In this document: positions 1 to 64,000 of the stretch, piece by piece
How positions within the stretch are numbered: position 1 is the first letter of the stretch
How the letters are laid out: each line of letters starts with the position of its first letter
Assembly (NCBI RefSeq): GCF_041053105.1
Contig: NZ_CP163444.1
Location: 2,542,001-2,606,000 of the forward strand
Origin: Streptomyces sp. R44
Lineage (GTDB): Bacteria > Actinomycetota > Actinomycetes > Streptomycetales > Streptomycetaceae
DNA length: 64,000 bases
Reading direction: 5' to 3'
Notes under the pieces: generated by a model
Database searches by the model: none
Seen by the model: the letters and a program-made list of their open reading frames with translations, nothing else
What the model was told of the DNA's origin: nothing
Translations under genes and position numbers: made by a program

Positions 1-62
1 GCGGCCTGAGCGCCCGAGGGGCGCCGGGGTGACCATCGGAAGAATCGCTCGTTCTGCTGAAC

Positions 63-2147
63 GTGAGCACCCAGGATCTCGTTCCCTCGCCCGTGGGCCC
101 CGTCGACGTCGAGCAGGCCGAGGCCGCGCTCGTCGAGCGGTATCCGCGGCTCGTCCGCATCGCCTATCTCGTCCTGCCGCCGTCGTTCGGCCGCAACCGC
201 CGGGTGCTGACCGCGCACGCCCTCGTCCAGCGGTCGCTGCCGCGCCGCCGGGTCCCGGGGCCTGACGTGCCCGGGCCGCGGCGGGCGGAGGACGCGGTGG
301 ATCCCGGCTACGCGTACGTGCGGGGCGAGGTGCTGCGGCAGGCGCTGGTCGCGGGGCTGCCGCTCCGGCGGCTCGCGCTGCCGCACCGGGCGCAGTTCCC
401 GCCGCTGCTTCCGCACGTGTGGGGGCTGCGCCTCTTCCCCCGGGTGGGCGGCGCCGACGAACTGGCCCTGGACCAGCAGCTGTCCCGTCTCTCCGGCGCG
501 GGCCGCGCGGCGTACGTCCTCCGCGGCCTGGAACGCCAGGGCGACCCGGAGGTCCTGCGGGTCCTGGCGGCGGCGGGCGTCGAGGACCCGGCGGCGGCCC
601 TGGCGGAGGCGGACGCACTGGAGGACCCGGCGCCGGCGGGGCCCGCGATCCCCGCCGACGGCACGGAGCCCCAGCAGGACGGCCCCGCCAGGGTCGGTGA
701 GCAGGGCGGCCCGGGGAGGACCGGGGCCCGCGATCAGGACGGCCACGGCGGTTCCGCGGCCGTCGCGCCCGGAGGCCCCGCCCTCCCCCGGCGTCTCAGC
801 GGGGCCGCTCTGCTCGAGTCCGACGAGTTCGATCCGTGTGCCCTGCAGGCGCGGCCCACCGATCTCATGCGCCGGCGCCAGCACGCCCGGGCCGCGTTCG
901 TCGCCCTCGTCGCGCTCGTCGTCTGCGGGACCCTGCTCGGGCTGCCCGGGGACGGCTGGGGCAGAAACGGTGCTGCTGCGCCCTCGTACGCCCGTAATCC
1001 CGCCGCCGAGGCCGCCCTCGACCCCGCTGCGGTGAAGAAGGCGGATCCGGCGGCCTGGCCGGCGGCCACCCGGCAGGACTTCTCCGTGTGGCCCGCGCGC
1101 GGCGGACTGACCGGCGACAGCGCGCTGCTGCGGCGGGCGCTCGCCGTGTGGGCCCGGCCCGGTGGGTCCGTACAGTCCTCCGCCACGCCCGGCACTCCCG
1201 TCGGGCCTCCCATGGGGCCGCCGCAGCTGCTGTTCGCCGGGCGGGTCGACGCCATGCGCGTCGTGCTGTTCCACGACGGGCTGCGGGCCGTCCGGTACGC
1301 CGAGCCCGTCGAGGGGACGGCGGGCGCCGCCCTCGACTTCGCGCGCACGGACGCGGCCGACACCGTCGGCGCGGCCGCGCTCGTCGTCTCCCGCGCCTCG
1401 GGCAACGTCCGTTACCTGATGGCCCCTTGGGTACGGGAGACCGCCGTACGGGATCTCCTCGCCCCCGCCAAGGGTCCTCGGCCGCTCGGGCGGGATGCCG
1501 ACGGGGTGACCGATCCCCTGCCCACTCCCGCGCCGGCCGGCGCGTGCACCCGCTGGAACGCCCTCCAGGTACGGGACCGCGAAGGGCTGCGCCTCCTCAC
1601 CGACCTCGGTGAGGAGGCGCCCGCCCGGCTGCTGTGGGGGCCGCCCTCCGCGGCCTCGGACGCGACGGGGACGGAGGCCCGGAAGGCCTGGGCCCGGACC
1701 GCGTGCCAGCTGACGGCCGTACGGGCGCACGGCGTGCGGTCGGTGAACGCCTGGCGGTTCGCCCGTCAGCCGCTGCCCGAGGGCGCCGGGCAGGCCACCT
1801 GGGTGTGCACGCGCGCGGAGACCTGGCGGGGTACCGGCAGCCGGGTCCTCGCCCAGTTCCTCGTCCCCTCGCCCGAGGTCCCGGCCGCGCTCGCGGCCCG
1901 CTCCGAGGGCTCGCCGGCCTGCGGGGTGCGGGATCCCCGGGTGCTCGCGGGCGTGCTGTGGAAGGCGCCGGGCGGCGCCTGGTTCGTCCTGGCGGCGGGC
2001 AGCCCGGACTTCACGTCCCTGGAGACCTCCGGTGGGGTGAAGGGGCGTTCGGACGGTCCGCTGCTCACGGTACGGGCGGAGGCGGGGGCGCGGGCCGACC
2101 TGGACGGCACCCTGCCGGACGGGACACGGAGGGCCGCCCTCCGCTGA
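63..2147 (+). CDS. Membrane protein with sigma-factor-like N-terminus and large extracytoplasmic domain (conserved hypothetical)
   Basis: 694 residues from a GTG start. I do not recognise a named family. The first 200 residues look like a degenerate ECF/SigE-type sigma factor: a 'YPRLVRIAYL' stretch near residue 28 resembles region 2, and 'LSRLSGAGRAAYVLRGLE' around residues 141-158 resembles the start of region 4, but a clear helix-turn-helix is missing. A Gly/Pro/Ala-rich linker follows, then one transmembrane helix at about residues 277-295 ('FVALVALVVCGTLLG'), then about 400 residues that would lie outside the membrane, containing several Cys. A stop codon at 7-9 may end an upstream gene on the same strand, but only two codons of it are visible. 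The RBS is weak, so the start is moderately sure. It could be an anti-sigma-like partner of an upstream sigma gene; this is inference. Confidence 0.75.
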   Translation: MSTQDLVPSPVGPVDVEQAEAALVERYPRLVRIAYLVLPPSFGRNRRVLTAHALVQRSLPRRRVPGPDVPGPRRAEDAVDPGYAYVRGEVLRQALVAGLPLRRLALPHRAQFPPLLPHVWGLRLFPRVGGADELALDQQLSRLSGAGRAAYVLRGLERQGDPEVLRVLAAAGVEDPAAALAEADALEDPAPAGPAIPADGTEPQQDGPARVGEQGGPGRTGARDQDGHGGSAAVAPGGPALPRRLSGAALLESDEFDPCALQARPTDLMRRRQHARAAFVALVALVVCGTLLGLPGDGWGRNGAAAPSYARNPAAEAALDPAAVKKADPAAWPAATRQDFSVWPARGGLTGDSALLRRALAVWARPGGSVQSSATPGTPVGPPMGPPQLLFAGRVDAMRVVLFHDGLRAVRYAEPVEGTAGAALDFARTDAADTVGAAALVVSRASGNVRYLMAPWVRETAVRDLLAPAKGPRPLGRDADGVTDPLPTPAPAGACTRWNALQVRDREGLRLLTDLGEEAPARLLWGPPSAASDATGTEARKAWARTACQLTAVRAHGVRSVNAWRFARQPLPEGAGQATWVCTRAETWRGTGSRVLAQFLVPSPEVPAALAARSEGSPACGVRDPRVLAGVLWKAPGGAWFVLAAGSPDFTSLETSGGVKGRSDGPLLTVRAEAGARADLDGTLPDGTRRAALR

Positions 2148-2207
2148 CGGGCGGCCGGCTGGCGGGGCGGCTGGCCGGGCGGCTCAAAAAGACCCCGCAC
2201 AAGCCTG

Positions 2208-2235
2208 TTGCCACCGCCCTACCCCTCAGTACATT
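2208..2235 (+). promoter_or_regulatory. Predicted leaderless promoter of the diiron enzyme gene
   Basis: A -35-like TTGCCA (2208-2213) and a -10-like TACATT (2230-2235) are separated by 16 bp. The expected transcription start falls on or beside the A of the ATG at 2242, and no ribosome binding site is visible, so the transcript is probably leaderless, as is common in Streptomyces. Predicted from sequence only. Confidence 0.45.
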
Positions 2236-2241
2236 GACGTC

Positions 2242-3126
2242 ATGTCTAATACGCAGCCTGCACCGGTGGCGTCGGAGCACGTCGAGCTCAAGGCCCGCAA
2301 GGTCTCCTTCGACTGGGAAGAGACACCGCTCCACTGGGTACCGGGCGACCCCTTCACCACGCACACCATCAACGTGCTGCACCTGCTGCTCCCGGCCGGC
2401 GAACGCTGGTTCGTCCACGTCTACAAGCAGGCGCTGCCGTACATCACCGACGACCGGCTGCGCGAGGACGTCATCGGCTTCATCGGCCAGGAGGCCATCC
2501 ACTCCCAGGCCCACGACGACGTCCTCCCCCACCTGCGGAAGCTGGGCCTCGACCCCACCCCGTACACCGCCCAGGTCGACTGGTTCTTCGAGAAGCTCCT
2601 CGGGGACCGGACCCTGCCGCCCGGCCGTCCCCGCCGCTGGTGGCTCATGGAGCGGGTCGCGCTGATCGCCGCCATCGAGCACTACACCGCCTTCCTCGGC
2701 GACTGGGTCCTCAACGCCGACGCGCTCGACCGGGTCGGCGCCGACCCGACCATGCTGGACCTGCTGCGCTGGCACGGCGCCGAGGAGGTCGAGCACCGCG
2801 CGGTCGCCTTCGAGCTCTTCATGCACCTCGACGGCGGCTACCGGCGCCGCGCCCGCACCTGGGCGCTCGCCTTCTCCGCGCTCGTGTTCCTCTGGCAGCG
2901 CGGGATCCGCTTCTTCATGGAGAACGATCCGAGCCTGCTCGACCCGAAGGCCTCCTTCTCCGACTTCGTCCGCAAGGGACGGCAGGGCCTGCTGCCCTCC
3001 ACCCCCGCCATGCTCCGCTCCATACCCCGCTACCTCAGCCACGCCTACCACCCCTCCCAGGAGGGGAACACCGCGCAGGCCATGGCCTACCTGGCCTCCT
3101 CCCCCGGCGCCAACGGAGGCCACTGA
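2242..3126 (+). CDS. Putative diiron-carboxylate enzyme (usually annotated 'metal-dependent hydrolase', PF10118-like)
   Basis: 294 residues, the usual size for proteins labelled predicted metal-dependent hydrolase. The sequence instead shows the ligand pattern of ferritin-like diiron oxygenases: Glu54, Glu84-x-x-His87, Glu146, Glu182-x-x-His185, plus His178 four residues before Glu182. The order and spacing closely follow the seven ligands known for the N-oxygenase AurF. The downstream gene, overlapping by one base (TGATG), encodes a flavin/2Fe-2S reductase, which is what a diiron oxygenase needs and a hydrolase does not. My reading is an oxygenase or desaturase on an unknown substrate. The family label is from memory; the ligand spacing is counted directly. 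Translation probably starts at a leaderless ATG. Confidence 0.85.
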   Translation: MSNTQPAPVASEHVELKARKVSFDWEETPLHWVPGDPFTTHTINVLHLLLPAGERWFVHVYKQALPYITDDRLREDVIGFIGQEAIHSQAHDDVLPHLRKLGLDPTPYTAQVDWFFEKLLGDRTLPPGRPRRWWLMERVALIAAIEHYTAFLGDWVLNADALDRVGADPTMLDLLRWHGAEEVEHRAVAFELFMHLDGGYRRRARTWALAFSALVFLWQRGIRFFMENDPSLLDPKASFSDFVRKGRQGLLPSTPAMLRSIPRYLSHAYHPSQEGNTAQAMAYLASSPGANGGH

Positions 3127-4178
3127 TGCCCCGGTTCACCACCGTCGCCCTCGTCGCCGGGGCCGCGCTGCTCGTCCGCCGCGCCGTCCGCAGCCGCATG
3201 TCCACGGCGCCGCTCTGGCCGATGCCCGCCCTCGACACCCCCGTCTCCGGGTACGGCCGGGGCAGCACCGTCCCCCGCAAGGTCCTCGTCACCGGCCGTG
3301 CCACGCCCGCCGAGGGCGTCGTCGAGCTGCGCCTGGAGGGTGACGGGCTGCCCGCCTGGCAGCCGGGCGCCCACGTCGACCTCGTCCTGCCCTCCGGGCT
3401 GGTCCGGCAGTACTCGCTCTGCGGGGATCCGGCCGCCGCCGACACGTACACCGTCGCCACCCGTCTCATCGAGGACGGGCGCGGGGGCTCGCGCGAAGTG
3501 CACGAGCGGCTCCACGAGGGCGCGGAGATCGAGATCCGCGGGCCCCGCAACCGGTTCCCGCTCGTCGACGCCCCCGCGTACGTCTTCGTCGCCGGCGGCA
3601 TCGGCATCACCCCGGTCCTGCCCATGGTGCGCGCCGCCGAGACGGCCGGGGCGGACTGGCGGCTCGTGTACTGCGGGCGGAGCCGGGCCACCATGCCCTA
3701 TCTGGACGAGATCGAGCGGCTGGGCGGCGGCGACCGCGTTACCGTCGTCGCCGAGGACGAATCCGGCTTCCCCGAGCTGGAGTTCCTCGCGCACGTGCCC
3801 GCCGAGACGCTCGTGTACTGCTGCGGGCCCGACGGCCTGATGGACGCCGTGAGCGCGGCCATGCCCGAGGGCCGGGCGCCGCGCCTGGAGCGCTTCACCT
3901 CCGCCGCGGCCACCGGCACCGCCTTCGAGGTCGAACTGCGCCGTTCCGGGCGGACGTTGACGGTGGCGGCCGACCAGTCGCTCCTGTCGGCGGTCCGCGA
4001 GGAGCTGCCGGGCATCATGTACTCCTGCCGGCAGGGGTTCTGCGGAACCTGCCAACAGCGGGTCCTGGAGGGCGAGATCGACCACCGGGACGAACTGCTC
4101 ACCGACGACGAGCGGGAGGACTCGATGCTGATCTGCGTCTCGCGGTGCGCGGGGAAGCGGCTCGTCCTCGACCTCTAG
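3126..4178 (+). CDS. NAD(P)H:2Fe-2S ferredoxin oxidoreductase, PDR/VanB-type, with possible membrane anchor
   Basis: 350 residues. Domains in order: a short hydrophobic N-terminal segment at about residues 5-20 that may anchor it to the membrane; a flavin-binding barrel with the 'RQYSLCGDP' motif near residue 97; an NAD-binding domain with 'GGIGITPVLPM' near residue 158; and a C-terminal plant-type ferredoxin domain with cysteines spaced C-x4-C-x2-C ('SCRQGFCGTC') and a last ligand in 'MLICVSRC'. Such proteins pass electrons from NAD(P)H through flavin and a 2Fe-2S cluster to a partner oxygenase. The start ATG overlaps the stop of the upstream putative diiron gene by one base, so the two are almost certainly co-translated and the upstream enzyme is the likely partner. 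Confidence 0.93.
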   Translation: MPRFTTVALVAGAALLVRRAVRSRMSTAPLWPMPALDTPVSGYGRGSTVPRKVLVTGRATPAEGVVELRLEGDGLPAWQPGAHVDLVLPSGLVRQYSLCGDPAAADTYTVATRLIEDGRGGSREVHERLHEGAEIEIRGPRNRFPLVDAPAYVFVAGGIGITPVLPMVRAAETAGADWRLVYCGRSRATMPYLDEIERLGGGDRVTVVAEDESGFPELEFLAHVPAETLVYCCGPDGLMDAVSAAMPEGRAPRLERFTSAAATGTAFEVELRRSGRTLTVAADQSLLSAVREELPGIMYSCRQGFCGTCQQRVLEGEIDHRDELLTDDEREDSMLICVSRCAGKRLVLDL

Positions 4179-4181
4179 CGG

Positions 4182-4640
4182 TCACGGCAGGACGAGCCAG
4201 TCCAGGGCCAGTGCGGTGAGGAGGCCGCCGACCAGGAGCCAGGTGCCGAGTCGCGTGCGGCCGTTGCGGGAGAGCTCGATCACGATCCCGCAGAGGATCA
4301 TGGCGAGTCCGTACACGCCGACGACCAGGACGGACGTGCGGCTCGCGAGCCGGACGACCAGCACCACGGCCAGGGCGACCAGGAGCACGGACGCGGCGGC
4401 GACGCGGAGCCGCCGCGCCTGCTTCGGGGTGAGCCCGCCGGCCGACGTCCCGGACTCCGAGGACTCCGAGGACTCGGCAGGCTCCGAGGACGCCGAGGGC
4501 TCCTCCGTCTCGGACTCCGCGGACTCCTCTTCGCCTTCCGGGGCAAGGGAGTCGGGGGTTTCCTCGGCCTCTTCGGCCTCCCGGGGCTCTTCGGTCTCCG
4601 GGGCCTCGGCCGTCGGTGTGTCCTGGTCGGAAGCGCTCAT
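4182..4640 (-). CDS. Small membrane protein with acidic Glu/Ser-rich N-terminus
   Basis: 152 residues. The first 65 residues are almost entirely Glu, Ser, Pro and Ala, encoded by imperfect GAGGACTCC-type direct repeats, and should be unstructured. Three hydrophobic helices follow (about residues 78-95, 100-118 and 130-148), the last ending near the C-terminus. No enzymatic motif is visible and I do not recognise a function. It is convergent with the reductase (3-bp gap) and divergent from the TetR gene, sharing a 37-bp promoter region with it, so the TetR protein could control it. Confidence 0.8.
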   Translation of the reverse strand: MSASDQDTPTAEAPETEEPREAEEAEETPDSLAPEGEEESAESETEEPSASSEPAESSESSESGTSAGGLTPKQARRLRVAAASVLLVALAVVLVVRLASRTSVLVVGVYGLAMILCGIVIELSRNGRTRLGTWLLVGGLLTALALDWLVLP

Positions 4641-4677
4641 GGGGCAGGAGCGTAACGGACGCGGTTAGGCTGTTCGT

Positions 4678-5391
4678 ATGACGACCGGGGTGCGCCGCAG
4701 GATGGGCGTCGAGGAGCGCAAGCAGCAGTTGATCGGGGTGGCCCTCGAACTCTTCGGCCACCGCTCTCCCGACGAGGTCTCCATCGACGAGATCGCCGCG
4801 GCCGCGGGCATCTCGCGGCCGCTGGTCTACCACTACTTCCCCGGCAAGCAGAGCCTCTACGAGGCGGCGCTGCGGCGCGCGGCGGACGAGCTGGCCGCCC
4901 GGTTCGTGGAGCCGCCGCGGGGGCCGCTCGGGGCCCGGCTGCTACGGGTCATGGGCCGGTTCTTCGACTTCGTCGACGAGCACGGGCCCGGCTTCGCGGC
5001 GCTGATGCGCGGCGGTCCCGCCGTGGGCTCGTCCACGACGAACGCGATGATCGACGAGGTCCGGCAGGCCGCGTACGAGCAGATCCTGGCCCATCTGGAC
5101 GTCGAGAAGCCCTCCGCCCGGCTCGAACTCGTCGTCCGTTCCTGGGTGTCGCTCGCCGAGTCGACGGCGCTGCTCTGGCTGGACGGCCGCCGGGTCCCGC
5201 GCGCGGAGCTGGAGCTCCAGCTCGTGCACGACTTCGCGGCGCTGGCCGCGGTGAGCGCCGCGTACGACCCGGGCATGGCGGAGATCCTCGTCCGGATCCT
5301 CTCGGACGAGCCGGCCGACGGGCCCTTCGGGGAGCTCGTGGCCAGGCTCTCGGCGCTCGCGCCCGGCGTGCCCGGTCAGCCCTTGCGGTAG
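4678..5391 (+). CDS. TetR-family transcriptional regulator
   Basis: 237 residues. The N-terminal helix-turn-helix is typical: 'SIDEIAAAAGISRPLVYHYF' at about residues 31-50 followed by 'PGKQSLYEAAL'. The remaining 170 residues form the variable ligand-binding half, so the inducer cannot be told from sequence. The target is probably its own promoter and the divergent acidic membrane protein 37 bp away; the diiron oxygenase pair upstream is another candidate. No clear inverted repeat is visible in the short intergenic space. The 3' end overlaps the convergent tautomerase gene by 16 bp. Confidence 0.9.
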   Translation: MTTGVRRRMGVEERKQQLIGVALELFGHRSPDEVSIDEIAAAAGISRPLVYHYFPGKQSLYEAALRRAADELAARFVEPPRGPLGARLLRVMGRFFDFVDEHGPGFAALMRGGPAVGSSTTNAMIDEVRQAAYEQILAHLDVEKPSARLELVVRSWVSLAESTALLWLDGRRVPRAELELQLVHDFAALAAVSAAYDPGMAEILVRILSDEPADGPFGELVARLSALAPGVPGQPLR

Positions 5392-5708
5392 GACCCGTCG
5401 AGGTCGTGGACCTCGACGGAGAGGTGGACGCCCTCCTTCGCCTTGAGGTAGGCGGGCAGCAGGGCGAGGACGGCCTCCGAGAGGCGGGCCTTGGCCTGCT
5501 CCGTACGGCCGGCCAGCAGGGCGATGTCGACGTGCACGATGTGGTCGTCGGCCGCTCCGTCGCCGACGACCAGCTCCTCGACCTCCCGGAACCGGGTCTT
5601 GCACGCGTCGAGCGTGGCGTCGACCGTCTCCACGACGATCGGGTGCAGGGCGAGGGCGAAGCCGCGCCGGTCGAGGGGCGCGGAGTAGTCGACGGTGATC
5701 TGCGGCAT
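5376..5708 (-). CDS. 5-carboxymethyl-2-hydroxymuconate delta-isomerase family protein (tautomerase superfamily)
   Basis: 110 residues, matching the usual length of the family. The protein begins Met-Pro; after removal of Met the N-terminal proline is the catalytic base of this superfamily ('MPQITVDYS'). The middle contains 'DDHIVHVDIALLAGR' and the end 'LSVEVHDLDGSYRKG', both typical of the CHMI family, which isomerises an intermediate of homoprotocatechuate degradation. No other gene of that pathway is near, so the true substrate is uncertain. It is divergent from the GNAT gene and convergent with the TetR gene. Confidence 0.85.
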   Translation of the reverse strand: MPQITVDYSAPLDRRGFALALHPIVVETVDATLDACKTRFREVEELVVGDGAADDHIVHVDIALLAGRTEQAKARLSEAVLALLPAYLKAKEGVHLSVEVHDLDGSYRKG

Positions 5709-5759
5709 GGGTCACTCCTGGTGAAACGGATGTCTGGCCACACCTTTACGGTGATCGCC

Positions 5760-6272
5760 ATGACGACACAAGTGACCTTCCGGCAGGCGGACGACCGCGA
5801 TCTCGACCTTCTGGTGGGGTTGTTCGACGGGGTGGCGCACTGGATGGTGCGCAGCGGGATCGACCAGTGGAAGCCGGGGGCCCGCGGCCGCGAGCACTTC
5901 CGCGCGCGGATCGCCGAGGGCGAGGTCTGGATCGCCGAGCGGGCGGGGCGGCCCGTGGGGGCGTACGAGCTGTGGTGGGAGGACCGGGACGTCTGGGGGG
6001 CGCAGCCTCCGGTGGCCGGGTACGTACACCGGCTGATGACCGACCGGGAGACGGCGCCCGCCGGGGCGGGGCGGGTGCTGCTCGCGCACGCGGAGGAGCG
6101 GATCTCGGCGTCGGGGCGGGGGCTCGCTCGGCTGGACTGCGAGGTGGGGAACGCGGTGCTGGGGGCGTACTACGAGGGGGCGGGGTACGCGGGCGTCGGG
6201 CCGGATCTGGAGAAGGTGGGGGCGGACGGGCGGCGGTACGCGGTGCGGCTGATGGAGAAGACGCTGGCCTGA
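5760..6272 (+). CDS. GNAT-family N-acetyltransferase
   Basis: 170 residues. The fold elements are visible: 'FRQADDRDLDLLVGLFD' at the start, a strand with 'VWIAERAGRPVGAYEL' around residue 60, and the C-terminal 'LDCEVGNAVLGAYYEGAGY' typical of the acetyl-CoA-proximal helix. The canonical Q/RxxGxG/A loop is poor ('PAGAGRVLLAHAEE'), common in this subfamily. The chosen ATG at 5760 gives the normal GNAT start; no good RBS precedes it, so it may be leaderless. The substrate is unknown. The gene runs into the nested-hairpin repeat copy 1. Confidence 0.82.
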   Translation: MTTQVTFRQADDRDLDLLVGLFDGVAHWMVRSGIDQWKPGARGREHFRARIAEGEVWIAERAGRPVGAYELWWEDRDVWGAQPPVAGYVHRLMTDRETAPAGAGRVLLAHAEERISASGRGLARLDCEVGNAVLGAYYEGAGYAGVGPDLEKVGADGRRYAVRLMEKTLA

Positions 6273-6297
6273 GGTGCCGGGTGCCCTGGCTCACCGC

Positions 6298-6546
6298 CCG
6301 TGTGGCCCCGCGCCCGGCGGGGCGGTGCCACACGCCCGTGTGGGCAATCGTCCCGCAGGGCGGGACGGGTGGGCACACGGGACGGCGCCCTGTCGCGGCG
6401 CCTCCGCGTTCCGCGCCCTGACCCGCACCCCGATGCACTGCGCACGGGGTGCGGGTCCGGGCTCGGGAGCCTCTGGCGCCGGCAAGGGCGCCGTCCGTTG
6501 TGCCCACCCGTTCCGCCCCTTGCGGAACGCCTGCCCACAACGGCGG
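6298..6546. repeat. Nested-hairpin intergenic element, copy 1 (inverted orientation)
   Basis: This stretch separates the convergent GNAT and pullulanase genes and carries no gene. From the left it holds: hairpin D (GTGTGGC...GCCACAC, 6299-6333); a hairpin of 21-nt arms, 6336-6356 and 6360-6380 (CGTGTGGGCAATCGTCCCGC and its partner); a large central imperfect stem whose arms contain GGCGCC and ACCCGCACC; and a last hairpin starting CCGTTGTG (read on the minus strand) near 6495-6542. Read in reverse complement, the order and sequence match copies 2 and 3. It could act as a bidirectional terminator here. Confidence 0.85.
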
Positions 6547-6553
6547 GGCGCGG

Positions 6554-11845
<5,292 letters not shown>

Positions 11846-11875
11846 GGGGGTGCTCCCTGGAGGTACGGGAAGAGA

Positions 11876-11897
11876 GGGCCGTCCGGTGGGGCGGCCC
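11876..11897 (-). terminator. Weak hairpin between amylase and pullulanase genes
   Basis: GGGCCG (11876-11881) pairs with CGGCCC (11892-11897) around a 10-nt loop, just after the amylase stop. A six-base stem is weak for Streptomyces, so it may only attenuate transcription into the pullulanase gene. Confidence 0.3.
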
Positions 11898-11914
11898 TGG
11901 CGTGAGGGGGAGGC

Positions 11915-13600
11915 TCAGTTGCGGAAGGTGTCGTTCAGGACGATCTGGCCCGAGGCGGGGACGGTCGCGGTGCGGTTGGCGCCGGACTCCCAGGTCACGT
12001 TCCCGGCCGCGTCCTTGCGGAGGTACTTGTACTCGAAGGCGGTTCCGGCGGGCAGGTTGACCGTCAGCTTCCAGACGGGGTACGAGGCCGGGTCGAGCTT
12101 GAGGGCGGAGGCGGGGGCCCAGTTGCCGAGCTCGGTGCGGTTGCCGGTGACGTAGATGTTCTGGCCGGTGACCGTGGTGGCGTTGACGTTGAAGGAGGCT
12201 CCGGCGGTGACCGGCTGGGTGCCGCAGCTCATGGCCCCGGTGTGCAGGGCGAGGGCGGTGTTCGCGGCGAGGCTGGCCGTGAACTGGCCCGAGGAGTTCA
12301 CCGTGACGGCGGTGTCGGACTGCACGTCGCAGTAGGTGCCGGCGGCGAGGGAGGTCTGGAAGGTGCGGGTCAGGGCCGAGGACTCGTGGTTGATCGCCAC
12401 GTACGCCTTGGAGCCGCGGCCGAACGCGATCGCGTTGCCGCCGTTGTCCCACCAGTTCGTGACGGCCTGCCCGCGGGCGGTGTTGCGGAGGGCCACCATG
12501 GAGGAGATCTCGCGCCAGGCGTGCTGGCACTTCCATCCGCCGCTGTAACAGGCGTTCACCTGGCCGTTGTTGGGCGGTCCGGCGTCCTTGTCGGTCCACT
12601 CGTAGCCGGAGTGGACGTCCGGGGAGCCGTAGGGCCAGGCGAGCATGAAGACGGAGGCGAGGGTGTAGTTCGCGCCGTCCTTGTAGTTCAGGGTGTCGCC
12701 GCCGCGCTCGGTGTCGTGGTTGTCGACGAAGACGCCGGACTGGGCGGAGGGCATGTAGCCCCAGGCCTCGCCGAAGTTCTTGAGGTAGGCGAGCTTCTCG
12801 TTCTGCAGGACCCGCTTGAGGTCGCGGGCGTAGCGGAACTCCTGGACGTCGCCGTTGCCGAGGTACTCGCTCGGGGAGACCGCCTCGCCGGCGCCGTAGA
12901 TGGCCTCCTGCTTCCAGAAGACGTTCGGGTTCGTCAGGCGCGACTTGATGTTCGCGAGGTCGGCGGCCGGCATGTGCTTGGCGGCGTCGATGCGGAAGCC
13001 GTCGACGCCCAGGGAGGCCAGGTCGTTGAGGTAGCCGGCTATCTTCCCGCGGACGTAGTCCTCGCCCGTGTCGAGGTCGGGGAGTTGGACCAGTTCGCAG
13101 TTCTGGACGTTCGCGCGGTCCTGGTAGTTGGAGATCGCGGACCGGCAGTCGTCCATGTCGGCGCCCGAGTAGAGGCCGGGGTAGTCGTACTTGGAGAACG
13201 GGGTCCCGCCCGTTCCCGTGCCCGACCCGTTCGCCATGTGGTTGACGACGGAGTCGGCGACGACCTTGACGCCCGCCGCGTGGCAGGTGTCGATCATGTT
13301 CTTGAAGGCGGTGCGGTCGCCGAGACGTCCGGCGATCTTGTAGCTGACCGGCTGGTACGAGGTCCACCACTGGCCGCCCTGGAGGTGTTCCTGGGGCGGC
13401 GAGACCTGGACGTATCCGTATCCGGCGGGGCCGATGCGGTCGGTGCACTCCCGGGCGACGGAGGCGAAGTTCCATTCGAACATCACCGCGGTGACGTCCT
13501 TCTCGCCGGGCGGGGCGGCCTGCGCCGGGGCGTTGCCCGTGACGGCCACAGCGGCTCCCGCCACGAGGGCGAGTGCAGCGGCCACGGTCTTCCTGGCCAT
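11915..13600 (-). CDS. Secreted alpha-amylase with C-terminal CBM20
   Basis: 561 residues. The ATG at 13600 is chosen because GGAGGAA lies 6 bases upstream and because it gives a normal signal peptide ('[20 protein letters not shown]', cleavage after about residue 30). The GH13 catalytic residues are visible: Asp in '[11 protein letters not shown]' (about 204), Glu in '[12 protein letters not shown]' (about 230) and Asp in 'VDNHDTER' (about 295). The last 100 residues form a CBM20 starch-binding domain ('[19 protein letters not shown]'). It makes maltose and maltodextrins from extracellular starch, feeding the MalEFG importer encoded upstream. It has its own promoter region after the second LacI gene, with a GCAAG motif near the start. 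Confidence 0.97.
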
Positions 13601-13625
13601 GTTTCCTCCTGCTGACTTCACTGTC

Positions 13626-13653
13626 GCAAGAAGTTGCCGAAAGGTTCAGCAAC
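13626..13653 (-). promoter_or_regulatory. Operator-like motifs upstream of the amylase gene
   Basis: GCAAG (13626-13630), reading CTTGC on the coding strand, lies 26 bp before the amylase start. Next to it is an inverted pair GTTGC (13633-13637) and GCAAC (13649-13653). CTTGC/GCAAG repeats are the pattern bound by MalR-type LacI proteins at Streptomyces amylase and mal promoters. Binding here is inferred from the motif. Confidence 0.5.
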
Positions 13654-13683
13654 TGTTTTCAGCCGTGACCGTACGAGTGCCCC

Positions 13684-13709
13684 GGCGCCCGGTCAACCCT
13701 CCGGGCGCC
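13684..13709 (-). terminator. Terminator hairpin after the second LacI gene
   Basis: Perfect nine-base stem GGCGCCCGG (13684-13692) and CCGGGCGCC (13701-13709) with an 8-nt loop, located 14 bp after the lacI-type stop and before the amylase promoter. It probably separates the mal operon from amylase transcription. Confidence 0.6.
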
Positions 13710-13722
13710 CCGACGCAACTTG

Positions 13723-14793
13723 TTACGAAAGGACTTGCGGGAGCCGGCCGGGCGGCTGCGCGGTGGAGCCGCGCACCACCAGCTCGGGCTGGAAGACGAA
13801 CTCCGTGCGCTGCACCGGGTTCCCCTCGATCTCCTCCAGGAGCGCGCCGACGGCCGCCGTCGCCATGGCCTGCACGGGCTGGCGCACGGTGGAGAGCGGC
13901 GGGCTGGTGAAGGCGATGAGCGGGGAGTCGTCGAAGCCGACGACGGAGACGTCGCCGGGCACGTCGAGGCCACGGGCACGGACGGCGCGGATCACGCCGA
14001 GCGCCATCAGGTCGGAGCCGCAGACGATGCCCGTACAGCCCTCGCGGAGCAGGATGTCGGCGGCCGCGTGGCCGCCCTCGACGCCGAAGAGCGTGGGCCT
14101 GATGAACCGTTCGGCCTCGGTGCGGTCGACGCCGAGGAGCTCGTACAGCTCGGCGGTGAAGCCCTCGGCCTTGCGGCGCGAGGGCACGTACCGGGTGGGG
14201 CCGATGGCGAGGCCGATCCGCTCGTGGCCCAGCTCGACCAGGTGCCGGACGGCCATCCGGGCCGCGGCCCGGTCGTCCGGGGAGACGAAGTTGGCGTCGA
14301 TGTGCTCGTTGTAGCCGTTGATGAGGACGTACGGGACGCCGCGCTCGGTCAGCCGGGCGTAGCGCGCGGGGTCGGCGGTGGCGTCGGCGTGCAGCCCGGA
14401 GAGGAAGACGATGCCGGCCACGCCGCGCTCCACGAGCTGGTCGACGAGCTCGTCCTCGGTGGCGCCGCCGGGCATCTGAGTGCAGAGCACCGGGGTGTAG
14501 CCGTGCCCGGCGAGGACCTGTTCGACGACCTGCGCGAAGGCCGGGAAGATCGGGTTGGTCAGCTCGGGCACGACGAGCCCGACGAGGCCCGCGCTGCGGC
14601 GTCTGAGCCGTACGGGACGCTCGTAGCCGAGCACGTCGAGGGCCGCGAGCACCTTGTGCCGGGTCGCGCCGGCCACCCCCGCCTTGCCGTTGAGGACACG
14701 GCTGACGGTGGCCTCGCTGACCCCGGACTGGGCCGCGATGTCCGCGAGCCGCGGGGCGCCGTTCCCGGCGCCCCGCGGCAGGGGGATCGTCAC
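13723..14793 (-). CDS. LacI-family regulator, close paralogue of MalR
   Basis: 356 residues from the GTG at 14793, which overlaps the aglA stop in a GTGA tetranucleotide, so the two are translationally coupled. Longer upstream extensions are possible but put the helix-turn-helix far from the N-terminus. The DNA-binding head 'LADIAAQSGVSEATVSRVLN' is almost identical to that of the divergent MalR (20018-21052), and the periplasmic-binding-like core shares long blocks such as 'GVAGIVFLSGLHAD' and 'SVVGFDDSPLIAFT'. The recognition helices are the same, so both probably read the same operators while differing in ligand pocket. It sits inside the maltose operon and would be induced together with it. 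Confidence 0.93.
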   Translation of the reverse strand: MTIPLPRGAGNGAPRLADIAAQSGVSEATVSRVLNGKAGVAGATRHKVLAALDVLGYERPVRLRRRSAGLVGLVVPELTNPIFPAFAQVVEQVLAGHGYTPVLCTQMPGGATEDELVDQLVERGVAGIVFLSGLHADATADPARYARLTERGVPYVLINGYNEHIDANFVSPDDRAAARMAVRHLVELGHERIGLAIGPTRYVPSRRKAEGFTAELYELLGVDRTEAERFIRPTLFGVEGGHAAADILLREGCTGIVCGSDLMALGVIRAVRARGLDVPGDVSVVGFDDSPLIAFTSPPLSTVRQPVQAMATAAVGALLEEIEGNPVQRTEFVFQPELVVRGSTAQPPGRLPQVLS

Positions 14794-16457
14794 ACCGCCC
14801 ACCAGACGGTGGTGTCGGCGGGCACTTCGGCCTCGTCGTCGACGGTGCGGACTTCCTCGTTGGAGAGGAGATACCGGCCGGGCAGCGGGACGGTGATGGC
14901 CCGGCCGGTGGTGTTGGCGGTGCAGACGAAGCCGTCGCGGCGGAAGGAGAGCACACCCTCGGGTGCCTCCAGCCACTCGACGGCGTCGCCCGCACCGAGT
15001 TCGGGGCGCTCACGCCGGACGGCGAGCGCGCTGCGGTAGAGCTCCAGGGTGGAGCCGGGGTCGCCGGTCTGCGCCTCGACGCTCAGGGCGCCCCAGGTCG
15101 CGGGCTGCGGCAGCCAGGAGCCGCCGTCGCCGAAGCCGTACGAGGAGCCCTCGGCCGTCCACGGGATCGGCACCCGGCAGCCGTCGCGGAAGCCGTCCTG
15201 GCCGCTGGCCCGCCAGAACGACGGGTCCTGGCGGACCTCGTCGGGCAGGTCGGTGACGTCGGGCAGGCCGAGCTCCTCGCCCTGGTAGACGTACGCGGAG
15301 CCGGGCAGGGCCAGCATGAGGAGGGTCGCGGCGCGGGCGCGGCGCAGGCCGAGCTCGCGGTCGCCGGCCTCGCGGAGCTGGGTGCCGAGGCCCGCCGGGT
15401 TGGCGAAGCGGGTGGCGTGCCGGGTGACGTCGTGGTTGGACAGCACCCAGGTGGTGGGGGCGCCGACCGGGCGCATGGCGTCGAGGGAGGCGTCGATGAC
15501 CGTGCGGAGCTCGGTGGCGTCCCAGTGGGTGCCCAGGTACTGGAAGTTGAAGGCCTGGTGCATCTCGTCGGGGCGCACGTAGTTCGCGGTGCGGTCGACG
15601 GTCGGGGTCCAGGCCTCGGCGACGAGGATGCGCTCCCCGTCGTACTCGGCGAGGATCTGCCGCCAGCTGCGGTAGATCTCGTGGACGCCGTCCTGGTCGA
15701 AGAAGGGCATGACGTCGTTGCCGAGCAGCTTCAGCTGGTCGTGGGCGCCGATGTCGGGCAGGCCCGCGGCCTTGACGAGGCCGTGGGCGACGTCGACGCG
15801 GAAGCCGTCGACGCCCATGTCGAGCCAGAAGCGCAGGATGGAGCGGAACTCGTCGCGTACGGCGGGGTGTTCCCAGTTGAAGTCGGGCTGCTCCGGGGCG
15901 AAGAGGTGGAGGTACCAGTCGCCGGGGGTGCCGTCCGGGTTCTCCGTACGGGTCCAGGCGGGGCCGCCGAAGATGGACTCCCAGTCGTTGGGCGGGAGTT
16001 CGCCGTTCTCGCCCTGGCCGGGGCGGAAGTGGTAGCGCTCGCGGAGCACCGAGCCGGGGCCCTCGCGCAGGGCGCGCTGGAACCACTCGTGCTGGTCGGA
16101 GGAGTGGTTGGGGACCAGGTCGACGATGATGCGCAGGCCCAGTTCGTGGGCCTCGCGGATCACGGCGTCGGCGTCGAGCAGCGAGCCGAACATGGGGTCG
16201 ATGGCCCGGTAGTCGGCGACGTCGTAGCCGGCGTCGGCCTGCGGCGAGGCGTAGAACGGGGAGAGCCAGACGGCGTCGACGCCGAGGTCCTTGAGGTACG
16301 GCAGCCGGCTGCGGATGCCCTCCAGGTCGCCCATGCCGTCGCCGTTTCCGTCGGCGAAGGAGCGCGGGTAGACCTGGTAGATCACGGCGTCTCTCCACCA
16401 GCCCGTGTGCGTGCCGGTGGTGTGGGCGTCGGCCGGGGTGGCGAGATGCTGGGTCAT
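14790..16457 (-). CDS. aglA: Intracellular GH13 alpha-glucosidase
   Basis: 555 residues from the ATG at 16457 (AGGGAAGA just upstream); no signal peptide, so it acts in the cytoplasm. Catalytic residues: Asp in 'DGFRVDVAHGL' (about 220), Glu in 'ILVAEAW' (about 280) and Asp in 'LSNHDVTRHA' (about 342), with the 'AVIYQVYPRSFADGNGDG' start typical of oligo-1,6-glucosidase/alpha-glucosidase members. It hydrolyses imported maltose and maltodextrins to glucose. It follows malG by 45 bp and its stop overlaps the start of the LacI gene. Position and family match aglA of other Streptomyces maltose operons. Confidence 0.95.
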   Translation of the reverse strand: MTQHLATPADAHTTGTHTGWWRDAVIYQVYPRSFADGNGDGMGDLEGIRSRLPYLKDLGVDAVWLSPFYASPQADAGYDVADYRAIDPMFGSLLDADAVIREAHELGLRIIVDLVPNHSSDQHEWFQRALREGPGSVLRERYHFRPGQGENGELPPNDWESIFGGPAWTRTENPDGTPGDWYLHLFAPEQPDFNWEHPAVRDEFRSILRFWLDMGVDGFRVDVAHGLVKAAGLPDIGAHDQLKLLGNDVMPFFDQDGVHEIYRSWRQILAEYDGERILVAEAWTPTVDRTANYVRPDEMHQAFNFQYLGTHWDATELRTVIDASLDAMRPVGAPTTWVLSNHDVTRHATRFANPAGLGTQLREAGDRELGLRRARAATLLMLALPGSAYVYQGEELGLPDVTDLPDEVRQDPSFWRASGQDGFRDGCRVPIPWTAEGSSYGFGDGGSWLPQPATWGALSVEAQTGDPGSTLELYRSALAVRRERPELGAGDAVEWLEAPEGVLSFRRDGFVCTANTTGRAITVPLPGRYLLSNEEVRTVDDEAEVPADTTVWWAV

Positions 16458-16502
16458 GTCTTCCCTGGGAGGTAAGGGGCGTACAGGTGGGGCGTTCAAC
16501 CG

Positions 16503-17372
16503 TCAGCCCTTGACGGCACCGGCGGACATGCCGGTGACCAGGTGACGCTGGGCGAAGAGGAACACCAGGGCGGCGGGGACGGCGATGAGCACGGAGGCCG
16601 CGGCCATCGGGCCCCACTGGGCGCCGTACTGGTTGACGAACTTCTGGAGTCCGCCGGCGAGCGTGAGGTTCTCGTCGCCGACCATGAAGGCGGAGGCGTA
16701 GGCGACCTCGCCCCAGGCGGTGATGAAGGAGTAGAAGGCGGTGACGGCGATGCCCGGCTTGGCGAGCGGCAGGATGAGCCGCCAGAAGGTGCCGAAGGGG
16801 GTGAGGCCGTCGACGTAGCCGGACTCGTCGATCTCGCGCGGGATGGTGTCGAAGAAGCCCTTCATCATCCAGGCGCAGAACGGGACGGCGATGGTCAGGT
16901 ACGTGATGACCAGGCCGGCCGGCTGGTTGAGCAGGCCCATCGACGCCATGATGTTGTAGATCGGCACGATCAGGACGGCGACCGGGAACATCTGGGTGAC
17001 GAGCAGCGTCCACATCAGGCCGCGCTTGCCGGGGAACCGGAAGCGGCTGACGGCGTAGCCCGTGGTGGCGGAGATGAAGACGCCGACGACGGTGGTGAGT
17101 CCCGCGACGAGCAGCGAGTTGCCGAACCAGGTGAGGAACGGGGTGTCGTTCAGCAGGTTCGTGTAGTTCTCGAAGGTCGTCTCTTTGAAGAAGTCCGTGG
17201 TCGTCGCGTACGCCGCCGGCTTCAGCGAGGTCAGCAGCACCCACAGGACGGGGAAGACGGCGATCACGGACGCCACGATCAGGGTGGCGTGCAGGCCGAC
17301 CGAGGCGAGCGGCGAACGGCGGCCGCGGACCGGGGCGTTCATCGCCGGGGGCGTGGGGGTCGTGGTGGTCAC
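16503..17372 (-). CDS. malG: Maltose/maltodextrin ABC permease MalG
   Basis: 289 residues from a GTG overlapping the malF stop (GTGA). Six hydrophobic helices are visible. The cytoplasmic EAA loop 'IPREIDESGYVDGLTPFGTF' lies near residue 185, where the ATPase docks, and the end 'AQRHLVTGMSAGAVKG' is typical of MalG proteins. With MalF it forms the membrane channel. No ATPase gene is present; in Streptomyces the shared ATPase MsiK energises such sugar importers. Confidence 0.96.
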   Translation of the reverse strand: MTTTTPTPPAMNAPVRGRRSPLASVGLHATLIVASVIAVFPVLWVLLTSLKPAAYATTTDFFKETTFENYTNLLNDTPFLTWFGNSLLVAGLTTVVGVFISATTGYAVSRFRFPGKRGLMWTLLVTQMFPVAVLIVPIYNIMASMGLLNQPAGLVITYLTIAVPFCAWMMKGFFDTIPREIDESGYVDGLTPFGTFWRLILPLAKPGIAVTAFYSFITAWGEVAYASAFMVGDENLTLAGGLQKFVNQYGAQWGPMAAASVLIAVPAALVFLFAQRHLVTGMSAGAVKG

Positions 17373-18382
17373 CAGACTTCTCCCTGCTTGCGGAGCACGC
17401 GCTGGTAGAACGCGGCGAAGACCATCAGGAGGACCAGGATGAGCACGCCCCACGTGGACGACTGGGCGAAGTCGCGCGGGCTGACCTCGAAGGAGAACTT
17501 GTAGGCCTGGGTGACGAGGATCTGGGTGGCCTCGCCGGGCCCGCCCCGGGTGAGCAGGAAGATCACCGGGAACATGTTGAAGGTCCAGATCGTGCTCAGC
17601 AGGATCACGGTGGTGCTGACGGACCGCAGCCCCGGCATGGTGATGTGCCGGAAGCGCTGCCAGGGGTTGGCGCCGTCCATCTCGGCGGCCTCGTACAGCT
17701 CGCCGGGGATGGACTGGAGTCCGCCGAGGAGGGCGACCATCATGAACGGCACGCCGAGCCAGACGTTGGTCGCGATGACCGAGAGCTTGGCCCACGTGGG
17801 GTCGTTGAGCCACGGGACGGCGTCGATGCCGCCGCCCGCGAGGATCTTGTTGAGGATGCCGCGGCGCTCGTCGTACAGGAAGCGCCAGGCGAAGACGGAG
17901 ACGAAGCCGGGAACGGCCCAGGGCAGGATGAGCAGCATCCGGTAGACGGAGCGGCCGGCGATCCTGCGGTTGAGGATGTTGGCGAGGCCGAGGCCGAGGG
18001 CGAAGGTCAGGGCCACGCAGGACACGGTCCAGACGATCGTCCAGCCGAGGGTGCCGAGGAACTGGCTCCCCGTGATCGCGTCGGTGTAGTTGTCCAGGCC
18101 CACGAACTCGTAGCTGGCCGGGATCTCGTTGACGCCGATCGACCGTGCGACGTTCCGCTCGTTGGCGTCGGTGAACGACAGGTAGATGCCGCGGACCAGC
18201 GGATAGCCGATGATCACGCCGATCACGATCACCACGGGGGCGACCATGGCCCAGGCGTACCAGTGGGTGGAGAGGGAGCGCTTCGCCGCGCGGCGCGGTG
18301 TACCAGTTCCGCGGCTCCGGCCGCGGGCGACGTGGTCGCCCGCGGCCTTCGCCACCGACTGGCTGGGACTGTCCACAGCCAT
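17369..18382 (-). CDS. malF: Maltose/maltodextrin ABC permease MalF
   Basis: 337 residues with a basic N-terminal tail of about 40 residues, then six hydrophobic helices. The EAA loop 'IPGELYEAAEMDGANPWQRF' near residue 235 is the ATPase contact site. It lies 20 bp after malE and overlaps malG by four bases. Together with MalE and MalG it imports maltose and maltodextrins. Confidence 0.96.
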   Translation of the reverse strand: MAVDSPSQSVAKAAGDHVARGRSRGTGTPRRAAKRSLSTHWYAWAMVAPVVIVIGVIIGYPLVRGIYLSFTDANERNVARSIGVNEIPASYEFVGLDNYTDAITGSQFLGTLGWTIVWTVSCVALTFALGLGLANILNRRIAGRSVYRMLLILPWAVPGFVSVFAWRFLYDERRGILNKILAGGGIDAVPWLNDPTWAKLSVIATNVWLGVPFMMVALLGGLQSIPGELYEAAEMDGANPWQRFRHITMPGLRSVSTTVILLSTIWTFNMFPVIFLLTRGGPGEATQILVTQAYKFSFEVSPRDFAQSSTWGVLILVLLMVFAAFYQRVLRKQGEVW

Positions 18383-18402
18383 GAGCCGGCCTGCCTTCTT
18401 TC

Positions 18403-19680
18403 TTACTTCCAGTCCTTCAGGAGCTTGCGGTACGAGTCACCGATCGCCTTGGCGCCGGCGTCCGGGGTGGTCTGGCCGGTGAGGACCTTGGTGTACTCGA
18501 CCTTGATCGGCTCGAAGAGGCTGCCGCCCTCCGGGATCCAGGGGCGCTCGACGGCCTTGTCGACGACCGGCTTGAAGAAGGCGATCATCTCGTTGGTCGC
18601 GACGTCCGGCTTGATGTAGACGGACTGGCGGGTCGGGAGCAGGCTGAGCTCCTTGGCAATCCGCGTCTGGGTCTCGACCGAGGTCATGTACTCGGTGAAG
18701 GCGTACGAGGCGTCCAGGTTCTTGGAGCCCGCGTAGACCGCGAGGTTGTGGCCGCCCTGCGGGGCGCCCTGGCCGGCCGAGCCGGCCGGGACGGGGGCGA
18801 TGCCCAGGTTCGCCTTGTCGGCGAACTCCTTGCCCGCGTAGGTGTCGGTGACGGCCCACGGGCCGTTGATCATCATGGCGACCTTGCCGTCCTTGAAGGA
18901 CGCCTGCATGTTGTCCCAGCCGTTGGTGGCGTCGGTGATCGCCGCCTTGGAGTCGACCAGGTCCTTCACGGTCGCGAGCGCCTTGACGCCCTGGGCGTTG
19001 TCGATCGTGACGGTCTTCTTCTCGGCGTCGACCATGTCGCCGCCCTCGCCGTACAGGAACGAGAGGAACCAGTACGGGTCGTCGCCGCGCAGGTAGAGGC
19101 CGGTCTTGCCGGTCTTCTGCTTGATCTTGGCGGAGACGGACTTGAGCTCGTCGATGCTCTTGGGGACCTCGACGCCGGCGTCCTTGAAGATCTTCTTGTT
19201 GTAGAAGATGCCCATGGAGTCGATGACCTGCGGGACCGCGTAGGTCTTGCCGTCGAACTTCGTCGAGGCGGTGGCCTGCTTCAGGAAGTCGTCGGAGTCC
19301 TTGAGGGCGGCGGTCCCGTCCAGCGGGGCGAGGTAGCCGAGGCTGGCGAAGTCGGGGGTCCAGGCGACCTCGGAGCGGATGACGTCGGGCGCGCCGGAGC
19401 CGGACTGCGCGGCGTTCTTGAACTTGTTCTGCGCCTCGCCGAACGGCACGTTCACGTACTTGACGGTGACCTTGGGGTGCTTCTTCGTGAACTCCTCGGC
19501 GATCTTCTTGAAGACCTTGTCCTCGGAGCCGACCGTCGAGGTGTCCCACCAGGTCACCGTGCCGGAGAGCTCGCCCGAGCCCTTCGAGCCGCCGTTGGAA
19601 CCGCTGTCGCTTCCGCCGCACGCCGCCAGGGTCACGCCCAGGGCCGCGACCAGCGCGGTGGCCGCTATGCCACGCCGCAT
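18403..19680 (-). CDS. malE: Maltose/maltodextrin-binding lipoprotein MalE
   Basis: 425 residues. A lipoprotein signal with lipobox 'LAAC' at about residues 18-21 and a Gly/Ser-rich linker after the lipidated cysteine shows it is tethered to the outer face of the membrane. The body is a cluster-1 solute-binding protein: 'TVTWWDTSTVGSEDKVFKK' at the start of the fold and 'AMMINGPWAV' around residue 285. It captures maltodextrins for MalFG. First gene of the operon, divergent from malR across a 337-bp region rich in operator motifs. Confidence 0.96.
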   Translation of the reverse strand: MRRGIAATALVAALGVTLAACGGSDSGSNGGSKGSGELSGTVTWWDTSTVGSEDKVFKKIAEEFTKKHPKVTVKYVNVPFGEAQNKFKNAAQSGSGAPDVIRSEVAWTPDFASLGYLAPLDGTAALKDSDDFLKQATASTKFDGKTYAVPQVIDSMGIFYNKKIFKDAGVEVPKSIDELKSVSAKIKQKTGKTGLYLRGDDPYWFLSFLYGEGGDMVDAEKKTVTIDNAQGVKALATVKDLVDSKAAITDATNGWDNMQASFKDGKVAMMINGPWAVTDTYAGKEFADKANLGIAPVPAGSAGQGAPQGGHNLAVYAGSKNLDASYAFTEYMTSVETQTRIAKELSLLPTRQSVYIKPDVATNEMIAFFKPVVDKAVERPWIPEGGSLFEPIKVEYTKVLTGQTTPDAGAKAIGDSYRKLLKDWK

Positions 19681-19800
19681 GTGAACTCCTTCAATGATCC
19701 CGGGGGAGACGAGGGGCTGGAACCTTCCTCATTGCGACCGCTCCCTCGCGGCGCTCCGGGTTGCCAGGAACGTAACAGGGATGAAAACGCGCCGAAAGAC

Positions 19801-19821
19801 CTTGCGAGAACTTTCTGCAAG
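19801..19821. promoter_or_regulatory. MalR-type operator candidate upstream of malE
   Basis: CTTGC at 19801-19805 and GCAAG at 19817-19821 form an inverted pair about 120-140 bp upstream of the malE start, in the malE-malR intergenic region. The motif agrees with the CTTGCA-type repeats known for Streptomyces maltose regulators; occupancy is inferred. Confidence 0.55.
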
Positions 19822-19912
19822 ACCCGCCGATCGTTACATGCGCGTGTCCCGAAGGTTGCCGAAGGATCGCTTGACAGGGGCGGTCGGCCCCCTTTCCCGC
19901 CCGAATGCCCCC

Positions 19913-19949
19913 GCAAGGAGCCCGCAAGGACTGCAAGACCTTGCGCAAG
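19913..19949. promoter_or_regulatory. Cluster of GCAAG/CTTGC operator motifs near malR
   Basis: GCAAG occurs at 19913, 19924, 19933 and 19945 and CTTGC at 19940; the last two form the perfect 10-bp palindrome CTTGCGCAAG (19940-19949). Spacings of 9-12 bp place the sites on nearly the same helix face. This is the strongest candidate binding site for MalR and its paralogue, controlling malE and malR together. The rest of the 337-bp intergenic region (19681-20017) shows no gene. Confidence 0.6.
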
Positions 19950-20017
19950 AGTCGCGCCGCAACAGCCCCTGAGGCAGCGGTGGGCAATACGCCCTGTGAC
20001 CGGTACAGTCCACCTTC

Positions 20018-21052
20018 ATGACCGCGCGGCTCTCAGACATCGCAGCCCAGGCGGGGGTCAGTGAGGCCACAGTCAGCCGCGTGCTCAACGGCAAGCCGGG
20101 CGTGGCCGCCGCCACCCGCGAGTCCGTCCTTGCCGCGCTCGACGTGCTCGGCTACGAGCGTCCCGTACGGCTGCGCCAGCGCAGCGCGGGGCTCGTCGGC
20201 CTCATCACCCCCGAGCTGGACAACCCGATCTTCCCCGCCCTCGCCCAGGTCATCGGGCAGGCCCTGACCCGGCAGGGGTACACGCCGGTCCTCGCCACCC
20301 AGACCCCCGGCGGGTCCACCGAGGACGAGCTCACCGACATGCTGGTGGAGCGGGGGGTGGCCGGCATCATCTTCGTCTCCGGCCTGCACGCCGACACCAC
20401 CGCCGACATGACGCGCTACGACCAGCTGCGCGGCAAGGGCGTCCCCTACGTCCTGCTCAACGGCTTCTCCCCCAAGGTCCAGGCCCCCTTCGTCTCGCCC
20501 GACGACCGGGCGGCGATGCGGCTCGCCGTGACGCACCTGGCCGCGCTCGGCCACACCCGGATCGGTCTGGCCGTCGGCCCGAAGCGGTTCGTGCCGGTGC
20601 TGCGCAAGATAGAGGGCTTCCAGCAGGGCATGCAGGAGCGGCTCGGTCTGGCCCCGGAGGAGTCCGAGGCGCTGATCCAGCACTCGCTCTACACCCTGGA
20701 GGGCGGCCAGGCGGCGGCGGGGGCGCTGATCTCCCGCGGCTGCACGGCGGTCGTCTGCGCGAGCGACATGATGGCGCTCGGCGCGATCCGGGCGGCCCGG
20801 CAGCAGGGTCTGGACGTCCCCCGGGACGTCTCGGTGGTCGGTTTCGACGACTCTCCGCTCATAGCCTTCACCGATCCGCCGCTGACCACCATCCGGCAGC
20901 CGGTGCAGGCGATGGGACAGGCCGCGGTCCGCGCGCTCCTGGAGGAGGTGGGGGGCACCCCGGCCCCGCACTCCGAGTTCGTCTTCATGCCTGAGCTGGT
21001 CGTTCGCGGCTCGACCGCATCGGCTCCGGCGCCCGCGCGCACTCCTTCCTGA
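20018..21052 (+). CDS. malR: LacI-family maltose regulator MalR
   Basis: 344 residues. The N-terminal helix-turn-helix is 'LSDIAAQAGVSEATVSRVLN' (about residues 5-24), the hinge lies near residues 45-60, and the core is a periplasmic-binding-protein-like sensor ending 'ELVVRGSTAS'. In Streptomyces, MalR represses malEFG and amylase genes and is relieved by maltodextrins. It is divergent from malE with clustered GCAAG/CTTGC sites in between. A paralogue with almost the same DNA-binding head lies at the end of the operon (13723-14793). Confidence 0.94.
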   Translation: MTARLSDIAAQAGVSEATVSRVLNGKPGVAAATRESVLAALDVLGYERPVRLRQRSAGLVGLITPELDNPIFPALAQVIGQALTRQGYTPVLATQTPGGSTEDELTDMLVERGVAGIIFVSGLHADTTADMTRYDQLRGKGVPYVLLNGFSPKVQAPFVSPDDRAAMRLAVTHLAALGHTRIGLAVGPKRFVPVLRKIEGFQQGMQERLGLAPEESEALIQHSLYTLEGGQAAAGALISRGCTAVVCASDMMALGAIRAARQQGLDVPRDVSVVGFDDSPLIAFTDPPLTTIRQPVQAMGQAAVRALLEEVGGTPAPHSEFVFMPELVVRGSTASAPAPARTPS

Positions 21053-21074
21053 GGTGGAGCGGGTGCACCCCGAA

Positions 21075-21099
21075 CCCGACCGAGGGATGATCGGTCGGG
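21075..21099 (+). terminator. Terminator hairpin after malR
   Basis: CCCGACCGA (21075-21083) pairs perfectly with TCGGTCGGG (21091-21099) around a 7-nt loop, 23 bp after the malR stop. No U-tract follows, as is usual in Streptomyces. Confidence 0.6.
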
Positions 21100-21127
21100 G
21101 GGACGGGATCTGGCAGACTCTCTCGCT

Positions 21128-22042
21128 ATGGGTGAAACGACCGTGAAGAGCTTGGACAGCCGGACGACCCCGTCGTCACCCATCGCGGCCGACGAGGGCA
21201 GGTTCGCGCGGCTGCGCGCGCACACGCCCCGGCGTCCCACGATCTGGTTCGAGATCCTGCTCATCGCGGTGAGTTACTGGACGTACTCGCTCATCCGCAA
21301 CGCCGTGCCGGAGCAGAAGGCCGAGGCGCTCAGGAACGCCGACTGGATCTGGAAGACCGAGGAGTCCCTCGGTCTCGCCTTCGAGCACGCCGTCAACCAT
21401 GCCGTGAACTCGGTGACGTGGCTGATCGTCTCGATGAACTACTACTACGCCACGCTGCACTTCGTCGTGACCATCGGTGTGCTGGTGTGGCTGTACCGGG
21501 GGCATCCGGGCCGTTACGCGGCGTTCCGTACCGTTCTGTTCGCCACCACCGCCGTGGCGCTGGTCGGTTACTACCTGTACCCGCTCGCGCCGCCGCGGCT
21601 GATGACCGGCCAGAACTTCGTCGACACGGTGCTCGTCCACCACACCTGGGGCTCGATGGCCTCGGGCAACCTGAAGCACGTGTCGAACCAGTACGCGGCG
21701 ATGCCGTCGATGCACATCGGCTGGTCGCTCTGGTGCGGAGTCACCATCTTCCTGCTCGCCCGGGCGCCCTGGGCGAGGATCCTCGGCCTGCTCTACCCGG
21801 CGGCGACCCTGGTCGTCATCGTCGCCACCGCCAACCACTTCTGGATGGACGCGGTCGGCGGCATGCTCTGCCTCTCCTTCGGCTTCGCCGTCTCCTACTT
21901 CTGGTACGGCTCCCGCCCGCACCGGCTGCCCAGGCTGGTGGAGCCGGCGGCGTCGACCCCGCGGCGGAGCGGCCCGCCCCCGGTGAAGGGGACGGACCGC
22001 GCAGAGGAAGAGTCCGAGGAGCAGGTCGGCTCCCACCGGTGA
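21128..22042 (+). CDS. PAP2-superfamily membrane protein (PAP2_3/Aur1-like)
   Basis: 304 residues with about six hydrophobic helices between residues 35 and 265. The superfamily motifs are 'AMPSMHIGWSLW' near residue 192 and 'ANHFWMDAVGG' near residue 236, where His and Asp form the phosphotransfer site. This branch resembles inositol-phosphoceramide-synthase-like lipid phosphatases/phosphotransferases. It probably acts on a lipid phosphate or phosphoinositol lipid at the outer membrane face; the substrate is unknown. The C-terminal 35 residues are charged and disordered. It stands alone after the malR terminator, with a short 9-bp gap to the convergent amidohydrolase. Confidence 0.85.
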   Translation: MGETTVKSLDSRTTPSSPIAADEGRFARLRAHTPRRPTIWFEILLIAVSYWTYSLIRNAVPEQKAEALRNADWIWKTEESLGLAFEHAVNHAVNSVTWLIVSMNYYYATLHFVVTIGVLVWLYRGHPGRYAAFRTVLFATTAVALVGYYLYPLAPPRLMTGQNFVDTVLVHHTWGSMASGNLKHVSNQYAAMPSMHIGWSLWCGVTIFLLARAPWARILGLLYPAATLVVIVATANHFWMDAVGGMLCLSFGFAVSYFWYGSRPHRLPRLVEPAASTPRRSGPPPVKGTDRAEEESEEQVGSHR

Positions 22043-22051
22043 TCCCGCCGG

Positions 22052-23620
22052 TCAGCTCCGGTAGGTGACACGGCCGCCCGCGACCGTCAGCCGGACCGGG
22101 GCCTCGGCCGTCTCGTCCGCCGGGGCCTCCACCGGGTCCACGGCGAAGGCGGCGAGGTCGGCCCGGAGGCCCGGGGCGATCCGGCCGGCGACCGTCTCCT
22201 CCCCCGCGGCGACCGCCGCGTGCGTGGTCATTCCCTCCAGGGCCATCAGGCCGGTCAGGCCGCGGTGGGCCGAGGCCGCGCCGCGCGGGGCCTGCGCGGT
22301 CGCGAGGACCTGCCGGGCGTCGTAGTGGGCGATGGGCCAGTCGGAGCCGAGCGCGAGGTGCGCGCCGGCGTCCCGCAGGTCGCGGCAGCGCCAGGCGCGG
22401 GCGGCCCGCTCCTCGCCGAGCCGCTTGGACCACTCGTCGGTGTGGTCGGCGCGGGTGTACGCGGTGTGCGGGGGCTGCATGGAGGCGACGACGCCGAGCG
22501 CGGCGAAGCGGCCGAGCTGGTCGTCGGGGACGGTCTCGATGTGCTCGATCCGGTGGCGGGGACCGCCCGTACCGAGGGCTTCCACGGTGTCGAGGACGTG
22601 CCGTACCGCCGCGTCGCCGATGGCGTGGGTGGCGGTGCCGACGCCGGCGCGGTGGAGGTGGCGGACGGCGGCGGAGTACGCGGCGGGGTCGGGCCAGAAG
22701 GCGGCGGTGCCCTGGCCGTGGCAGTCGGCGTGCTCCAGCCAGGCGGTGCCGCCCTCGACGGTGCCGTCCATGAAGAACTTCACGCCGCCGATCGCCCACA
22801 GGCGTCCGGCCCGTTCCTGGAGCCGTACGAGTCCGTCGAGCTCCTCGGCGGTGGCGCCGGGCATGCACCAGGGGGCGAGGCGGAGACGGACCGGCAGGTC
22901 GCCGTCCTCCTCGACGGCGGTGAGGAGTCCGGGGACGTCGTGTCCGCCGAGGTCCATGACGTGGGCGGCGGTGAGGCCGGTGGCGGCCATGCCGGAGAGC
23001 AGCTCGACGAGCCGGTCGCGGCGCTCGCCGTACGACTGGGTCGGCAGGACCGGGGTCATCAGGTCCATGGCGGCGTGCTCGACGAGGTGTCCGGTGGGGC
23101 GGCCGCCGGCCTCGCAGACGATCTCGGAGTGCTGGGCGAAGGCGCGGGGTCCTTCGATGCCGGCGGCCTTGAGGGCGGTGGCGCTGGCGAGGGCCGAGTG
23201 TCCGTCGTAGAGGCGCAGGAAGGCGGGGGTGCCGTCGAGGACGTCCTCGACGAGGTCGCGGTGGACGGGGCGGCCGCCGAAGACGTTGTGGTCGAGGCCG
23301 AAGCCGATGATCCAGCCGTCGCGGCGTTCGGCGCCGCGGAGGGCGGCGCGGAGTCCTTCGAGGTCGGTGACGCCGGACAGGTCGGTGCCGGTGAACATCT
23401 CCAGGCCCCAGACGGGGTGGCTGTGGGCGTCGGTGAGGCCGGGGGTGAGGGTGGCGCCGGCGAGGTCGACGGTCTCGGTGCCGGGTCCCGCCCAGGTGCG
23501 GGCCTCGGCGTCGGTGCCCAGCGCGGTGATCAGTCCGCCATGGACGGCGACGGCCGTGTGGCCGGTGAGCTCGGGGTCGCGGACTCGGGCGTTGACGAGG
23601 ACGAGGTCGGGTGCGGACAC
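22052..23620 (-). CDS. Amidohydrolase family protein (YtcJ-like, composite-domain)
   Basis: 522 residues from the GTG at 23620, supported by AAGGAG about 10 bases upstream. Metal-binding features: 'DAHSHPVWG' near residue 60, 'FFMDGTVEGG' near 285, His residues in 'THAIGDAA' (about 330) and 'RIEHIETV' (about 350), and 'GSDWPIAHYD' near 425. This set is typical of the YtcJ/amidohydrolase-3 family, which hydrolyses amide or cyclic amide bonds. It overlaps the 3' end of the upstream permease by 91 bp. The likely role is hydrolysis of the compound that permease imports; the substrate is unknown. Confidence 0.92.
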   Translation of the reverse strand: MSAPDLVLVNARVRDPELTGHTAVAVHGGLITALGTDAEARTWAGPGTETVDLAGATLTPGLTDAHSHPVWGLEMFTGTDLSGVTDLEGLRAALRGAERRDGWIIGFGLDHNVFGGRPVHRDLVEDVLDGTPAFLRLYDGHSALASATALKAAGIEGPRAFAQHSEIVCEAGGRPTGHLVEHAAMDLMTPVLPTQSYGERRDRLVELLSGMAATGLTAAHVMDLGGHDVPGLLTAVEEDGDLPVRLRLAPWCMPGATAEELDGLVRLQERAGRLWAIGGVKFFMDGTVEGGTAWLEHADCHGQGTAAFWPDPAAYSAAVRHLHRAGVGTATHAIGDAAVRHVLDTVEALGTGGPRHRIEHIETVPDDQLGRFAALGVVASMQPPHTAYTRADHTDEWSKRLGEERAARAWRCRDLRDAGAHLALGSDWPIAHYDARQVLATAQAPRGAASAHRGLTGLMALEGMTTHAAVAAGEETVAGRIAPGLRADLAAFAVDPVEAPADETAEAPVRLTVAGGRVTYRS

Positions 23621-25068
23621 GAGGGGTCTGCTCCTTCGGAGTCGGGTTCGGCGGCGAAGCGGGCGTAGGTCTCGGGGCGGGTGCGGCGGAGCCGGTACGC
23701 GAGGAGGAGCCCGAGGAGGAAGACGGCGGGGGTGAGGGAGACGAGCACGGTGTTGACGGTGGTCGAGGCCCCGGTGAAGAGGTCGACGTGGGCGGTGACC
23801 AGGCCGATCGCCCCGGCGAGCAGCAGGAACGCGGCGATGGGGGCGACGACGGTGCGGAGCACGCCCTCGGTGTGGTCGATCCGCCGGAAGAAGCAGGGCA
23901 CGGCGAGCGCGGCGAGCAGCTGGAGGAGCATCAGGCCGATCATCCCGGGCGTGTTCACCCAGAGCAGGAGCTGCTGGTACGGGTCGGCCCCGGCGAGCGC
24001 GAAGGCGAGGACCACGACGGCGCCGAGCACGGTCTGGGCGGCTCCGGCGAGGTACGGGGAGCGGTGGCGGGGGTGGATCCGGCCGAGCGCCTTCGGCAGG
24101 ACGCCTTCCTCGGAGAGGGAGAGGGTGTAGCGGTTGATGGCGTTGTGGAAGGCGAGGAGGGAGGCGAGGACGCTGGTGATGATGAGCAGGTGCATCAGGT
24201 CGGCGGCCCAGGCTCCGACGTAGGTGGTGATGGCGGCGAAGAAGAGGCCGCCGGGGTCGTCGGCGGCGGCCTGGACGACCTTGTCCTCGCCGAAGGCCTG
24301 GATCACGGTCCAGACGACGAAGGCGTAGAAGAGGCCGAGGAAGGCGACCGCGATGTAGGTGGCGCGGGGGATGGTGCGGTCGGGGTTCCGCGCCTCGCGC
24401 CGGTAGATCACGGTCGACTCGAAGCCGGTGAAGGCGGCGAAGGCGAAGGCCAGGACGGCGGCGGTGCCACCGGTGAGGACGTGGGCGGGGGCGAGGCCGC
24501 CGACGGAGAGGCCGTCGGCGCCGCCGTCGAGGAGGACGCCGCCGGCGAGGAGGACGAGGATGCCGGTCTCGGCGACGAGGAGGACGCCGAGCACCTTGGC
24601 GCCGAAGTCGATGGAGCGGTAGCCGCCGTACCAGATGAGCAGGAGCCCGGCGAGGGAGACGGGCAGCCAGGGGATGTGGTGGCCGAGGGAGGCGGCGGTG
24701 TCGGAGGTGGCGGAGCCGAGGAGTCCGTAGACGCCGATCTCCATGCCGTTGTAGCCGAGCATGGCGACGAGGGCGGCGGCGATGCCGACGGGCTTGCCGA
24801 GGCCGCGGGTGATGTAGGCGTAGAAGGCGCCGGCGCTGCGGACGTGGCGGCTCATGGTGGTGAAGCCGACGGCGAAGACCGCGAGGGTGAGGCCGGCGAG
24901 GAGATAGCCGACGGGGGCGCCGATGCCGCCGAGCAGGATGGCGACGGGGGCGACGCCGGCCATGACGGTGAGCGGGGCGGCGGCGGAGACGACGAAGAAG
25001 GAGATGTCGGCGGTGGTGAGGGTGCCGGTTCTCAGTCCTGGGGGTTCGTCGGAGGTGGGTGAGGACAT
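23530..25068 (-). CDS. APC-superfamily amino acid/amine permease
   Basis: 512 residues with about twelve hydrophobic helices. The first, 'ISFFVVSAAAPLTVMAGV', and the 'FAAFTGFESTVIYRREARNP' loop near residue 215 are diagnostic of APC transporters. The last 35 residues are Ser/Pro/Thr-rich and lie over the start of the amidohydrolase gene in another frame, so they may not be conserved. The gene is divergent from a TetR gene with a 21-bp palindrome in between, which suggests repression by it. Amine, amino acid or a related nitrogen compound is the probable cargo. Confidence 0.92.
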   Translation of the reverse strand: MSSPTSDEPPGLRTGTLTTADISFFVVSAAAPLTVMAGVAPVAILLGGIGAPVGYLLAGLTLAVFAVGFTTMSRHVRSAGAFYAYITRGLGKPVGIAAALVAMLGYNGMEIGVYGLLGSATSDTAASLGHHIPWLPVSLAGLLLIWYGGYRSIDFGAKVLGVLLVAETGILVLLAGGVLLDGGADGLSVGGLAPAHVLTGGTAAVLAFAFAAFTGFESTVIYRREARNPDRTIPRATYIAVAFLGLFYAFVVWTVIQAFGEDKVVQAAADDPGGLFFAAITTYVGAWAADLMHLLIITSVLASLLAFHNAINRYTLSLSEEGVLPKALGRIHPRHRSPYLAGAAQTVLGAVVVLAFALAGADPYQQLLLWVNTPGMIGLMLLQLLAALAVPCFFRRIDHTEGVLRTVVAPIAAFLLLAGAIGLVTAHVDLFTGASTTVNTVLVSLTPAVFLLGLLLAYRLRRTRPETYARFAAEPDSEGADPSCPHPTSSSSTPESATPSSPATRPSPSMAD

Positions 25069-25094
25069 GGCGGGGGAAGCCTTTCCGCGACAGG

Positions 25095-25115
25095 AAACCT
25101 AAAGGCTTTCGGTTT
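25095..25115. promoter_or_regulatory. Probable TetR operator between permease and tetR
   Basis: A 21-bp near-palindrome, AAACC-T-AAAG-G-CTTT-C-GGTTT, with one mismatched pair, centred at 25105. It lies 27 bp upstream of the permease start and 70 bp upstream of the tetR start, in AT-richer DNA than its surroundings. Position and symmetry fit an operator for the divergent TetR protein. Confidence 0.65.
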
Positions 25116-25184
25116 GCGCAATGTAGCCTCGGCCTCGACCGTTCGGGAAGACCCGACGGGCAACCGAACAGGGAGTGACGACTC

Positions 25185-25799
25185 ATGGGCCGGCCGCGCA
25201 GACCCCTCCTCGACCGGGAGCGGATCACCACCACGGCGCTCGAGATCGTCGACGAGCTGGGCGAGTTCAGCGTCCCGCAGATCGCCAGGCGGCTCGGGGT
25301 GCAGACGGCCTCCGTCTACCACCACGTGGACGGCAGGGACGGCATCGTCGAGCTGCTGCGCGAGCGGGTGGCCGCCGCCATCGACGGCGCGACCCTCGAC
25401 CAGGAGCCCTGGGACGCCGCCATGGCCGCCTGGGCCCGCTCCTACCGGGCCGCCTTCGCCGCCCACCCGCGCACGATCCCGCTGCTCACCACCTCACCGG
25501 TGCGCGCGCCGAAGGTCCTCGGCCAGTACGAGCACGCCGTGGGCCGGCTGCTCGACGCGGGCTTCGCCCTGCCGGACGTCATGCCGGTGATCATCGCCCT
25601 GGAGAACATCGTCCTCGGGTCGGCCCTCGACATGGCCGCCCCCGAGGCGATGTGGGAGCTGGCCGACGAGACGGCCACACCCCGGCTGGCCCGCGCCCTC
25701 GGCGCGGTCCCGGAGGGCCGTACCGACCAGGCCTTCGAGCTGGCGCTCACCGGCTATCTGAGCCATGTCCGGGGGCTGCTCGACACGGATCAGCTGTAG
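25185..25799 (+). CDS. TetR-family regulator of the permease/amidohydrolase pair
   Basis: 204 residues; the ATG at 25185 follows GGGAG by 10 bases. The helix-turn-helix is 'FSVPQIARRLGVQTASVYHH' at about residues 26-45. The C-terminal half has the TetR_C-like pattern ('AWARSYRAAFAAHPRTIPLL') shared with classical TetR proteins. It is divergent from the APC permease and probably binds the palindrome at 25095-25115. The 3' end overlaps the convergent VOC gene by 10 bp. Confidence 0.92.
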   Translation: MGRPRRPLLDRERITTTALEIVDELGEFSVPQIARRLGVQTASVYHHVDGRDGIVELLRERVAAAIDGATLDQEPWDAAMAAWARSYRAAFAAHPRTIPLLTTSPVRAPKVLGQYEHAVGRLLDAGFALPDVMPVIIALENIVLGSALDMAAPEAMWELADETATPRLARALGAVPEGRTDQAFELALTGYLSHVRGLLDTDQL

Positions 25800-26200
25800 G
25801 ACTGGAGCTCGATCAAGTACCCCTCCGGGTCGCGGAGATGGGCGGTCCGCAGGCCGGGCCCCCACTCCGGGCGGTCGGCCGCGCCGAGTGCGGCGACCCC
25901 GCCGGACTCCAGGCAGAGGGCGAGGGCCTTGTCGACGTCGGCGACCCGCAGGACGAGCATCGCGGCGTCCTGGGCCGGCGCCGGCGCGGCCGGGAGGGCC
26001 CCGGTGCCGAGGACGGAGGCCATCGCGCCGCGGTCGAAGAGCACCAGGACGGCCCGCCCGTCGACCTCCCAGTTGGCGTACGGCCCGTCCGGGACCCCCT
26101 TGTCGAGGCCGGCGCCGGTCAGTGGCGGCAGGACCGCGGCGTAGAACCGGAAGCAGTCGGCGAAGCGGCTGACGAGCAGACGGGGGTACAGGACGTCCAC
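25790..26200 (-). CDS. VOC-superfamily (glyoxalase/bleomycin-resistance-like) protein
   Basis: 136 residues from the GTG at 26200, preceded by GAGGAG. It has the two-module VOC fold: 'DVLYPRLLVSRFADCFRFY' at the start and 'HLRDPEGYLIELQSYS' at the end, the latter carrying the Glu that normally binds metal. The substrate cannot be told. It is divergent from a MarR gene with a clear inverted repeat between them, so it is probably induced when the MarR ligand binds. Confidence 0.87.
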   Translation of the reverse strand: MDVLYPRLLVSRFADCFRFYAAVLPPLTGAGLDKGVPDGPYANWEVDGRAVLVLFDRGAMASVLGTGALPAAPAPAQDAAMLVLRVADVDKALALCLESGGVAALGAADRPEWGPGLRTAHLRDPEGYLIELQSYS

Positions 26201-26222
26201 GGCGGGCTCCTCGAAAAATAGT

Positions 26223-26251
26223 AGGTCCGCACCCACTATAGGAGCGGACCT
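26223..26251. promoter_or_regulatory. Inverted repeat operator between VOC and marR genes
   Basis: AGGTCCGC (26223-26230) and GCGGACCT (26244-26251) are a perfect inverted repeat with a 13-bp spacer that includes ACTATAGG. It occupies the centre of the 63-bp divergent promoter region, which suits a MarR dimer site controlling both genes. Confidence 0.65.
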
Positions 26252-26263
26252 TAGAATTCGGTC

Positions 26264-26704
26264 ATGCCTTCCGCGCGATCCACCCCGCCCGCCCTGCTCG
26301 GCCTCAGCACCTACCTGCTCTCCCGGATCGGCAAGACGGCCCGGGGCAGACTGGCCGACCGGCTGGCCGAACGCGGCCTTCGGCTCTGGGACATGGCGGT
26401 CCTCGCCGCCCTCTCCGACTTCGGGCCGCACGCCCAGCGCGACCTGGTCGTCCGGCTCGGCGTCGACCCCAGCGACATGGCCAAGGTGGTCGAGCAGCTG
26501 GCCGGCGGCGGATACGTCGAGCGGGCCCGCGACCCCGAGGACCGCAGGCGCGTCTCCGTCAGCCTCGCCCCGGCCGGCCGGGAGCTCCTCGCGGAGCTCG
26601 ACGCCGAGGCGCGGGCCGTCCAGGACGAGCTGCTCGCCCCCCTGGACCCGCGGGAACGGAACCTGCTCCAGGGCCTGTTGCTCCGGGTGCACGAAGGGCT
26701 CTAG
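26264..26704 (+). CDS. MarR-family transcriptional regulator
   Basis: 146 residues, the normal MarR length. The winged helix is visible: 'AQRDLVVRLGVDPSDMAKVV' (about residues 63-82) as helix-turn-helix and 'GYVERARDPEDRRRVSVSL' (about 88-106) as the wing with its conserved Asp-x-Arg. It is divergent from the VOC gene and probably represses it and itself through the inverted repeat at 26223-26251. It overlaps the convergent glnE by 4 bp. Confidence 0.93.
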   Translation: MPSARSTPPALLGLSTYLLSRIGKTARGRLADRLAERGLRLWDMAVLAALSDFGPHAQRDLVVRLGVDPSDMAKVVEQLAGGGYVERARDPEDRRRVSVSLAPAGRELLAELDAEARAVQDELLAPLDPRERNLLQGLLLRVHEGL

Positions 26705-29688
26705 GCCCCGTAGAAAAGCTCCTCCACCACTGCGCGAGCCCGGCGGGTGATACGGCGGTAGTCGTCGACCATCTCGCCGACGTGACCCGACTCGTATCCC
26801 AAGTACCGCCCCACCGCGGCGAGTTCCCGCGGAACCGAGGGGAAGGTGTCACCGGGGCGGCCGCGGACCAGCATCACCGCGTTGCGCACCCGGGTGGCGA
26901 GGACCCAGGCCTCGTCGAGGGTCTGCGCCTCCTCCGTCGGGATCAGCCCCGCGGCGTGGGCGGCGGCCAGGGCCTCGCGGGTTCGGGTCGTCCGCAGGCC
27001 CGGTTCCGCCCAGCCGTGCCGCATCTGGAGCAGCTGGACCGTCCACTCGACGTCGCTGAGGCCGCCGCGCCCGAGCTTGGCGTGGAGGGTCGGGTCGGCG
27101 CCGCGCGGCAGCCGCTCGGACTCCATCCGCGCCTTGAGGCGGCGGATCTCGCGGACCGCGTCCTCGCCGAGGCCCTCCATCGGATACCGCAGCGGGTCGA
27201 CGAGTTCGATGAACCGGTCGGCCAACTCGAGGTCGCCGGCCATGGGTGCGGCGCGCAGCAGCGCCTGGCTCTCCCAGACGAGCGACCACCGGCGGTAGTA
27301 GGCCTCGTACGACTTCAGGGTGCGCACCAGGGGGCCGCTCTTGCCCTCCGGACGCAGGTCCGCGTCGATCAGCAACGGCGGGTCGGCGGTGGGCAGTTGG
27401 AGCAGCCGTCGCATCTCCGCGACCACCCGGTTCGCGGCCTTGGCCGCCTCCTGCTCGTCGACGCCCTCGCGCGGCTCGTGCACGAACAGCACGTCGGCGT
27501 CGGAGCCGTACCCCAGCTCGTGGCCGCCGAAGCGGCCCATGCCGATGACCGCGAACCGGGTCGGCAGCTCCTCGCCCCACTCGGCGCGCACGGCGGCCCG
27601 CAGGGCGCCGGCGATCGTCGCCGCGTTGAGGTCGGTGACGGCCTCCCCCACCACGTCGACGAGCGCGCCGGGGTCCTGCTCGCGGGGGTTGTCCTCGGTG
27701 CCGTACGAACCGATGAGATCGGCCGCGGCGGTACGGAACAGCTCGCGGCGGCGCACCCCGCGGGCCGCCGCGACGGCGTGCTCGGCGTCGTCCGCGCGGC
27801 CCACGGCCGCCAGGACCTCCTGCTCCAGATGGTCCCGGCCGCGCGGCTTCAGACCTTCCGGGTCGCCGAGGATCGCGACGGCCTCGGGGGCGCGGAGCAG
27901 CAGGTCGGGGGCGAGGCGGCCGGCGGAGAGGACGCGCGCGAGGTTCTCGGCGGCGGCGCCCTCGTCGCGGAGCAGCCGCAGGTACCAGGGGGTCTTGCCG
28001 AGGGCGTCGGAGACCTTGCGGAAGCCGAGGAGTCCGGCGTCCGGGTCGGCCGAGTCGGCGAACCAGCCGAGCAGCACCGGGAGCAGGGTCCGCTGGATCG
28101 CCGCCTTGCGGGTGACGCCGGAGGCCAGGGCCTCCAGGTGGCGCAGGGCGGCGGCGGGGTCCGCGTATCCGAGGGCTTCGAGGCGCTGTCCGGCGGCCTT
28201 GGGGCTGAGCCGGATCTCGCCGGGGGCGAGCTGGGCGACGGCGTCGAGCAGTGGCCGGTAGAAGAGCTTCTCGTGCAGCCGGCGGACGACGGCGGCGTGC
28301 CGCTTCCACTCCTTGTTGAGCTCGGCGACCGGGTCGGTGCGCAGTCCGAGGGAGCGGCCGAGGCGGCGCAGGTCGGCCTCGTCCTCGGGGACGAGGTGGG
28401 TGCGACGCAGCCGGTAGAGCTGGATGCGGTGCTCCATGGCGCGCAGGAAGCGGTAGGCCTCGTCGAGCTGGGAGGCGTCGGCGCGGCCGACGTAGCCGCC
28501 GGCGGCGAGGGCGGCGAGCGCGTCGAGGGTGGTGCCGCTGTGCAGGCCGGCGTCGCTGCGGCCGTGCACGAGCTGGAGGAGCTGGACGGCGAACTCGACG
28601 TCCCTGAGGCCGCCGGGGCCGAGTTTGAGCTCGCGCTCGACCTGGGCGGCGGGGATGTTGTCGACGACCCGGCGGCGCATCTTCTGCACGTCGGGGACGA
28701 AGTTCTCGCGCTCGGCGGCCTGCCAGACGAGCGGGGAGACGGCGTCGATGTACTGGGCGCCGAGCTCCAGGTCGCCGGCGACCGCGCGGGCCTTGAGAAG
28801 GGCTTGGAACTCCCAGGTCTTCGCCCACCGCTGGTAGTAGGCGAGGTGGGAGGAGAGGGTGCGGACGAGGGGGCCGTTGCGGCCCTCGGGGCGCAGATTG
28901 GCGTCGACCGGCCAGATGGTGCCCTCGACGGTGGTCTCGGAGCAGATCCGCATGAGGTGGGAGGCGAGCCGGGTCGCGGCCTGGATCGCCTTGCCCTCGT
29001 CGGCGCCCTCGGCCGGTTCCCCGACGAAGATCACGTCCACGTCGGAGACGTAGTTCAGTTCGTGGCCGCCGCACTTGCCCATCGCGATCACCGCGAGCCG
29101 GCACATGGCGGCGTCGGCGGGCGCGGCCGAACGGGCGATGGCGAGGGCGGCGCGCAGGGTCGCCGTCGCCAGGTCGGCGAGCTCGGCGGCGGTCTGGGCG
29201 ACGTCGATGGTCGCGCACACGTCGCGGGCCGCGATGGCGAGGAGGCAGCGCCGGTAGGCGACCCGCAGCGACACGGCGTCGGTGGCCTCGGCGAGCCCCT
29301 GCTCGAACTCGGCGACCCCCGGGTGGAGGTCGGCCGCCTCGTACGTGACGAGGGACTCCCAGTCGCGGGGGTGCCGGGCGAGGTGGTCGGCGAGCGCCTC
29401 GGAGGCGCCGAGGACGCCGAGGAGCCGGTCCCGGAAGGGCTTCGCGGAGAGCAGCGTGGTGGTGAGGGTCTGCCGCTCGGTCTCGGGCTGCGCCTCGACG
29501 AGCCGGACCAGCCCGCGCAGGGCGAGGTCGGGGTCGGCGGTGACGCCGAGGGCGTCGAGGAGGACGGGGTCGTCGCGCAGCGCGGACAGTTCGGGCACGT
29601 CGAGGAGCCGTTCGGCACCCGAGGGGTCGGTGAACCCGTGCCGCAGCAGACGTGAGAACGTACTGCTCCTGCGTCCCGGCACCGTCAT
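26701..29688 (-). CDS. glnE: Bifunctional glutamine synthetase adenylyltransferase/adenylyl-removing enzyme
   Basis: 995 residues, close to the usual length. It has two nucleotidyltransferase domains, each with its own metal-binding signature: 'GGHELNYVSDVDVIF' at about residue 212 (adenylyl-removing half) and 'GGHELGYGSDADVLF' at about 728 (adenylylating half), each followed by a helical regulatory segment. The enzyme switches type-I glutamine synthetase activity by AMP transfer to a tyrosine. The main target is GlnA encoded elsewhere; GlnA2 in this window lacks the tyrosine. The gene is monocistronic, with a 432-bp region upstream holding a palindromic repeat. Confidence 0.97.
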   Translation of the reverse strand: MTVPGRRSSTFSRLLRHGFTDPSGAERLLDVPELSALRDDPVLLDALGVTADPDLALRGLVRLVEAQPETERQTLTTTLLSAKPFRDRLLGVLGASEALADHLARHPRDWESLVTYEAADLHPGVAEFEQGLAEATDAVSLRVAYRRCLLAIAARDVCATIDVAQTAAELADLATATLRAALAIARSAAPADAAMCRLAVIAMGKCGGHELNYVSDVDVIFVGEPAEGADEGKAIQAATRLASHLMRICSETTVEGTIWPVDANLRPEGRNGPLVRTLSSHLAYYQRWAKTWEFQALLKARAVAGDLELGAQYIDAVSPLVWQAAERENFVPDVQKMRRRVVDNIPAAQVERELKLGPGGLRDVEFAVQLLQLVHGRSDAGLHSGTTLDALAALAAGGYVGRADASQLDEAYRFLRAMEHRIQLYRLRRTHLVPEDEADLRRLGRSLGLRTDPVAELNKEWKRHAAVVRRLHEKLFYRPLLDAVAQLAPGEIRLSPKAAGQRLEALGYADPAAALRHLEALASGVTRKAAIQRTLLPVLLGWFADSADPDAGLLGFRKVSDALGKTPWYLRLLRDEGAAAENLARVLSAGRLAPDLLLRAPEAVAILGDPEGLKPRGRDHLEQEVLAAVGRADDAEHAVAAARGVRRRELFRTAAADLIGSYGTEDNPREQDPGALVDVVGEAVTDLNAATIAGALRAAVRAEWGEELPTRFAVIGMGRFGGHELGYGSDADVLFVHEPREGVDEQEAAKAANRVVAEMRRLLQLPTADPPLLIDADLRPEGKSGPLVRTLKSYEAYYRRWSLVWESQALLRAAPMAGDLELADRFIELVDPLRYPMEGLGEDAVREIRRLKARMESERLPRGADPTLHAKLGRGGLSDVEWTVQLLQMRHGWAEPGLRTTRTREALAAAHAAGLIPTEEAQTLDEAWVLATRVRNAVMLVRGRPGDTFPSVPRELAAVGRYLGYESGHVGEMVDDYRRITRRARAVVEELFYGA

Positions 29689-29715
29689 TCCGCCGCTCCC
29701 TCCGAGCAGGTCAGC

Positions 29716-29921
29716 CCTGGGGCCTGTCCGGCCATCCGCGTCGGATCAGGCCGGGTCGTCCGGTGCGTGCGATCGGCGTGCGGCCGGGACGCCCTCGTAG
29801 CGGAGCTACTTGGGCGTTTCGGCCGTGCGGCGAGCGTGCGTGCCGGGCGGGCCGGACCCGACGGGAATGGTCGGACAGGCCCCAGGGCCGGACCCGACGG
29901 GAATCGTCAGACAGGCCCTGG
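29716..29921. repeat. Cruciform intergenic repeat with duplicated right arm
   Basis: A left arm (29716-29752, CCTGGGGCCTGTCCG...) and right arm (29850-29886, ...CGGACAGGCCCCAGG) of 37 bp are imperfect inverted repeats. Inside them lies a second pair of arms around 29762-29792 and 29811-29842, and at the centre the small hairpin GTAGC-GGA-GCTAC (29799-29811). A second copy of the right arm follows at about 29884-29921. The element lies between the divergent glnE and PIG-L genes. From memory, similar sequences recur in Streptomyces intergenic DNA; that needs a search. The remaining DNA to 30120 shows no gene. Confidence 0.75.
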
Positions 29922-29943
29922 CCGAGCCTATCGGGAGCGGGGG

Positions 29944-29967
29944 CCGACGGCTTCCCCCGCCCGTCGG
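29944..29967. terminator. Hairpin upstream of glnE/PIG-L
   Basis: CCGACGG (29944-29950) and CCGTCGG (29961-29967) form a 7-bp stem with a 10-nt pyrimidine-rich loop. Being between divergent genes it cannot terminate either; it may be a leftover structure or an operator. Confidence 0.3.
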
Positions 29968-30120
29968 TCACACCGGATCACACGTGAGATCGCCCACAAG
30001 GATCGTGGTCCGGGCGAATGAACCGTGAATCTGGAAGGCCCGTCTTGTTGAACGCGACGCCTCCTCCGGGTGTCGCGCCGTCCGGCCCTGCACCGCCCCA
30101 CCCGCCCCGCACCGCCCGTC

Positions 30121-32193
30121 ATGAAAGCGCCGCCGATCATGTCTGACCGCCCCCGCCGCCTCTCCCGCCGCAGGATCGTTTCGGCCGCCATCGCGACCAC
30201 CCTGGTCGGCGGTGCCTTCTCCGTACTCCTCTCGGTGACGACGGCCGGGCCGACGGCGCCCGACGCGAAGGCACCCTCGGCGGCGCCCCGGAAGACCCAG
30301 GCCCGGGCCATTCCCGACCGGACGCCGGACTCCCCCGTCTCCGTCGTGCAGATCGTCGCCCACCCGGACGACGACCTGTTCTTCATGAACCCGGACATAT
30401 CCCAGTCCCTGCACTCCGGCAGCCCCCTGACCGCCGTCTACCTCACGGCGGGCGAGTCCGACGGCGTCAACGCCCGTCCGCACGACGCCCCGGGCCTCAC
30501 GCCCGACAAGGCGGGCTACGCCGAGGCCCGGCAGAACGGCATACGCGCCGCGTACGCCGAGATGGCGACCGGCAACCGGATCAGCGCCTGGGACCGGGAG
30601 GCGATACCCACGGCCGGCGGCGGGTGGGCCGAACTGGACACCCTGCGCGCCCGGCCGGAGATCAAGCTGGTGTGGCTGCAGCTCCGCGAGGCCGGTGCCA
30701 TCAACGGCAACCGCCCGCACAGCCTCCACGGCCTCTGGGACGGCCGGATCACCGCGCTCGAATCGCAGCGCTCCTCCGGCACCCCGGTCGCCGCCGACTT
30801 CACCTACACGAAGGACCAGGTCGTCGCCACGCTGACCGGGCTCCTGGAGCGCTTCCGACCGACCTTCGTCCGGATGCAGGACCCGAGCCCCGGCCTGTAC
30901 CCGAAGAGCATGAAGTTCCGGGACCACCAGGACCACCTGTTCGGGGCGCGGTTCACGCAGGCCGCGCTCGCCCGGTACACGGAGCTGCCCGGACACCCGC
31001 ACGTCGGCGTGCAGAACTACCTCGGCTATCCGACCGGCTATCTGCCGCACACCCTCGACCCCGCCGCGGCCGACGCGAAGCTGAACGTCCTGAAGACGTA
31101 CGCCTGGCTGGACGGCGTCCACGACTGCGAGACCGACGCGGGATGCGGCGACCTCAAGGTGGCCGCACGGCCCGGGGGCCGCGGCTGGACACAGACCGTG
31201 CGGTACGCCCGGGGCACCTCCACCTCCTGGGTCCAGCGCGACCGGGACGGCGGACTGCACGCCTTCTCCGTCCTCGACGGGCGCCTCGCGGCCTGGCGGA
31301 AGCCCGCGGACGCCGTGGCCTGGCAGGGCCCGGTGCTGCTGCCCGGCGGCGGCCTCGACAGCGGGGTCACCTCCGTGACCCTGCCCGACGGGCGCATAGC
31401 CGTCTTCGGCATCCGTACGACCCTCGGCACCGACGCCGCCGACTACCGGCGCGAGGTGGTCACCACCGTCCAGTCGGCGCCCGGCGGCGTGTTCGGCCCC
31501 TGGGAGTCGCTCGGCACGCCCGAGCGCAGCGACGCCGACGGGACCTCCGACATCAGCGCGCCCACCGTGACGGTGGCCCCCGACGGCCGGGCCACCGTGA
31601 TCGTGCGCGACAGCCGCCACCGGCTGACGGCCCGTGAGCAGCGGGCCGGCGGCGGGTGGGGTCCGTGGCGGTCCCTGGGCGGCACGGAGGTGCACGGCGA
31701 CCCGGTGGCGGCGACGGACGCGAACGGCCGGGGGTACGTCTTCGCCAGCACCCCGCGCACCGTCCTCGCCTGGGCCGAGCGGACCCCCGGCGGGCCGCTG
31801 ACCGGACCGGCGCCGACCGGGCTGCCGCCCACGACCCTCGCGCTGAGCGCGAGCCCGGCGCCGGACGGCGCGGGCGTCCGGCTCTGGTTCCGCAAGCCGG
31901 CCTCCGGCGACCTGCGGAGCGCCGACTTCTCCGGTACGGGCCCGGTCTCCCCGGTCACCGAACTCTCCGGCACCGGCGTCGCCGGCTTCGGCCCGGTGAG
32001 CGGCGGCGACGGCCTGCTCGCGGTCCGGTCCCGCACCGGCTTCCTGGCGACGGCGCCGCACGGCCGGGCCGGAGCGCGGCCGGTGTGGACGCTGGAGAAG
32101 TTCCTGTTCTCCGGCGCGCCGGACGCCGGAACGGACGGGGTGGCGGCCATCGGCCTGGACGGCCGGCTGCACTGGACACCGGCCGGCCGCTGA
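30121..32193 (+). CDS. Exported PIG-L-family deacetylase with C-terminal propeller-like repeats
   Basis: About 690 residues. The start is uncertain: ATG codons at 30121 and 30139 are both possible and neither has a good RBS. An Arg-rich N-terminus ('RRLSRRRIVSAAIATTLVGG') followed by a hydrophobic stretch is a signal or anchor. The deacetylase domain (about residues 55-320) has the zinc/catalytic motif 'VAHPDDDLFFMNPD' and a second His motif 'FRDHQDHLFGARF', as in GlcNAc-PI/LmbE-type deacetylases. The last 350 residues contain repeated 'W...L....DG....F' strands that look like a sialidase/lectin-like beta-propeller. It probably removes acetyl groups from an extracellular glycan; the substrate is unknown. 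Confidence 0.88.
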   Translation: MKAPPIMSDRPRRLSRRRIVSAAIATTLVGGAFSVLLSVTTAGPTAPDAKAPSAAPRKTQARAIPDRTPDSPVSVVQIVAHPDDDLFFMNPDISQSLHSGSPLTAVYLTAGESDGVNARPHDAPGLTPDKAGYAEARQNGIRAAYAEMATGNRISAWDREAIPTAGGGWAELDTLRARPEIKLVWLQLREAGAINGNRPHSLHGLWDGRITALESQRSSGTPVAADFTYTKDQVVATLTGLLERFRPTFVRMQDPSPGLYPKSMKFRDHQDHLFGARFTQAALARYTELPGHPHVGVQNYLGYPTGYLPHTLDPAAADAKLNVLKTYAWLDGVHDCETDAGCGDLKVAARPGGRGWTQTVRYARGTSTSWVQRDRDGGLHAFSVLDGRLAAWRKPADAVAWQGPVLLPGGGLDSGVTSVTLPDGRIAVFGIRTTLGTDAADYRREVVTTVQSAPGGVFGPWESLGTPERSDADGTSDISAPTVTVAPDGRATVIVRDSRHRLTAREQRAGGGWGPWRSLGGTEVHGDPVAATDANGRGYVFASTPRTVLAWAERTPGGPLTGPAPTGLPPTTLALSASPAPDGAGVRLWFRKPASGDLRSADFSGTGPVSPVTELSGTGVAGFGPVSGGDGLLAVRSRTGFLATAPHGRAGARPVWTLEKFLFSGAPDAGTDGVAAIGLDGRLHWTPAGR

Positions 32194-32259
32194 CCGCGTC
32201 CGGGTGACACGAGCCGGTTCCGGGTGCGTGGGCCGGTCCCGTACGGGACCGTGGTCCTC

Positions 32260-32691
32260 ATGAACTGGACACTGGAAGTCGTCCTGGTCCCCGTCACGGA
32301 CATGGACCGGGCCAAGGAGTTCTACGGCGGGAAGTGCGGCTTCACCCTCGACCTGGACACCGAGGTCGCGCCCGGCGTCAGGATCATCCAGGCGACGCCG
32401 CCCGGCTCGCGCTGCTCGATCGCGCTGCAGAGCGGCATGCCGCAGATGCCGGGCACGAAGGAGATGAGCCCGGGCGGCCTGCACGGCCTCCAGCTGTGCG
32501 TCACCGACATCGAGGCGGCGCGGGCGGAGCTCGTCGGCCGGGGCGTCGACGTCTCACCGGTGATGCACGTCGGCGCGGCGGGCTGGGAGGACGGCAAGGG
32601 CGACACCTGGAACTCGTTCATGACCTTCCAGGACCCGGACGGCAACGGCTGGGTGGTGCAGGAGGCACCGTCGGAGCTGTCGGAACGCTGA
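32260..32691 (+). CDS. VOC-superfamily protein
   Basis: 143 residues from the ATG at 32260. Features of a glyoxalase/extradiol-type fold: 'VVLVPVTDMDRAKEFYGGKC' at the start, a Glu in 'GGLHGLQLCVTDIEAARAEL' and the end 'SFMTFQDPDGNGWVVQEAP'. The substrate is unknown. The 3' end overlaps the convergent gamma-glutamylcyclotransferase-like gene by 74 bp. Confidence 0.87.
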   Translation: MNWTLEVVLVPVTDMDRAKEFYGGKCGFTLDLDTEVAPGVRIIQATPPGSRCSIALQSGMPQMPGTKEMSPGGLHGLQLCVTDIEAARAELVGRGVDVSPVMHVGAAGWEDGKGDTWNSFMTFQDPDGNGWVVQEAPSELSER

Positions 32692-33307
32692 GCCCCGCCA
32701 CGGCCTCGGCCGTCCAGTGCCCGGCGGCGCCGGGGCAGCCGGCGAGATAGGCGGCGACCTCGGCGTGCCGCCAGGCCCCGGCCCGGCCGAGCCCCGCCGC
32801 CAGATGCCGGAGGTACGCGGCGGAGGGCGCGCGCAGCCCGCCGTCGCCCGGCATCCGCCAGGGCGCGGTGAACGTCATCACCGGGACCCCGTCGAGGAGC
32901 CCGGGGCAGACGAGCGTCTCGTACCGCCCGGTCCCGAGGACGCGGCGCCCGGTGGCGAGGGCCTCGGCCAGATCGAGGTCGCCGCCGGGCTCGCGGTACA
33001 TCTCCTGGGCGACGATGTCCGAGAACTGTCCGACCGTCAGCAGATGCGCGACGCCCCACGCGTCGCCGCCCGCCACCGGGTCGTAGAAGGCGCGGCCGCC
33101 GCCCCACACGGGCGAGTCGGTGGCGAAGTACACGCGCCCGGGCAGCACGACCGGCACGGACCGCTCGGGCGGGCGCCGGTCCCGGCACCCGGGAAGCTCC
33201 CGCGTGCCGCCGGGCGGGCAGCCGCCGTCGAGGTAGTACCGCAGGCGCTCGGGGTGCGTGTTGGAGCCGTAGGCGGCGTACCAGACACGGGGATCGACTT
33301 CCGGCAT
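32618..33307 (-). CDS. Gamma-glutamylcyclotransferase-like protein
   Basis: 229 residues from the ATG at 33307. The fold's signature 'WYAAYGSNTHPERLRYY' is at residues 8-24, binding the gamma-glutamyl group in this family, and 'YETLVCPGLLDGVPVMTFT' lies near residue 135. Streptomyces proteins of this kind are sometimes labelled histone deacetylase by old transfer; the YGSN motif argues for the cyclotransferase fold. The C-terminal 25 residues are Pro/Arg-rich and lie antisense to the VOC gene, so the native end may matter little. The start is near the divergent merR gene. Confidence 0.75.
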   Translation of the reverse strand: MPEVDPRVWYAAYGSNTHPERLRYYLDGGCPPGGTRELPGCRDRRPPERSVPVVLPGRVYFATDSPVWGGGRAFYDPVAGGDAWGVAHLLTVGQFSDIVAQEMYREPGGDLDLAEALATGRRVLGTGRYETLVCPGLLDGVPVMTFTAPWRMPGDGGLRAPSAAYLRHLAAGLGRAGAWRHAEVAAYLAGCPGAAGHWTAEAVAGLSVPTAPTVPPAPPSRCRPGPGRS

Positions 33308-33335
33308 GGGCCCAGACGCTAGCGCGGATCTAGGG

Positions 33336-33359
33336 TTGACCCTCACGCGGACGAGAGGG
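33336..33359 (+). promoter_or_regulatory. Promoter and putative MerR site of the merR gene
   Basis: A -35-like TTGACC at 33336-33341 is followed by an imperfect palindrome CCCTCaCG-cgga-CGaGAGGG (33340-33359), resembling the site in front of the MFS gene at 33796. The merR GTG follows 7 bp later. This suggests autoregulation. Confidence 0.5.
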
Positions 33360-33365
33360 ATTCGG

Positions 33366-33734
33366 GTGAAGATCGGTGAACTGTCCCGGCTGACGGGGGT
33401 CAGCGTGCGCGCGCTGCGCTACTACGAGGAGGAGGGCCTGATCCGCCCCGACCGCTCCGGCAACGGCTACCGCGACTACTGCGAGGGCGCGGACGAGGTG
33501 GTCCGGCAGATCCGGGGGCTGATCGACTGCGGGCTGCCGACCCGGATCATCCGCGACATCCTGCCGTACCTGGACGGGCCGGCCGATCTGCTGCCGCCGG
33601 TGCCGTGCGCGGAGATGCTCGACCAGGTGGCCGCCGAACGCGAGCAGCTGGACCGGCGGATCCACTGCCTGGTCCGGAACCGGAACGCGCTCGACGCGTA
33701 TCTGAGGGCGGCACGGAAGGCGGCCCGGGTGTGA
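33366..33734 (+). CDS. MerR-family transcriptional regulator
   Basis: 122 residues from the GTG at 33366. The N-terminus is a classic MerR winged helix, 'KIGELSRLTGVSVRALRYYE' followed by 'EEGLIRPDRSGNGYRDY'. A dimerisation coiled coil follows (about residues 80-115). Only two cysteines are seen, and not in a metal-binding pattern, so the effector is probably organic. The MFS transporter gene 100 bp downstream has a palindrome inside its promoter spacer, the usual MerR arrangement, and is the likely target. Confidence 0.92.
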   Translation: MKIGELSRLTGVSVRALRYYEEEGLIRPDRSGNGYRDYCEGADEVVRQIRGLIDCGLPTRIIRDILPYLDGPADLLPPVPCAEMLDQVAAEREQLDRRIHCLVRNRNALDAYLRAARKAARV

Positions 33735-33795
33735 CGCCGATCCCGGCCCCGGCCCCGCTCCGGGTGTGACGCCGAGCCCGATCCCGGCCTCCGGC

Positions 33796-33826
33796 TTGAC
33801 CTTCACGTAAACGTGAGGGTTCTACC
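33796..33826 (+). promoter_or_regulatory. MerR-type promoter of the MFS transporter gene
   Basis: TTGACC (33796-33801) and a -10-like TCTACC (33821-33826) are 19 bp apart, the long spacer typical of MerR-activated promoters. The spacer holds the near-perfect palindrome ACCtTCACGT-aa-ACGTGAgGGT (33799-33820). The expected transcription start is at about the ATG at 33835, so the mRNA may be leaderless. Confidence 0.7.
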
Positions 33827-33834
33827 GTCCGGTC

Positions 33835-35028
33835 ATGACAGCGACGACTCCCGCTCCCTCCCCCCTCGCACCCCCTCCCCCCTGGCCGCTCGGCGGCCTG
33901 CTCACCCTCTCCGGCGCCGCCTTCGTCACGATCCTGACCGAGGCGCTGCCGGCCGGCGTCCTCCCGGCGATGAGCGCCGGCCTCGGCGTGACGGAGGCCC
34001 GCGCCGGACTCCTGGTGACGGTCTACGCCCTGGCCGCGGCGGTCACCGCGATCCCGATGACCGCCTGGGCCCTGCGGCTCCCCCGCCGCACCCTGCTCCT
34101 CGCCCTCCTGCTCGGCTTCGCCGCCACCAACGCCGTGACGGCCGCCTCCACCGGCTTCGCGTTCACCCTGGGGGCGCGGGTCCTCTCCGGGGTGTTCGCC
34201 GGAATGCTGTGGGCGATGGTCCCCGCGTACGCGGCCCGGCTCGCGCCGCACCGCAGCGGCAAGGCCATCGCCACCGCGCTCGCGGGCATGACGGTCGGTC
34301 TCTCGCTCGGCATCCCGGCGGGCACGGCCCTCGGCGGGCTGGTCGGCTGGCAGGGCGTGTTCGCGGCCCTGACCGGCCTGGCGCTCGCCCTGGCGGCGGC
34401 GGCACGGTGGCGCCTGCCGGCGCTCGCGGGGCAGGCCGGAGAGGTCCGGAACGGCGGCCGAGGCCTGTGGGCCACGATCCGCACACCGGGGATCGCGGCG
34501 ATCAACACGGCGTCGATCGCGATGGTGCTCGGCTTCTACGTCCTCTACACGTACATCGCGCCCTTCGTGGAGCGGGCGGACCTCGCGGTCTCCACCGGCA
34601 CGGTGCTGTTCGTGTTCGGGCTCGGCTCGACGGCCGGCGTGTGGATCGCGGGGGCGACGGCGGACCGGTGGCTCCGGCACTCGACCCTCGCGCTCCTGGC
34701 CCTGGCGGCCCTCTGCCTGGTGGCGCTCGGCCTGTTCGCCGGCAGCACGGCGGTGGTCCTGGCCGCCGCGGTCCTGTGGGGCGTGACGCACGGCGGCATC
34801 CCCACGCTCATGCAGACGGCGGGCGTCCGGGCGGCGCCCCGGGACCCGGACACGGCCAACTCCCTCTGGGTGACGGGTTGGAACGTCGCCATGGCGGGCG
34901 GTTCGCTCGTCGGCGGCGCGGTCCTGACGGGCGCGGGGACGACGGCCCTGCCGTGGACGGCGGCGGCGCTGCTCGCGGTGTCGGTCCTGACGGCGGGCGC
35001 GGCCCGCCGCCACGGCTTCCCCCGCTAG
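33835..35028 (+). CDS. MFS drug-efflux-type transporter
   Basis: 397 residues with twelve hydrophobic helices. The N-terminal 'FVTILTEALPAGVLPAMSAG' and the 'ARVLSGVFAGMLWAMVPAYA' motif of helix 4 are typical of the drug:H+ antiporter (DHA1, AraJ/CmlR-like) branch. It follows the MerR gene and its promoter has the MerR spacing, so it is probably induced by its own substrate. The specificity is unknown. It overlaps the convergent GNAT gene by 4 bp. Confidence 0.9.
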   Translation: MTATTPAPSPLAPPPPWPLGGLLTLSGAAFVTILTEALPAGVLPAMSAGLGVTEARAGLLVTVYALAAAVTAIPMTAWALRLPRRTLLLALLLGFAATNAVTAASTGFAFTLGARVLSGVFAGMLWAMVPAYAARLAPHRSGKAIATALAGMTVGLSLGIPAGTALGGLVGWQGVFAALTGLALALAAAARWRLPALAGQAGEVRNGGRGLWATIRTPGIAAINTASIAMVLGFYVLYTYIAPFVERADLAVSTGTVLFVFGLGSTAGVWIAGATADRWLRHSTLALLALAALCLVALGLFAGSTAVVLAAAVLWGVTHGGIPTLMQTAGVRAAPRDPDTANSLWVTGWNVAMAGGSLVGGAVLTGAGTTALPWTAAALLAVSVLTAGAARRHGFPR

Positions 35029-35513
35029 AACGCCACGTAGAAGTGCCGGAGCTGCTCGTCCTCCGCCACGCACGGCATCCCGGCGGCCTCCATCACCCGG
35101 TGCGAGGCCGGATTGTCCAGGTCGGCGTCGCCCTTCACCCCGGCGGCGCCGGCCACCCGGGCCAGTTCGAGGACGGCCCGCAGGGCCTCGGAGGCGTACC
35201 CGTTGCCCCGTACCGCGGGGACGAGTCCGTACCCGATGGTCGCGACGCCGATCTCGTCCGGCGGCCCGTGGAACCCGATGCCGCCGACGGCGACGCCGTC
35301 GAGCCGTATCTCGTACGGCCGGAACACCCCCGGGTCGCCGCGCTCGGCGACGCCCCGCAGGAACCCGGTGTTGGCGCGGACGTCCCCGTCCCCGGGATAC
35401 CCCTCCCCCCAGAGGTCCCCGGGCCCGGACTCCCGGGCGACGATGCGCTCGGCCGCGGCGGCGGTCAGCGGGTGCAGTACAAGCCGCGCGGTGGCGACAG
35501 GTTCGATCTTCAC
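35025..35513 (-). CDS. GNAT-family N-acetyltransferase (RimJ/RimL-like)
   Basis: 162 residues. 'TARLVLHPLTAAAAERIVA' at the start, 'VATIGYGLVPAVRGNGYASE' around residue 90 (the acetyl-CoA-binding loop, RGNGYA) and 'DNPASHRVMEAAGM' near the end are the family's hallmarks. This branch often acetylates N-terminal or small-molecule amines. Convergent with the MFS gene; no partner is evident. Confidence 0.88.
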   Translation of the reverse strand: MKIEPVATARLVLHPLTAAAAERIVARESGPGDLWGEGYPGDGDVRANTGFLRGVAERGDPGVFRPYEIRLDGVAVGGIGFHGPPDEIGVATIGYGLVPAVRGNGYASEALRAVLELARVAGAAGVKGDADLDNPASHRVMEAAGMPCVAEDEQLRHFYVAF

Positions 35514-35553
35514 CGCGGCAGTCTGAACCGTCCCGCGGACCCGGGCAACGGGT

Positions 35554-35967
35554 TTACCGCCGTGCCGCCCAGCGCCGCAGCCGCGCCGTGTTGCTCCGCT
35601 TGCGCGCCCGCACCCCGGCGGTCTCCCCCGAGAGCGTCGAGAACACCGCGACCGGCGTCCACCGGCTCCGGCCCCGGGGCGAGGTCCAGCGCACGGCGGG
35701 GAAATCCGTGACGCCGGTGACGGCCGCGCGCGGTATCACCCGCGTCCACACGTACCCGCGGACCACGAGCCGCTCCGCCTCGCACCGGACCCCGGCGCGG
35801 TACCCGCGCACGGCGAGGGTCCCGCACCCCAGGAGGGCGACCATCGCGGCCGCCCGCTGCCACCCGGTCCCGGCCTCCACCCCGTACTGGACACAGCCGA
35901 GAGCGGACGCGAGACCGAGCGTCGTGTTGGCCACCCGGTTGGCGAGCGTCGGGAGCAGAACGTCCAC
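35554..35967 (-). CDS. Small membrane protein with bacterial PH-like domain
   Basis: 137 residues from the GTG at 35967, five bases after the glnA2 stop, so it is probably co-translated with glnA2. Hydrophobic stretches at about residues 15-30 and 38-52 are followed by a PH-like beta domain ('VRCEAERLVVRGYVWTRVIP') with the typical 'R.IPRAAVTGV' strand. The function is unknown; proteins of this type are usually membrane-anchored and often follow unrelated genes in Streptomyces. Confidence 0.75.
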   Translation of the reverse strand: MDVLLPTLANRVANTTLGLASALGCVQYGVEAGTGWQRAAAMVALLGCGTLAVRGYRAGVRCEAERLVVRGYVWTRVIPRAAVTGVTDFPAVRWTSPRGRSRWTPVAVFSTLSGETAGVRARKRSNTARLRRWAARR

Positions 35968-35972
35968 GATCC

Positions 35973-37334
35973 CTACAGCACCGGCAGGTTCTTGCGGAGC
36001 TCGAAGGCGGTGACCTCGGAGCGGTACTCCTCCCACTCCTGCTTCTTGTTGCGCAGGAAGAAGTCGAAGACGTGCTCGCCGAGCGTCTCCGCGACCAGTT
36101 CGCTCTTCTCCATCAGGGCGATCGCCTCTCCCAGGTTCTGCGGGAGCGGCTCGATGCCCATCGCGCGGCGCTCCGCGTCGGAGAGGGCCCAGACGTCGTC
36201 GTCGGCGCCGGCCGGGAGCTCGTAGCCCTCCTCGATGCCCTTGAGGCCGGCGGCGAGGAGGACCGCGTAGGTCAGGTACGGGTTGGCGCCGGAGTCGATG
36301 GAGCGGACCTCGACCCGCGACGAGCCCGTCTTGCCCGGCTTGTACATGGGGACACGGATGAGGGCGGAGCGGTTGTTGTGGCCCCAGCAGATGTACGAGG
36401 GGGCCTCGCCGCCCGAGCCGGCCGTGCGGGAGGAGCCGCCCCAGATGCGCTTGTACGAGTTGACCCACTGGTTGGTGACGGCGGAGGTCTCGCCCGCGTG
36501 CCGCAGGAGGCCCGCGATGAAGGAGCGGCCCACCTTCGACAGCTGGTACTCGGCGCCCGACTCGTAGAACGCGTTCCGGTCGCCCTCGAAGAGGGACAGG
36601 TGGGTGTGCATGCCCGAGCCCGGGTAGTCCGAGAACGGCTTCGGCATGAACGTGGCCTGCACGCCCTGCTCCAGGGCCACCTGCTTCATGACCAGGCGGA
36701 AGGTCATGATGTTGTCCGCCGTGGACAGGGCGTCGGCGTAGCGGAGGTCGATCTCCTGCTGGCCCGGCGCGCCCTCGTGGTGGGAGAACTCCACCGAGAT
36801 GCCCATCGATTCGAGCATGGTGATGGCCTGGCGGCGGAAGTCCATCCCGACGTTCTGCGGGGTGTGGTCGAAGTAGCCCGAGTTGTCGGCCGGGGTGGGC
36901 CGGGTGCCGTCGAGCGGCTTGTCCTTCAGGAGGAAGAACTCGATCTCGGGGTGGGTGTAGAAGGTGAAGCCGAGGTCGGAGGTCTTGGCAAGGGCGCGCT
37001 TCAGGACATAGCGCGGGTCGGCGAAGGACGGCGAGCCGTCGGGCATGAGGATGTCGCAGAACATCCGGGCCGTGCCCGGGGCCTCGGCGCGCCACGGCAG
37101 GATCTGGAAGGTGCCCGGGTCCGGCTTGGCGATCATGTCGGACTCGTAGACGCGGGCGAAGCCCTCGATCGCGGAGCCGTCGAAGCCGATGCCCTCGTCG
37201 AAGGCCTGCTCCAGCTCGGCGGGCGCCACGGCCACCGACTTCAGGAAGCCCAGCACATCGGTGAACCACAGGCGTACGAAGCGGATGTCGCGCTCCTCGA
37301 GCGTACGGAGCACAAATTCCTGCTGCTTGTCCAT
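35973..37334 (-). CDS. glnA2: GlnA2, type-I glutamine synthetase-like gamma-glutamylpolyamine synthetase
   Basis: 453 residues from the ATG at 37334; an ATG 12 bases earlier is possible but its RBS would be too close. GS signatures are present: the beta-grasp N-terminus, 'IGFDGSAIEGFARVYESD' and the ATP-site region 'HTHLSLFEGDRNAFYESG'. At the place of the adenylylation tyrosine ('NLYDLP' in regulated GSI) it has 'DDVWALSD' at about residue 378, so GlnE should not modify it. In S. coelicolor GlnA2 is reported to be a second gamma-glutamylpolyamine synthetase, needed for polyamine catabolism rather than glutamine supply. The match to GlnA2 is very close in my memory. Confidence 0.95.
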   Translation of the reverse strand: MDKQQEFVLRTLEERDIRFVRLWFTDVLGFLKSVAVAPAELEQAFDEGIGFDGSAIEGFARVYESDMIAKPDPGTFQILPWRAEAPGTARMFCDILMPDGSPSFADPRYVLKRALAKTSDLGFTFYTHPEIEFFLLKDKPLDGTRPTPADNSGYFDHTPQNVGMDFRRQAITMLESMGISVEFSHHEGAPGQQEIDLRYADALSTADNIMTFRLVMKQVALEQGVQATFMPKPFSDYPGSGMHTHLSLFEGDRNAFYESGAEYQLSKVGRSFIAGLLRHAGETSAVTNQWVNSYKRIWGGSSRTAGSGGEAPSYICWGHNNRSALIRVPMYKPGKTGSSRVEVRSIDSGANPYLTYAVLLAAGLKGIEEGYELPAGADDDVWALSDAERRAMGIEPLPQNLGEAIALMEKSELVAETLGEHVFDFFLRNKKQEWEEYRSEVTAFELRKNLPVL

Positions 37335-37376
37335 TTCCACACCCATCCTCGCTGGTCAGGCCGCCTGCTCCCACCG

Positions 37377-37394
37377 CCTCCGATGCATCGGGGG
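37377..37394. promoter_or_regulatory. 18-bp near-palindrome upstream of glnA2
   Basis: CC-T-CCGATGCATCGG-G-GG centred on GATGCATC at 37382-37389, one mismatched pair, 43 bp upstream of the glnA2 start. Its position suits an operator for a polyamine- or nitrogen-responsive regulator. I could not recognise a GlnR box here. Confidence 0.4.
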
Positions 37395-37582
37395 GCACCT
37401 GAGCATCCCACCACATGGTTTCGCGCACGTTGCACACCCATACTGCCTGCTCGGGTGTGACTCAGGTAACGGGGGAACGGCCGGAACGGGGTGGTTGTTC
37501 GTCCGTCCGGCGGCCGCCCGTCGGTACCGAGTGGTACCCCGTTCGGCCCACGGGCGCCTCTCGCCCACTACGATCTGCGCCC

Positions 37583-37966
37583 ATGGGGGCCCCACGGCTC
37601 GTACGCCCGTCCCGACACGCGCGTCCCATGGCACTGGCGAGTGCCGTGGCGACGCTCCTCGCCGCGCTCTTCCTCTGTCTGGGGACGGGGCCGGACGGGG
37701 AACGGGCCCACCATCCGGAGGGTCCGGTGGCCGCGGCCGCCACCGCCGTCACCGGCGCGTACGTCTGTCCGTACGACCGCGGCGGCTGCTCCCTCTTCCC
37801 CTCGCTCTCCCCCGCGGTGCTCAGCGCGCCCCCGCTCGACCCCCCGCTCCACGCGGAGTCCGGGCCGCCGCGTCTCGCGCCGCCCTCGGGTGACGGGCCG
37901 GCGCGCCGTTCGGACGCCCGGCCGCGCGCGCCGGACCTGCACGTCCTTCAAGTTCTCCGGACGTAG
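37583..37966 (+). CDS. Small exported protein (hypothetical)
   Basis: 127 residues from the ATG at 37583. A basic N-terminus and hydrophobic stretch ('MALASAVATLLAALFLCLG', about residues 16-34) form a signal or anchor. The mature part has two close cysteines ('CPYDRGGC'), is Pro-rich and has no known domain. It precedes the DUF3105/DUF305 genes by 90 bp on the same strand. The two Cys could bind metal, but this is a guess. Confidence 0.6.
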   Translation: MGAPRLVRPSRHARPMALASAVATLLAALFLCLGTGPDGERAHHPEGPVAAAATAVTGAYVCPYDRGGCSLFPSLSPAVLSAPPLDPPLHAESGPPRLAPPSGDGPARRSDARPRAPDLHVLQVLRT

Positions 37967-38056
37967 CGGCGGCGGGCGCCCCGCCCCGAGGCGGACCCCG
38001 CCCCCGCATGTCCACCCCCGAACTCCACCCCACTCCTGAAGAAGGACGACATCACC

Positions 38057-38740
38057 ATGGCCGCCAACCGCTCCGCCACCGCCGCCAACGACCGCCGCGC
38101 CCGAATAGAGGCGGCGCGCCGCGCCGAGCAGGCACGTGAGCGCCGCAACCGCCTCCTCACCATCGGCATCTCGTCCGTCGTCGTGCTGAGCCTCGTCGGC
38201 TTCGGCACCTTCATGCTGGTGAAGGCCTCCGACAAGAAGGCGGAGGAGGAGGCCGCCGCCAAGGCCCCCATCGCGGCGGAGAAGACCTGGGACCCGAAGA
38301 AGCTCGGCCGCAACCACGTCACGACGGCCGTGAAGTACGACATGAAGCCGCCGGTGGGCGGTGACCACAACCCGGTCTGGATGAACTGCGACGGTGTGGT
38401 CTACGACAAGAAGATCGCCGACGTGAACGCCGTGCACTCCCTGGAGCACGGGGCCGTCTGGGTGACGTACAACAAGCAGGCCTCCCAGGGCGACGTGAAG
38501 AAGCTGGCCGACAAGGTCGGCAGGACGAAGTACTCGCTGATGAGCCCCGTGGACGACCAGGCCGGGGCGATCATGCTGTCCGCCTGGGGCAAGCAGGTGA
38601 CCGTGGACAACGCGGACGACCCGCGCGTCGACGCCTTCTTCACGAAGTACGTGCAGGGTCCGCAGACCCCGGAGCCGGGTGCCGCCTGCACGGGCGGGAT
38701 CGGCGCGGACGGTCAGGGCGGTACGGGGATGGGTCAGTGA
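38057..38740 (+). CDS. DUF3105 membrane-anchored protein
   Basis: 227 residues. A charged N-terminal helix (about 10-35) is followed by one transmembrane segment ('LLTIGISSVVVLSLVGFG', about 36-53), leaving about 170 residues outside. The family hallmarks are 'PPVGGDHNPVWMNCDGVVYD' and 'VHSLEHGAVWVTY', with several His and a Cys. The function is unknown. The stop overlaps the start of the DUF305 gene by four bases, and the two families often neighbour each other. Confidence 0.9.
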   Translation: MAANRSATAANDRRARIEAARRAEQARERRNRLLTIGISSVVVLSLVGFGTFMLVKASDKKAEEEAAAKAPIAAEKTWDPKKLGRNHVTTAVKYDMKPPVGGDHNPVWMNCDGVVYDKKIADVNAVHSLEHGAVWVTYNKQASQGDVKKLADKVGRTKYSLMSPVDDQAGAIMLSAWGKQVTVDNADDPRVDAFFTKYVQGPQTPEPGAACTGGIGADGQGGTGMGQ

Positions 38741-39366
38741 GGCTCAACCGCACGCAGGGGGCGGCGGTCACCGCGGTCGCCCTCGCCGTGCTGTTCGCCG
38801 GGGGCGCGGTCACCGTCGCCTCCGCCGACCGTGACGAGGCCCCGAGCACCCCGGCCTCCTCGTCCGCGGACGCCGGCTTCGCCCGGGACATGGCCGTCCA
38901 CCACCAGCAGGCCGTCGAGATGTCGTTCATCGTCCGGGACCGGACGAAGGACGAGGAGGTCCGGCGGCTCGCGTACGACATCGCCAACACGCAGGCCAAC
39001 CAGCGGGGCATGATGCTCGGCTGGCTCGACCTGTGGGGGCTGCCCAAGAACGAGTCCGGTGTCGAGCCGATGGCCTGGATGGGCATGGGCGGCTCGGGCG
39101 ACACGGGCGACCTGGACGGGGCGCTCATGCCGGGCATGGCGACCAACGCGCAGCTGGACGAGTTGCGCCGGGCGAGCGGCCGGGAGGCCGAGGTGCTGTA
39201 CCTGAAGCTCATGACCGCGCACCACATGGGCGGGGTCCACATGGCCGAGGGCTGTGTCCAGAAGTGCGGCGTGGAGATCGAGCGGAACCTGGCGCAGGGC
39301 ATGGTCGACGCGCAGCGGTCCGAGATGGCGCTGATGGCGGACATGCTGAAGAAGCGCGGGGCCTGA
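38737..39366 (+). CDS. DUF305 exported protein
   Basis: 209 residues from a GTG overlapping the DUF3105 stop. The signal peptide is at about residues 1-28. The domain is a four-helix bundle related to ferritin-like folds, with 'ARDMAVHHQQAVEMSFIVRD' near residue 50 and 'LMTAHHMGGVHMAEGCVQKC' near 155. The repeated His-His and Met residues are typical and suggest metal (for example copper) binding outside the cell; this is inference. A strong terminator at 39388-39421 ends the transcript. Confidence 0.92.
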   Translation: MRLNRTQGAAVTAVALAVLFAGGAVTVASADRDEAPSTPASSSADAGFARDMAVHHQQAVEMSFIVRDRTKDEEVRRLAYDIANTQANQRGMMLGWLDLWGLPKNESGVEPMAWMGMGGSGDTGDLDGALMPGMATNAQLDELRRASGREAEVLYLKLMTAHHMGGVHMAEGCVQKCGVEIERNLAQGMVDAQRSEMALMADMLKKRGA

Positions 39367-39387
39367 GGCCCCTGTCGGTGAGGCCTA

Positions 39388-39421
39388 CGGCCCCCGTGAC
39401 CGGCTGCGGTCGCGGGGGCCG
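39388..39421 (+). terminator. Terminator after the DUF3105/DUF305 genes
   Basis: A 15-bp stem, CGGCCCCCGTGACCG (39388-39402) with CGGTCGCGGGGGCCG (39407-39421), with one G-U pair and a GCTG loop. It begins 22 bp after the DUF305 stop. Confidence 0.8.
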
Positions 39422-39489
39422 GGTCGTCCGCCGACAATGGGTGGGCTCGGGGAGTTCGTACGACACGTTCGACGAAAGGTACGTACCCC

Positions 39490-39915
39490 ATGACCACGGC
39501 GAAGGACATCATGCACACCGGGGCCCAGTGGATCCCGGCACACGAGACGCTCGACCGCGCAGCTCAGCTGATGCGCAACCTGAACGTGGGCGCGCTGCCC
39601 ATCGCCGACGAGAACGAACGGCTCTGCGGCATCATCACGGACCGCGACATCGTGATCGGCTGTGTGGCGATGGGCCACGACCCGTCGAAGATCACCTGCG
39701 GTGAGATGGCACAGGGCACCCCGCGCTGGGTCGAGTCGGACGCGGACGTGGGCGCCGTCCTGGAGGAGATGCAGAGCCACCAGATCCGGCGGCTTCCCGT
39801 CATCGAGGACAAGCGGCTCGTCGGCATGATCAGCGAGGCCGACCTGGCCCAGCATCTGTCGGACGAGCAGATCAAGGCGTTCTGTATGAGCGTCTACTCC
39901 GCTTCCTCTTCCTGA
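39490..39915 (+). CDS. Two-CBS-domain protein
   Basis: 141 residues made of a tandem CBS pair (a Bateman module): 'AKDIMHTGAQWIPAHETLDR' to 'ITDRDIVIGCV' (about 4-58) and 'VESDADVGAVLEEMQSHQIR' to 'ISEADLAQHL' (about 75-125). Such modules bind adenosine nucleotides and act as energy sensors; no effector domain is attached. The last 22 bp overlap the convergent hydrolase remnant. Confidence 0.93.
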   Translation: MTTAKDIMHTGAQWIPAHETLDRAAQLMRNLNVGALPIADENERLCGIITDRDIVIGCVAMGHDPSKITCGEMAQGTPRWVESDADVGAVLEEMQSHQIRRLPVIEDKRLVGMISEADLAQHLSDEQIKAFCMSVYSASSS

Positions 39916-40271
39916 CCGGTACGCGGGATCGCCCGGGCCACCGCGTCCGGGCGGTCCGGCATGACCAGATGGCCCGACGGTTCGGCCGCCTCGTGGCGGG
40001 CGCCGAGCCGCCGGGCCAGTGCGCACTGGCGCCGTTCCCAGCGGGCGGAGCCGCCGGGGGCGGCGAGGACGGTGACGGGGAGGCCCGGCGGGAGGGGGCG
40101 CCGCTCGCGCAGGGCGAGGAGTTCGGCGGCGACGGCTCCGTAGCGGGCGTTCTCCAGGAGGGTGCCGCGCAGCACGCGTGAGGTGCCGTAGACCCTGGAC
40201 GGGCGGGGGTGGTCCTCCACCGAGGAGTCGACGAGGACCAGCGCGGCGGTCCGGTCCGACCCGCACGGCAC
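39894..40271 (-). pseudogene. C-terminal remnant of an alpha/beta hydrolase
   Basis: 125 residues remain open. They align by eye with the second half of alpha/beta hydrolases: 'ALVLVDSS' (the strand just after the nucleophile elbow in full-length members), a lid helix region and '[18 protein letters not shown]' with the catalytic His. The N-terminal half, with the Gly-x-Ser-x-Gly nucleophile, is absent; the terminator of the permease (40278-40308) begins 7 bp from the fragment's GTG. It was probably cut by a deletion. A functional short protein cannot be excluded, but the nucleophile is missing. Confidence 0.7.
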
Positions 40272-40277
40272 CCCCTA

Positions 40278-40308
40278 CGTCCGGACCGGGTCGAGCCCGG
40301 TCCGGACG
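40278..40308 (-). terminator. Terminator of the amino acid permease gene
   Basis: A perfect 13-bp stem, CGTCCGGACCGGG (40278-40290) with CCCGGTCCGGACG (40296-40308), with a 5-nt loop, 9 bp after the permease stop on the minus strand. Confidence 0.8.
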
Positions 40309-40317
40309 CAGGCGCCG

Positions 40318-41796
40318 TCAGGGCGTGGCCGAAGGTTCCCGGTGGTCGGGGTGGACCCAGCCGGGCTTGCGGTACCTGAGGAGCGCGGCGGGGATGGCGA
40401 GGCCGAGGAGCAGCAGGCCGCCGCCGACGATGAGGAGGTAGCGCCAGAGCGGCTGGTCGCCGAACTGGTCGGGCGGGACGAAGCCGATGACGAGCGCGGC
40501 GACGGAGGCGACGAAGCCGATGCCGGCGACCCATGCGACGGCGGGGACGCGGAAGCCGCGGTCGACGTCCGGCTGGGTCCTGCGGAGCCTCACGACGGCG
40601 ACGAACATCAGCAGGTAGGCGATGAGGTAGATCTGCACGGTGATGACGGAGAACATCCAGTACGCGCTGGAGACGTTGTCGCTGAAGGCGTAGAGGACGC
40701 CGATCAGGGTGGTGACGACGCCCTGCGCGATCATGATGTTCTGCGGGGCGCCGTCCTTGTTGAACTTCTGCAGCGAGGGCGGCAGATAGCCCTCCTGCCG
40801 GGAGAGCAGGACGAGGCCCTTGGCGGGTCCGGCGAGCCAGGTGAGCATGCCGCCGAGGGCGGCGCAGACCAGCATGATGCCGACGACCTTGGTCATCCAG
40901 CCGATGGAGAAGTGGTCGAAGAAGGCCTGGAAGGCCTGCATCAGACCGGCGGTGAGGCTGAGCTGCTCCGCGGGCATGACCCAGGCGATGGCGAGGGCCG
41001 GAAGGATGAAGATCAGCAGGACGAGGCCGGTCGCCAGGAACATCGACTTCGGGTACTCGCGCTTGGGCTCGCGCAGCGAGGAGACGTGGACGCCGTTCAT
41101 CTCCATGCCCGCGTAGGACAGGAAGTTGTTGACGATGAGGACCAGGCTGGCGAGTCCGGTCCACGGCGGGAGCCAGTGGTCGGCGCTCATGGGCTGGGCG
41201 GATGGGTTGCCCTGGCCGAGGAAGACGATGCCGAGGACGACCAGGAGCACGCCGGGGATGAGGGTGCCGACGATCAGGCCGAAGGAGGAGAGGCCGGCGA
41301 TGGTCTTCGTGCCGCGCGCGGAGATCCAGACCCCGGACCAGTAGACGACGATGATGACGATCGCCACGTAGAGCCCGTTCTCCGCGAGGGAGGGGTCGAT
41401 GACGTACGCGAAGGTCGAGGCGACGTACGCGAGCAGGCTCGGGTAGTACGCGATGGTCATGGCGAACTGGCACCAGACGGCGAGGAAGCCGAGGGGCTTG
41501 CCGAGGGCCTCGCTGACCCAGCGGTAGATGCCGCCGGACCAGCCGGAGGCGAGCTCGGCGCCGACGAGGGCGGTGGGGAGCAGGAAGACGAGGGCGGGGA
41601 GCAGGTAGAGGAAGATCGCGGCGAGTCCGTAGATGGCCATGGACGGCGAGGGCCGCAGGCTGGCGACGGACGCGGTCGTCATGAAGGCGAGCGTCAGCCA
41701 GCTGATGAACTGCCTCTTGGTGCCGTCGTCCTGGGGGGCCGCCGTGTCGGTCGCGGCGGGCCGTGCCGACTCTGCCGGTTCGTCAGTGGTCGTCAT
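40318..41796 (-). CDS. APC-superfamily amino acid permease (GadC-like)
   Basis: 492 residues from the ATG at 41796. About twelve hydrophobic helices begin at residue 35. 'LVGAELASGWSGGIYRWVSE' and 'YAGMEMNGVHVSSLREPKRE' are close to those of glutamate:GABA-type antiporters and related APC transporters. The cargo is probably an amino acid or amine; the exact one is unknown. It stands alone, divergent from nadE by 104 bp, with its own terminator. Confidence 0.93.
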   Translation of the reverse strand: MTTTDEPAESARPAATDTAAPQDDGTKRQFISWLTLAFMTTASVASLRPSPSMAIYGLAAIFLYLLPALVFLLPTALVGAELASGWSGGIYRWVSEALGKPLGFLAVWCQFAMTIAYYPSLLAYVASTFAYVIDPSLAENGLYVAIVIIVVYWSGVWISARGTKTIAGLSSFGLIVGTLIPGVLLVVLGIVFLGQGNPSAQPMSADHWLPPWTGLASLVLIVNNFLSYAGMEMNGVHVSSLREPKREYPKSMFLATGLVLLIFILPALAIAWVMPAEQLSLTAGLMQAFQAFFDHFSIGWMTKVVGIMLVCAALGGMLTWLAGPAKGLVLLSRQEGYLPPSLQKFNKDGAPQNIMIAQGVVTTLIGVLYAFSDNVSSAYWMFSVITVQIYLIAYLLMFVAVVRLRRTQPDVDRGFRVPAVAWVAGIGFVASVAALVIGFVPPDQFGDQPLWRYLLIVGGGLLLLGLAIPAALLRYRKPGWVHPDHREPSATP

Positions 41797-41900
41797 GGGG
41801 CCATGATCAGCGGGGCGCGGCCGCCCCGCATGTCGGCGGCGCGGGACTCGCCCTCGCCGATCCCAGGACATAGCGTCGGTGTGACGATTACACTGGGCGG

Positions 41901-43661
41901 GTGCCTCAACTACGCCTCGCCCTGAATCAGATCGACTCGACCGTCGGAGACATCGCCGGGAACGCCGAGGCGATCGTGCACTGGACCCGGCACGCCGCCG
42001 GGCAGGGCGCGCATCTCGTCGCGTTCCCCGAGATGGCGCTGACCGGATATCCCGTCGAGGACCTCGCGCTGCGCTCCTCCTTCGTCGAGGCGTCCCGGAC
42101 GGCCCTGCGCGGGCTGGCCCGGCGCCTCGCGGACGAGGGGTTCGGCGGGCTGCCGGTGGTCGTCGGCTACCTCGACCGCTCCGAGCGGGCCGAGCCGCGC
42201 CTCGGCCGGCCCGCCGGCTCCCCGGAGAACGCCGCCGCCGTCCTGTACGGCGGCGAGGTGGTGCTGCGCTTCGCCAAGCACCACCTGCCGAACTACGGCG
42301 TCTTCGACGAGTACCGCTACTTCGTGCAGGGCGACACCCTGCCGGTGGTCCGCGTCCACGGCGTCGACGTCGCCCTGGCGATCTGCGAGGACCTCTGGCA
42401 GGAGGGCGGCAGGGTGCCGGCGGCGCGCAGCGCCCACGCGGGGCTGCTGCTGTCGGTCAACGCCTCGCCGTACGAGCGGAACAAGGACGACACCCGGCTC
42501 GAACTGGTCCGCAAGCGGGCCCAGGAGGCCGGCTGCGTCACCGCCTATCTGGCGATGACGGGCGGCCAGGACGAGCTGGTCTTCGACGGCGACTCGATCG
42601 TCGTGGACGCGGCCGGCGAAGTGATCGCGCGTGCCCCGCAGTTCGTGGAGGGCAGCGTGATCCTCGACCTGGAGCTGCCGGCGGCCGACGCGGACGCGCC
42701 CGAGGGCCTGGTGGACGACGGGCTGCGGATCGACCGGGTGGTGCTCTCCGAGGAGCCGCTGCCCGCGTACGAGCCGGAGCTGACGGGCGGTTACGCGCAC
42801 CGGCTCGACGACGACGAGGAGGTGTACTCGGCGCTGGTCATCGGACTGCGGGCGTACGTCGCGAAGAACGGTTTCCGCTCGGTGCTGGTCGGCCTGTCCG
42901 GCGGCATCGACTCGGCGCTCGTCGCCTCGATCGCCTGCGACGCGCTCGGCGCGGACAACGTCTACGGCGTGTCGATGCCCTCGAAGTACTCCTCCGACCA
43001 CTCGCGCGGCGACGCCGCCGAGCTGGCCCGCCGCACCGGGCTGCACTTCCGCACGGTGTCGATCGAGCCGATGTTCGACGCGTACATGGGGGCGCTCGGG
43101 CTCACCGGGCTCGCCGAGGAGAACCTCCAGTCGCGGCTGCGCGGCACGATGCTGATGGCGCTCTCCAACCAGGAGGGCCACATCGTCCTCGCGCCCGGCA
43201 ACAAGTCGGAGCTGGCGGTGGGCTACTCGACGCTGTACGGCGACTCCGTCGGCGCGTTCGGGCCCATCAAGGACGTCTACAAGTCGGACGTCTTCCGCCT
43301 CGCGCGCTGGCGGAACCGGGCGGCCGAGGACCGCGGCCAGACCCCGCCGATCCCGGAGAGCTCGATCACCAAGCCGCCCAGCGCCGAACTGCGTCCGGGC
43401 CAGGTCGACACGGACTCGCTGCCGGACTACGAGGTCCTGGACGCGGTCCTCGCGCTGTACGTGGACCGCGACCAGGGCCGGGACGCCATCGTGGCGGCCG
43501 GGTTCGACGAGGCGCTCGTGGCGCGGACGCTGCGGATGGTGGACACGGCGGAGTACAAGCGGCGCCAGTACCCGCCGGGGACCAAGATCTCGGCGAAGGG
43601 CTTCGGCAAGGACCGGCGGCTGCCGATCACGAACGGCTGGCGGGAGACGACGACCGGCTGA
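41901..43661 (+). CDS. nadE: Glutamine-dependent NAD+ synthetase
   Basis: 586 residues from a GTG. An N-terminal nitrilase-fold amidase (about 1-270) has the Glu in 'AFPEMALTGYPVEDL', Lys in 'KHHLPNYGVFDEYRYF' and Cys in 'AICEDLW', which release ammonia from glutamine. The C-terminal ATP-pyrophosphatase domain has the P-loop 'GLSGGIDSALVAS' at about residue 331 and completes nicotinic acid adenine dinucleotide to NAD+. The 3' end overlaps the convergent MFS gene by 35 bp. Essential cytoplasmic enzyme. Confidence 0.97.
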   Translation: MPQLRLALNQIDSTVGDIAGNAEAIVHWTRHAAGQGAHLVAFPEMALTGYPVEDLALRSSFVEASRTALRGLARRLADEGFGGLPVVVGYLDRSERAEPRLGRPAGSPENAAAVLYGGEVVLRFAKHHLPNYGVFDEYRYFVQGDTLPVVRVHGVDVALAICEDLWQEGGRVPAARSAHAGLLLSVNASPYERNKDDTRLELVRKRAQEAGCVTAYLAMTGGQDELVFDGDSIVVDAAGEVIARAPQFVEGSVILDLELPAADADAPEGLVDDGLRIDRVVLSEEPLPAYEPELTGGYAHRLDDDEEVYSALVIGLRAYVAKNGFRSVLVGLSGGIDSALVASIACDALGADNVYGVSMPSKYSSDHSRGDAAELARRTGLHFRTVSIEPMFDAYMGALGLTGLAEENLQSRLRGTMLMALSNQEGHIVLAPGNKSELAVGYSTLYGDSVGAFGPIKDVYKSDVFRLARWRNRAAEDRGQTPPIPESSITKPPSAELRPGQVDTDSLPDYEVLDAVLALYVDRDQGRDAIVAAGFDEALVARTLRMVDTAEYKRRQYPPGTKISAKGFGKDRRLPITNGWRETTTG

Positions 43662-44862
43662 CCGCCGGTTCCTCCGCCGTGAGGGGGCTTCCCGTGACAA
43701 CGCGGGAGGCCCCCTCCCCCGTACCCCGGTCGAGCAGCCCCGCCACGGCCGCGATCACCAGTCCGACGGCGGTGAGACCCGCGCCGACGAGGGCCGGGGA
43801 GGTCCAGCCCCAGCCGGCGGCGACGGCGGCCCCGCCGGCCCAGGCGCCGCCCGCGTTGGCGAGGTTGAAGGCGGAGTGGTTGGAGGCGGAGGCGAGCGTC
43901 GGGGCGTCCTTCGCCTTGTTCATGACCAGCATCTGGAGCGGGGTCGTCGTCATGAAGCCGACCGCGCCGAGCACCACCACCGTGACCAGGGCGAGCCAGG
44001 GCACGTGGACGGTGAAGCGGAAGGCGACCAGGGCGAGGACGAGGGCCGCGAGCGAGCCGTACAGCGTGGGGCGCAGCGCCCGGTCGGTCAGCGGGCCCGC
44101 GGCGAGCGCCCCGCCGGTCATGCCGAGGCCGAAGAGGGCGAGGACGATCGTCACCGTGGAGTCGCCGAAGCCCATCACCTCGGTCGTCATCGAGGCGAGG
44201 TACGAGTAGACCGCGAAGACGCCCGCGAAGCCGAAGACGGCCGTGAGCAGGCCGAGCAGCACCTGCGGGCGGCGCAGTGCGCGCAGCTCCCCGGCGAGGC
44301 CCTGCCGCTCGTCGACGGGGACGTACGGCACGAGGCGGGCGAGCGTGGCCATGGCGAGCAGGCCGATCGCCGAGACCACCAGGAAGGTGGCGCGCCAGCC
44401 GAGGTGCTGGCCGAGCAGGGTCGCGGCCGGTACGCCGAGGATGTTGGCGACGGTGAGGCCGAGGAACATCGTGGCGACCGCCCGCGCCTGCCGGTCCTCG
44501 CGCACCAGCCGGGCGGCGACGACCGCGCCGAGGCCGAAGAACGCGCCGTGCGGGAGCCCGGCGAGGACCCGGCCCGCGACGAGCCAGCCGAATCCGGGGG
44601 CGAGCGCGGAGGCGAGGTTGCCGACCGTGAAGAGCGCCATCAGCAGGAGCAGCATCCGCTTGCGCGGGACGCGGGAGCCGAGGGCCGTGAGGAGCGGGGC
44701 GCCGACGACGACGCCGATCGCGTACGCCGAGACGAGGTACCCGGCGGTCGGGACGGAGGTGCCGAGGTCGTCGGCGACCTGCGGGAGCAGGCCCATCATC
44801 ACGAATTCGGTGGTGCCGATGCCGAAGGCGGAGACGGCGAGCGCGAGCAGCGCCAGGGGCAT
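43627..44862 (-). CDS. MFS efflux transporter (DHA1, CmlR/AraJ-like)
   Basis: 411 residues, twelve hydrophobic helices. 'GIGTTEFVMMGLLPQVADDL' at residues 14-33 and 'GRVLAGLPHGAFFGLGAVVA' in helix 4 mark the chloramphenicol-resistance/arabinose-efflux branch of drug:H+ antiporters. The Ser-rich tail lies over the nadE 3' end. The substrate is unknown. A GTTC/GAAC inverted repeat about 25-40 bp upstream of its start (around 44886-44899) may be regulatory, but no regulator gene is adjacent. Confidence 0.93.
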   Translation of the reverse strand: MPLALLALAVSAFGIGTTEFVMMGLLPQVADDLGTSVPTAGYLVSAYAIGVVVGAPLLTALGSRVPRKRMLLLLMALFTVGNLASALAPGFGWLVAGRVLAGLPHGAFFGLGAVVAARLVREDRQARAVATMFLGLTVANILGVPAATLLGQHLGWRATFLVVSAIGLLAMATLARLVPYVPVDERQGLAGELRALRRPQVLLGLLTAVFGFAGVFAVYSYLASMTTEVMGFGDSTVTIVLALFGLGMTGGALAAGPLTDRALRPTLYGSLAALVLALVAFRFTVHVPWLALVTVVVLGAVGFMTTTPLQMLVMNKAKDAPTLASASNHSAFNLANAGGAWAGGAAVAAGWGWTSPALVGAGLTAVGLVIAAVAGLLDRGTGEGASRVVTGSPLTAEEPAVSRSSSPASRS

Positions 44863-44967
44863 GGGTGGAGCCTTTCCGGAAGTTAGTTCTTCGACGGAAC
44901 AAAGCGTCTCAGACGTTTTCTTCCCGGCGGCTTCCGGAGGATGAAGGGGAGGTTTCGGAACTCCGGG

Positions 44968-45990
44968 TCAGAGCTTCACGCGGGCGGCGACGGGGAGGTG
45001 GTCGCTGTTCGTCTCCGGCAGCGCCCAGGAGGACATCGGCTCCACGCCCTTGACCATGATCTGGTCGATGCGGGCCATCGGGAACGAGGCCGGCCAGCTG
45101 AAGCCGAAGCCGTCGCCCGCCGCGCCCTGGGTGGAGCGCAGCTGGGAGGTGACGGCGTTGAGCGCGCGGTCGTTCATGGTGCCGTTGAGGTCGCCGAGGA
45201 GGACGATCCGCTCGTGCCGGTCCTTGGAGATGGCCTCGCCGAGCGCGTTGGCGCTGGAGTCGCGCTGGTTGGCGGTGAAGCCGGCGTTCATCTTGACCCG
45301 GACCGAGGGCAGGTGGGCGACGTACACGGCCACCTCGCCCTTCGGGGTGACGACGGAGGCGCGCATGGCGCGGGTCCAGCCCATGTGGATGTCGACGGGC
45401 TGCGCGGCCCGCAGCGGCAGCTTGCTCCAGAGCCCGACCGTGCCCTGCACCGAGTGGTACGGGTAAGTCTCGGCGAGGCCCTTCTCGTACACCGGGACCA
45501 TGTCGCCCTTCAGCTCCTCCAGGGCCAGCACGTCGGCGCCGGAGGCGGCCAGCGCGCGGGCGGTGCCCTCGGGGTCGGGGTTGTCGGCGTTCACGTTGTG
45601 GGTGGCGACGGTCAGGTCGCCGCCCGGGGCCGACTTGTCGGCGACGAGACCGCCGAACAGGTTGAGCCACACCACGGCCGGAAGCAGCAGGGCGATCAGC
45701 GCGGTGGCGGAGCGGCGCACGAGGGCGAGCACGAGCAGGAGCGGCACGAACAGGCCGAGCCAGGGCAGGAAGGTCTCGGTGAGGCTGCCAAGGTTGCCGA
45801 CCCGGTTCGGGATGTCCGAGTGGAACACCATGAGCAGCGTGAGCGCCACCGCCGTCACGGCGAGCAGGATGCCCCGGCGCCAGATGCCCCGGTCGTGGCG
45901 GAGCCCGTCGAGCGCGGTCCGGAACCGGGACCGCGGACGTCCGCTCCCCGCTCCGCCGTGGTCGGTCTCCGTCATGTCCACCCGCGCCAT
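44968..45990 (-). CDS. Membrane-anchored endonuclease/exonuclease/phosphatase-family protein
   Basis: 340 residues from the ATG at 45990 (GAGGA about 7 bases upstream). Three hydrophobic helices (about residues 40-110) come first. The EEP catalytic domain follows and should face outside: 'THNVNADN', 'ALEELKGD', 'HLPSVRV', 'LLGDLNGT' and the final 'NSDHLPVAA' carry the Asn, Glu, Asp and His of the active site. Members cleave phosphodiesters of nucleic acids or lipids; the substrate here is unknown. Monocistronic. Confidence 0.92.
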   Translation of the reverse strand: MARVDMTETDHGGAGSGRPRSRFRTALDGLRHDRGIWRRGILLAVTAVALTLLMVFHSDIPNRVGNLGSLTETFLPWLGLFVPLLLVLALVRRSATALIALLLPAVVWLNLFGGLVADKSAPGGDLTVATHNVNADNPDPEGTARALAASGADVLALEELKGDMVPVYEKGLAETYPYHSVQGTVGLWSKLPLRAAQPVDIHMGWTRAMRASVVTPKGEVAVYVAHLPSVRVKMNAGFTANQRDSSANALGEAISKDRHERIVLLGDLNGTMNDRALNAVTSQLRSTQGAAGDGFGFSWPASFPMARIDQIMVKGVEPMSSWALPETNSDHLPVAARVKL

Positions 45991-46168
45991 CGCACTGTCC
46001 TCACTGCCTTGCTGCCTTGCCGCACTGCTGTCCCGCTCCGTGACCCGACGTCGACACTAGGCGATGACGGGTCAGTCGTACTCACCCAGGGACGAGATGG
46101 GCGCGTGGCGGGTTCCTGCAGGTGGCGCGGGCGGGCAGGCTGTGACAGAACGCGCACATTCGTACGGA

Positions 46169-46816
46169 TCAGGGGCGGGGGCGCAGGCCCTCCATGACGG
46201 CGTCGACGACCCGCTCGGCGAGACCGGGGTCCAGGGAGGCGCCGGGGCGGATGACGGTGCGCAGGAGCAGCGGGCCGGTGAACAGGTCGTTGACGAACTC
46301 GACGTCCAGGTCGTCACGGATCTCCCCCAGCTCCATGCCGCGCCGCACGGTGTCGAGGCCGAGGCGGCGGCGGGGTTCGATGACGGTGTTCTGGTAGGCC
46401 TCCCACAGCTTCGGATAGGCCTGCATCTGCGAGAACACGTTGTGCAGCAGGGCGGAGGAACGCTTGGCGAGGCCGCGCTGGCGCAGCATCTCCAGGAGCA
46501 TCACGAGGTCGTCCCGGACGGAGGTGCCGGTGAGCACCGGGTCCTGGGGCTCCACGGAGCGGAGCAGCTCGACGAAGAGCTCCTCCTTGCCGGGCCAGCG
46601 GCGGTAGATGGTCGCCTTGCCGACGCCGGCGGTGCGGGCGATCCGCTCGATGGACAGCTCGGTGAGCGGCACGCCCTCCTCCAGGAGCCCCACGACGGCG
46701 TCGAAGATCGCCTGCTCGACGGCCTCGGACCGGGGCCGCCCCCGCCGGGCGCCCGGGGCGGCCTGGGGCGGACCGTCGGGCTGGGGTTCGGGGTTCCCGC
46801 TGTCCTGCAGGGACAC
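46169..46816 (-). CDS. TetR-family regulator of the adjacent DHA2 exporter
   Basis: 215 residues from the GTG at 46816 (GACGGAG upstream). The disordered N-terminus is followed by 'LSIERIARTAGVGKATIYRR' (about residues 49-68) as helix-turn-helix and 'WPGKEELFVELLRS'. The C-terminal half is a ligand-binding helical domain. The DHA2 exporter lies upstream on the same strand; its promoter has a perfect 29-bp palindrome, the probable binding site. A 443-bp spacer with repeat copy 2 separates the two. Confidence 0.9.
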   Translation of the reverse strand: MSLQDSGNPEPQPDGPPQAAPGARRGRPRSEAVEQAIFDAVVGLLEEGVPLTELSIERIARTAGVGKATIYRRWPGKEELFVELLRSVEPQDPVLTGTSVRDDLVMLLEMLRQRGLAKRSSALLHNVFSQMQAYPKLWEAYQNTVIEPRRRLGLDTVRRGMELGEIRDDLDVEFVNDLFTGPLLLRTVIRPGASLDPGLAERVVDAVMEGLRPRP

Positions 46817-46937
46817 GTGCGCTCCGTCTCTCGTCCGGGTACTGCCTTGTCGTCCCCCAATTCTCCCGCGCCCCCTGCCCCTCGGGTACCGGCGCCCTCC
46901 GCCGGGCCGGATTGTGGGCGGCGCCCTCGCCGGGCCG

Positions 46938-47236
46938 GGTTGTGGGCAGGCGTTCCGCCGGGGCGATGGGGGTCCCCCCTGCTCGAGCGAAGCCGAGAGC
47001 TTGGGGGAGGGTGGGCACAACGGACCCGCGCCTTGCCGGCGCCCGAGGCTTCCGCGCCTGGACCCGCACCACGTCGTGCGCCGCGCAAGGTGTGCGGGCC
47101 AGGGCGCGGAACGCGGAGGCGCCGCGAGAGGGCGCCGTCCCGTGTGCCCACCCGTCCCGCCCCAGCGGGACGATTGCCCACACGGCGCGTGGGCACCGCC
47201 CAGCCGGGCGCGGGCGCACGCGGGGCGGGGCAGGCC
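46938..47236. repeat. Nested-hairpin intergenic element, copy 2
   Basis: Same order and orientation as copy 3: hairpin A (GTTGTGGGCAGGCGTTCCGC ... GGTGGGCACAACGG), central arms with GGCGCC, ACCCGCACC and CGCGGAACGCGGAGGCGCC, the mirror hairpin ending GATTGCCCACACGG (about 47140-47185), then hairpin D-like DNA to 47236. Hairpin A is split by about 43 extra bases holding a different small repeat. Just upstream (about 46890-46937) two degenerate half-units repeat GCGCCCTC-CGGGCCGG-TTGTGGGC. It lies between the DHA2 exporter and its TetR gene; the rest of 46817-47259 has no gene. Confidence 0.83.
46973..47008. repeat. Short hairpin repeat inserted in element copy 2
   Basis: TCCCCCC-TGCTCG-agcgaagc-CGAG-agctt-GGGGGA folds into a hairpin with CCCCC/GGGGG and CTCG/CGAG stems. 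It splits hairpin A of the larger element at its loop. I recall almost the same sequence as a frequent Streptomyces intergenic repeat; this is unverified. Confidence 0.65.
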
Positions 47237-47259
47237 CCGGGCTCCAGCACGCGTCGGGA

Positions 47260-48894
47260 TTAGCTCGCCGGGGTCGAGGCTCGGGCGTGGGGGGTCGGGG
47301 TCTCGTCCGGGGACGGGCCCGCGACCGGGGGCGTGGCGCTCGGGACCCGGCCCGGGAGGAAGGTCGCGACGACCGCCGCGCCCGCGAGACCGATCGCAGC
47401 CGACGCGACCGCCGTGACGTGCATCGCGTCCAGGAAGGCCGTGTACGCCGGGCCGACCAGGCCCTTGCCCGCCGGGCCGAGCTTCTCCGCGATCGCGAGC
47501 GTCGCCTCGACGGACTCGCCCGCCGTGTCGCGGAGGGCCGCCGGGACGTCGCCCAGGTGCCCCTCGATCTCGCCGCGGTACGTGGAGGAGAGCACCGAGC
47601 CGAGGACGGCCACGCCCAGCGCGCCGCCGACCTGCCGGAAGGTGTTGTTGATCGCGGAGCCGGAGCCCGCCTTCTCGCGGGGCAGCGCCTGCATGATCGC
47701 GACCGTGACCGGCGGCATGATGTGCGCCATGCCCGCGCCCTGGAGGAAGAAGACGACCTCCAGGACCCAGACGGGGGTGTCGGCCTCGAAGAAGGCGAAG
47801 GCCGCCAGGCCCGCGGCGACCAGCAGCATGCCGGCGGTGCAGACCGCCCTCGCGCCGAAGCGTTCGACGACGAGCCGCGCCCGGGGCGCGAAGACCATCT
47901 GCGCGACGGCGAGCGGCAGGATGAGCAGCCCGGACTGCAGCGCGCTGTAGCCGCGGACGCTCTGCAGGTAGAAGGCGGAGAAGAAGGTCACGCCCATGAG
48001 GGCGAAGAAGACGAGCGCGATCGCGGCGACGGCCGCCGAGAACGCCGGCTTCCCGAAGTACGACATGTCGATGGCCGGGTGGTCGCTGCGCCGCTCGTGG
48101 AGGACGAAGACGACGAGGACCGCGAGGCCGCCGAGGACGGGCGCGAGGACGGTGACGTCGGTGAAGCTCGCCAGTTCGCCGCCGCGGATGATCCCGTACA
48201 CGAGGAGGACGAGTCCGACGACGGAGAGCAGCACTCCGGGTATGTCGACGCGGCCGGGGTTCGGGTCCCGGGAGTCGGGCACGAGCCACAGCATCAGGGC
48301 GAGGGCGAGGATCACCACGGGCACGTTGACGAGGAAGATCGAGCCCCACCAGAAGTGTTCGAGGAGGATGCCGCCGGTGATGGGGCCGATGGCGATGGCG
48401 AGGCCGACGCTGCCGGCCCAGATGCCGATGGCCTTGGGCTGCTCGTCGCGCTCGAAGACGTTCATGAGGACGGCGAGCGTCGCGGGCATGACGAAGGCGG
48501 CGCCGAGGCCCATGACGGCCCGGTAGGCGATGAGCTCGCCCGGGGAGCCGGAGAGGGCGGCGAGGGCGGAGCCGATGCCGAAGACGGTGATGCCGAAGAG
48601 GAGGACCTTCTTGCGGCCGAGGCGGTCGCCGAGGAGGCCGGAGGTGAAGAGGAGTCCGGCGAAGACGAGCGTGTAGGAGTTGATGGACCACTCCAGCTCG
48701 CTCTGGGTGGCGCCGATGCCGGTGGGCGCGGGGGCCGCGATCGTCTTGACGGCGACGTTGAGGATCGAGTTGTCGAGGACGACGATCAGCAGGCTGAGCA
48801 TGAGGACGCCGAGGACGGCCCAGCGGCGCCGGTGGACGGCCTCGGGGACGCGGGGCCCGGCGGGTACGGCGGGTGCGGTGGACGGCTGTGACAT
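47260..48894 (-). CDS. MFS multidrug exporter, DHA2 (14-TM, EmrB/QacA-like)
   Basis: 544 residues from the ATG at 48894; a GTG three codons earlier is possible. Fourteen hydrophobic helices. '[15 protein letters not shown]' (motif D1 of DHA2), '[13 protein letters not shown]' (motif A) and '[20 protein letters not shown]' (motif C) are all visible. It should export toxic organic compounds or an antibiotic. The promoter carries a perfect 29-bp palindrome, and a TetR gene lies downstream on the same strand, so it is probably de-repressed by its substrate. Confidence 0.95.
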
Positions 48895-48913
48895 GACCAC
48901 CACCCTAGGACCA

Positions 48914-48942
48914 TTTCGATACGAGACCGTCTCGTATCGAAA
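48914..48942. promoter_or_regulatory. Perfect 29-bp palindrome (TetR operator) before the exporter gene
   Basis: Two 14-base arms, TTTCGATACGAGAC and GTCTCGTATCGAAA, flank a central C. It starts 20 bp upstream of the exporter ATG. The CGAGAC/GTCTCG core is typical of TetR sites in front of DHA2 exporters. Because the exporter is divergent from panB, the site could also affect that side, but it is 150 bp from panB. Confidence 0.85.
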
Positions 48943-49096
48943 ATACTGGGCAAGTCTTTACGTTGCGGCCGTGTGAACGGCGGTGTGAACAGCGCCACTC
49001 CGGCCCACTTCCCCGCCCGCCCGGCGAAGTGCCACCATGGATGTGGTCCGGGGACGCCACAGGGCGCCTCGAGATGACACAGAGGAGCCGTTCACC

Positions 49097-49960
49097 ATGA
49101 CGCTTCAGGCTGCCCAGAAACCGCCCGCCGACAGCAGCAAGGCGCTGTACGGAGGGAAGGGCACCCGCCGCATCACCGTCCACGACATCGCCGCCGCCAA
49201 GGTCCGCGGCGAGAAGTGGCCCATGCTCACCGCCTACGACGCGATGACCGCCTCCGTCTTCGACGAGGCCGGCATCCCGGTGATCCTCGTCGGCGACTCG
49301 ATGGGCAACTGTCACCTCGGCTACGACACCACCGTGCCGGTCACGATGGACGAGATGACCCTGCTCTCCGCCGCCGTCGTCCGGGGCACCAAGCGCGCCC
49401 TCGTCGTCGGCGACCTGCCGTTCGGCTCGTACCAGGAAGGGCCCGTCCAGGCCCTGCGCAACGCCACCCGGCTCGTCAAGGACGCCGGCGTCGGAGCGAT
49501 CAAGCTGGAGGGCGGCGAGCGCTCGCTGCCGCAGACCGAGCTCCTCGTCCAGGCCGGCATCCCCGTCATGTCCCACCTGGGACTCACCCCGCAGTCCGTC
49601 AACACCATGGGCTACCGCGTGCAGGGCCGCTCCGACGAGGCGGCCCACCGGCTCCTCAGCGACGCCAAGGCGGCGCAGGACGCGGGCGCCTTCGCCGTCG
49701 TCCTGGAGCTCGTCCCGGCCGAGCTGGCCGCCGAGGTCACCCGCTCCCTGCACATCCCGACCATCGGCATCGGTGCCGGCGCCGGCACCGACGCGCAGGT
49801 CCTCGTCTGGACCGACATGGCCGGCCTGACCGGCGGCAAGGTGCCGCGCTTCACCAAGCAGTACGCCAACCTCCGCGAGACGCTCGGCGACGCCGCCCGC
49901 GCCTTCGCCGAGGACGTCAGCGGCGGGTCGTTCCCCGCCGAGGAGCACACCTTCCACTGA
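49097..49960 (+). CDS. panB: 3-methyl-2-oxobutanoate hydroxymethyltransferase
   Basis: 287 residues from the ATG at 49097 (GAGGAG 9 bases upstream). The TIM-barrel enzyme adds a hydroxymethyl group from methylenetetrahydrofolate to ketoisovalerate in pantothenate and CoA synthesis. Visible motifs: 'MLTAYDAMTASVFDEAGIP', 'LVGDSMGNCHLGYDTT' (metal Asp), 'KLEGGER' and 'VLELVPAEL' with the catalytic Glu. A strong terminator follows. No other pan gene is adjacent. Confidence 0.97.
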   Translation: MTLQAAQKPPADSSKALYGGKGTRRITVHDIAAAKVRGEKWPMLTAYDAMTASVFDEAGIPVILVGDSMGNCHLGYDTTVPVTMDEMTLLSAAVVRGTKRALVVGDLPFGSYQEGPVQALRNATRLVKDAGVGAIKLEGGERSLPQTELLVQAGIPVMSHLGLTPQSVNTMGYRVQGRSDEAAHRLLSDAKAAQDAGAFAVVLELVPAELAAEVTRSLHIPTIGIGAGAGTDAQVLVWTDMAGLTGGKVPRFTKQYANLRETLGDAARAFAEDVSGGSFPAEEHTFH

Positions 49961-49996
49961 TCCCCCGCGGACCGGCGTGGAAGCGGCCGACAGGCC

Positions 49997-50036
49997 ACCG
50001 ACAGCCCCACCGACCGATGTCGGTGGGGCTGTCGGT
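49997..50036 (+). terminator. Strong terminator after panB
   Basis: A perfect 18-bp stem, ACCGACAGCCCCACCGAC (49997-50014) with GTCGGTGGGGCTGTCGGT (50019-50036), around a CGAT loop, 36 bp after the panB stop. It insulates the ABC exporter genes downstream. Confidence 0.88.
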
Positions 50037-50080
50037 CGTCTGTAGGGGGATTGTCGGTGGGCCCCTGTTCCATGGTGGAC

Positions 50081-51082
50081 ATGACGCGATCACACACCAA
50101 CGCCGTCGAGGTCCGGGGCCTCGTGAAGCACTTCGGCGCGACGAAGGCCCTCGACGGGGTCGACCTCGACGTCCGGGAAGGCACCGTCCTCGGGGTCCTC
50201 GGGCCCAACGGCGCCGGGAAGACCACCCTCGTCCGCTGCCTGTCCACCCTCCTCGTCCCGGACGCCGGGACCGCCACCGTCGCCGGCTACGACGTGGTGA
50301 AGCACCCCCGCCAGCTGCGCCGCACCATCGGCCTCACCGGTCAGTACGCCTCGGTCGACGAGAAGCTGTCCGGCTGGGAGAACCTCTACATGATCGGGCG
50401 GCTGCTCGACCTCTCCCGCGCCGACGCCCGCCGCCGCGCCGACGAGATGCTGGAGCGCTTCTCCCTCACCGACGCCGCCAAGCGCCCGGCCATGAACTAC
50501 TCCGGCGGCATGCGGCGCCGCCTCGACCTCGCCGCCTCGATGATCGGGCAGCCCGCCGTCCTCTACCTGGACGAGCCGACCACCGGCCTCGACCCCCGCA
50601 CCCGCAACGAGGTGTGGGACGAGGTGCAGCGCATGGTCTCCGAGGGCGCGACCGTCCTGCTCACCACCCAGTACATGGAGGAGGCGGAGCAGCTCGCGAA
50701 CGAGCTGACCGTCATCGACAAGGGCAGGGTCATCGCCAAGGGCGGAGTCGACGAGCTCAAGGCGAAGGTCGGCGGCCGGACCCTGAAGATCCGCCCCGCG
50801 GACCCGGCCGACCTGTCCGCCATGGCCGCCGCGCTCCGCGAGACCGGTCTCGACGGGGTCGCCGGCTCGACCGTCGTGCCCGACGAGGGCGCCCTCTACG
50901 TGCCGATCCTGGCCGACGAGCAGCTGACGGCCGTCGTGGGCCTGCTCGGCGCCCGCGGCTTCGGCATCACCCACATCGGCACCCATCTGCCCAGCCTGGA
51001 CGAGGTGTTCCTCGCGATCACCGGCCAGAAGACCGCCGACGCCGAACTTTCCGACGCGATCACCGAGGAGGTCGCCGCGTGA
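50081..51082 (+). CDS. ABC exporter ATPase (DrrA-like)
   Basis: 333 residues from the ATG at 50081; an ATG at 50072 is possible. Walker A 'GPNGAGKTTLVRCL' (about residues 45-58), signature 'YSGGMRRRLDLA' (about 140) and Walker B 'VLYLDEPTTGLD' (about 162) are intact. The C-terminal 90 residues form the DrrA/daunorubicin-resistance-type extension. With the permease below it should export a hydrophobic compound or lipid. The stop overlaps the permease start. Confidence 0.94.
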   Translation: MTRSHTNAVEVRGLVKHFGATKALDGVDLDVREGTVLGVLGPNGAGKTTLVRCLSTLLVPDAGTATVAGYDVVKHPRQLRRTIGLTGQYASVDEKLSGWENLYMIGRLLDLSRADARRRADEMLERFSLTDAAKRPAMNYSGGMRRRLDLAASMIGQPAVLYLDEPTTGLDPRTRNEVWDEVQRMVSEGATVLLTTQYMEEAEQLANELTVIDKGRVIAKGGVDELKAKVGGRTLKIRPADPADLSAMAAALRETGLDGVAGSTVVPDEGALYVPILADEQLTAVVGLLGARGFGITHIGTHLPSLDEVFLAITGQKTADAELSDAITEEVAA

Positions 51083-51939
51083 GCACGACCACTGTCACCA
51101 AGTCCCCCGCCGACACCCGGGATCCGGGTCCGGCCGCGGCACGCACCGCACCCGTCGCGGAGGGCCGGATCGGCCTGCGGGCCAACCTCCGCCACATCGG
51201 CGCCCTCGCCCGGCGCAACGCCCTCCAGATCAAGCAGGACCCGGAGTCGATGTTCGACGCCGTCCTGATGCCGATCATCTTCATCCTGCTGTTCGTGTAC
51301 GTCTTCGGCGGCGCGATCGCGGGCAAGGGCAACAACGACGTCTACGTCAACTACGTGACGCCCGGTCTGATGGCCATGATGGGCATGAACATCGCGATGG
51401 GCGTCGGCACCGGCATCAACGACGACTTCAAGAAGGGCGTCATGGACCGGTTCCGGACCATGCCGATCGCCCGTTCCTCGGTCCTCATCGCGAAGATCGT
51501 CGTCGAGGTGGGCCGGATGCTCATCGCCACCACGATCCTGCTCGGCATGGGCTTCCTGCTCGGCCTGACGATCCACACCTCGTTCCTGCACCTCCTCGCC
51601 GCGATCGGTCTCTCGATGGTCTTCGGCGCCGCCCTGATGTGGATCTTCATCCTGCTCGGCCTCACCATGAAGACGGCCCAGGCCGTCCAGGGCATGGCCA
51701 TGCTCGTCCTGATGCCGCTGCAGTTCGGCTCCTCGATCTTCGCCCCGCCGACGACGATGCCCGGCTGGCTGCAGACCTTCACCGACTACAACCCGCTGTC
51801 CAACCTCGCCGACGCCGCCCGCCACCTCATCAACGGCGGCCCGGTCGCCCACTCGGTGTGGATGACCCTCGGCTGGGCGGCGCTGATCACCCTGGTGACG
51901 GCACCGCTCGCGGTCGCCAAGTTCCGCAAGAAGACCTGA
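51079..51939 (+). CDS. ABC exporter permease (DrrB-like)
   Basis: 286 residues from a GTG overlapping the ATPase stop (GTGA). Six hydrophobic helices follow a 45-residue polar N-terminus. 'FGGAIAGKGNNDVYVNYVTP' and 'MDRFRTMPIARSSVL' are characteristic of ABC-2 permeases of the DrrB type. The exporter pair lies back to back (15-bp gap) with a large AfsR-like regulator that is convergent, so regulation by it is not implied by position. Confidence 0.93.
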   Translation: MSTTTVTKSPADTRDPGPAAARTAPVAEGRIGLRANLRHIGALARRNALQIKQDPESMFDAVLMPIIFILLFVYVFGGAIAGKGNNDVYVNYVTPGLMAMMGMNIAMGVGTGINDDFKKGVMDRFRTMPIARSSVLIAKIVVEVGRMLIATTILLGMGFLLGLTIHTSFLHLLAAIGLSMVFGAALMWIFILLGLTMKTAQAVQGMAMLVLMPLQFGSSIFAPPTTMPGWLQTFTDYNPLSNLADAARHLINGGPVAHSVWMTLGWAALITLVTAPLAVAKFRKKT

Positions 51940-51954
51940 GTCCCGACCGGGGGA

Positions 51955-54900
51955 TCATGACTCGGCGCGCTCACTGATCGCGTCGGCGGCGCGACCGAGC
52001 AGGGCGGCGGCCTCTTCCTTGGAGAGGCCGCCGCCCTCCGCGTATGTCGCCGTGAACTCCTCGTCGCCGAGCGCGGCCCGGCACAGCTCCGTCGCCCGCG
52101 CCAGGTTCTCCCGCTCCATCGGCGGCGCCAGGTGCCCCGGCGGCAGCAGCCCCTCGTACCCGCCGAGCAGGACGGCGGCGGTACGGGCACGGGGGCCGCC
52201 GAACCCGGCGAGCGCCCAGGCCGCGGTGACCAGATGGATCGCCGGCATCTGCGGGGCGACCATCAGCGACAGGGCGCCCAGGGAGCGCTCGTACGCCCGC
52301 CGGGACAGCTCGAACGCCGTGTCGTACCGCTCCTCCAGGTTGTGCACCCAGGCCAGGCTGCCGAGCGCGAAGCCCTCGAAGATGGAGAACGTCTCGGAGC
52401 TGAAGAGGCTGTCGGAGCGGAACTCGTCGAGCAGCCTTTCCAGTTGCTCGCGCGCCTCGGCCGTCCGGCCGGTCCGGCCCAGCAGCAGCCCCAGGAAGAT
52501 CCGCCCGGCCAGCATCGGCTCGTGGCCGCGCCCGTGCTCGCCCTCCACCACCTGGCGCAGGATCCGCTCCGCCTCCTCGCCGCGGCCGGTCTCGATCAGC
52601 ATGTCGGCGTAGCGGGCGCGCAGCAGGGCCATCTGGGACTGGGCGCCGATCCGCTCCGCGTACGCGATGGCGTCGGCGAAGTCCTGGGCCGCGCCCTCGA
52701 ACTCGAGCCGCCGCTCCCTGGCCTCGGCGCGCGAGGACAGCGCCTCGGCCGCGCCCCAGGCGTCCCCGAGGCGGACGAAGATCTCCAGGCTCTCCTCCGC
52801 GTCGGCGCTCGCCCGCTCGGCCAGGTCGCCCCGGTTGGCCAGCATGTTGGCGCGCAGCTGGAGGGCGTGGGCGAGCTCCCACTCGTCGCCGTGGCGGCGG
52901 CAGGCGCCGACGTGCGCCTCCAGGGCCTCGCCCATGCGGCCCGGTTCGCCCATGAGGAGGACCGCGAAGACCGTGAAGGAGCCCGGCAGCCGACAGGTCT
53001 GCGGGAGCCCCGGCGGATAGATCGTGTTGATCCGCCGCAGCCGCTCGACGCCGGCGGGGGTCATCCAGCGGCCCGTCTCGTAGTCCATGTTGATCAGCTC
53101 GATCAGCCGCACCCCGCGCCGGGCCTCCCAGCGCTGCTCCTCGGAGAGCGGCGGAGGCGTGGCGGTGCACGGCTCGTGCAGCGGTACGACGGGGGCGGCG
53201 GGCGTACCGAACGGGTCGGGGCCGAGCGCGGCGACGGACTCCGCCCAGTGCAGCGCGTCGGCGCGCAGGTCGCGCATCTGCCAGTACCAGAGCAGGGAGT
53301 GCACGAGGACCAGCGCCTCGTCCTCCTCCCGGGCGTCGACGGCCCGGCGCAGGGCGGTGCGGATGTTCCCGTACTCGGTGCCGAACCGGGTGATGGCCCC
53401 GGCCTGTCCGGAGCCACGCAGCTCGGGGTCGGTGCGGCGGGCGAGTTCGCGGTAGTACGTGAGGTGCCGGCGCTCGGCGGCGGTCCGCTCCCCGGCCTCG
53501 TCGAGCCGCTCGGCGGCGTACTCGGCGACGGTCTCCAGGGGCCGGTAGCGCATGCCGGTCTCGGCGGGCGCGGCGACGACGAGGGACTTGTCGACGAGGG
53601 CCCCGAGCACGTCCAGGACGGGAGTCTTCTCCCCGTCGCACACCGCCTCGGCCGCCTCCAGGTCGCAGCCGCCCGTGAAGACGGCCAGCCGGCGCAGTAC
53701 GGCACGCTCGGCCTCGTCCAGGAGGTCCCAGGACCAGTCGACGACCGCGCGCAGGGTCTGCTGCCGGGGCAGTACGGTCCGGGCGCCCGAGGTCAGCAGC
53801 CGGAAGCGGTCGTCGAGCCGGTCCGCGATCTGGCGCAGGGTCAGCATCCGCAGCCGGGCCGCCGCCAGCTCGATGGCCAGCGGCAGGCCGTCGAGGCGCC
53901 GCACGACCTCGCCCGCCGCGACCGGGTCGTCCTCGACGCGGAAGTCCGGACGGACCGCCGCGCCCCGCTCCCCCAGCAGCCGCAGCGCCATCCCCTCCGG
54001 CAGCGGGCCGAGGGGACGGACCGCCTCGCCCGGGACGCCGAGCGGCTCCCGGCTCGTGGCGAGCACCCGCAGCTCCGGGCAGCGGGCGAGGAGGGTCTCG
54101 GCGAGTTCGGCGGCCGCGGCCACGAGGTGCTCGCAGTTGTCGAGGAGGAGCAGCATCCGCCGTCCGGCGCAGTGCTCGACGAGCCGGGCGAGCGGGTCGC
54201 CGCCGCCGCGCAGCTCCTCGGCGCCGGCGCCGCGCAGCACGGTCTCGCGGGCGCCGACGGCCGCGAGGACCGCCTCGGGGACGGCCTCCGGGTCCCGTAC
54301 GGGGGCGAGCTCCGCCACCCACACGCCGTCCGGCCAGTCGCCGGTGCCGCGCTCGGCCGCCTCCTGCGACAGCCGGGTCTTCCCGGCCCCGCCGGGCCCG
54401 AGCAGCGTCACGAGCCGTGCCCCGCGCAGGTCGTCCCGGACGAGGGCGATCTCCTCGTCGCGCCCGACGAAACTGGTGAGCCGGGCACGCAGATTGCCCC
54501 GTGCCGGGGCGGGCGCCGGGTTCAGGAGCTCCGCGTGGAGGGCGCGCAGGGCGGGTGACGGATCGGTGCCGAGGCGGGTGGCGAGGGCGCGGCGGACCGA
54601 CTCGTACGCGGCGAGCGCCTCGGCCGCCCGGCCGGTGTCCCGCAGGGCGCGGATCCGGAGGGCCTGGAGCGGTTCGTCGAGGGGGTGGGCCTCGCAGAGG
54701 GCGGTGAGCTCGGGCAGGGCGCCGGCGGCCCCGCCGAGCGCGAGGGCGGCGTCGAGCCTCGCCCGGCGGGCGTCGAGCCGGCGGGCCTCCCAGCGGGCGG
54801 CCTCCGCGTCCCGGTCCGGCAGATCGGCGAGCGCCGGGCCGCGCCAGAGCCCGAGGGCCTCGTCGAGGAGGGCGGCGGCGCGGGCGGGGTCGGCGGCGGC

Positions 54901-55227
54901 CATGCCTTCTGCGGCGAGGCGCTCGAAACGGCGGGCGTCGACGTCCTCGGGCCGGGCGTCGAGCCGGTAGCCGCCCTCGGCGGACACCACCCGGTCCCGC
55001 CCGAGGGCCCTGCGGAGCCGGCCGACGAGGGCCTGGAGCGCGGCGGGCGCGTCGGCGGGCGGCTCGTCGCCGTGCCACACCTCGTCGACGAGGTCGCCCA
55101 CGGGGACGGTCCGGCCGGCCCGCAGGGCGAGGACGGTGAGCAGCGCGCGGACGCGGGGGCCGCCGAGGGGGAGGTCGGGGCCGTCGCCCTCACGGACGCG
55201 TGTCGAACCAAGCACGAAGTAACGCAC
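51955..55227 (-). CDS. AfsR/SARP-like regulator with BTAD, NB-ARC-type ATPase and TPR-like domain
   Basis: About 1090 residues. The GTG at 55227 is chosen because it gives the typical start 'VRYFVLGSTRV' and GGAG lies at a good distance; the ATG nine bases earlier touches its GGAG. Order: an OmpR-type DNA-binding domain (about 1-90, 'VGDLVDEVWHGDEPP'); a BTAD helical domain (about 95-240); an NB-ARC-like ATPase with Walker A 'LGPGGAGKTRLSQ' (about 280) and Walker B 'LLLLDNCEHL'; and a long helical TPR-like region. Such large SARPs switch on secondary metabolism or development genes. The target is unknown; the promoter region contains tandem hairpins. Confidence 0.93.
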   Translation of the reverse strand: MRYFVLGSTRVREGDGPDLPLGGPRVRALLTVLALRAGRTVPVGDLVDEVWHGDEPPADAPAALQALVGRLRRALGRDRVVSAEGGYRLDARPEDVDARRFERLAAEGMAAADPARAAALLDEALGLWRGPALADLPDRDAEAARWEARRLDARRARLDAALALGGAAGALPELTALCEAHPLDEPLQALRIRALRDTGRAAEALAAYESVRRALATRLGTDPSPALRALHAELLNPAPAPARGNLRARLTSFVGRDEEIALVRDDLRGARLVTLLGPGGAGKTRLSQEAAERGTGDWPDGVWVAELAPVRDPEAVPEAVLAAVGARETVLRGAGAEELRGGGDPLARLVEHCAGRRMLLLLDNCEHLVAAAAELAETLLARCPELRVLATSREPLGVPGEAVRPLGPLPEGMALRLLGERGAAVRPDFRVEDDPVAAGEVVRRLDGLPLAIELAAARLRMLTLRQIADRLDDRFRLLTSGARTVLPRQQTLRAVVDWSWDLLDEAERAVLRRLAVFTGGCDLEAAEAVCDGEKTPVLDVLGALVDKSLVVAAPAETGMRYRPLETVAEYAAERLDEAGERTAAERRHLTYYRELARRTDPELRGSGQAGAITRFGTEYGNIRTALRRAVDAREEDEALVLVHSLLWYWQMRDLRADALHWAESVAALGPDPFGTPAAPVVPLHEPCTATPPPLSEEQRWEARRGVRLIELINMDYETGRWMTPAGVERLRRINTIYPPGLPQTCRLPGSFTVFAVLLMGEPGRMGEALEAHVGACRRHGDEWELAHALQLRANMLANRGDLAERASADAEESLEIFVRLGDAWGAAEALSSRAEARERRLEFEGAAQDFADAIAYAERIGAQSQMALLRARYADMLIETGRGEEAERILRQVVEGEHGRGHEPMLAGRIFLGLLLGRTGRTAEAREQLERLLDEFRSDSLFSSETFSIFEGFALGSLAWVHNLEERYDTAFELSRRAYERSLGALSLMVAPQMPAIHLVTAAWALAGFGGPRARTAAVLLGGYEGLLPPGHLAPPMERENLARATELCRAALGDEEFTATYAEGGGLSKEEAAALLGRAADAISERAES

Positions 55228-55251
55228 GCCCCCCATTCTCCGCGAGCCGCA

Positions 55252-55330
55252 GTTGTGGGCATGCGTCCCGCCGGGGCGGAGCCCACTCCCGTTGTGGGCA
55301 TGCGTTCCGCCGGGGCGGAGCCCACCCGCC
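55252..55330. repeat. Two tandem hairpin half-units upstream of the AfsR-like gene
   Basis: Two adjacent 39-40 bp units, 55252-55290 and 55291-55330, each read GTTGTGGGCATGCGTYCCGCC-gg-GGCGGAGCCCAC. Each can fold GTGGGC with GCCCAC and a CCGCC/GGCGG inner stem. They look like extra first hairpins of the larger element that follows. They lie about 25-100 bp upstream of the AfsR-like start, where its promoter or leader should be. Confidence 0.8.
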
Positions 55331-55345
55331 CGGACGGCGCCCACC

Positions 55346-55613
55346 CCGTTGTGGGCAATCGTTCCGCAGGGCGGAACGGGTGGGCACAACGGACCCGCGC
55401 CTTGCCGGCGCCAGAGGCTCCCGCGCCTGAACCCGCATCACCAGCTCGGTGCAGACGGTGCGGGTCCAGGCGCGGAACGCGCAGGCGCCGCAGAGGGCGC
55501 CGTCCCGTGTGCCCACCCGTCCCGCCCCAGCGGGACGATTGCCCACACGGGGGTGGGCGCGGGGCACCGCCCAGGACGGGCGCGGGCCCACACGGAGGCG
55601 GGCGGGGGGCCCG
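55346..55613. repeat. Nested-hairpin intergenic element, copy 3
   Basis: Hairpin A: arms 55346-55367 and 55371-55392 (CCGTTGTG ... CACAACGG outside, CGTTCCGC/GCGGAACG inside). Central imperfect stem: left arm from GGCGCC near 55407 to ACCCGCA, right arm from TGCGGGT to GGCGCC near 55490, with a variable loop. Mirror hairpin: 55505-55525 and 55530-55550, with CCGTGTG/CACACGG outside and CGTCCCGC/GCGGGACG inside. Hairpin D follows to about 55613. It lies in the 459-bp divergent region between the AfsR-like and M50 genes, so it cannot be a simple terminator there. No gene is seen in this region. Confidence 0.87.
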
Positions 55614-55686
55614 CCCGGTGGAACTCGGCGGCGGGGTCGGTACGTTTCTCGGGCATCTGACCTTCGTCCCCCTGGGAGCCCCCGAG

Positions 55687-56481
55687 ATGACCACGGCCAC
55701 CACCCGGCGCCACGAACGACGGATCAGCCCCGTCTTCCTGGCGATCCTCGCCGTCATGGCCGTCACCGGCTGGGCGGTGTGGACGGACTTCGCCGCCTCG
55801 CCCGGCCTCGCGGTGTTCCTCTTCGTGACCTCGGCCTGGGTGGTGTCGCTCTGTCTGCACGAGTACGCCCACGCCCGGACCGCCCTGCACGGCGGCGACA
55901 TCACGGTGGGCGCCAAGGGCTATCTGACGCTCAACCCGCTCGCGTACACGCACGCGTGGCTGAGCATCATCCTGCCGGTGCTGTTCGTGATCATGGGCGG
56001 GATCGGTCTGCCGGGCGGCGCGGTCTTCATCGAGCAGGGCCGGATCAGGGGCCGCTGGAAGCACAGCCTGATCTCGGCGGCGGGCCCGCTGGCCAACGTG
56101 CTGTTCGCGCTGGTCTGCACGGCGCCGTTCTGGCTGGGCGCGCTCGACGGCGTGCCGCCGGCGTTCCAGTACGCGCTGGCGTTCCTGGCGTTCCTCCAGG
56201 TGACGGCGGCGCTCCTGAACTTCCTGCCGGTGCCGGGGCTCGACGGCTACGGGGTGGTGGAGCCCTGGCTGTCGTACAAGGTGAAGCGGCAGATCGAGCC
56301 GTACGCGCCGTACGGCTTCTTCATCGTGATCGCGCTGCTGTTCGTGCCGGCGGTCAACAACGCCTTCTTCGACGCGATCGACGCCCTGATGCAGGCCCTC
56401 GGGGTGCCGGAGCTGAGCCGGTACTGCGGCTCGCAGCTGTTCCGGTTCTGGCAGGAGACCCCGGAGTTCTGCCAGGTCTAG
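55687..56481 (+). CDS. M50 site-2-protease-family membrane metalloprotease
   Basis: 264 residues from the ATG at 55687 (GGGAG 8 bases upstream). About six hydrophobic helices. The zinc site is 'LCLHEYAHARTAL' (HExxH at about residue 58) and the third ligand Asp lies in 'FLPVPGLDGYGV' (about 184). There is no PDZ or CBS domain, so it belongs to the minimal S2P-like group. Such proteases cut membrane-bound substrates such as anti-sigma factors; the target is unknown. Confidence 0.93.
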   Translation: MTTATTRRHERRISPVFLAILAVMAVTGWAVWTDFAASPGLAVFLFVTSAWVVSLCLHEYAHARTALHGGDITVGAKGYLTLNPLAYTHAWLSIILPVLFVIMGGIGLPGGAVFIEQGRIRGRWKHSLISAAGPLANVLFALVCTAPFWLGALDGVPPAFQYALAFLAFLQVTAALLNFLPVPGLDGYGVVEPWLSYKVKRQIEPYAPYGFFIVIALLFVPAVNNAFFDAIDALMQALGVPELSRYCGSQLFRFWQETPEFCQV

Positions 56482-56500
56482 GGCCCAGGGTCACACGGCC

Positions 56501-56680
56501 CTAGCCCTCGGCGCGGGCCTGGACCTTCGCGCGGCGGATGTAGTACCAGGCCATGTTCGAGGAGAGGCCCGCCAGGAGGACCCAGACGACGCCGAGGAAG
56601 CTGCCCTCGACGAAGGAGACGACGGCCGCGGCGACGGCCAGGGCGCAGACCACGAGGGCGTAGAGGGCGAGGCGGGGCAT
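56501..56680 (-). CDS. 59-residue membrane protein
   Basis: Starts at the ATG at 56680 with AGGAG 10 bases upstream and ends TAG at 56501. Two hydrophobic helices ('ALVVCALAVAAAVVSFV' and 'FLGVVWVLLAGLSSNMAW') are followed by a basic tail 'YYIRRAKVQARAEG'. The function is unknown, but RBS, codon use and hydrophobic layout support a real gene. It is convergent with the M50 gene (19-bp gap) and is preceded by the npdG gene on the same strand (82 bp). Confidence 0.8.
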   Translation of the reverse strand: MPRLALYALVVCALAVAAAVVSFVEGSFLGVVWVLLAGLSSNMAWYYIRRAKVQARAEG

Positions 56681-56762
56681 GGGGGTCGACTCCTGAGGGT
56701 CCGGGTACGGCGTTTCGTGCCCGTCCAGTGTCCCCCATGCCCCGATCCGCGACGGGACCGGC

Positions 56763-57461
56763 TCAGACGTCCGTGACGCGCAGGCCCGCGTGCGCCTTGT
56801 AGCGGCGGTTGACCGAGATGAGGTTGGCGACGAGCGACTCGACCTGGTGGGCGTTGCGCAGCCGGCCGGCGAAGACGCCGCGCATGCCGGCGATGCGGCC
56901 GGCGAGGGCCTGGACGATCTCGACGTCGGCGCGCTCCTCGCCGAGGACCATGACGTCCGTGTCGATCTCCTCGATGGAGGTGTCCTTGAGGAGGACCGCG
57001 GAGAGGTGGTGGAAGGCGGCGGCGACCCGGGAGTCCGGGAGGAGCGCGGCGGCCTGCTCGGCGGCCGAGCCCTCCTCGGGCTTGAGGGCGTAGGCGCCCT
57101 GCTTGTCGAAGCCGAGCGGGTTGACGCAGTCCACGACGAGCTTGCCGCGGAGCTCCTCGCGCAGGGACTCCAGGGTCTTGGCGTGGCCGTCCCACGGCAC
57201 GGCGACGATCACGACGTCGCTGCGGCGGGCGGTCTCGGCGTTGTCGGCGCCCTCGACGCCGTGGCCGATCTCCGCGGCGACGCCCTGCGCGCGGTCGGCG
57301 GCGCGGGAGCCGATGATCACCTTCTGGCCGGCCCTGGCGAGCCGGTAGGCGAGGCCGCGGCCCTGGTCGCCGGTGCCGCCGAGGACGCCGACGACGAGAC
57401 CGGAGACGTCGGGGAGGTCCCAGGGGTCCTTGGGGGCGGGCTTGCTCTCAGTCGTAGTCAT
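56763..57461 (-). CDS. npdG: F420:NADP(H) oxidoreductase
   Basis: 232 residues from the ATG at 57461. The Rossmann start 'VGVLGGTGDQGRGLAYRLA' (about residues 23-41) and 'GQKVIIGSRAADRA' bind NADP; 'VPWDGHAKTLESL' and 'NPLGFDKQGAYAL' belong to the F420 site. It transfers hydride between NADPH and coenzyme F420 in the cytoplasm, supplying reduced F420 to other reductases. In this window no F420-dependent partner is adjacent. Confidence 0.94.
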   Translation of the reverse strand: MTTTESKPAPKDPWDLPDVSGLVVGVLGGTGDQGRGLAYRLARAGQKVIIGSRAADRAQGVAAEIGHGVEGADNAETARRSDVVIVAVPWDGHAKTLESLREELRGKLVVDCVNPLGFDKQGAYALKPEEGSAAEQAAALLPDSRVAAAFHHLSAVLLKDTSIEEIDTDVMVLGEERADVEIVQALAGRIAGMRGVFAGRLRNAHQVESLVANLISVNRRYKAHAGLRVTDV

Positions 57462-57517
57462 GGCCCCGACATTACCGACCGGTCGGGCCCACCGGGACGG
57501 GCGCGACCGCGGCCTCT

Positions 57518-58120
57518 CTACCAGCGCGCCGGTGGCGGTGCCGTCAGGCGGTCCGCCAGGTCCGAGAGGCGGTCCCGGAAGCGGCGGGATCCGCGGGGGG
57601 ACGGCAGGCTGTTCTCGCCGGCCGCCGCGCTCACCAGGTGCTGCACGGTGTCCAGGTCCACCCCGGCGTCCTCCGCCACGGTGAGCGTCTCGTGCGCGAG
57701 GCCCCGCACCTCCTCGTCGCCCCCGTCGAGCGTGAGCACCGTCGCCCCCGCGCGCCGGGCGTCGTGCACCCGCTGGAGCAGCCCCGCGTCCGGCCGCTCG
57801 GGCGCCACCATGAGCAGCGTCGCGCCGCGCCCCGCGGCCTCCAGGCGGCCGAGGCCGACGGCCAGGTGCGCCGGGTCGCCGGTCCGGACCCGGTGCCGTA
57901 CCAGCGTCGGCGCCAGTTCCGGGAGGCCCGACCAGGCGGACTCGTCGACCAGGTGCGCCGCCAGGTGCCAGGGCTCGTACTCCGCCGTGCCCACGAGGAG
58001 GAGTCCGCCCCGGTGCGGCACGACGGAGGACCGGAGCGCGCCCGCGAACCGGCGGGCGGCCCCCGGCCATTCCGTCCCGGCGAGCACTTCCCGCAGCAAC
58101 GCGACCCGTACGGCATCCAT
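57518..58120 (-). CDS. Conserved hypothetical protein, possibly SIS-like
   Basis: 200 residues. The middle ('GGLLLVGTAEYEPWHLAAHL' and 'RVHDARRAGATVLTLDGG') resembles the alternating beta-alpha pattern of SIS sugar-isomerase domains, but no complete sugar-binding motif is seen. No signal or membrane segment. It follows npdG's start by 56 bp on the same strand and could be upstream in the same transcript. I do not recognise a function. Confidence 0.7.
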   Translation of the reverse strand: MDAVRVALLREVLAGTEWPGAARRFAGALRSSVVPHRGGLLLVGTAEYEPWHLAAHLVDESAWSGLPELAPTLVRHRVRTGDPAHLAVGLGRLEAAGRGATLLMVAPERPDAGLLQRVHDARRAGATVLTLDGGDEEVRGLAHETLTVAEDAGVDLDTVQHLVSAAAGENSLPSPRGSRRFRDRLSDLADRLTAPPPARW

Positions 58121-58246
58121 GGGCCCGCATCCTGCCCGAGCCGGGGTCCGCGCGCGGCCGATCGGCGAGCTTCCACCCGTACGGGAGCGGCCGCGAGCCC
58201 GTAATTCGGTTGCCCCCTACACCTGGCCGACGGAGCATGACCTCTC

Positions 58247-59551
58247 GTGTCCTCCCCTCTCTCCAGGCTCTCCGCCCTGCTTCCCGATCTCGCGCCGTGG
58301 CGTTCCTCCGCCGACTTCCGGCTGCTGTGGGTGCAGGGGCTCGTCACGTACTTCGGCAGCGCGATGGCGATGATCGCCCTGCCGCTGCAGATCAAGGAGC
58401 TGACGGATTCGCCGCTCGCGGTGGGCGCGATGGGCGCGGTCGAGCTGGTGCCGCTCGTGGTGTTCGGCCTGTACGGCGGGGCGCTCGCGGACGCGGTCGA
58501 CCGGCGGAAGGTGATCCTCTGGACGGAGGCGGGCCTCGGGCTGCTCGCCGCGCTCCTGCTGCTGAACTCGCTGCTCCCGGACCCGATGCTGTGGCCGCTG
58601 TACGTGGTCGCGGCCGGGGTCTCGGCGCTCGCGGGGCTCCAGCGTCCGGCGCTCGACTCGCTGCTCGCCCGGATCGTGCCGCACGACCAGCAGACGGCGG
58701 CGGCCGCGCTGAACTCGCTGCGCTGGCAGATCGGCTCGATCGCGGGGCCGGCGGTCGCGGGTCTGGTGGTGGCGTACGCGGGTCACGCGACCGCGTACGG
58801 GGCGACGGTCGCCTGTTTCGCGGTCTCGGTCCTGATGTGCCGCCGTCTCGCCCCCGCGCCGCCCGCGCACGACGCGGAGAAGCCCTCGCTGCGGGGCATC
58901 GCGGAGGGGGCGCGGTACGCCTGGTCGCGGCCGGTGCTGCTCGGCACGTACGTGATCGACCTGGCGGCGATGCTCTTCGCCTTCCCGAACACGATCTTCC
59001 CGTTCCTCGCGGACGAGCTGGACGCGGAATGGTCGCTCGGTCTGATGTACGCGGCGGGCTCGGTCGGCTCCCTCGTCCTCGGCCTGACCAGCGGCTGGAC
59101 CTCGAAGGTGCGGCGGCACGGGCTGCTCGTGGCCGGGGGCGCGGCCGGCTGGAGTCTGGCGATCGCGGCGGCCGGCTGGTTCGGGAACGTGTGGCTGGTG
59201 CTGCTGTGCCTGGCCTTCGCGGGCGCGGGCGACATGCTGAGCGGGCTCGGCCGGGCCACGATCTGGAACCAGACGATCCCGGAGGAGCTGCGCGGCCGGC
59301 TCGCCGGCATCGAGGTGCTCTCCTACAGCGTGGGACCGCAGCTGGGCCAGGTCCGGGCGGGTGCGATGGCCGGCTGGACCGGTACCCGGGCGTCCGTCTG
59401 GACGGGCGGCGTGGCGGGCGTCGTCTCGGTGGGCCTGCTCTGCCTGGCGCTGCCGAAGCTCCTCACGTACGACGCGACGACGGACGAGGACTCCCTGCGG
59501 CGCAAGGCCCAGCAGGAGGCGACACGGCGGGAGGCCGCGGAGGCCGCCTGA
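58247..59551 (+). CDS. MFS transporter (EntS-like MFS_3)
   Basis: 434 residues from a GTG. Twelve hydrophobic helices. 'FRLLWVQGLVTYFGSAMAMI' and 'GLYGGALADAVDRRKVILW' (motif A) together with 'GLQRPALDSLLARIVPHDQQ' are typical of the enterobactin-exporter-like branch. In Streptomyces such proteins export siderophores or drugs; specificity is not visible. No iron box is seen upstream. Confidence 0.9.
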   Translation: MSSPLSRLSALLPDLAPWRSSADFRLLWVQGLVTYFGSAMAMIALPLQIKELTDSPLAVGAMGAVELVPLVVFGLYGGALADAVDRRKVILWTEAGLGLLAALLLLNSLLPDPMLWPLYVVAAGVSALAGLQRPALDSLLARIVPHDQQTAAAALNSLRWQIGSIAGPAVAGLVVAYAGHATAYGATVACFAVSVLMCRRLAPAPPAHDAEKPSLRGIAEGARYAWSRPVLLGTYVIDLAAMLFAFPNTIFPFLADELDAEWSLGLMYAAGSVGSLVLGLTSGWTSKVRRHGLLVAGGAAGWSLAIAAAGWFGNVWLVLLCLAFAGAGDMLSGLGRATIWNQTIPEELRGRLAGIEVLSYSVGPQLGQVRAGAMAGWTGTRASVWTGGVAGVVSVGLLCLALPKLLTYDATTDEDSLRRKAQQEATRREAAEAA

Positions 59552-59668
59552 GCGGCCCCGCGGGGCCCGGCGCCCTCGCGGGGGCCGGGACGCCGGAGGC
59601 CCTGCGAGCCCCCGGCGCCCGGGCTGCGCGGTGCCCGGACCCACGGGGCCCGGGCGCCACCGGCTCTC

Positions 59669-59902
59669 CTACTCCTCCGGGGTCCCGCCCTTCCCGCCGG
59701 CGTCGTGCCAGCGAGGATCCGTCTCCCACTCCAGGTTCCGCTCCTGGGCGGTCTCCATCGCGTGGGTGGCCTCCTCACGGCTGGCGTACGGGCCGAAGCG
59801 GTCCTTCGCCGGGCACTCGGGGCCCTCCTCGACCTTCTTGTGTTCCAGGCAGTAGTACCACTCGCCCGGTTTGCCCACCGTGCGCTTCTTGAACAGGGCC
59901 AT
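59669..59902 (-). CDS. Small conserved protein with SPOR-like C-terminal motif
   Basis: 77 residues from the ATG at 59902, with GAAGGAAGGAG about 9 bases upstream. '[18 protein letters not shown]' has two Cys and one His; '[20 protein letters not shown]' resembles the SPOR/GPYAS segment of peptidoglycan-binding domains. No signal peptide, so a cytoplasmic role is likelier. The function is unknown. Divergent from map with a 61-bp gap. Confidence 0.75.
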
Positions 59903-59963
59903 CGTCTTCGGCTCCTTCCTTCGGGACCATGCTGCCCCAGACCCGGTCGTTAGACTCGCTGGC

Positions 59964-60821
59964 ATGTCTGGCCAGTCGCTTCTCGTACCGGGGGAGCTCT
60001 CCCCCCACCGCTCCGTTCCGGGCTCCATCCGCCGCCCCGAGTACGTCGGGAAGCCCGCACCGGCCCCGTACACCGGGCCCGAGGTGCAGGATTCCGACAC
60101 CATCGAACGGATGCGGATCGCCGGCCGCATCGCCGCACAGGCGATGGAGGAGGCCGCCAAGCACATCGCCCCGGGTGTCACCACCGACGAGCTCGACCGG
60201 GTCGCGCACGAGTACATGTGCGACCACGGCGCCTATCCGTCCACGCTGGGCTACCGCGGCTTCCCGAAGTCGCTGTGCGCCTCGATCAACGAGGTCATCT
60301 GCCACGGCATCCCGGACTCCACCGTCCTGCGGGACGGCGACATCGTGAACCTGGACGTCACCGCGTTCATCAACGGCGTCCACGGCGACAACAACGCCAC
60401 GTACCTCTGCGGCGATGTCGACGAGGAGTCGAGGCTGCTCGTGGAGCGCACCCGGGAATCCCTGAACCGGGCCATCAAGGCGGTGAAGCCGGGCCGTCAG
60501 ATCAACATCATCGGTCGGGTCATCGAGTCGTACGCCAAGCGCTTCGGCTACGGCGTCGTTCGGGACTTCACCGGGCACGGCATCAACTCGTCGTTCCACT
60601 CCGGCCTGATCGTCCCGCACTACGACTCGCCCCACCACACCACCGAGATCAAGACCGGCATGACGTTCACGATCGAGCCGATGCTGACGCTCGGCACGCA
60701 CGACTACGACATGTGGGACGACGGCTGGACCGTGGTGACCAAGGACCGGAAGCGGACGGCGCAGTTCGAGCACACGCTCGTGGTGACCGAGAGCGGGGCC
60801 GAAATCCTTACGTTGCCCTGA
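59964..60821 (+). CDS. map: Methionine aminopeptidase, type I
   Basis: 285 residues from the ATG at 59964. The 40-residue N-terminal extension is common in actinobacterial MetAP1. Metal ligands are visible in order: Asp in '[10 protein letters not shown]', Asp in 'VHGDNNATY', His in '[13 protein letters not shown]', Glu in 'TIEPML' and Glu in 'QFEHTLV'. It removes N-terminal Met from new proteins. A -10-like TTAGACT a few bases upstream and no RBS suggest a leaderless mRNA. Confidence 0.97.
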
Positions 60822-60866
60822 CCCCGGGAATGGGTACCGTTTTACCGACAGGACGTCGGGAACCAG

Positions 60867-60896
60867 TTGACTTAGGTAAGCCTAACTAGGCAGGAT
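60867..60896 (+). promoter_or_regulatory. Iron-box promoter of the haem oxygenase gene
   Basis: TTGACT (60867-60872) and CAGGAT (60891-60896) are 18 bp apart. The spacer holds TTAGGTAAGCCTAACTAGG (60872-60890), a close match to the DmdR/IdeR iron box with the TTAGG/CCTAA inverted pair. Iron-bound repressor should block the promoter. Confidence 0.8.
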
Positions 60897-60935
60897 CGTC
60901 ACTGGTTCCCGTCCCATCGGTCTCGGAGGCACGCC

Positions 60936-61586
60936 TTGGACACGCCCTTCTCGACGCTCATCCGCACGGCCTCGCACGAGCAGCACACGGAGGCGGAGAC
61001 CTCGTCCTTCATGGGTGACCTGCTGGGCGGACGGCTGGCCGTCGACGCGTACGCCCGGTACACCGAGCAGCTCTGGTTCGTGTACCGGGCCCTGGAGGAG
61101 GGCGCGGACGCACTGCGCGAGGACCCGGTCGCCGGGCCCTTCATACAGCCCGAGCTCTTCCGCACGGCCGCCCTGGAGCAGGACCTCGCCCATCTGCGCG
61201 GCCCCGGCTGGCGGGACGGGGTCTCCCCGCTGCCCGCCACCGTCGCCTACGCGGAGCGGGTCGCCGAGTGCGCCCGTGACTGGCCGGCCGGCTATGTGGC
61301 CCACCACTACACGCGCTACCTGGGCGACCTGTCGGGCGGTCAGATCATCCGCGACAAGGCGGAGCGGACCTGGGGCTTCGACCGCAAGGGCGACGGCGTC
61401 CGCTTCTACGTCTTCGAGGAGATCTCCAACCCGGCGGCGTTCAAGCGGGCCTACCGGGAGCTGCTCGACGGGGTGAACGCCGACGACCTGGAGAAGCAGC
61501 GGATCGTCGACGAGTGCAAGCGCGCCTTCGACTTCAACAGCGCGGTCTTCCGGGAGCTGGGCGGGGAGTACTCCCTGAGCGCATGA
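60936..61586 (+). CDS. hmuO: Biliverdin-producing haem oxygenase
   Basis: 216 residues. The start is a rare TTG, chosen because GGAGG lies 7 bases upstream and it gives the family's normal N-terminus. The proximal haem His is His17 in 'SHEQHTEAE' and the distal helix has 'YLGDLSGGQ'. It cuts haem to biliverdin, CO and iron in the cytoplasm using reductase electrons. The iron box in front shows it is made in iron limitation, and the EfeOB iron uptake genes lie 0.9 kb further along. Confidence 0.93.
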   Translation: MDTPFSTLIRTASHEQHTEAETSSFMGDLLGGRLAVDAYARYTEQLWFVYRALEEGADALREDPVAGPFIQPELFRTAALEQDLAHLRGPGWRDGVSPLPATVAYAERVAECARDWPAGYVAHHYTRYLGDLSGGQIIRDKAERTWGFDRKGDGVRFYVFEEISNPAAFKRAYRELLDGVNADDLEKQRIVDECKRAFDFNSAVFRELGGEYSLSA

Positions 61587-61590
61587 GCGC

Positions 61591-62259
61591 TCAGAGGGTC
61601 ATCACCCCCTCCAGGCGGACGCGTCCGCCGAGTTCCACGATGCCGCCGGGGCCGGGGGCGGTGAGCAGCTGCGAACCCCGGCCCTGGGTGATGTTCAGGG
61701 CCCGCCCGAGCTTTGCCGTGAGGAGCAGCGCCGCCGCGCCGGTCGCCTCGTCCTCGTCGATGCCGTCGCCGCGGCCCGGGAAGGCCCGCGCCCTGATGCG
61801 GCCGGCGGCCTCCTCCTCCCAGGCCCAGGCGTAGATCCACTCCCCCGGCTCGGGCACGTCGAGGGCGTCCACCTCGGCGACGGAGCCGTACTGGCGCAGG
61901 GTGCGGGGCGGCGCCCACTCGGCGCGCGCCTCGATCCAGGTGAACTCGCCGTCCCCGCGCACCCACACCTCGCCGGCCGGCGGGTGGACGACCTCCAGGT
62001 CGAGGAGCCAGGCGGCGCCGACGAGCGGGTGTCCGGCGAACGGCAGCCGCAGGCCGGGGGTGTAGATGTCGACGATCCCGCGCTCCGGGTCGTCGACGAA
62101 CACCGTCTCGCTGAATCCGAGCTCCTTGGCGAGCGCCTGCCGGGAGGACTCGTCGGGGTGGGTACGGGCGTCCCGTACGACCCCGAGGCGGTTGCCGTGC
62201 CGGCCGTCGCCCGCACAGAAGACCCGGAGGACGTCGATGTCAGTGGCGGTCGTGTTCAT
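61591..62259 (-). CDS. PhzF-family isomerase/epimerase-like protein
   Basis: 222 residues from the ATG at 62259. PhzF marks: 'GRHGNRLGVV' near residue 20, 'GFSETVFVDD', 'LRLPFAGHPLVGAAWLL' and the end 'GGIVELGGRVRLEGVMTL'. It is shorter than the usual 280, mostly in the middle. The family isomerises phenazine precursors or related acids; the substrate is not known here. It lies on the opposite strand inside the iron gene set, with its 3' end 4 bp from the haem oxygenase. Confidence 0.88.
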   Translation of the reverse strand: MNTTATDIDVLRVFCAGDGRHGNRLGVVRDARTHPDESSRQALAKELGFSETVFVDDPERGIVDIYTPGLRLPFAGHPLVGAAWLLDLEVVHPPAGEVWVRGDGEFTWIEARAEWAPPRTLRQYGSVAEVDALDVPEPGEWIYAWAWEEEAAGRIRARAFPGRGDGIDEDEATGAAALLLTAKLGRALNITQGRGSQLLTAPGPGGIVELGGRVRLEGVMTL

Positions 62260-62460
62260 GCCGGAATTCAACCACCCGTCGCACCCCGACGGGGCCGTAC
62301 CGCCCTTCCCCCGTACGCGTACTGACGCGTAACCGGAAACGGGACAATCCACCCCCCTTGACCTGTCCTTGACCAAGTCATGAGGCAGCCATGGAGACTC
62401 CGTGACCCCACCGTGTCCGATACGCCCGGCCTGAGAGCTGAATCACTGGACGGGTGGGTA

Positions 62461-62490
62461 TTGCTGAGGTAAGCCTCGGTTAAGTTAGGT
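62461..62490 (+). promoter_or_regulatory. Iron-box-like promoter of efeO
   Basis: TTGCTG (62461-62466) and TTAGGT (62485-62490) are 18 bp apart. TGAGGTAAGCCTCGGTTAA (62465-62483) matches the iron-box pattern weakly, and a second partial site TTAGGTCCGCCTCAG follows at 62485-62499. Together they suggest DmdR-type control of efeOB. Confidence 0.6.
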
Positions 62491-62527
62491 CCGCCTCAGC
62501 ACCGTCCCCCGCGTTCCTGGAGTCCTC

Positions 62528-63685
62528 ATGCGAGCCGTCCGCTTCTCCGTCGTCACCGCCGCCGCGACCGCGGCCGCTCTGACCGCCGTCACGGGCTGCG
62601 CGGAGAAAAGCGACTCCAAGGCGGAGGACGGCGCGATCACCGTCGTCGCCAAGGACGACTCCTGCGAGGTCTCGAAGAAGGAGTTCCCGGCCGGGCACGT
62701 GAAGCTGGCCGTCGAGAACCGCGGCTCCAAGATCACCGAGGTCTACGTCCTCTTCCCGGACGACCGGATCGTCACCGAGCGCGAGAACATCGGCCCCGGC
62801 ACCAAGGCCACCATCACCGCCGAGATCAAGGCCGGCGACTACGCCATCGCCTGCAAGCCCGGCATGAAGGGCGACGGCATCCGCCAGCAGGTCAAGGCGA
62901 CCGGCAAGGGCGCCGCGACCGCCAAGCGCTCCCCCGAGATGGACGCGGCCGTCGCCGCCTACCGCCAGTACGTCCAGGCGCAGGCCGACGAGACCCTCCC
63001 CAAGGTGAAGGTCTTCACCGACGCCGTCCGCGCCGGTGACGTCGAGGCCGCGAAGAAGGCCTACGCCGACTCCCGCATCGGCTGGGAGCGCACCGAGCCG
63101 GTCGCCGAGTCCTTCGGCGACATCGACCCCAAGGTCGACGTCCGCGAGGACGGCCTGGAGGACGGCCAGGACCCGGCGAAGGACTGGACCGGCTGGCACC
63201 GCCTGGAGAAGGCGCTCTGGCAGGACAAGAAGATCGGCGACCGCGAGAAGCAGCTCGCCGACCTCCTCGACAAGGACCTCGCCGACTGGGTGAAGCGGGT
63301 CGGCAAGGCCGAGATCACCCCGACCTCCATGGCCAACGGCGCCAAGGAGCTCCTGGACGAGGTCTCCAGCGGCAAGGTCACCGGCGAGGAGGAGCGCTAC
63401 TCCCACACCGACCTCGTCGACTTCAAGGCGAACGTCGAGGGCGCGCAGAAGTCCTTCGAGCTGCTCAAGCCGGTCGCCGCGAAGAACGACCCGAAGCTCG
63501 TCGCCGAACTCGACAAGCAGTTCGCCGCGCTGAACACGCTGCTCGACAAGTACCGCGCGGACAAGAGCGGCTACGTCTTCACCTCCTACGACAAGGTCGG
63601 CAAGACCGAGCGCAAGGAACTCTCCGACGGCGTCAACGCGCTGGCCGAGCCGCTCTCCAAGCTCGCCGCCGCGGTCGTCAAGTAG
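62528..63685 (+). CDS. efeO: EfeO iron-uptake lipoprotein (cupredoxin plus M75/imelysin domain)
   Basis: 385 residues. Lipoprotein signal with lipobox 'VTGC' (about residues 21-24). The N-terminal cupredoxin-like domain (about 35-125) has Cys and Met residues in 'KDDSCEVSKK' and 'ACKPGMKGDG'. The C-terminal M75-type domain (140-385) carries the HxxE motif 'GWHRLEKAL' at about 224, the metal site. It binds iron outside the membrane for the EfeU permease, which must lie outside this window. It precedes efeB by 31 bp in one operon. Confidence 0.95.
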   Translation: MRAVRFSVVTAAATAAALTAVTGCAEKSDSKAEDGAITVVAKDDSCEVSKKEFPAGHVKLAVENRGSKITEVYVLFPDDRIVTERENIGPGTKATITAEIKAGDYAIACKPGMKGDGIRQQVKATGKGAATAKRSPEMDAAVAAYRQYVQAQADETLPKVKVFTDAVRAGDVEAAKKAYADSRIGWERTEPVAESFGDIDPKVDVREDGLEDGQDPAKDWTGWHRLEKALWQDKKIGDREKQLADLLDKDLADWVKRVGKAEITPTSMANGAKELLDEVSSGKVTGEEERYSHTDLVDFKANVEGAQKSFELLKPVAAKNDPKLVAELDKQFAALNTLLDKYRADKSGYVFTSYDKVGKTERKELSDGVNALAEPLSKLAAAVVK

Positions 63686-63716
63686 TCGTCGAAGCATCAG
63701 GGACGGGAACACCGAC

Positions 63717-64000
63717 ATGTCCGAGGACACCCAGGAGCAGACCGCGGCCGCCGAGCCTGCCGCGCCCTCCCGCCGCACGGTCATCGGCTGGGGCGGTGCC
63801 GGGCTCGCGCTCGGTGCCGCCGCGGCCGGCGGCGCCGTCGCGCTGACCCGCGAGGGGGACACCACCGCCCCGGTCGCCGACACCGGCGGGGCCGTGCCCT
63901 TCCACGGCCCGCACCAGGCCGGCATCGCGACCGCCGTGCAGGACCGGCTGCACTTCGCCGCCTTCGACGTGAAGACGAAGGACCGCGCGGAGCTGATCCA
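63717..64000 (+). CDS. efeB: EfeB deferrochelatase/peroxidase (partial, cut by window end)
   Basis: The first 94 codons are present and the frame is open to the edge. The N-terminus has a twin-arginine signal 'SRRTVIGWGGAGLALG' (Arg-Arg at about residues 19-20) and the sequence after it ('VPFHGPHQAGIATAVQDRLH') is the start of the dye-decolourising-peroxidase fold. EfeB is exported by the Tat system with its haem and helps iron uptake or haem de-ironing. It follows efeO by 31 bp. Confidence 0.93.
   Translation, partial: MSEDTQEQTAAAEPAAPSRRTVIGWGGAGLALGAAAAGGAVALTREGDTTAPVADTGGAVPFHGPHQAGIATAVQDRLHFAAFDVKTKDRAELI

Follow-up and report, generated by a model that had tools for sequence, protein, structure and literature searches.

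The closest described relatives of the metal site considered here are the N-oxygenases AurF, CmlI and AzoC of the family PF11583, in which seven ligands, three histidines and four carboxylates, hold a dimetal centre. According to the passages of PMC12101540 drawn on here, this 3-His/4-carboxylate set is for the most part confined to N-oxygenases, a third His ligand occurs in AurF and in CylC/NocO, and Asp135 and Asp226 of AurF hydrogen-bond the ligand histidines. The same passages of PMC12101540 give QExxH and HxxDExxH as the motifs of CylC and its homologues, with Gln replacing AurF Asp135 in the dimetal halogenases. For AzoC, a relative of AurF, the part of PMC6783550 used here lists the modelled ligands Glu102, Glu137, His140, Glu198, His225, Glu229 and His232.

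The window, which is the whole stretch of DNA analysed (64,000 nucleotides of the 8.9 Mb genome of Streptomyces sp. R44), contains a pair of genes whose products combine such a ligand set with a reductase.

2242..3126, + strand: gene 1, a PF10118 protein of 294 aa, proposed ferritin-like diiron oxygenase (PF10118 257.1 bits, invariant ligands, AlphaFold2 model)
3126..4178, + strand: gene 2, a reductase of 350 aa of the phthalate dioxygenase reductase (PDR) type, using NAD(P)H (Fer2 and NAD_binding_1 profiles, 2pia)

Gene 1 very probably encodes an oxygenase of ferritin-like fold that is fed by a reductase and has a 3-His/4-carboxylate dimetal site, most likely diiron; gene 2 would be its dedicated electron supplier. 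The computed results behind this reading are the conservation of the ligands, the predicted fold class, the coupling of the two genes and the occurrence, among PF10118 members, of two different kinds of redox partner.

A Pfam profile scan placed gene 1 in PF10118 (curated cut-off 33.2 bits), a family named "Predicted metal-dependent hydrolase" (Metal_hydrol). The NCBIfam models gave no match to gene 1 at E 0.001. A reading of the sequence alone, made before the present analysis, had proposed an AurF-type ligand set, and its residues E54, E84, H87, E146, H178, E182 and H185 are all found where it placed them in the ORF 2242-3126. The protein has two ExxH motifs only, at residues 84 and 182. The seven ligands follow the same order as in AurF, CmlI and AzoC, with a spacing of 30-3-59-32-4-3 in gene 1 vs. 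35-3-58-27-4-3 in AzoC (AzoC residues from the consulted part of PMC6783550). The AurF ligand order given in the sequence-only reading agrees with the AzoC ligands in that part of PMC6783550 and is therefore considered correct.

Ligand conservation was followed in an alignment of 35 rows, in which the window protein is joined by 34 proteins of 22-79% identity to it, taken from plasmids and from genomes of the phylum, and in a 43-row alignment that adds eight proteins from viral contigs. Apart from the start Met, 15 columns are invariant in the 35 rows (R19, E54, F80, Q83, E84, H87, H91, E146, W177, H178, E181, E182, E184, H185 and P271), all seven ligands among them. In the 43-row alignment, with identities down to 21% and phage copies included, the seven ligands are present in 43/43 rows, as are Q83, H91, W177, E181 and E184, while R19 falls to 36 rows and H147 is found in 39. 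The search for ligand variation across the family that the sequence-only reading had proposed thus found none in the rows examined.

2401..2403, + strand: E54, proposed metal ligand 1, on helix 46-67 (43/43 rows)
2491..2502, + strand: E84-x-x-H87, proposed ligands 2 and 3, after the invariant Q83, on helix 71-92 (43/43 rows each)
2677..2679, + strand: E146, proposed ligand 4, on helix 129-157 (43/43 rows)
2773..2796, + strand: H178-x-x-E181-E182-x-E184-H185, the third His and the second ExxH, proposed ligands 5-7, on helix 169-196 (43/43 rows)

Seven random picks from the 31 Glu/His residues would all fall within the 10 invariant Glu/His with a chance of 4.6e-5, a value that serves as a scale only because the ligand picks were not random. 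Outside the 43 rows, L007, L010 and the 80 close loci (the best 80 of 589 relatives; the closest named relatives are Streptomyces, with 79 loci so titled and one titled Microtetraspora glauca) are near copies with intact ligands. L146 and L149 have a PF10118 gene identical to that of L145, and L153, cut by a contig end, is near L152. The row of L022 apparently lacks six of nine checked positions because its start was called too early and the row is misaligned; the profile alignment shows all seven ligands. L034 is a fragment of 169 residues that covers only ligands 1-3, all three present, and L155 consists of the second half only, in which ligands 5-7 are present by eye; the ligands of L190-L192 were also located by eye. 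The homologue from an isolated phage, Synechococcus phage BUCT-ZZ01, inspected by eye, keeps the seven ligands and has Lys at W177, and W177 is therefore not universal.

The gene 2 protein is composed of a flavin domain, an NAD domain and a C-terminal 2Fe-2S ferredoxin, in that order. It matches phthalate dioxygenase reductase (2pia) at E 2.3e-47 and the C-terminal parts of P450 chains at E 2.9e-60 (6kbh) and 1.4e-59 (6laa). RQYS at residue 94, GGIGITP at 157 and CX4CX2C from 301 with a later Cys correspond to what we take to be the flavin (RxYS), NAD (GGxGxTP) and C-terminal ferredoxin (CX4CX2C...C) motifs, so that all the domains and motifs of the complete flavin/2Fe-2S reductase recognised earlier are present. 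PDR and the reductase parts of the fused P450s (6kbh, 6laa) have the same domain order and motifs. In contrast to these, gene 2 has an N-terminal hydrophobic stretch, and its partner is a PF10118 protein rather than a Rieske oxygenase or a P450. The hydrophobic segment, which the sequence-only reading had rightly pointed out, is short (~13 hydrophobic residues) and is followed by arginines in most printed examples. The best 15-residue hydropathy of the gene 2 N terminus has a median of 1.6 in the 80 close loci, the lowest value being 0.8 (L090). In gene 1, a helix near residues 205-226 has a mean hydropathy of 0.49 to 2.01 in 34/35 rows. Judged from these sequence properties, the hydrophobic start of gene 2 and the helix of gene 1 would allow a location at the membrane edge.

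The stop codon of gene 1 (TGA, 3124-3126) and the start codon of gene 2 (ATG, 3126-3128) overlap by one base (TGATG), as described earlier, and gene 2 has a likely ribosome-binding site.

3115..3119, + strand: GGAGG, likely ribosome-binding site of gene 2 (from the sequence)

The overlap may bring about translational coupling. The two genes had been called fused in translation, which is to be read as an overlap of the genes; the products are two proteins, not one. Gene 2 was matched downstream of gene 1 in 80/80 close loci, and its start (the nearest in-frame ATG/GTG) lies within -7 to +4 bases of the gene 1 stop in 79/80. The exception is L090 (S. shenzhenensis), in which gene 1 and gene 2 lie in a single open frame. 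A reading of this locus as a natural fusion was set aside because it comes from one draft genome, its linker holds a 31-base repeat with another copy upstream, and translation of the reductase could begin at an internal GTG. The whole genome has only four matches to gene 2, gene 2 included, and a chance adjacency to gene 1 is therefore unlikely.

Redox partners were also sought in a further set of 34 PF10118 loci, made up of 24 genome regions, including one from the same genus, and loci from 10 of the 75 matched plasmid records. In 14/34, the PF10118 gene has a PDR-type reductase gene downstream, in the same orientation. An epoxide-hydrolase-type gene is located between PF10118 and the reductase in L163 and L164, and the reductase match of L123 is split over two frames. 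In L159 and L162, which are of the same class, the PF10118 gene is followed by genes for a ferredoxin (62 aa, Fer4-type, Cys 10, 16, 20 and 53) and an FAD ferredoxin reductase (Pyr_redox_2/Reductase_C), and the ends of the three genes overlap or nearly touch. Neither type of redox partner was found downstream in the remaining 18/34 loci, and L119 has a ferredoxin reductase upstream, within a P450 gene set. A quick tree of the 43 rows groups all reductase-partnered rows among the 24 rows on one side (SH-aLRT 99), a side that includes six rows without a seen partner. The conserved reductase, and the unrelated ferredoxin and ferredoxin reductase of another branch, go beyond what had been read from the sequence.

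In the mechanism that we infer, the metal would be iron and gene 2 would pass electrons to gene 1. NAD(P)H would reduce the flavin of gene 2, whose 2Fe-2S domain would hand on single electrons to the diferric centre of gene 1. Once diferrous, this centre would bind and activate O2, and a peroxo or higher-valent species would oxygenate a hydrophobic substrate (an acyl, terpenoid or otherwise lipid-like compound) by hydroxylation or epoxidation.

Hints of the substrate come from the neighbours of other PF10118 genes. Alpha/beta hydrolase genes are found at most 33 bases downstream of PF10118 in 4/34 loci (L118, L161, L163 and L164); L161, L163 and L164 hold close relatives and therefore represent approximately one event. 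All four hydrolases have HG(Y/W)P and HDWG and are without GxSxG, which we take to be the active-site motifs that bear on an assignment as epoxide hydrolases. The best solved relatives of the L163 and L118 hydrolases are epoxide hydrolases, with dehalogenases also among the L163 matches. A neighbour hydrolase in L158, in opposite orientation and of the Ser type, was left out of this count. In L122, a gene of the limonene-epoxide-hydrolase family follows the reductase (PF07858 profile match, 55.8 bits). An acyl carrier protein match follows PF10118 in 7/15 viral contigs (L144, L145, L146, L149, L190, L191 and L192), and the two viral carrier proteins profiled are both PF00550. Three of these contigs (L145, L146 and L149) are identical in the PF10118 gene, and three were found with the L145 PF10118 query, so that the sample favours kin of L145. 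A search for acyl carrier proteins in 40 other loci, including the 34 further PF10118 loci, found none. Acyl-CoA genes are situated near L121 and L156. The epoxide-hydrolase and acyl-carrier neighbours hint that acyl chains, lipid-like or bound to a carrier, are what is oxidised. All of them come from branches other than that of the Streptomyces pair and do not count as evidence on the enzyme of that pair.

The second sphere of the site also differs from that of AurF. PF10118 has QExxH and HxxEExxH, each in 43/43 rows, with Gln83 for AurF Asp135 and Glu for Asp226. In the PF11583 proteins L003-L005 of the same genome, the residue before the first ExxH is Asp or Glu, and Asp at this place is therefore typical of AurF itself more than of PF11583 at large. 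The ORF list shows a ferredoxin/FAD-reductase-like ORF directly downstream of L004, an AurF paralogue. Compared by published motifs, CylC/NocO have QExxH and the 3-His site in common with PF10118, whereas their second motif is HxxDExxH instead of HxxEExxH (PMC12101540, in the passages drawn on). PF10118 thus pairs the halogenase Gln with an acid at the second place, a pairing that is absent from those passages of PMC12101540. A wider proposal, which we put forward tentatively and with less than even confidence, is that PF10118 forms a third 3-His/4-carboxylate ferritin-like branch, marked by the halogenase Gln, that oxidises carbon, epoxidising C=C or hydroxylating C-H bonds in acyl chains that are lipid-like or carrier-bound. 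In this proposal, the branch would have acquired no fewer than two unrelated NAD(P)H electron chains in bacteria and, in a group of phages, would include a phage-borne fatty-acyl oxygenase accompanied by its own acyl carrier protein.

C-H activation by gene 1 could instead end in halogenation or desaturation, as in CylC/NocO or the diiron acyl desaturases, an outcome that we consider unlikely. The substrates of CylC/NocO are fatty acyl chains on a carrier protein, and the viral branch, with its PF10118 genes adjoining an acyl carrier protein, resembles this arrangement. The mycobacterial desaturase DesA3 also works with a separate reductase, similar to the arrangement of gene 1 and gene 2. The Gln before the first ExxH in all 43 rows is a further point for halogenation, being shared with the dimetal halogenases, but the Glu of HxxEExxH, where these have Asp, is a point against it (both motifs from the passages of PMC12101540). 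The epoxide-hydrolase-type neighbours also point to epoxides, although Asp-nucleophile hydrolases include dehalogenases, as seen among the L163 matches. Of these outcomes we favour monooxygenation, with oxygen inserted at a carbon of a hydrophobic substrate.

The AlphaFold2 model of the gene 1 protein (pLDDT 86.7, pTM 0.85) places the seven ligands on four long helices (46-67, 71-92, 129-157 and 169-196). Fold comparisons of this model with the PDB showed that the 50 matches listed in each are ferritin-like proteins, CmlI included, with no hydrolase fold among those listed. A helical bundle in which the ligands meet had been expected; the model, which resembles ferritin-like bundles and carries the ligands on four long helices, agrees with this as far as helix placement goes. 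R2 and R2lox, which have the ferritin-like fold of the model, score level with or above CmlI (best VIA Z 15.3). To our knowledge, R2 and R2lox have neither the third His ligand nor a reductase operon of the gene 1-gene 2 kind. A PDB sequence search with the gene 1 protein alone gave a single match, taken as chance, and one with the 35-row profile gave no convincing match. A Pfam scan of the 35 members found PF10118 in 35/35, followed by AurF in 9/35 (best E 0.0028), Ferritin_2 in 3/35 (best 1.4e-4) and Rubrerythrin in 3/35 (best 0.02). COQ7 and the ribonucleotide reductase small chain match one member each, and seven further families match one or two members each, taken as chance.

The ranks of R2 and R2lox in the fold comparisons and the Ferritin_2 and Rubrerythrin matches would fit a ferritin-like protein whose reaction with O2 or peroxide leads to no oxygenation of a substrate (R2lox-like, rubrerythrin-like or a peroxide scavenger). 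Such a function is improbable in view of the third His ligand, which is as in AurF and CylC/NocO (passages of PMC12101540), of gene 2, which is of a reductase type that serves oxygenases, and of the epoxide-hydrolase-type and acyl-carrier neighbours in some branches.

The relationship of the proposed oxygenase to AurF was also assessed by profiles. The AurF profile (PF11583) does not match the window protein at E 0.001 or at E 1, the only match being PF10118. The Pfam PF10118 model matches one AurF paralogue of the same genome weakly and under the cut-off (E 6.8e-4), and hmmsearch with the 35-row profile found no match in the AurF loci of this genome. A profile-profile comparison of the 43 PF10118 rows with 12 AurF-type sequences scored 31.7, vs. 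14.9 +/- 2.5 (maximum 26.1) in column-shuffle controls, of which 0/200 reach 31.7. This is the better of two profile comparisons, with the cleaner AurF set and the shuffle control; the other, an hhalign run of the 35-row set against a mixed AurF set of 20, gave a weak score of 25.9 and was useless in global mode. In the printed profile alignment, inspected by eye, E54, E84, H87, H178, E182 and H185 are in register with their AurF-family counterparts, and E146 is one residue off the counterpart expected from spacing. The description of the protein as AurF-type therefore holds for the ligand set, but not for the second sphere (Gln83) or for family membership, in which no profile match was obtained. 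Gene 1 further differs from AurF, CmlI and AzoC in having a coupled PDR-type reductase.

The shared ligand set and order, the weak profile similarity to AurF, and the genes for an amidase and a flavin monoamine oxidase that L118 has within a few kb of its PF10118 member might indicate an N-oxygenase like AurF or CmlI with an amine substrate. We regard this as very unlikely, given the Asp-to-Gln change before the first ExxH and the 30 profiled neighbour proteins, which reveal no clear amine or nitro pathway and instead include epoxide-hydrolase-type, acyltransferase and CoA-transferase genes; one FMO-like neighbour weakly matches a lysine/ornithine N-monooxygenase model.

The Pfam name would make PF10118 a metal-dependent hydrolase, and a 2022 study used co-occurrence and co-expression to rank its group Prot_241 as a candidate protease for class III lanthipeptides (PMC8960859, in the part consulted); in that part of PMC8960859, the lanthipeptide link is statistical. 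That PF10118 is a hydrolase or a protease, with the reductase adjacent by chance, is extremely unlikely in the face of the seven-ligand pattern, the ferritin-like model and two unrelated predicted electron chains coupled to different PF10118 members. The oxygenase-like ligands, the predicted fold and the electron-supplying partners therefore indicate that the name "metal-dependent hydrolase" is probably wrong. The original proposal of a diiron oxygenase system, not a hydrolase, gains support from the invariant ligands, the ferritin-like model and the reductase partners, with iron as the presumed metal, in a diiron or possibly a Mn/Fe centre. If correct, PF10118, named a hydrolase by pipelines, would be an unassayed family of diiron oxygenases, and its members in Streptomyces chromosomes, plasmids and phages would acquire a new reading. 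Genome mining that treats PF10118 as a class of proteases would also lose ground, and the published protease grouping should be doubted as far as it is set out in the consulted part of PMC8960859. The pair of gene 1 and gene 2 would offer a direct test of the Gln-for-Asp change outside the halogenases, because the natural reductase is included in an easily expressed two-gene unit. A literature search that covered few subscription journals found, by titles and abstract starts among the matches listed, no account of PF10118 as a diiron enzyme; it found PF10118 itself named in one paper, no mention of COG3687 and none of AurF together with a metal-dependent hydrolase.

PF10118 is present in 17/296 genomes sampled across the phylum, in 5 of 9 listed genomes of the same genus and in 75/72,556 plasmid records, those of Rhodococcus, Mycolicibacterium, Acinetobacter and Burkholderia among them; other phyla were sampled only via plasmids, phage records and viral contigs.

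Directly upstream of gene 1 is a promoter-like site, the -10 element of which ends 6 nt before the ATG.

2208..2235, + strand: promoter-like site TTGCCA-16-TACATT (1 found vs. a mean of 0.1 in shuffles of the region)

In 81 upstream regions (the window and the 80 close loci), each base of the consensus TCAGTACATTGACGCC-ATG-TCTAA occurs in >80%. The 6-nt distance of the -10 element from the ATG and the core bases common to these regions suggest that the mRNA of gene 1 is possibly leaderless. The alternative of a regulator site spanning the start codon was rejected: the genome has a single exact copy of the 17-base motif, and its copies with three mismatches number 16 vs. 9 in the reversed control. 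With counts near the control, the motif looks like a promoter and not a regulon motif. No RNA family at the gathering score and no tRNA was found in the window. A regulator gene follows the pair.

4678..5391, + strand: TetR-type regulator, possible regulator of the gene 1-gene 2 pair (TetR_N and TetR_C_46)

This gene was matched in 77/80 close loci, and a paralogue of 53% identity adjoins another ferritin-like gene of the genome (L006, PF11583 46.5 bits).

An acyl-carrier-protein-like gene lies directly after the PF10118 gene in 7 of the 15 viral contigs (L144, L145, L146, L149, L190, L191 and L192; L145, L146 and L149 are identical in the PF10118 gene), and two profiled carrier proteins from these seven contigs match PF00550. 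In the isolated cyanophage Synechococcus phage BUCT-ZZ01, the PF10118 homologue (L193:2920-3543), annotated only as a hypothetical protein, sits two genes ahead of the terminase large subunit and retains all seven proposed metal ligands, as read by eye. PF10118 genes also occur in ten phage-collection records (CAKLQ...) labelled Acinetobacter phage MD-2021a, which, as a guess, may be host contigs.

Upstream of gene 1, the PF10118 gene of the window, a conserved TACATT is located 6 bases 5' of the ATG (window 2208-2242), and this segment is a possible leaderless promoter. In Streptomyces shenzhenensis, a single open frame (L090:5680-7950) spans gene 1 and the PDR-type reductase gene 2. The linker between them contains a 31-base repeat that occurs upstream of gene 1 as well.

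Two TetR-type regulators of the Streptomyces sp. R44 genome (window 4678-5391 and L006:465-1229), each close to a different ferritin-like dimetal gene, are 53% identical. At L004, located at about 608 kb in the same genome, an AurF paralogue is preceded by a flavin-monooxygenase-like ORF and followed by a same-strand ferredoxin/FAD-reductase-like ORF, both judged by eye (L004 ORFs 3-1331 and 2361-3851).

In two genomes (L174:4338-5462 and L178:4473-5717), a distant PF10118 branch adjoins a gene resembling DUF7802 with a similarity below the cut-off.
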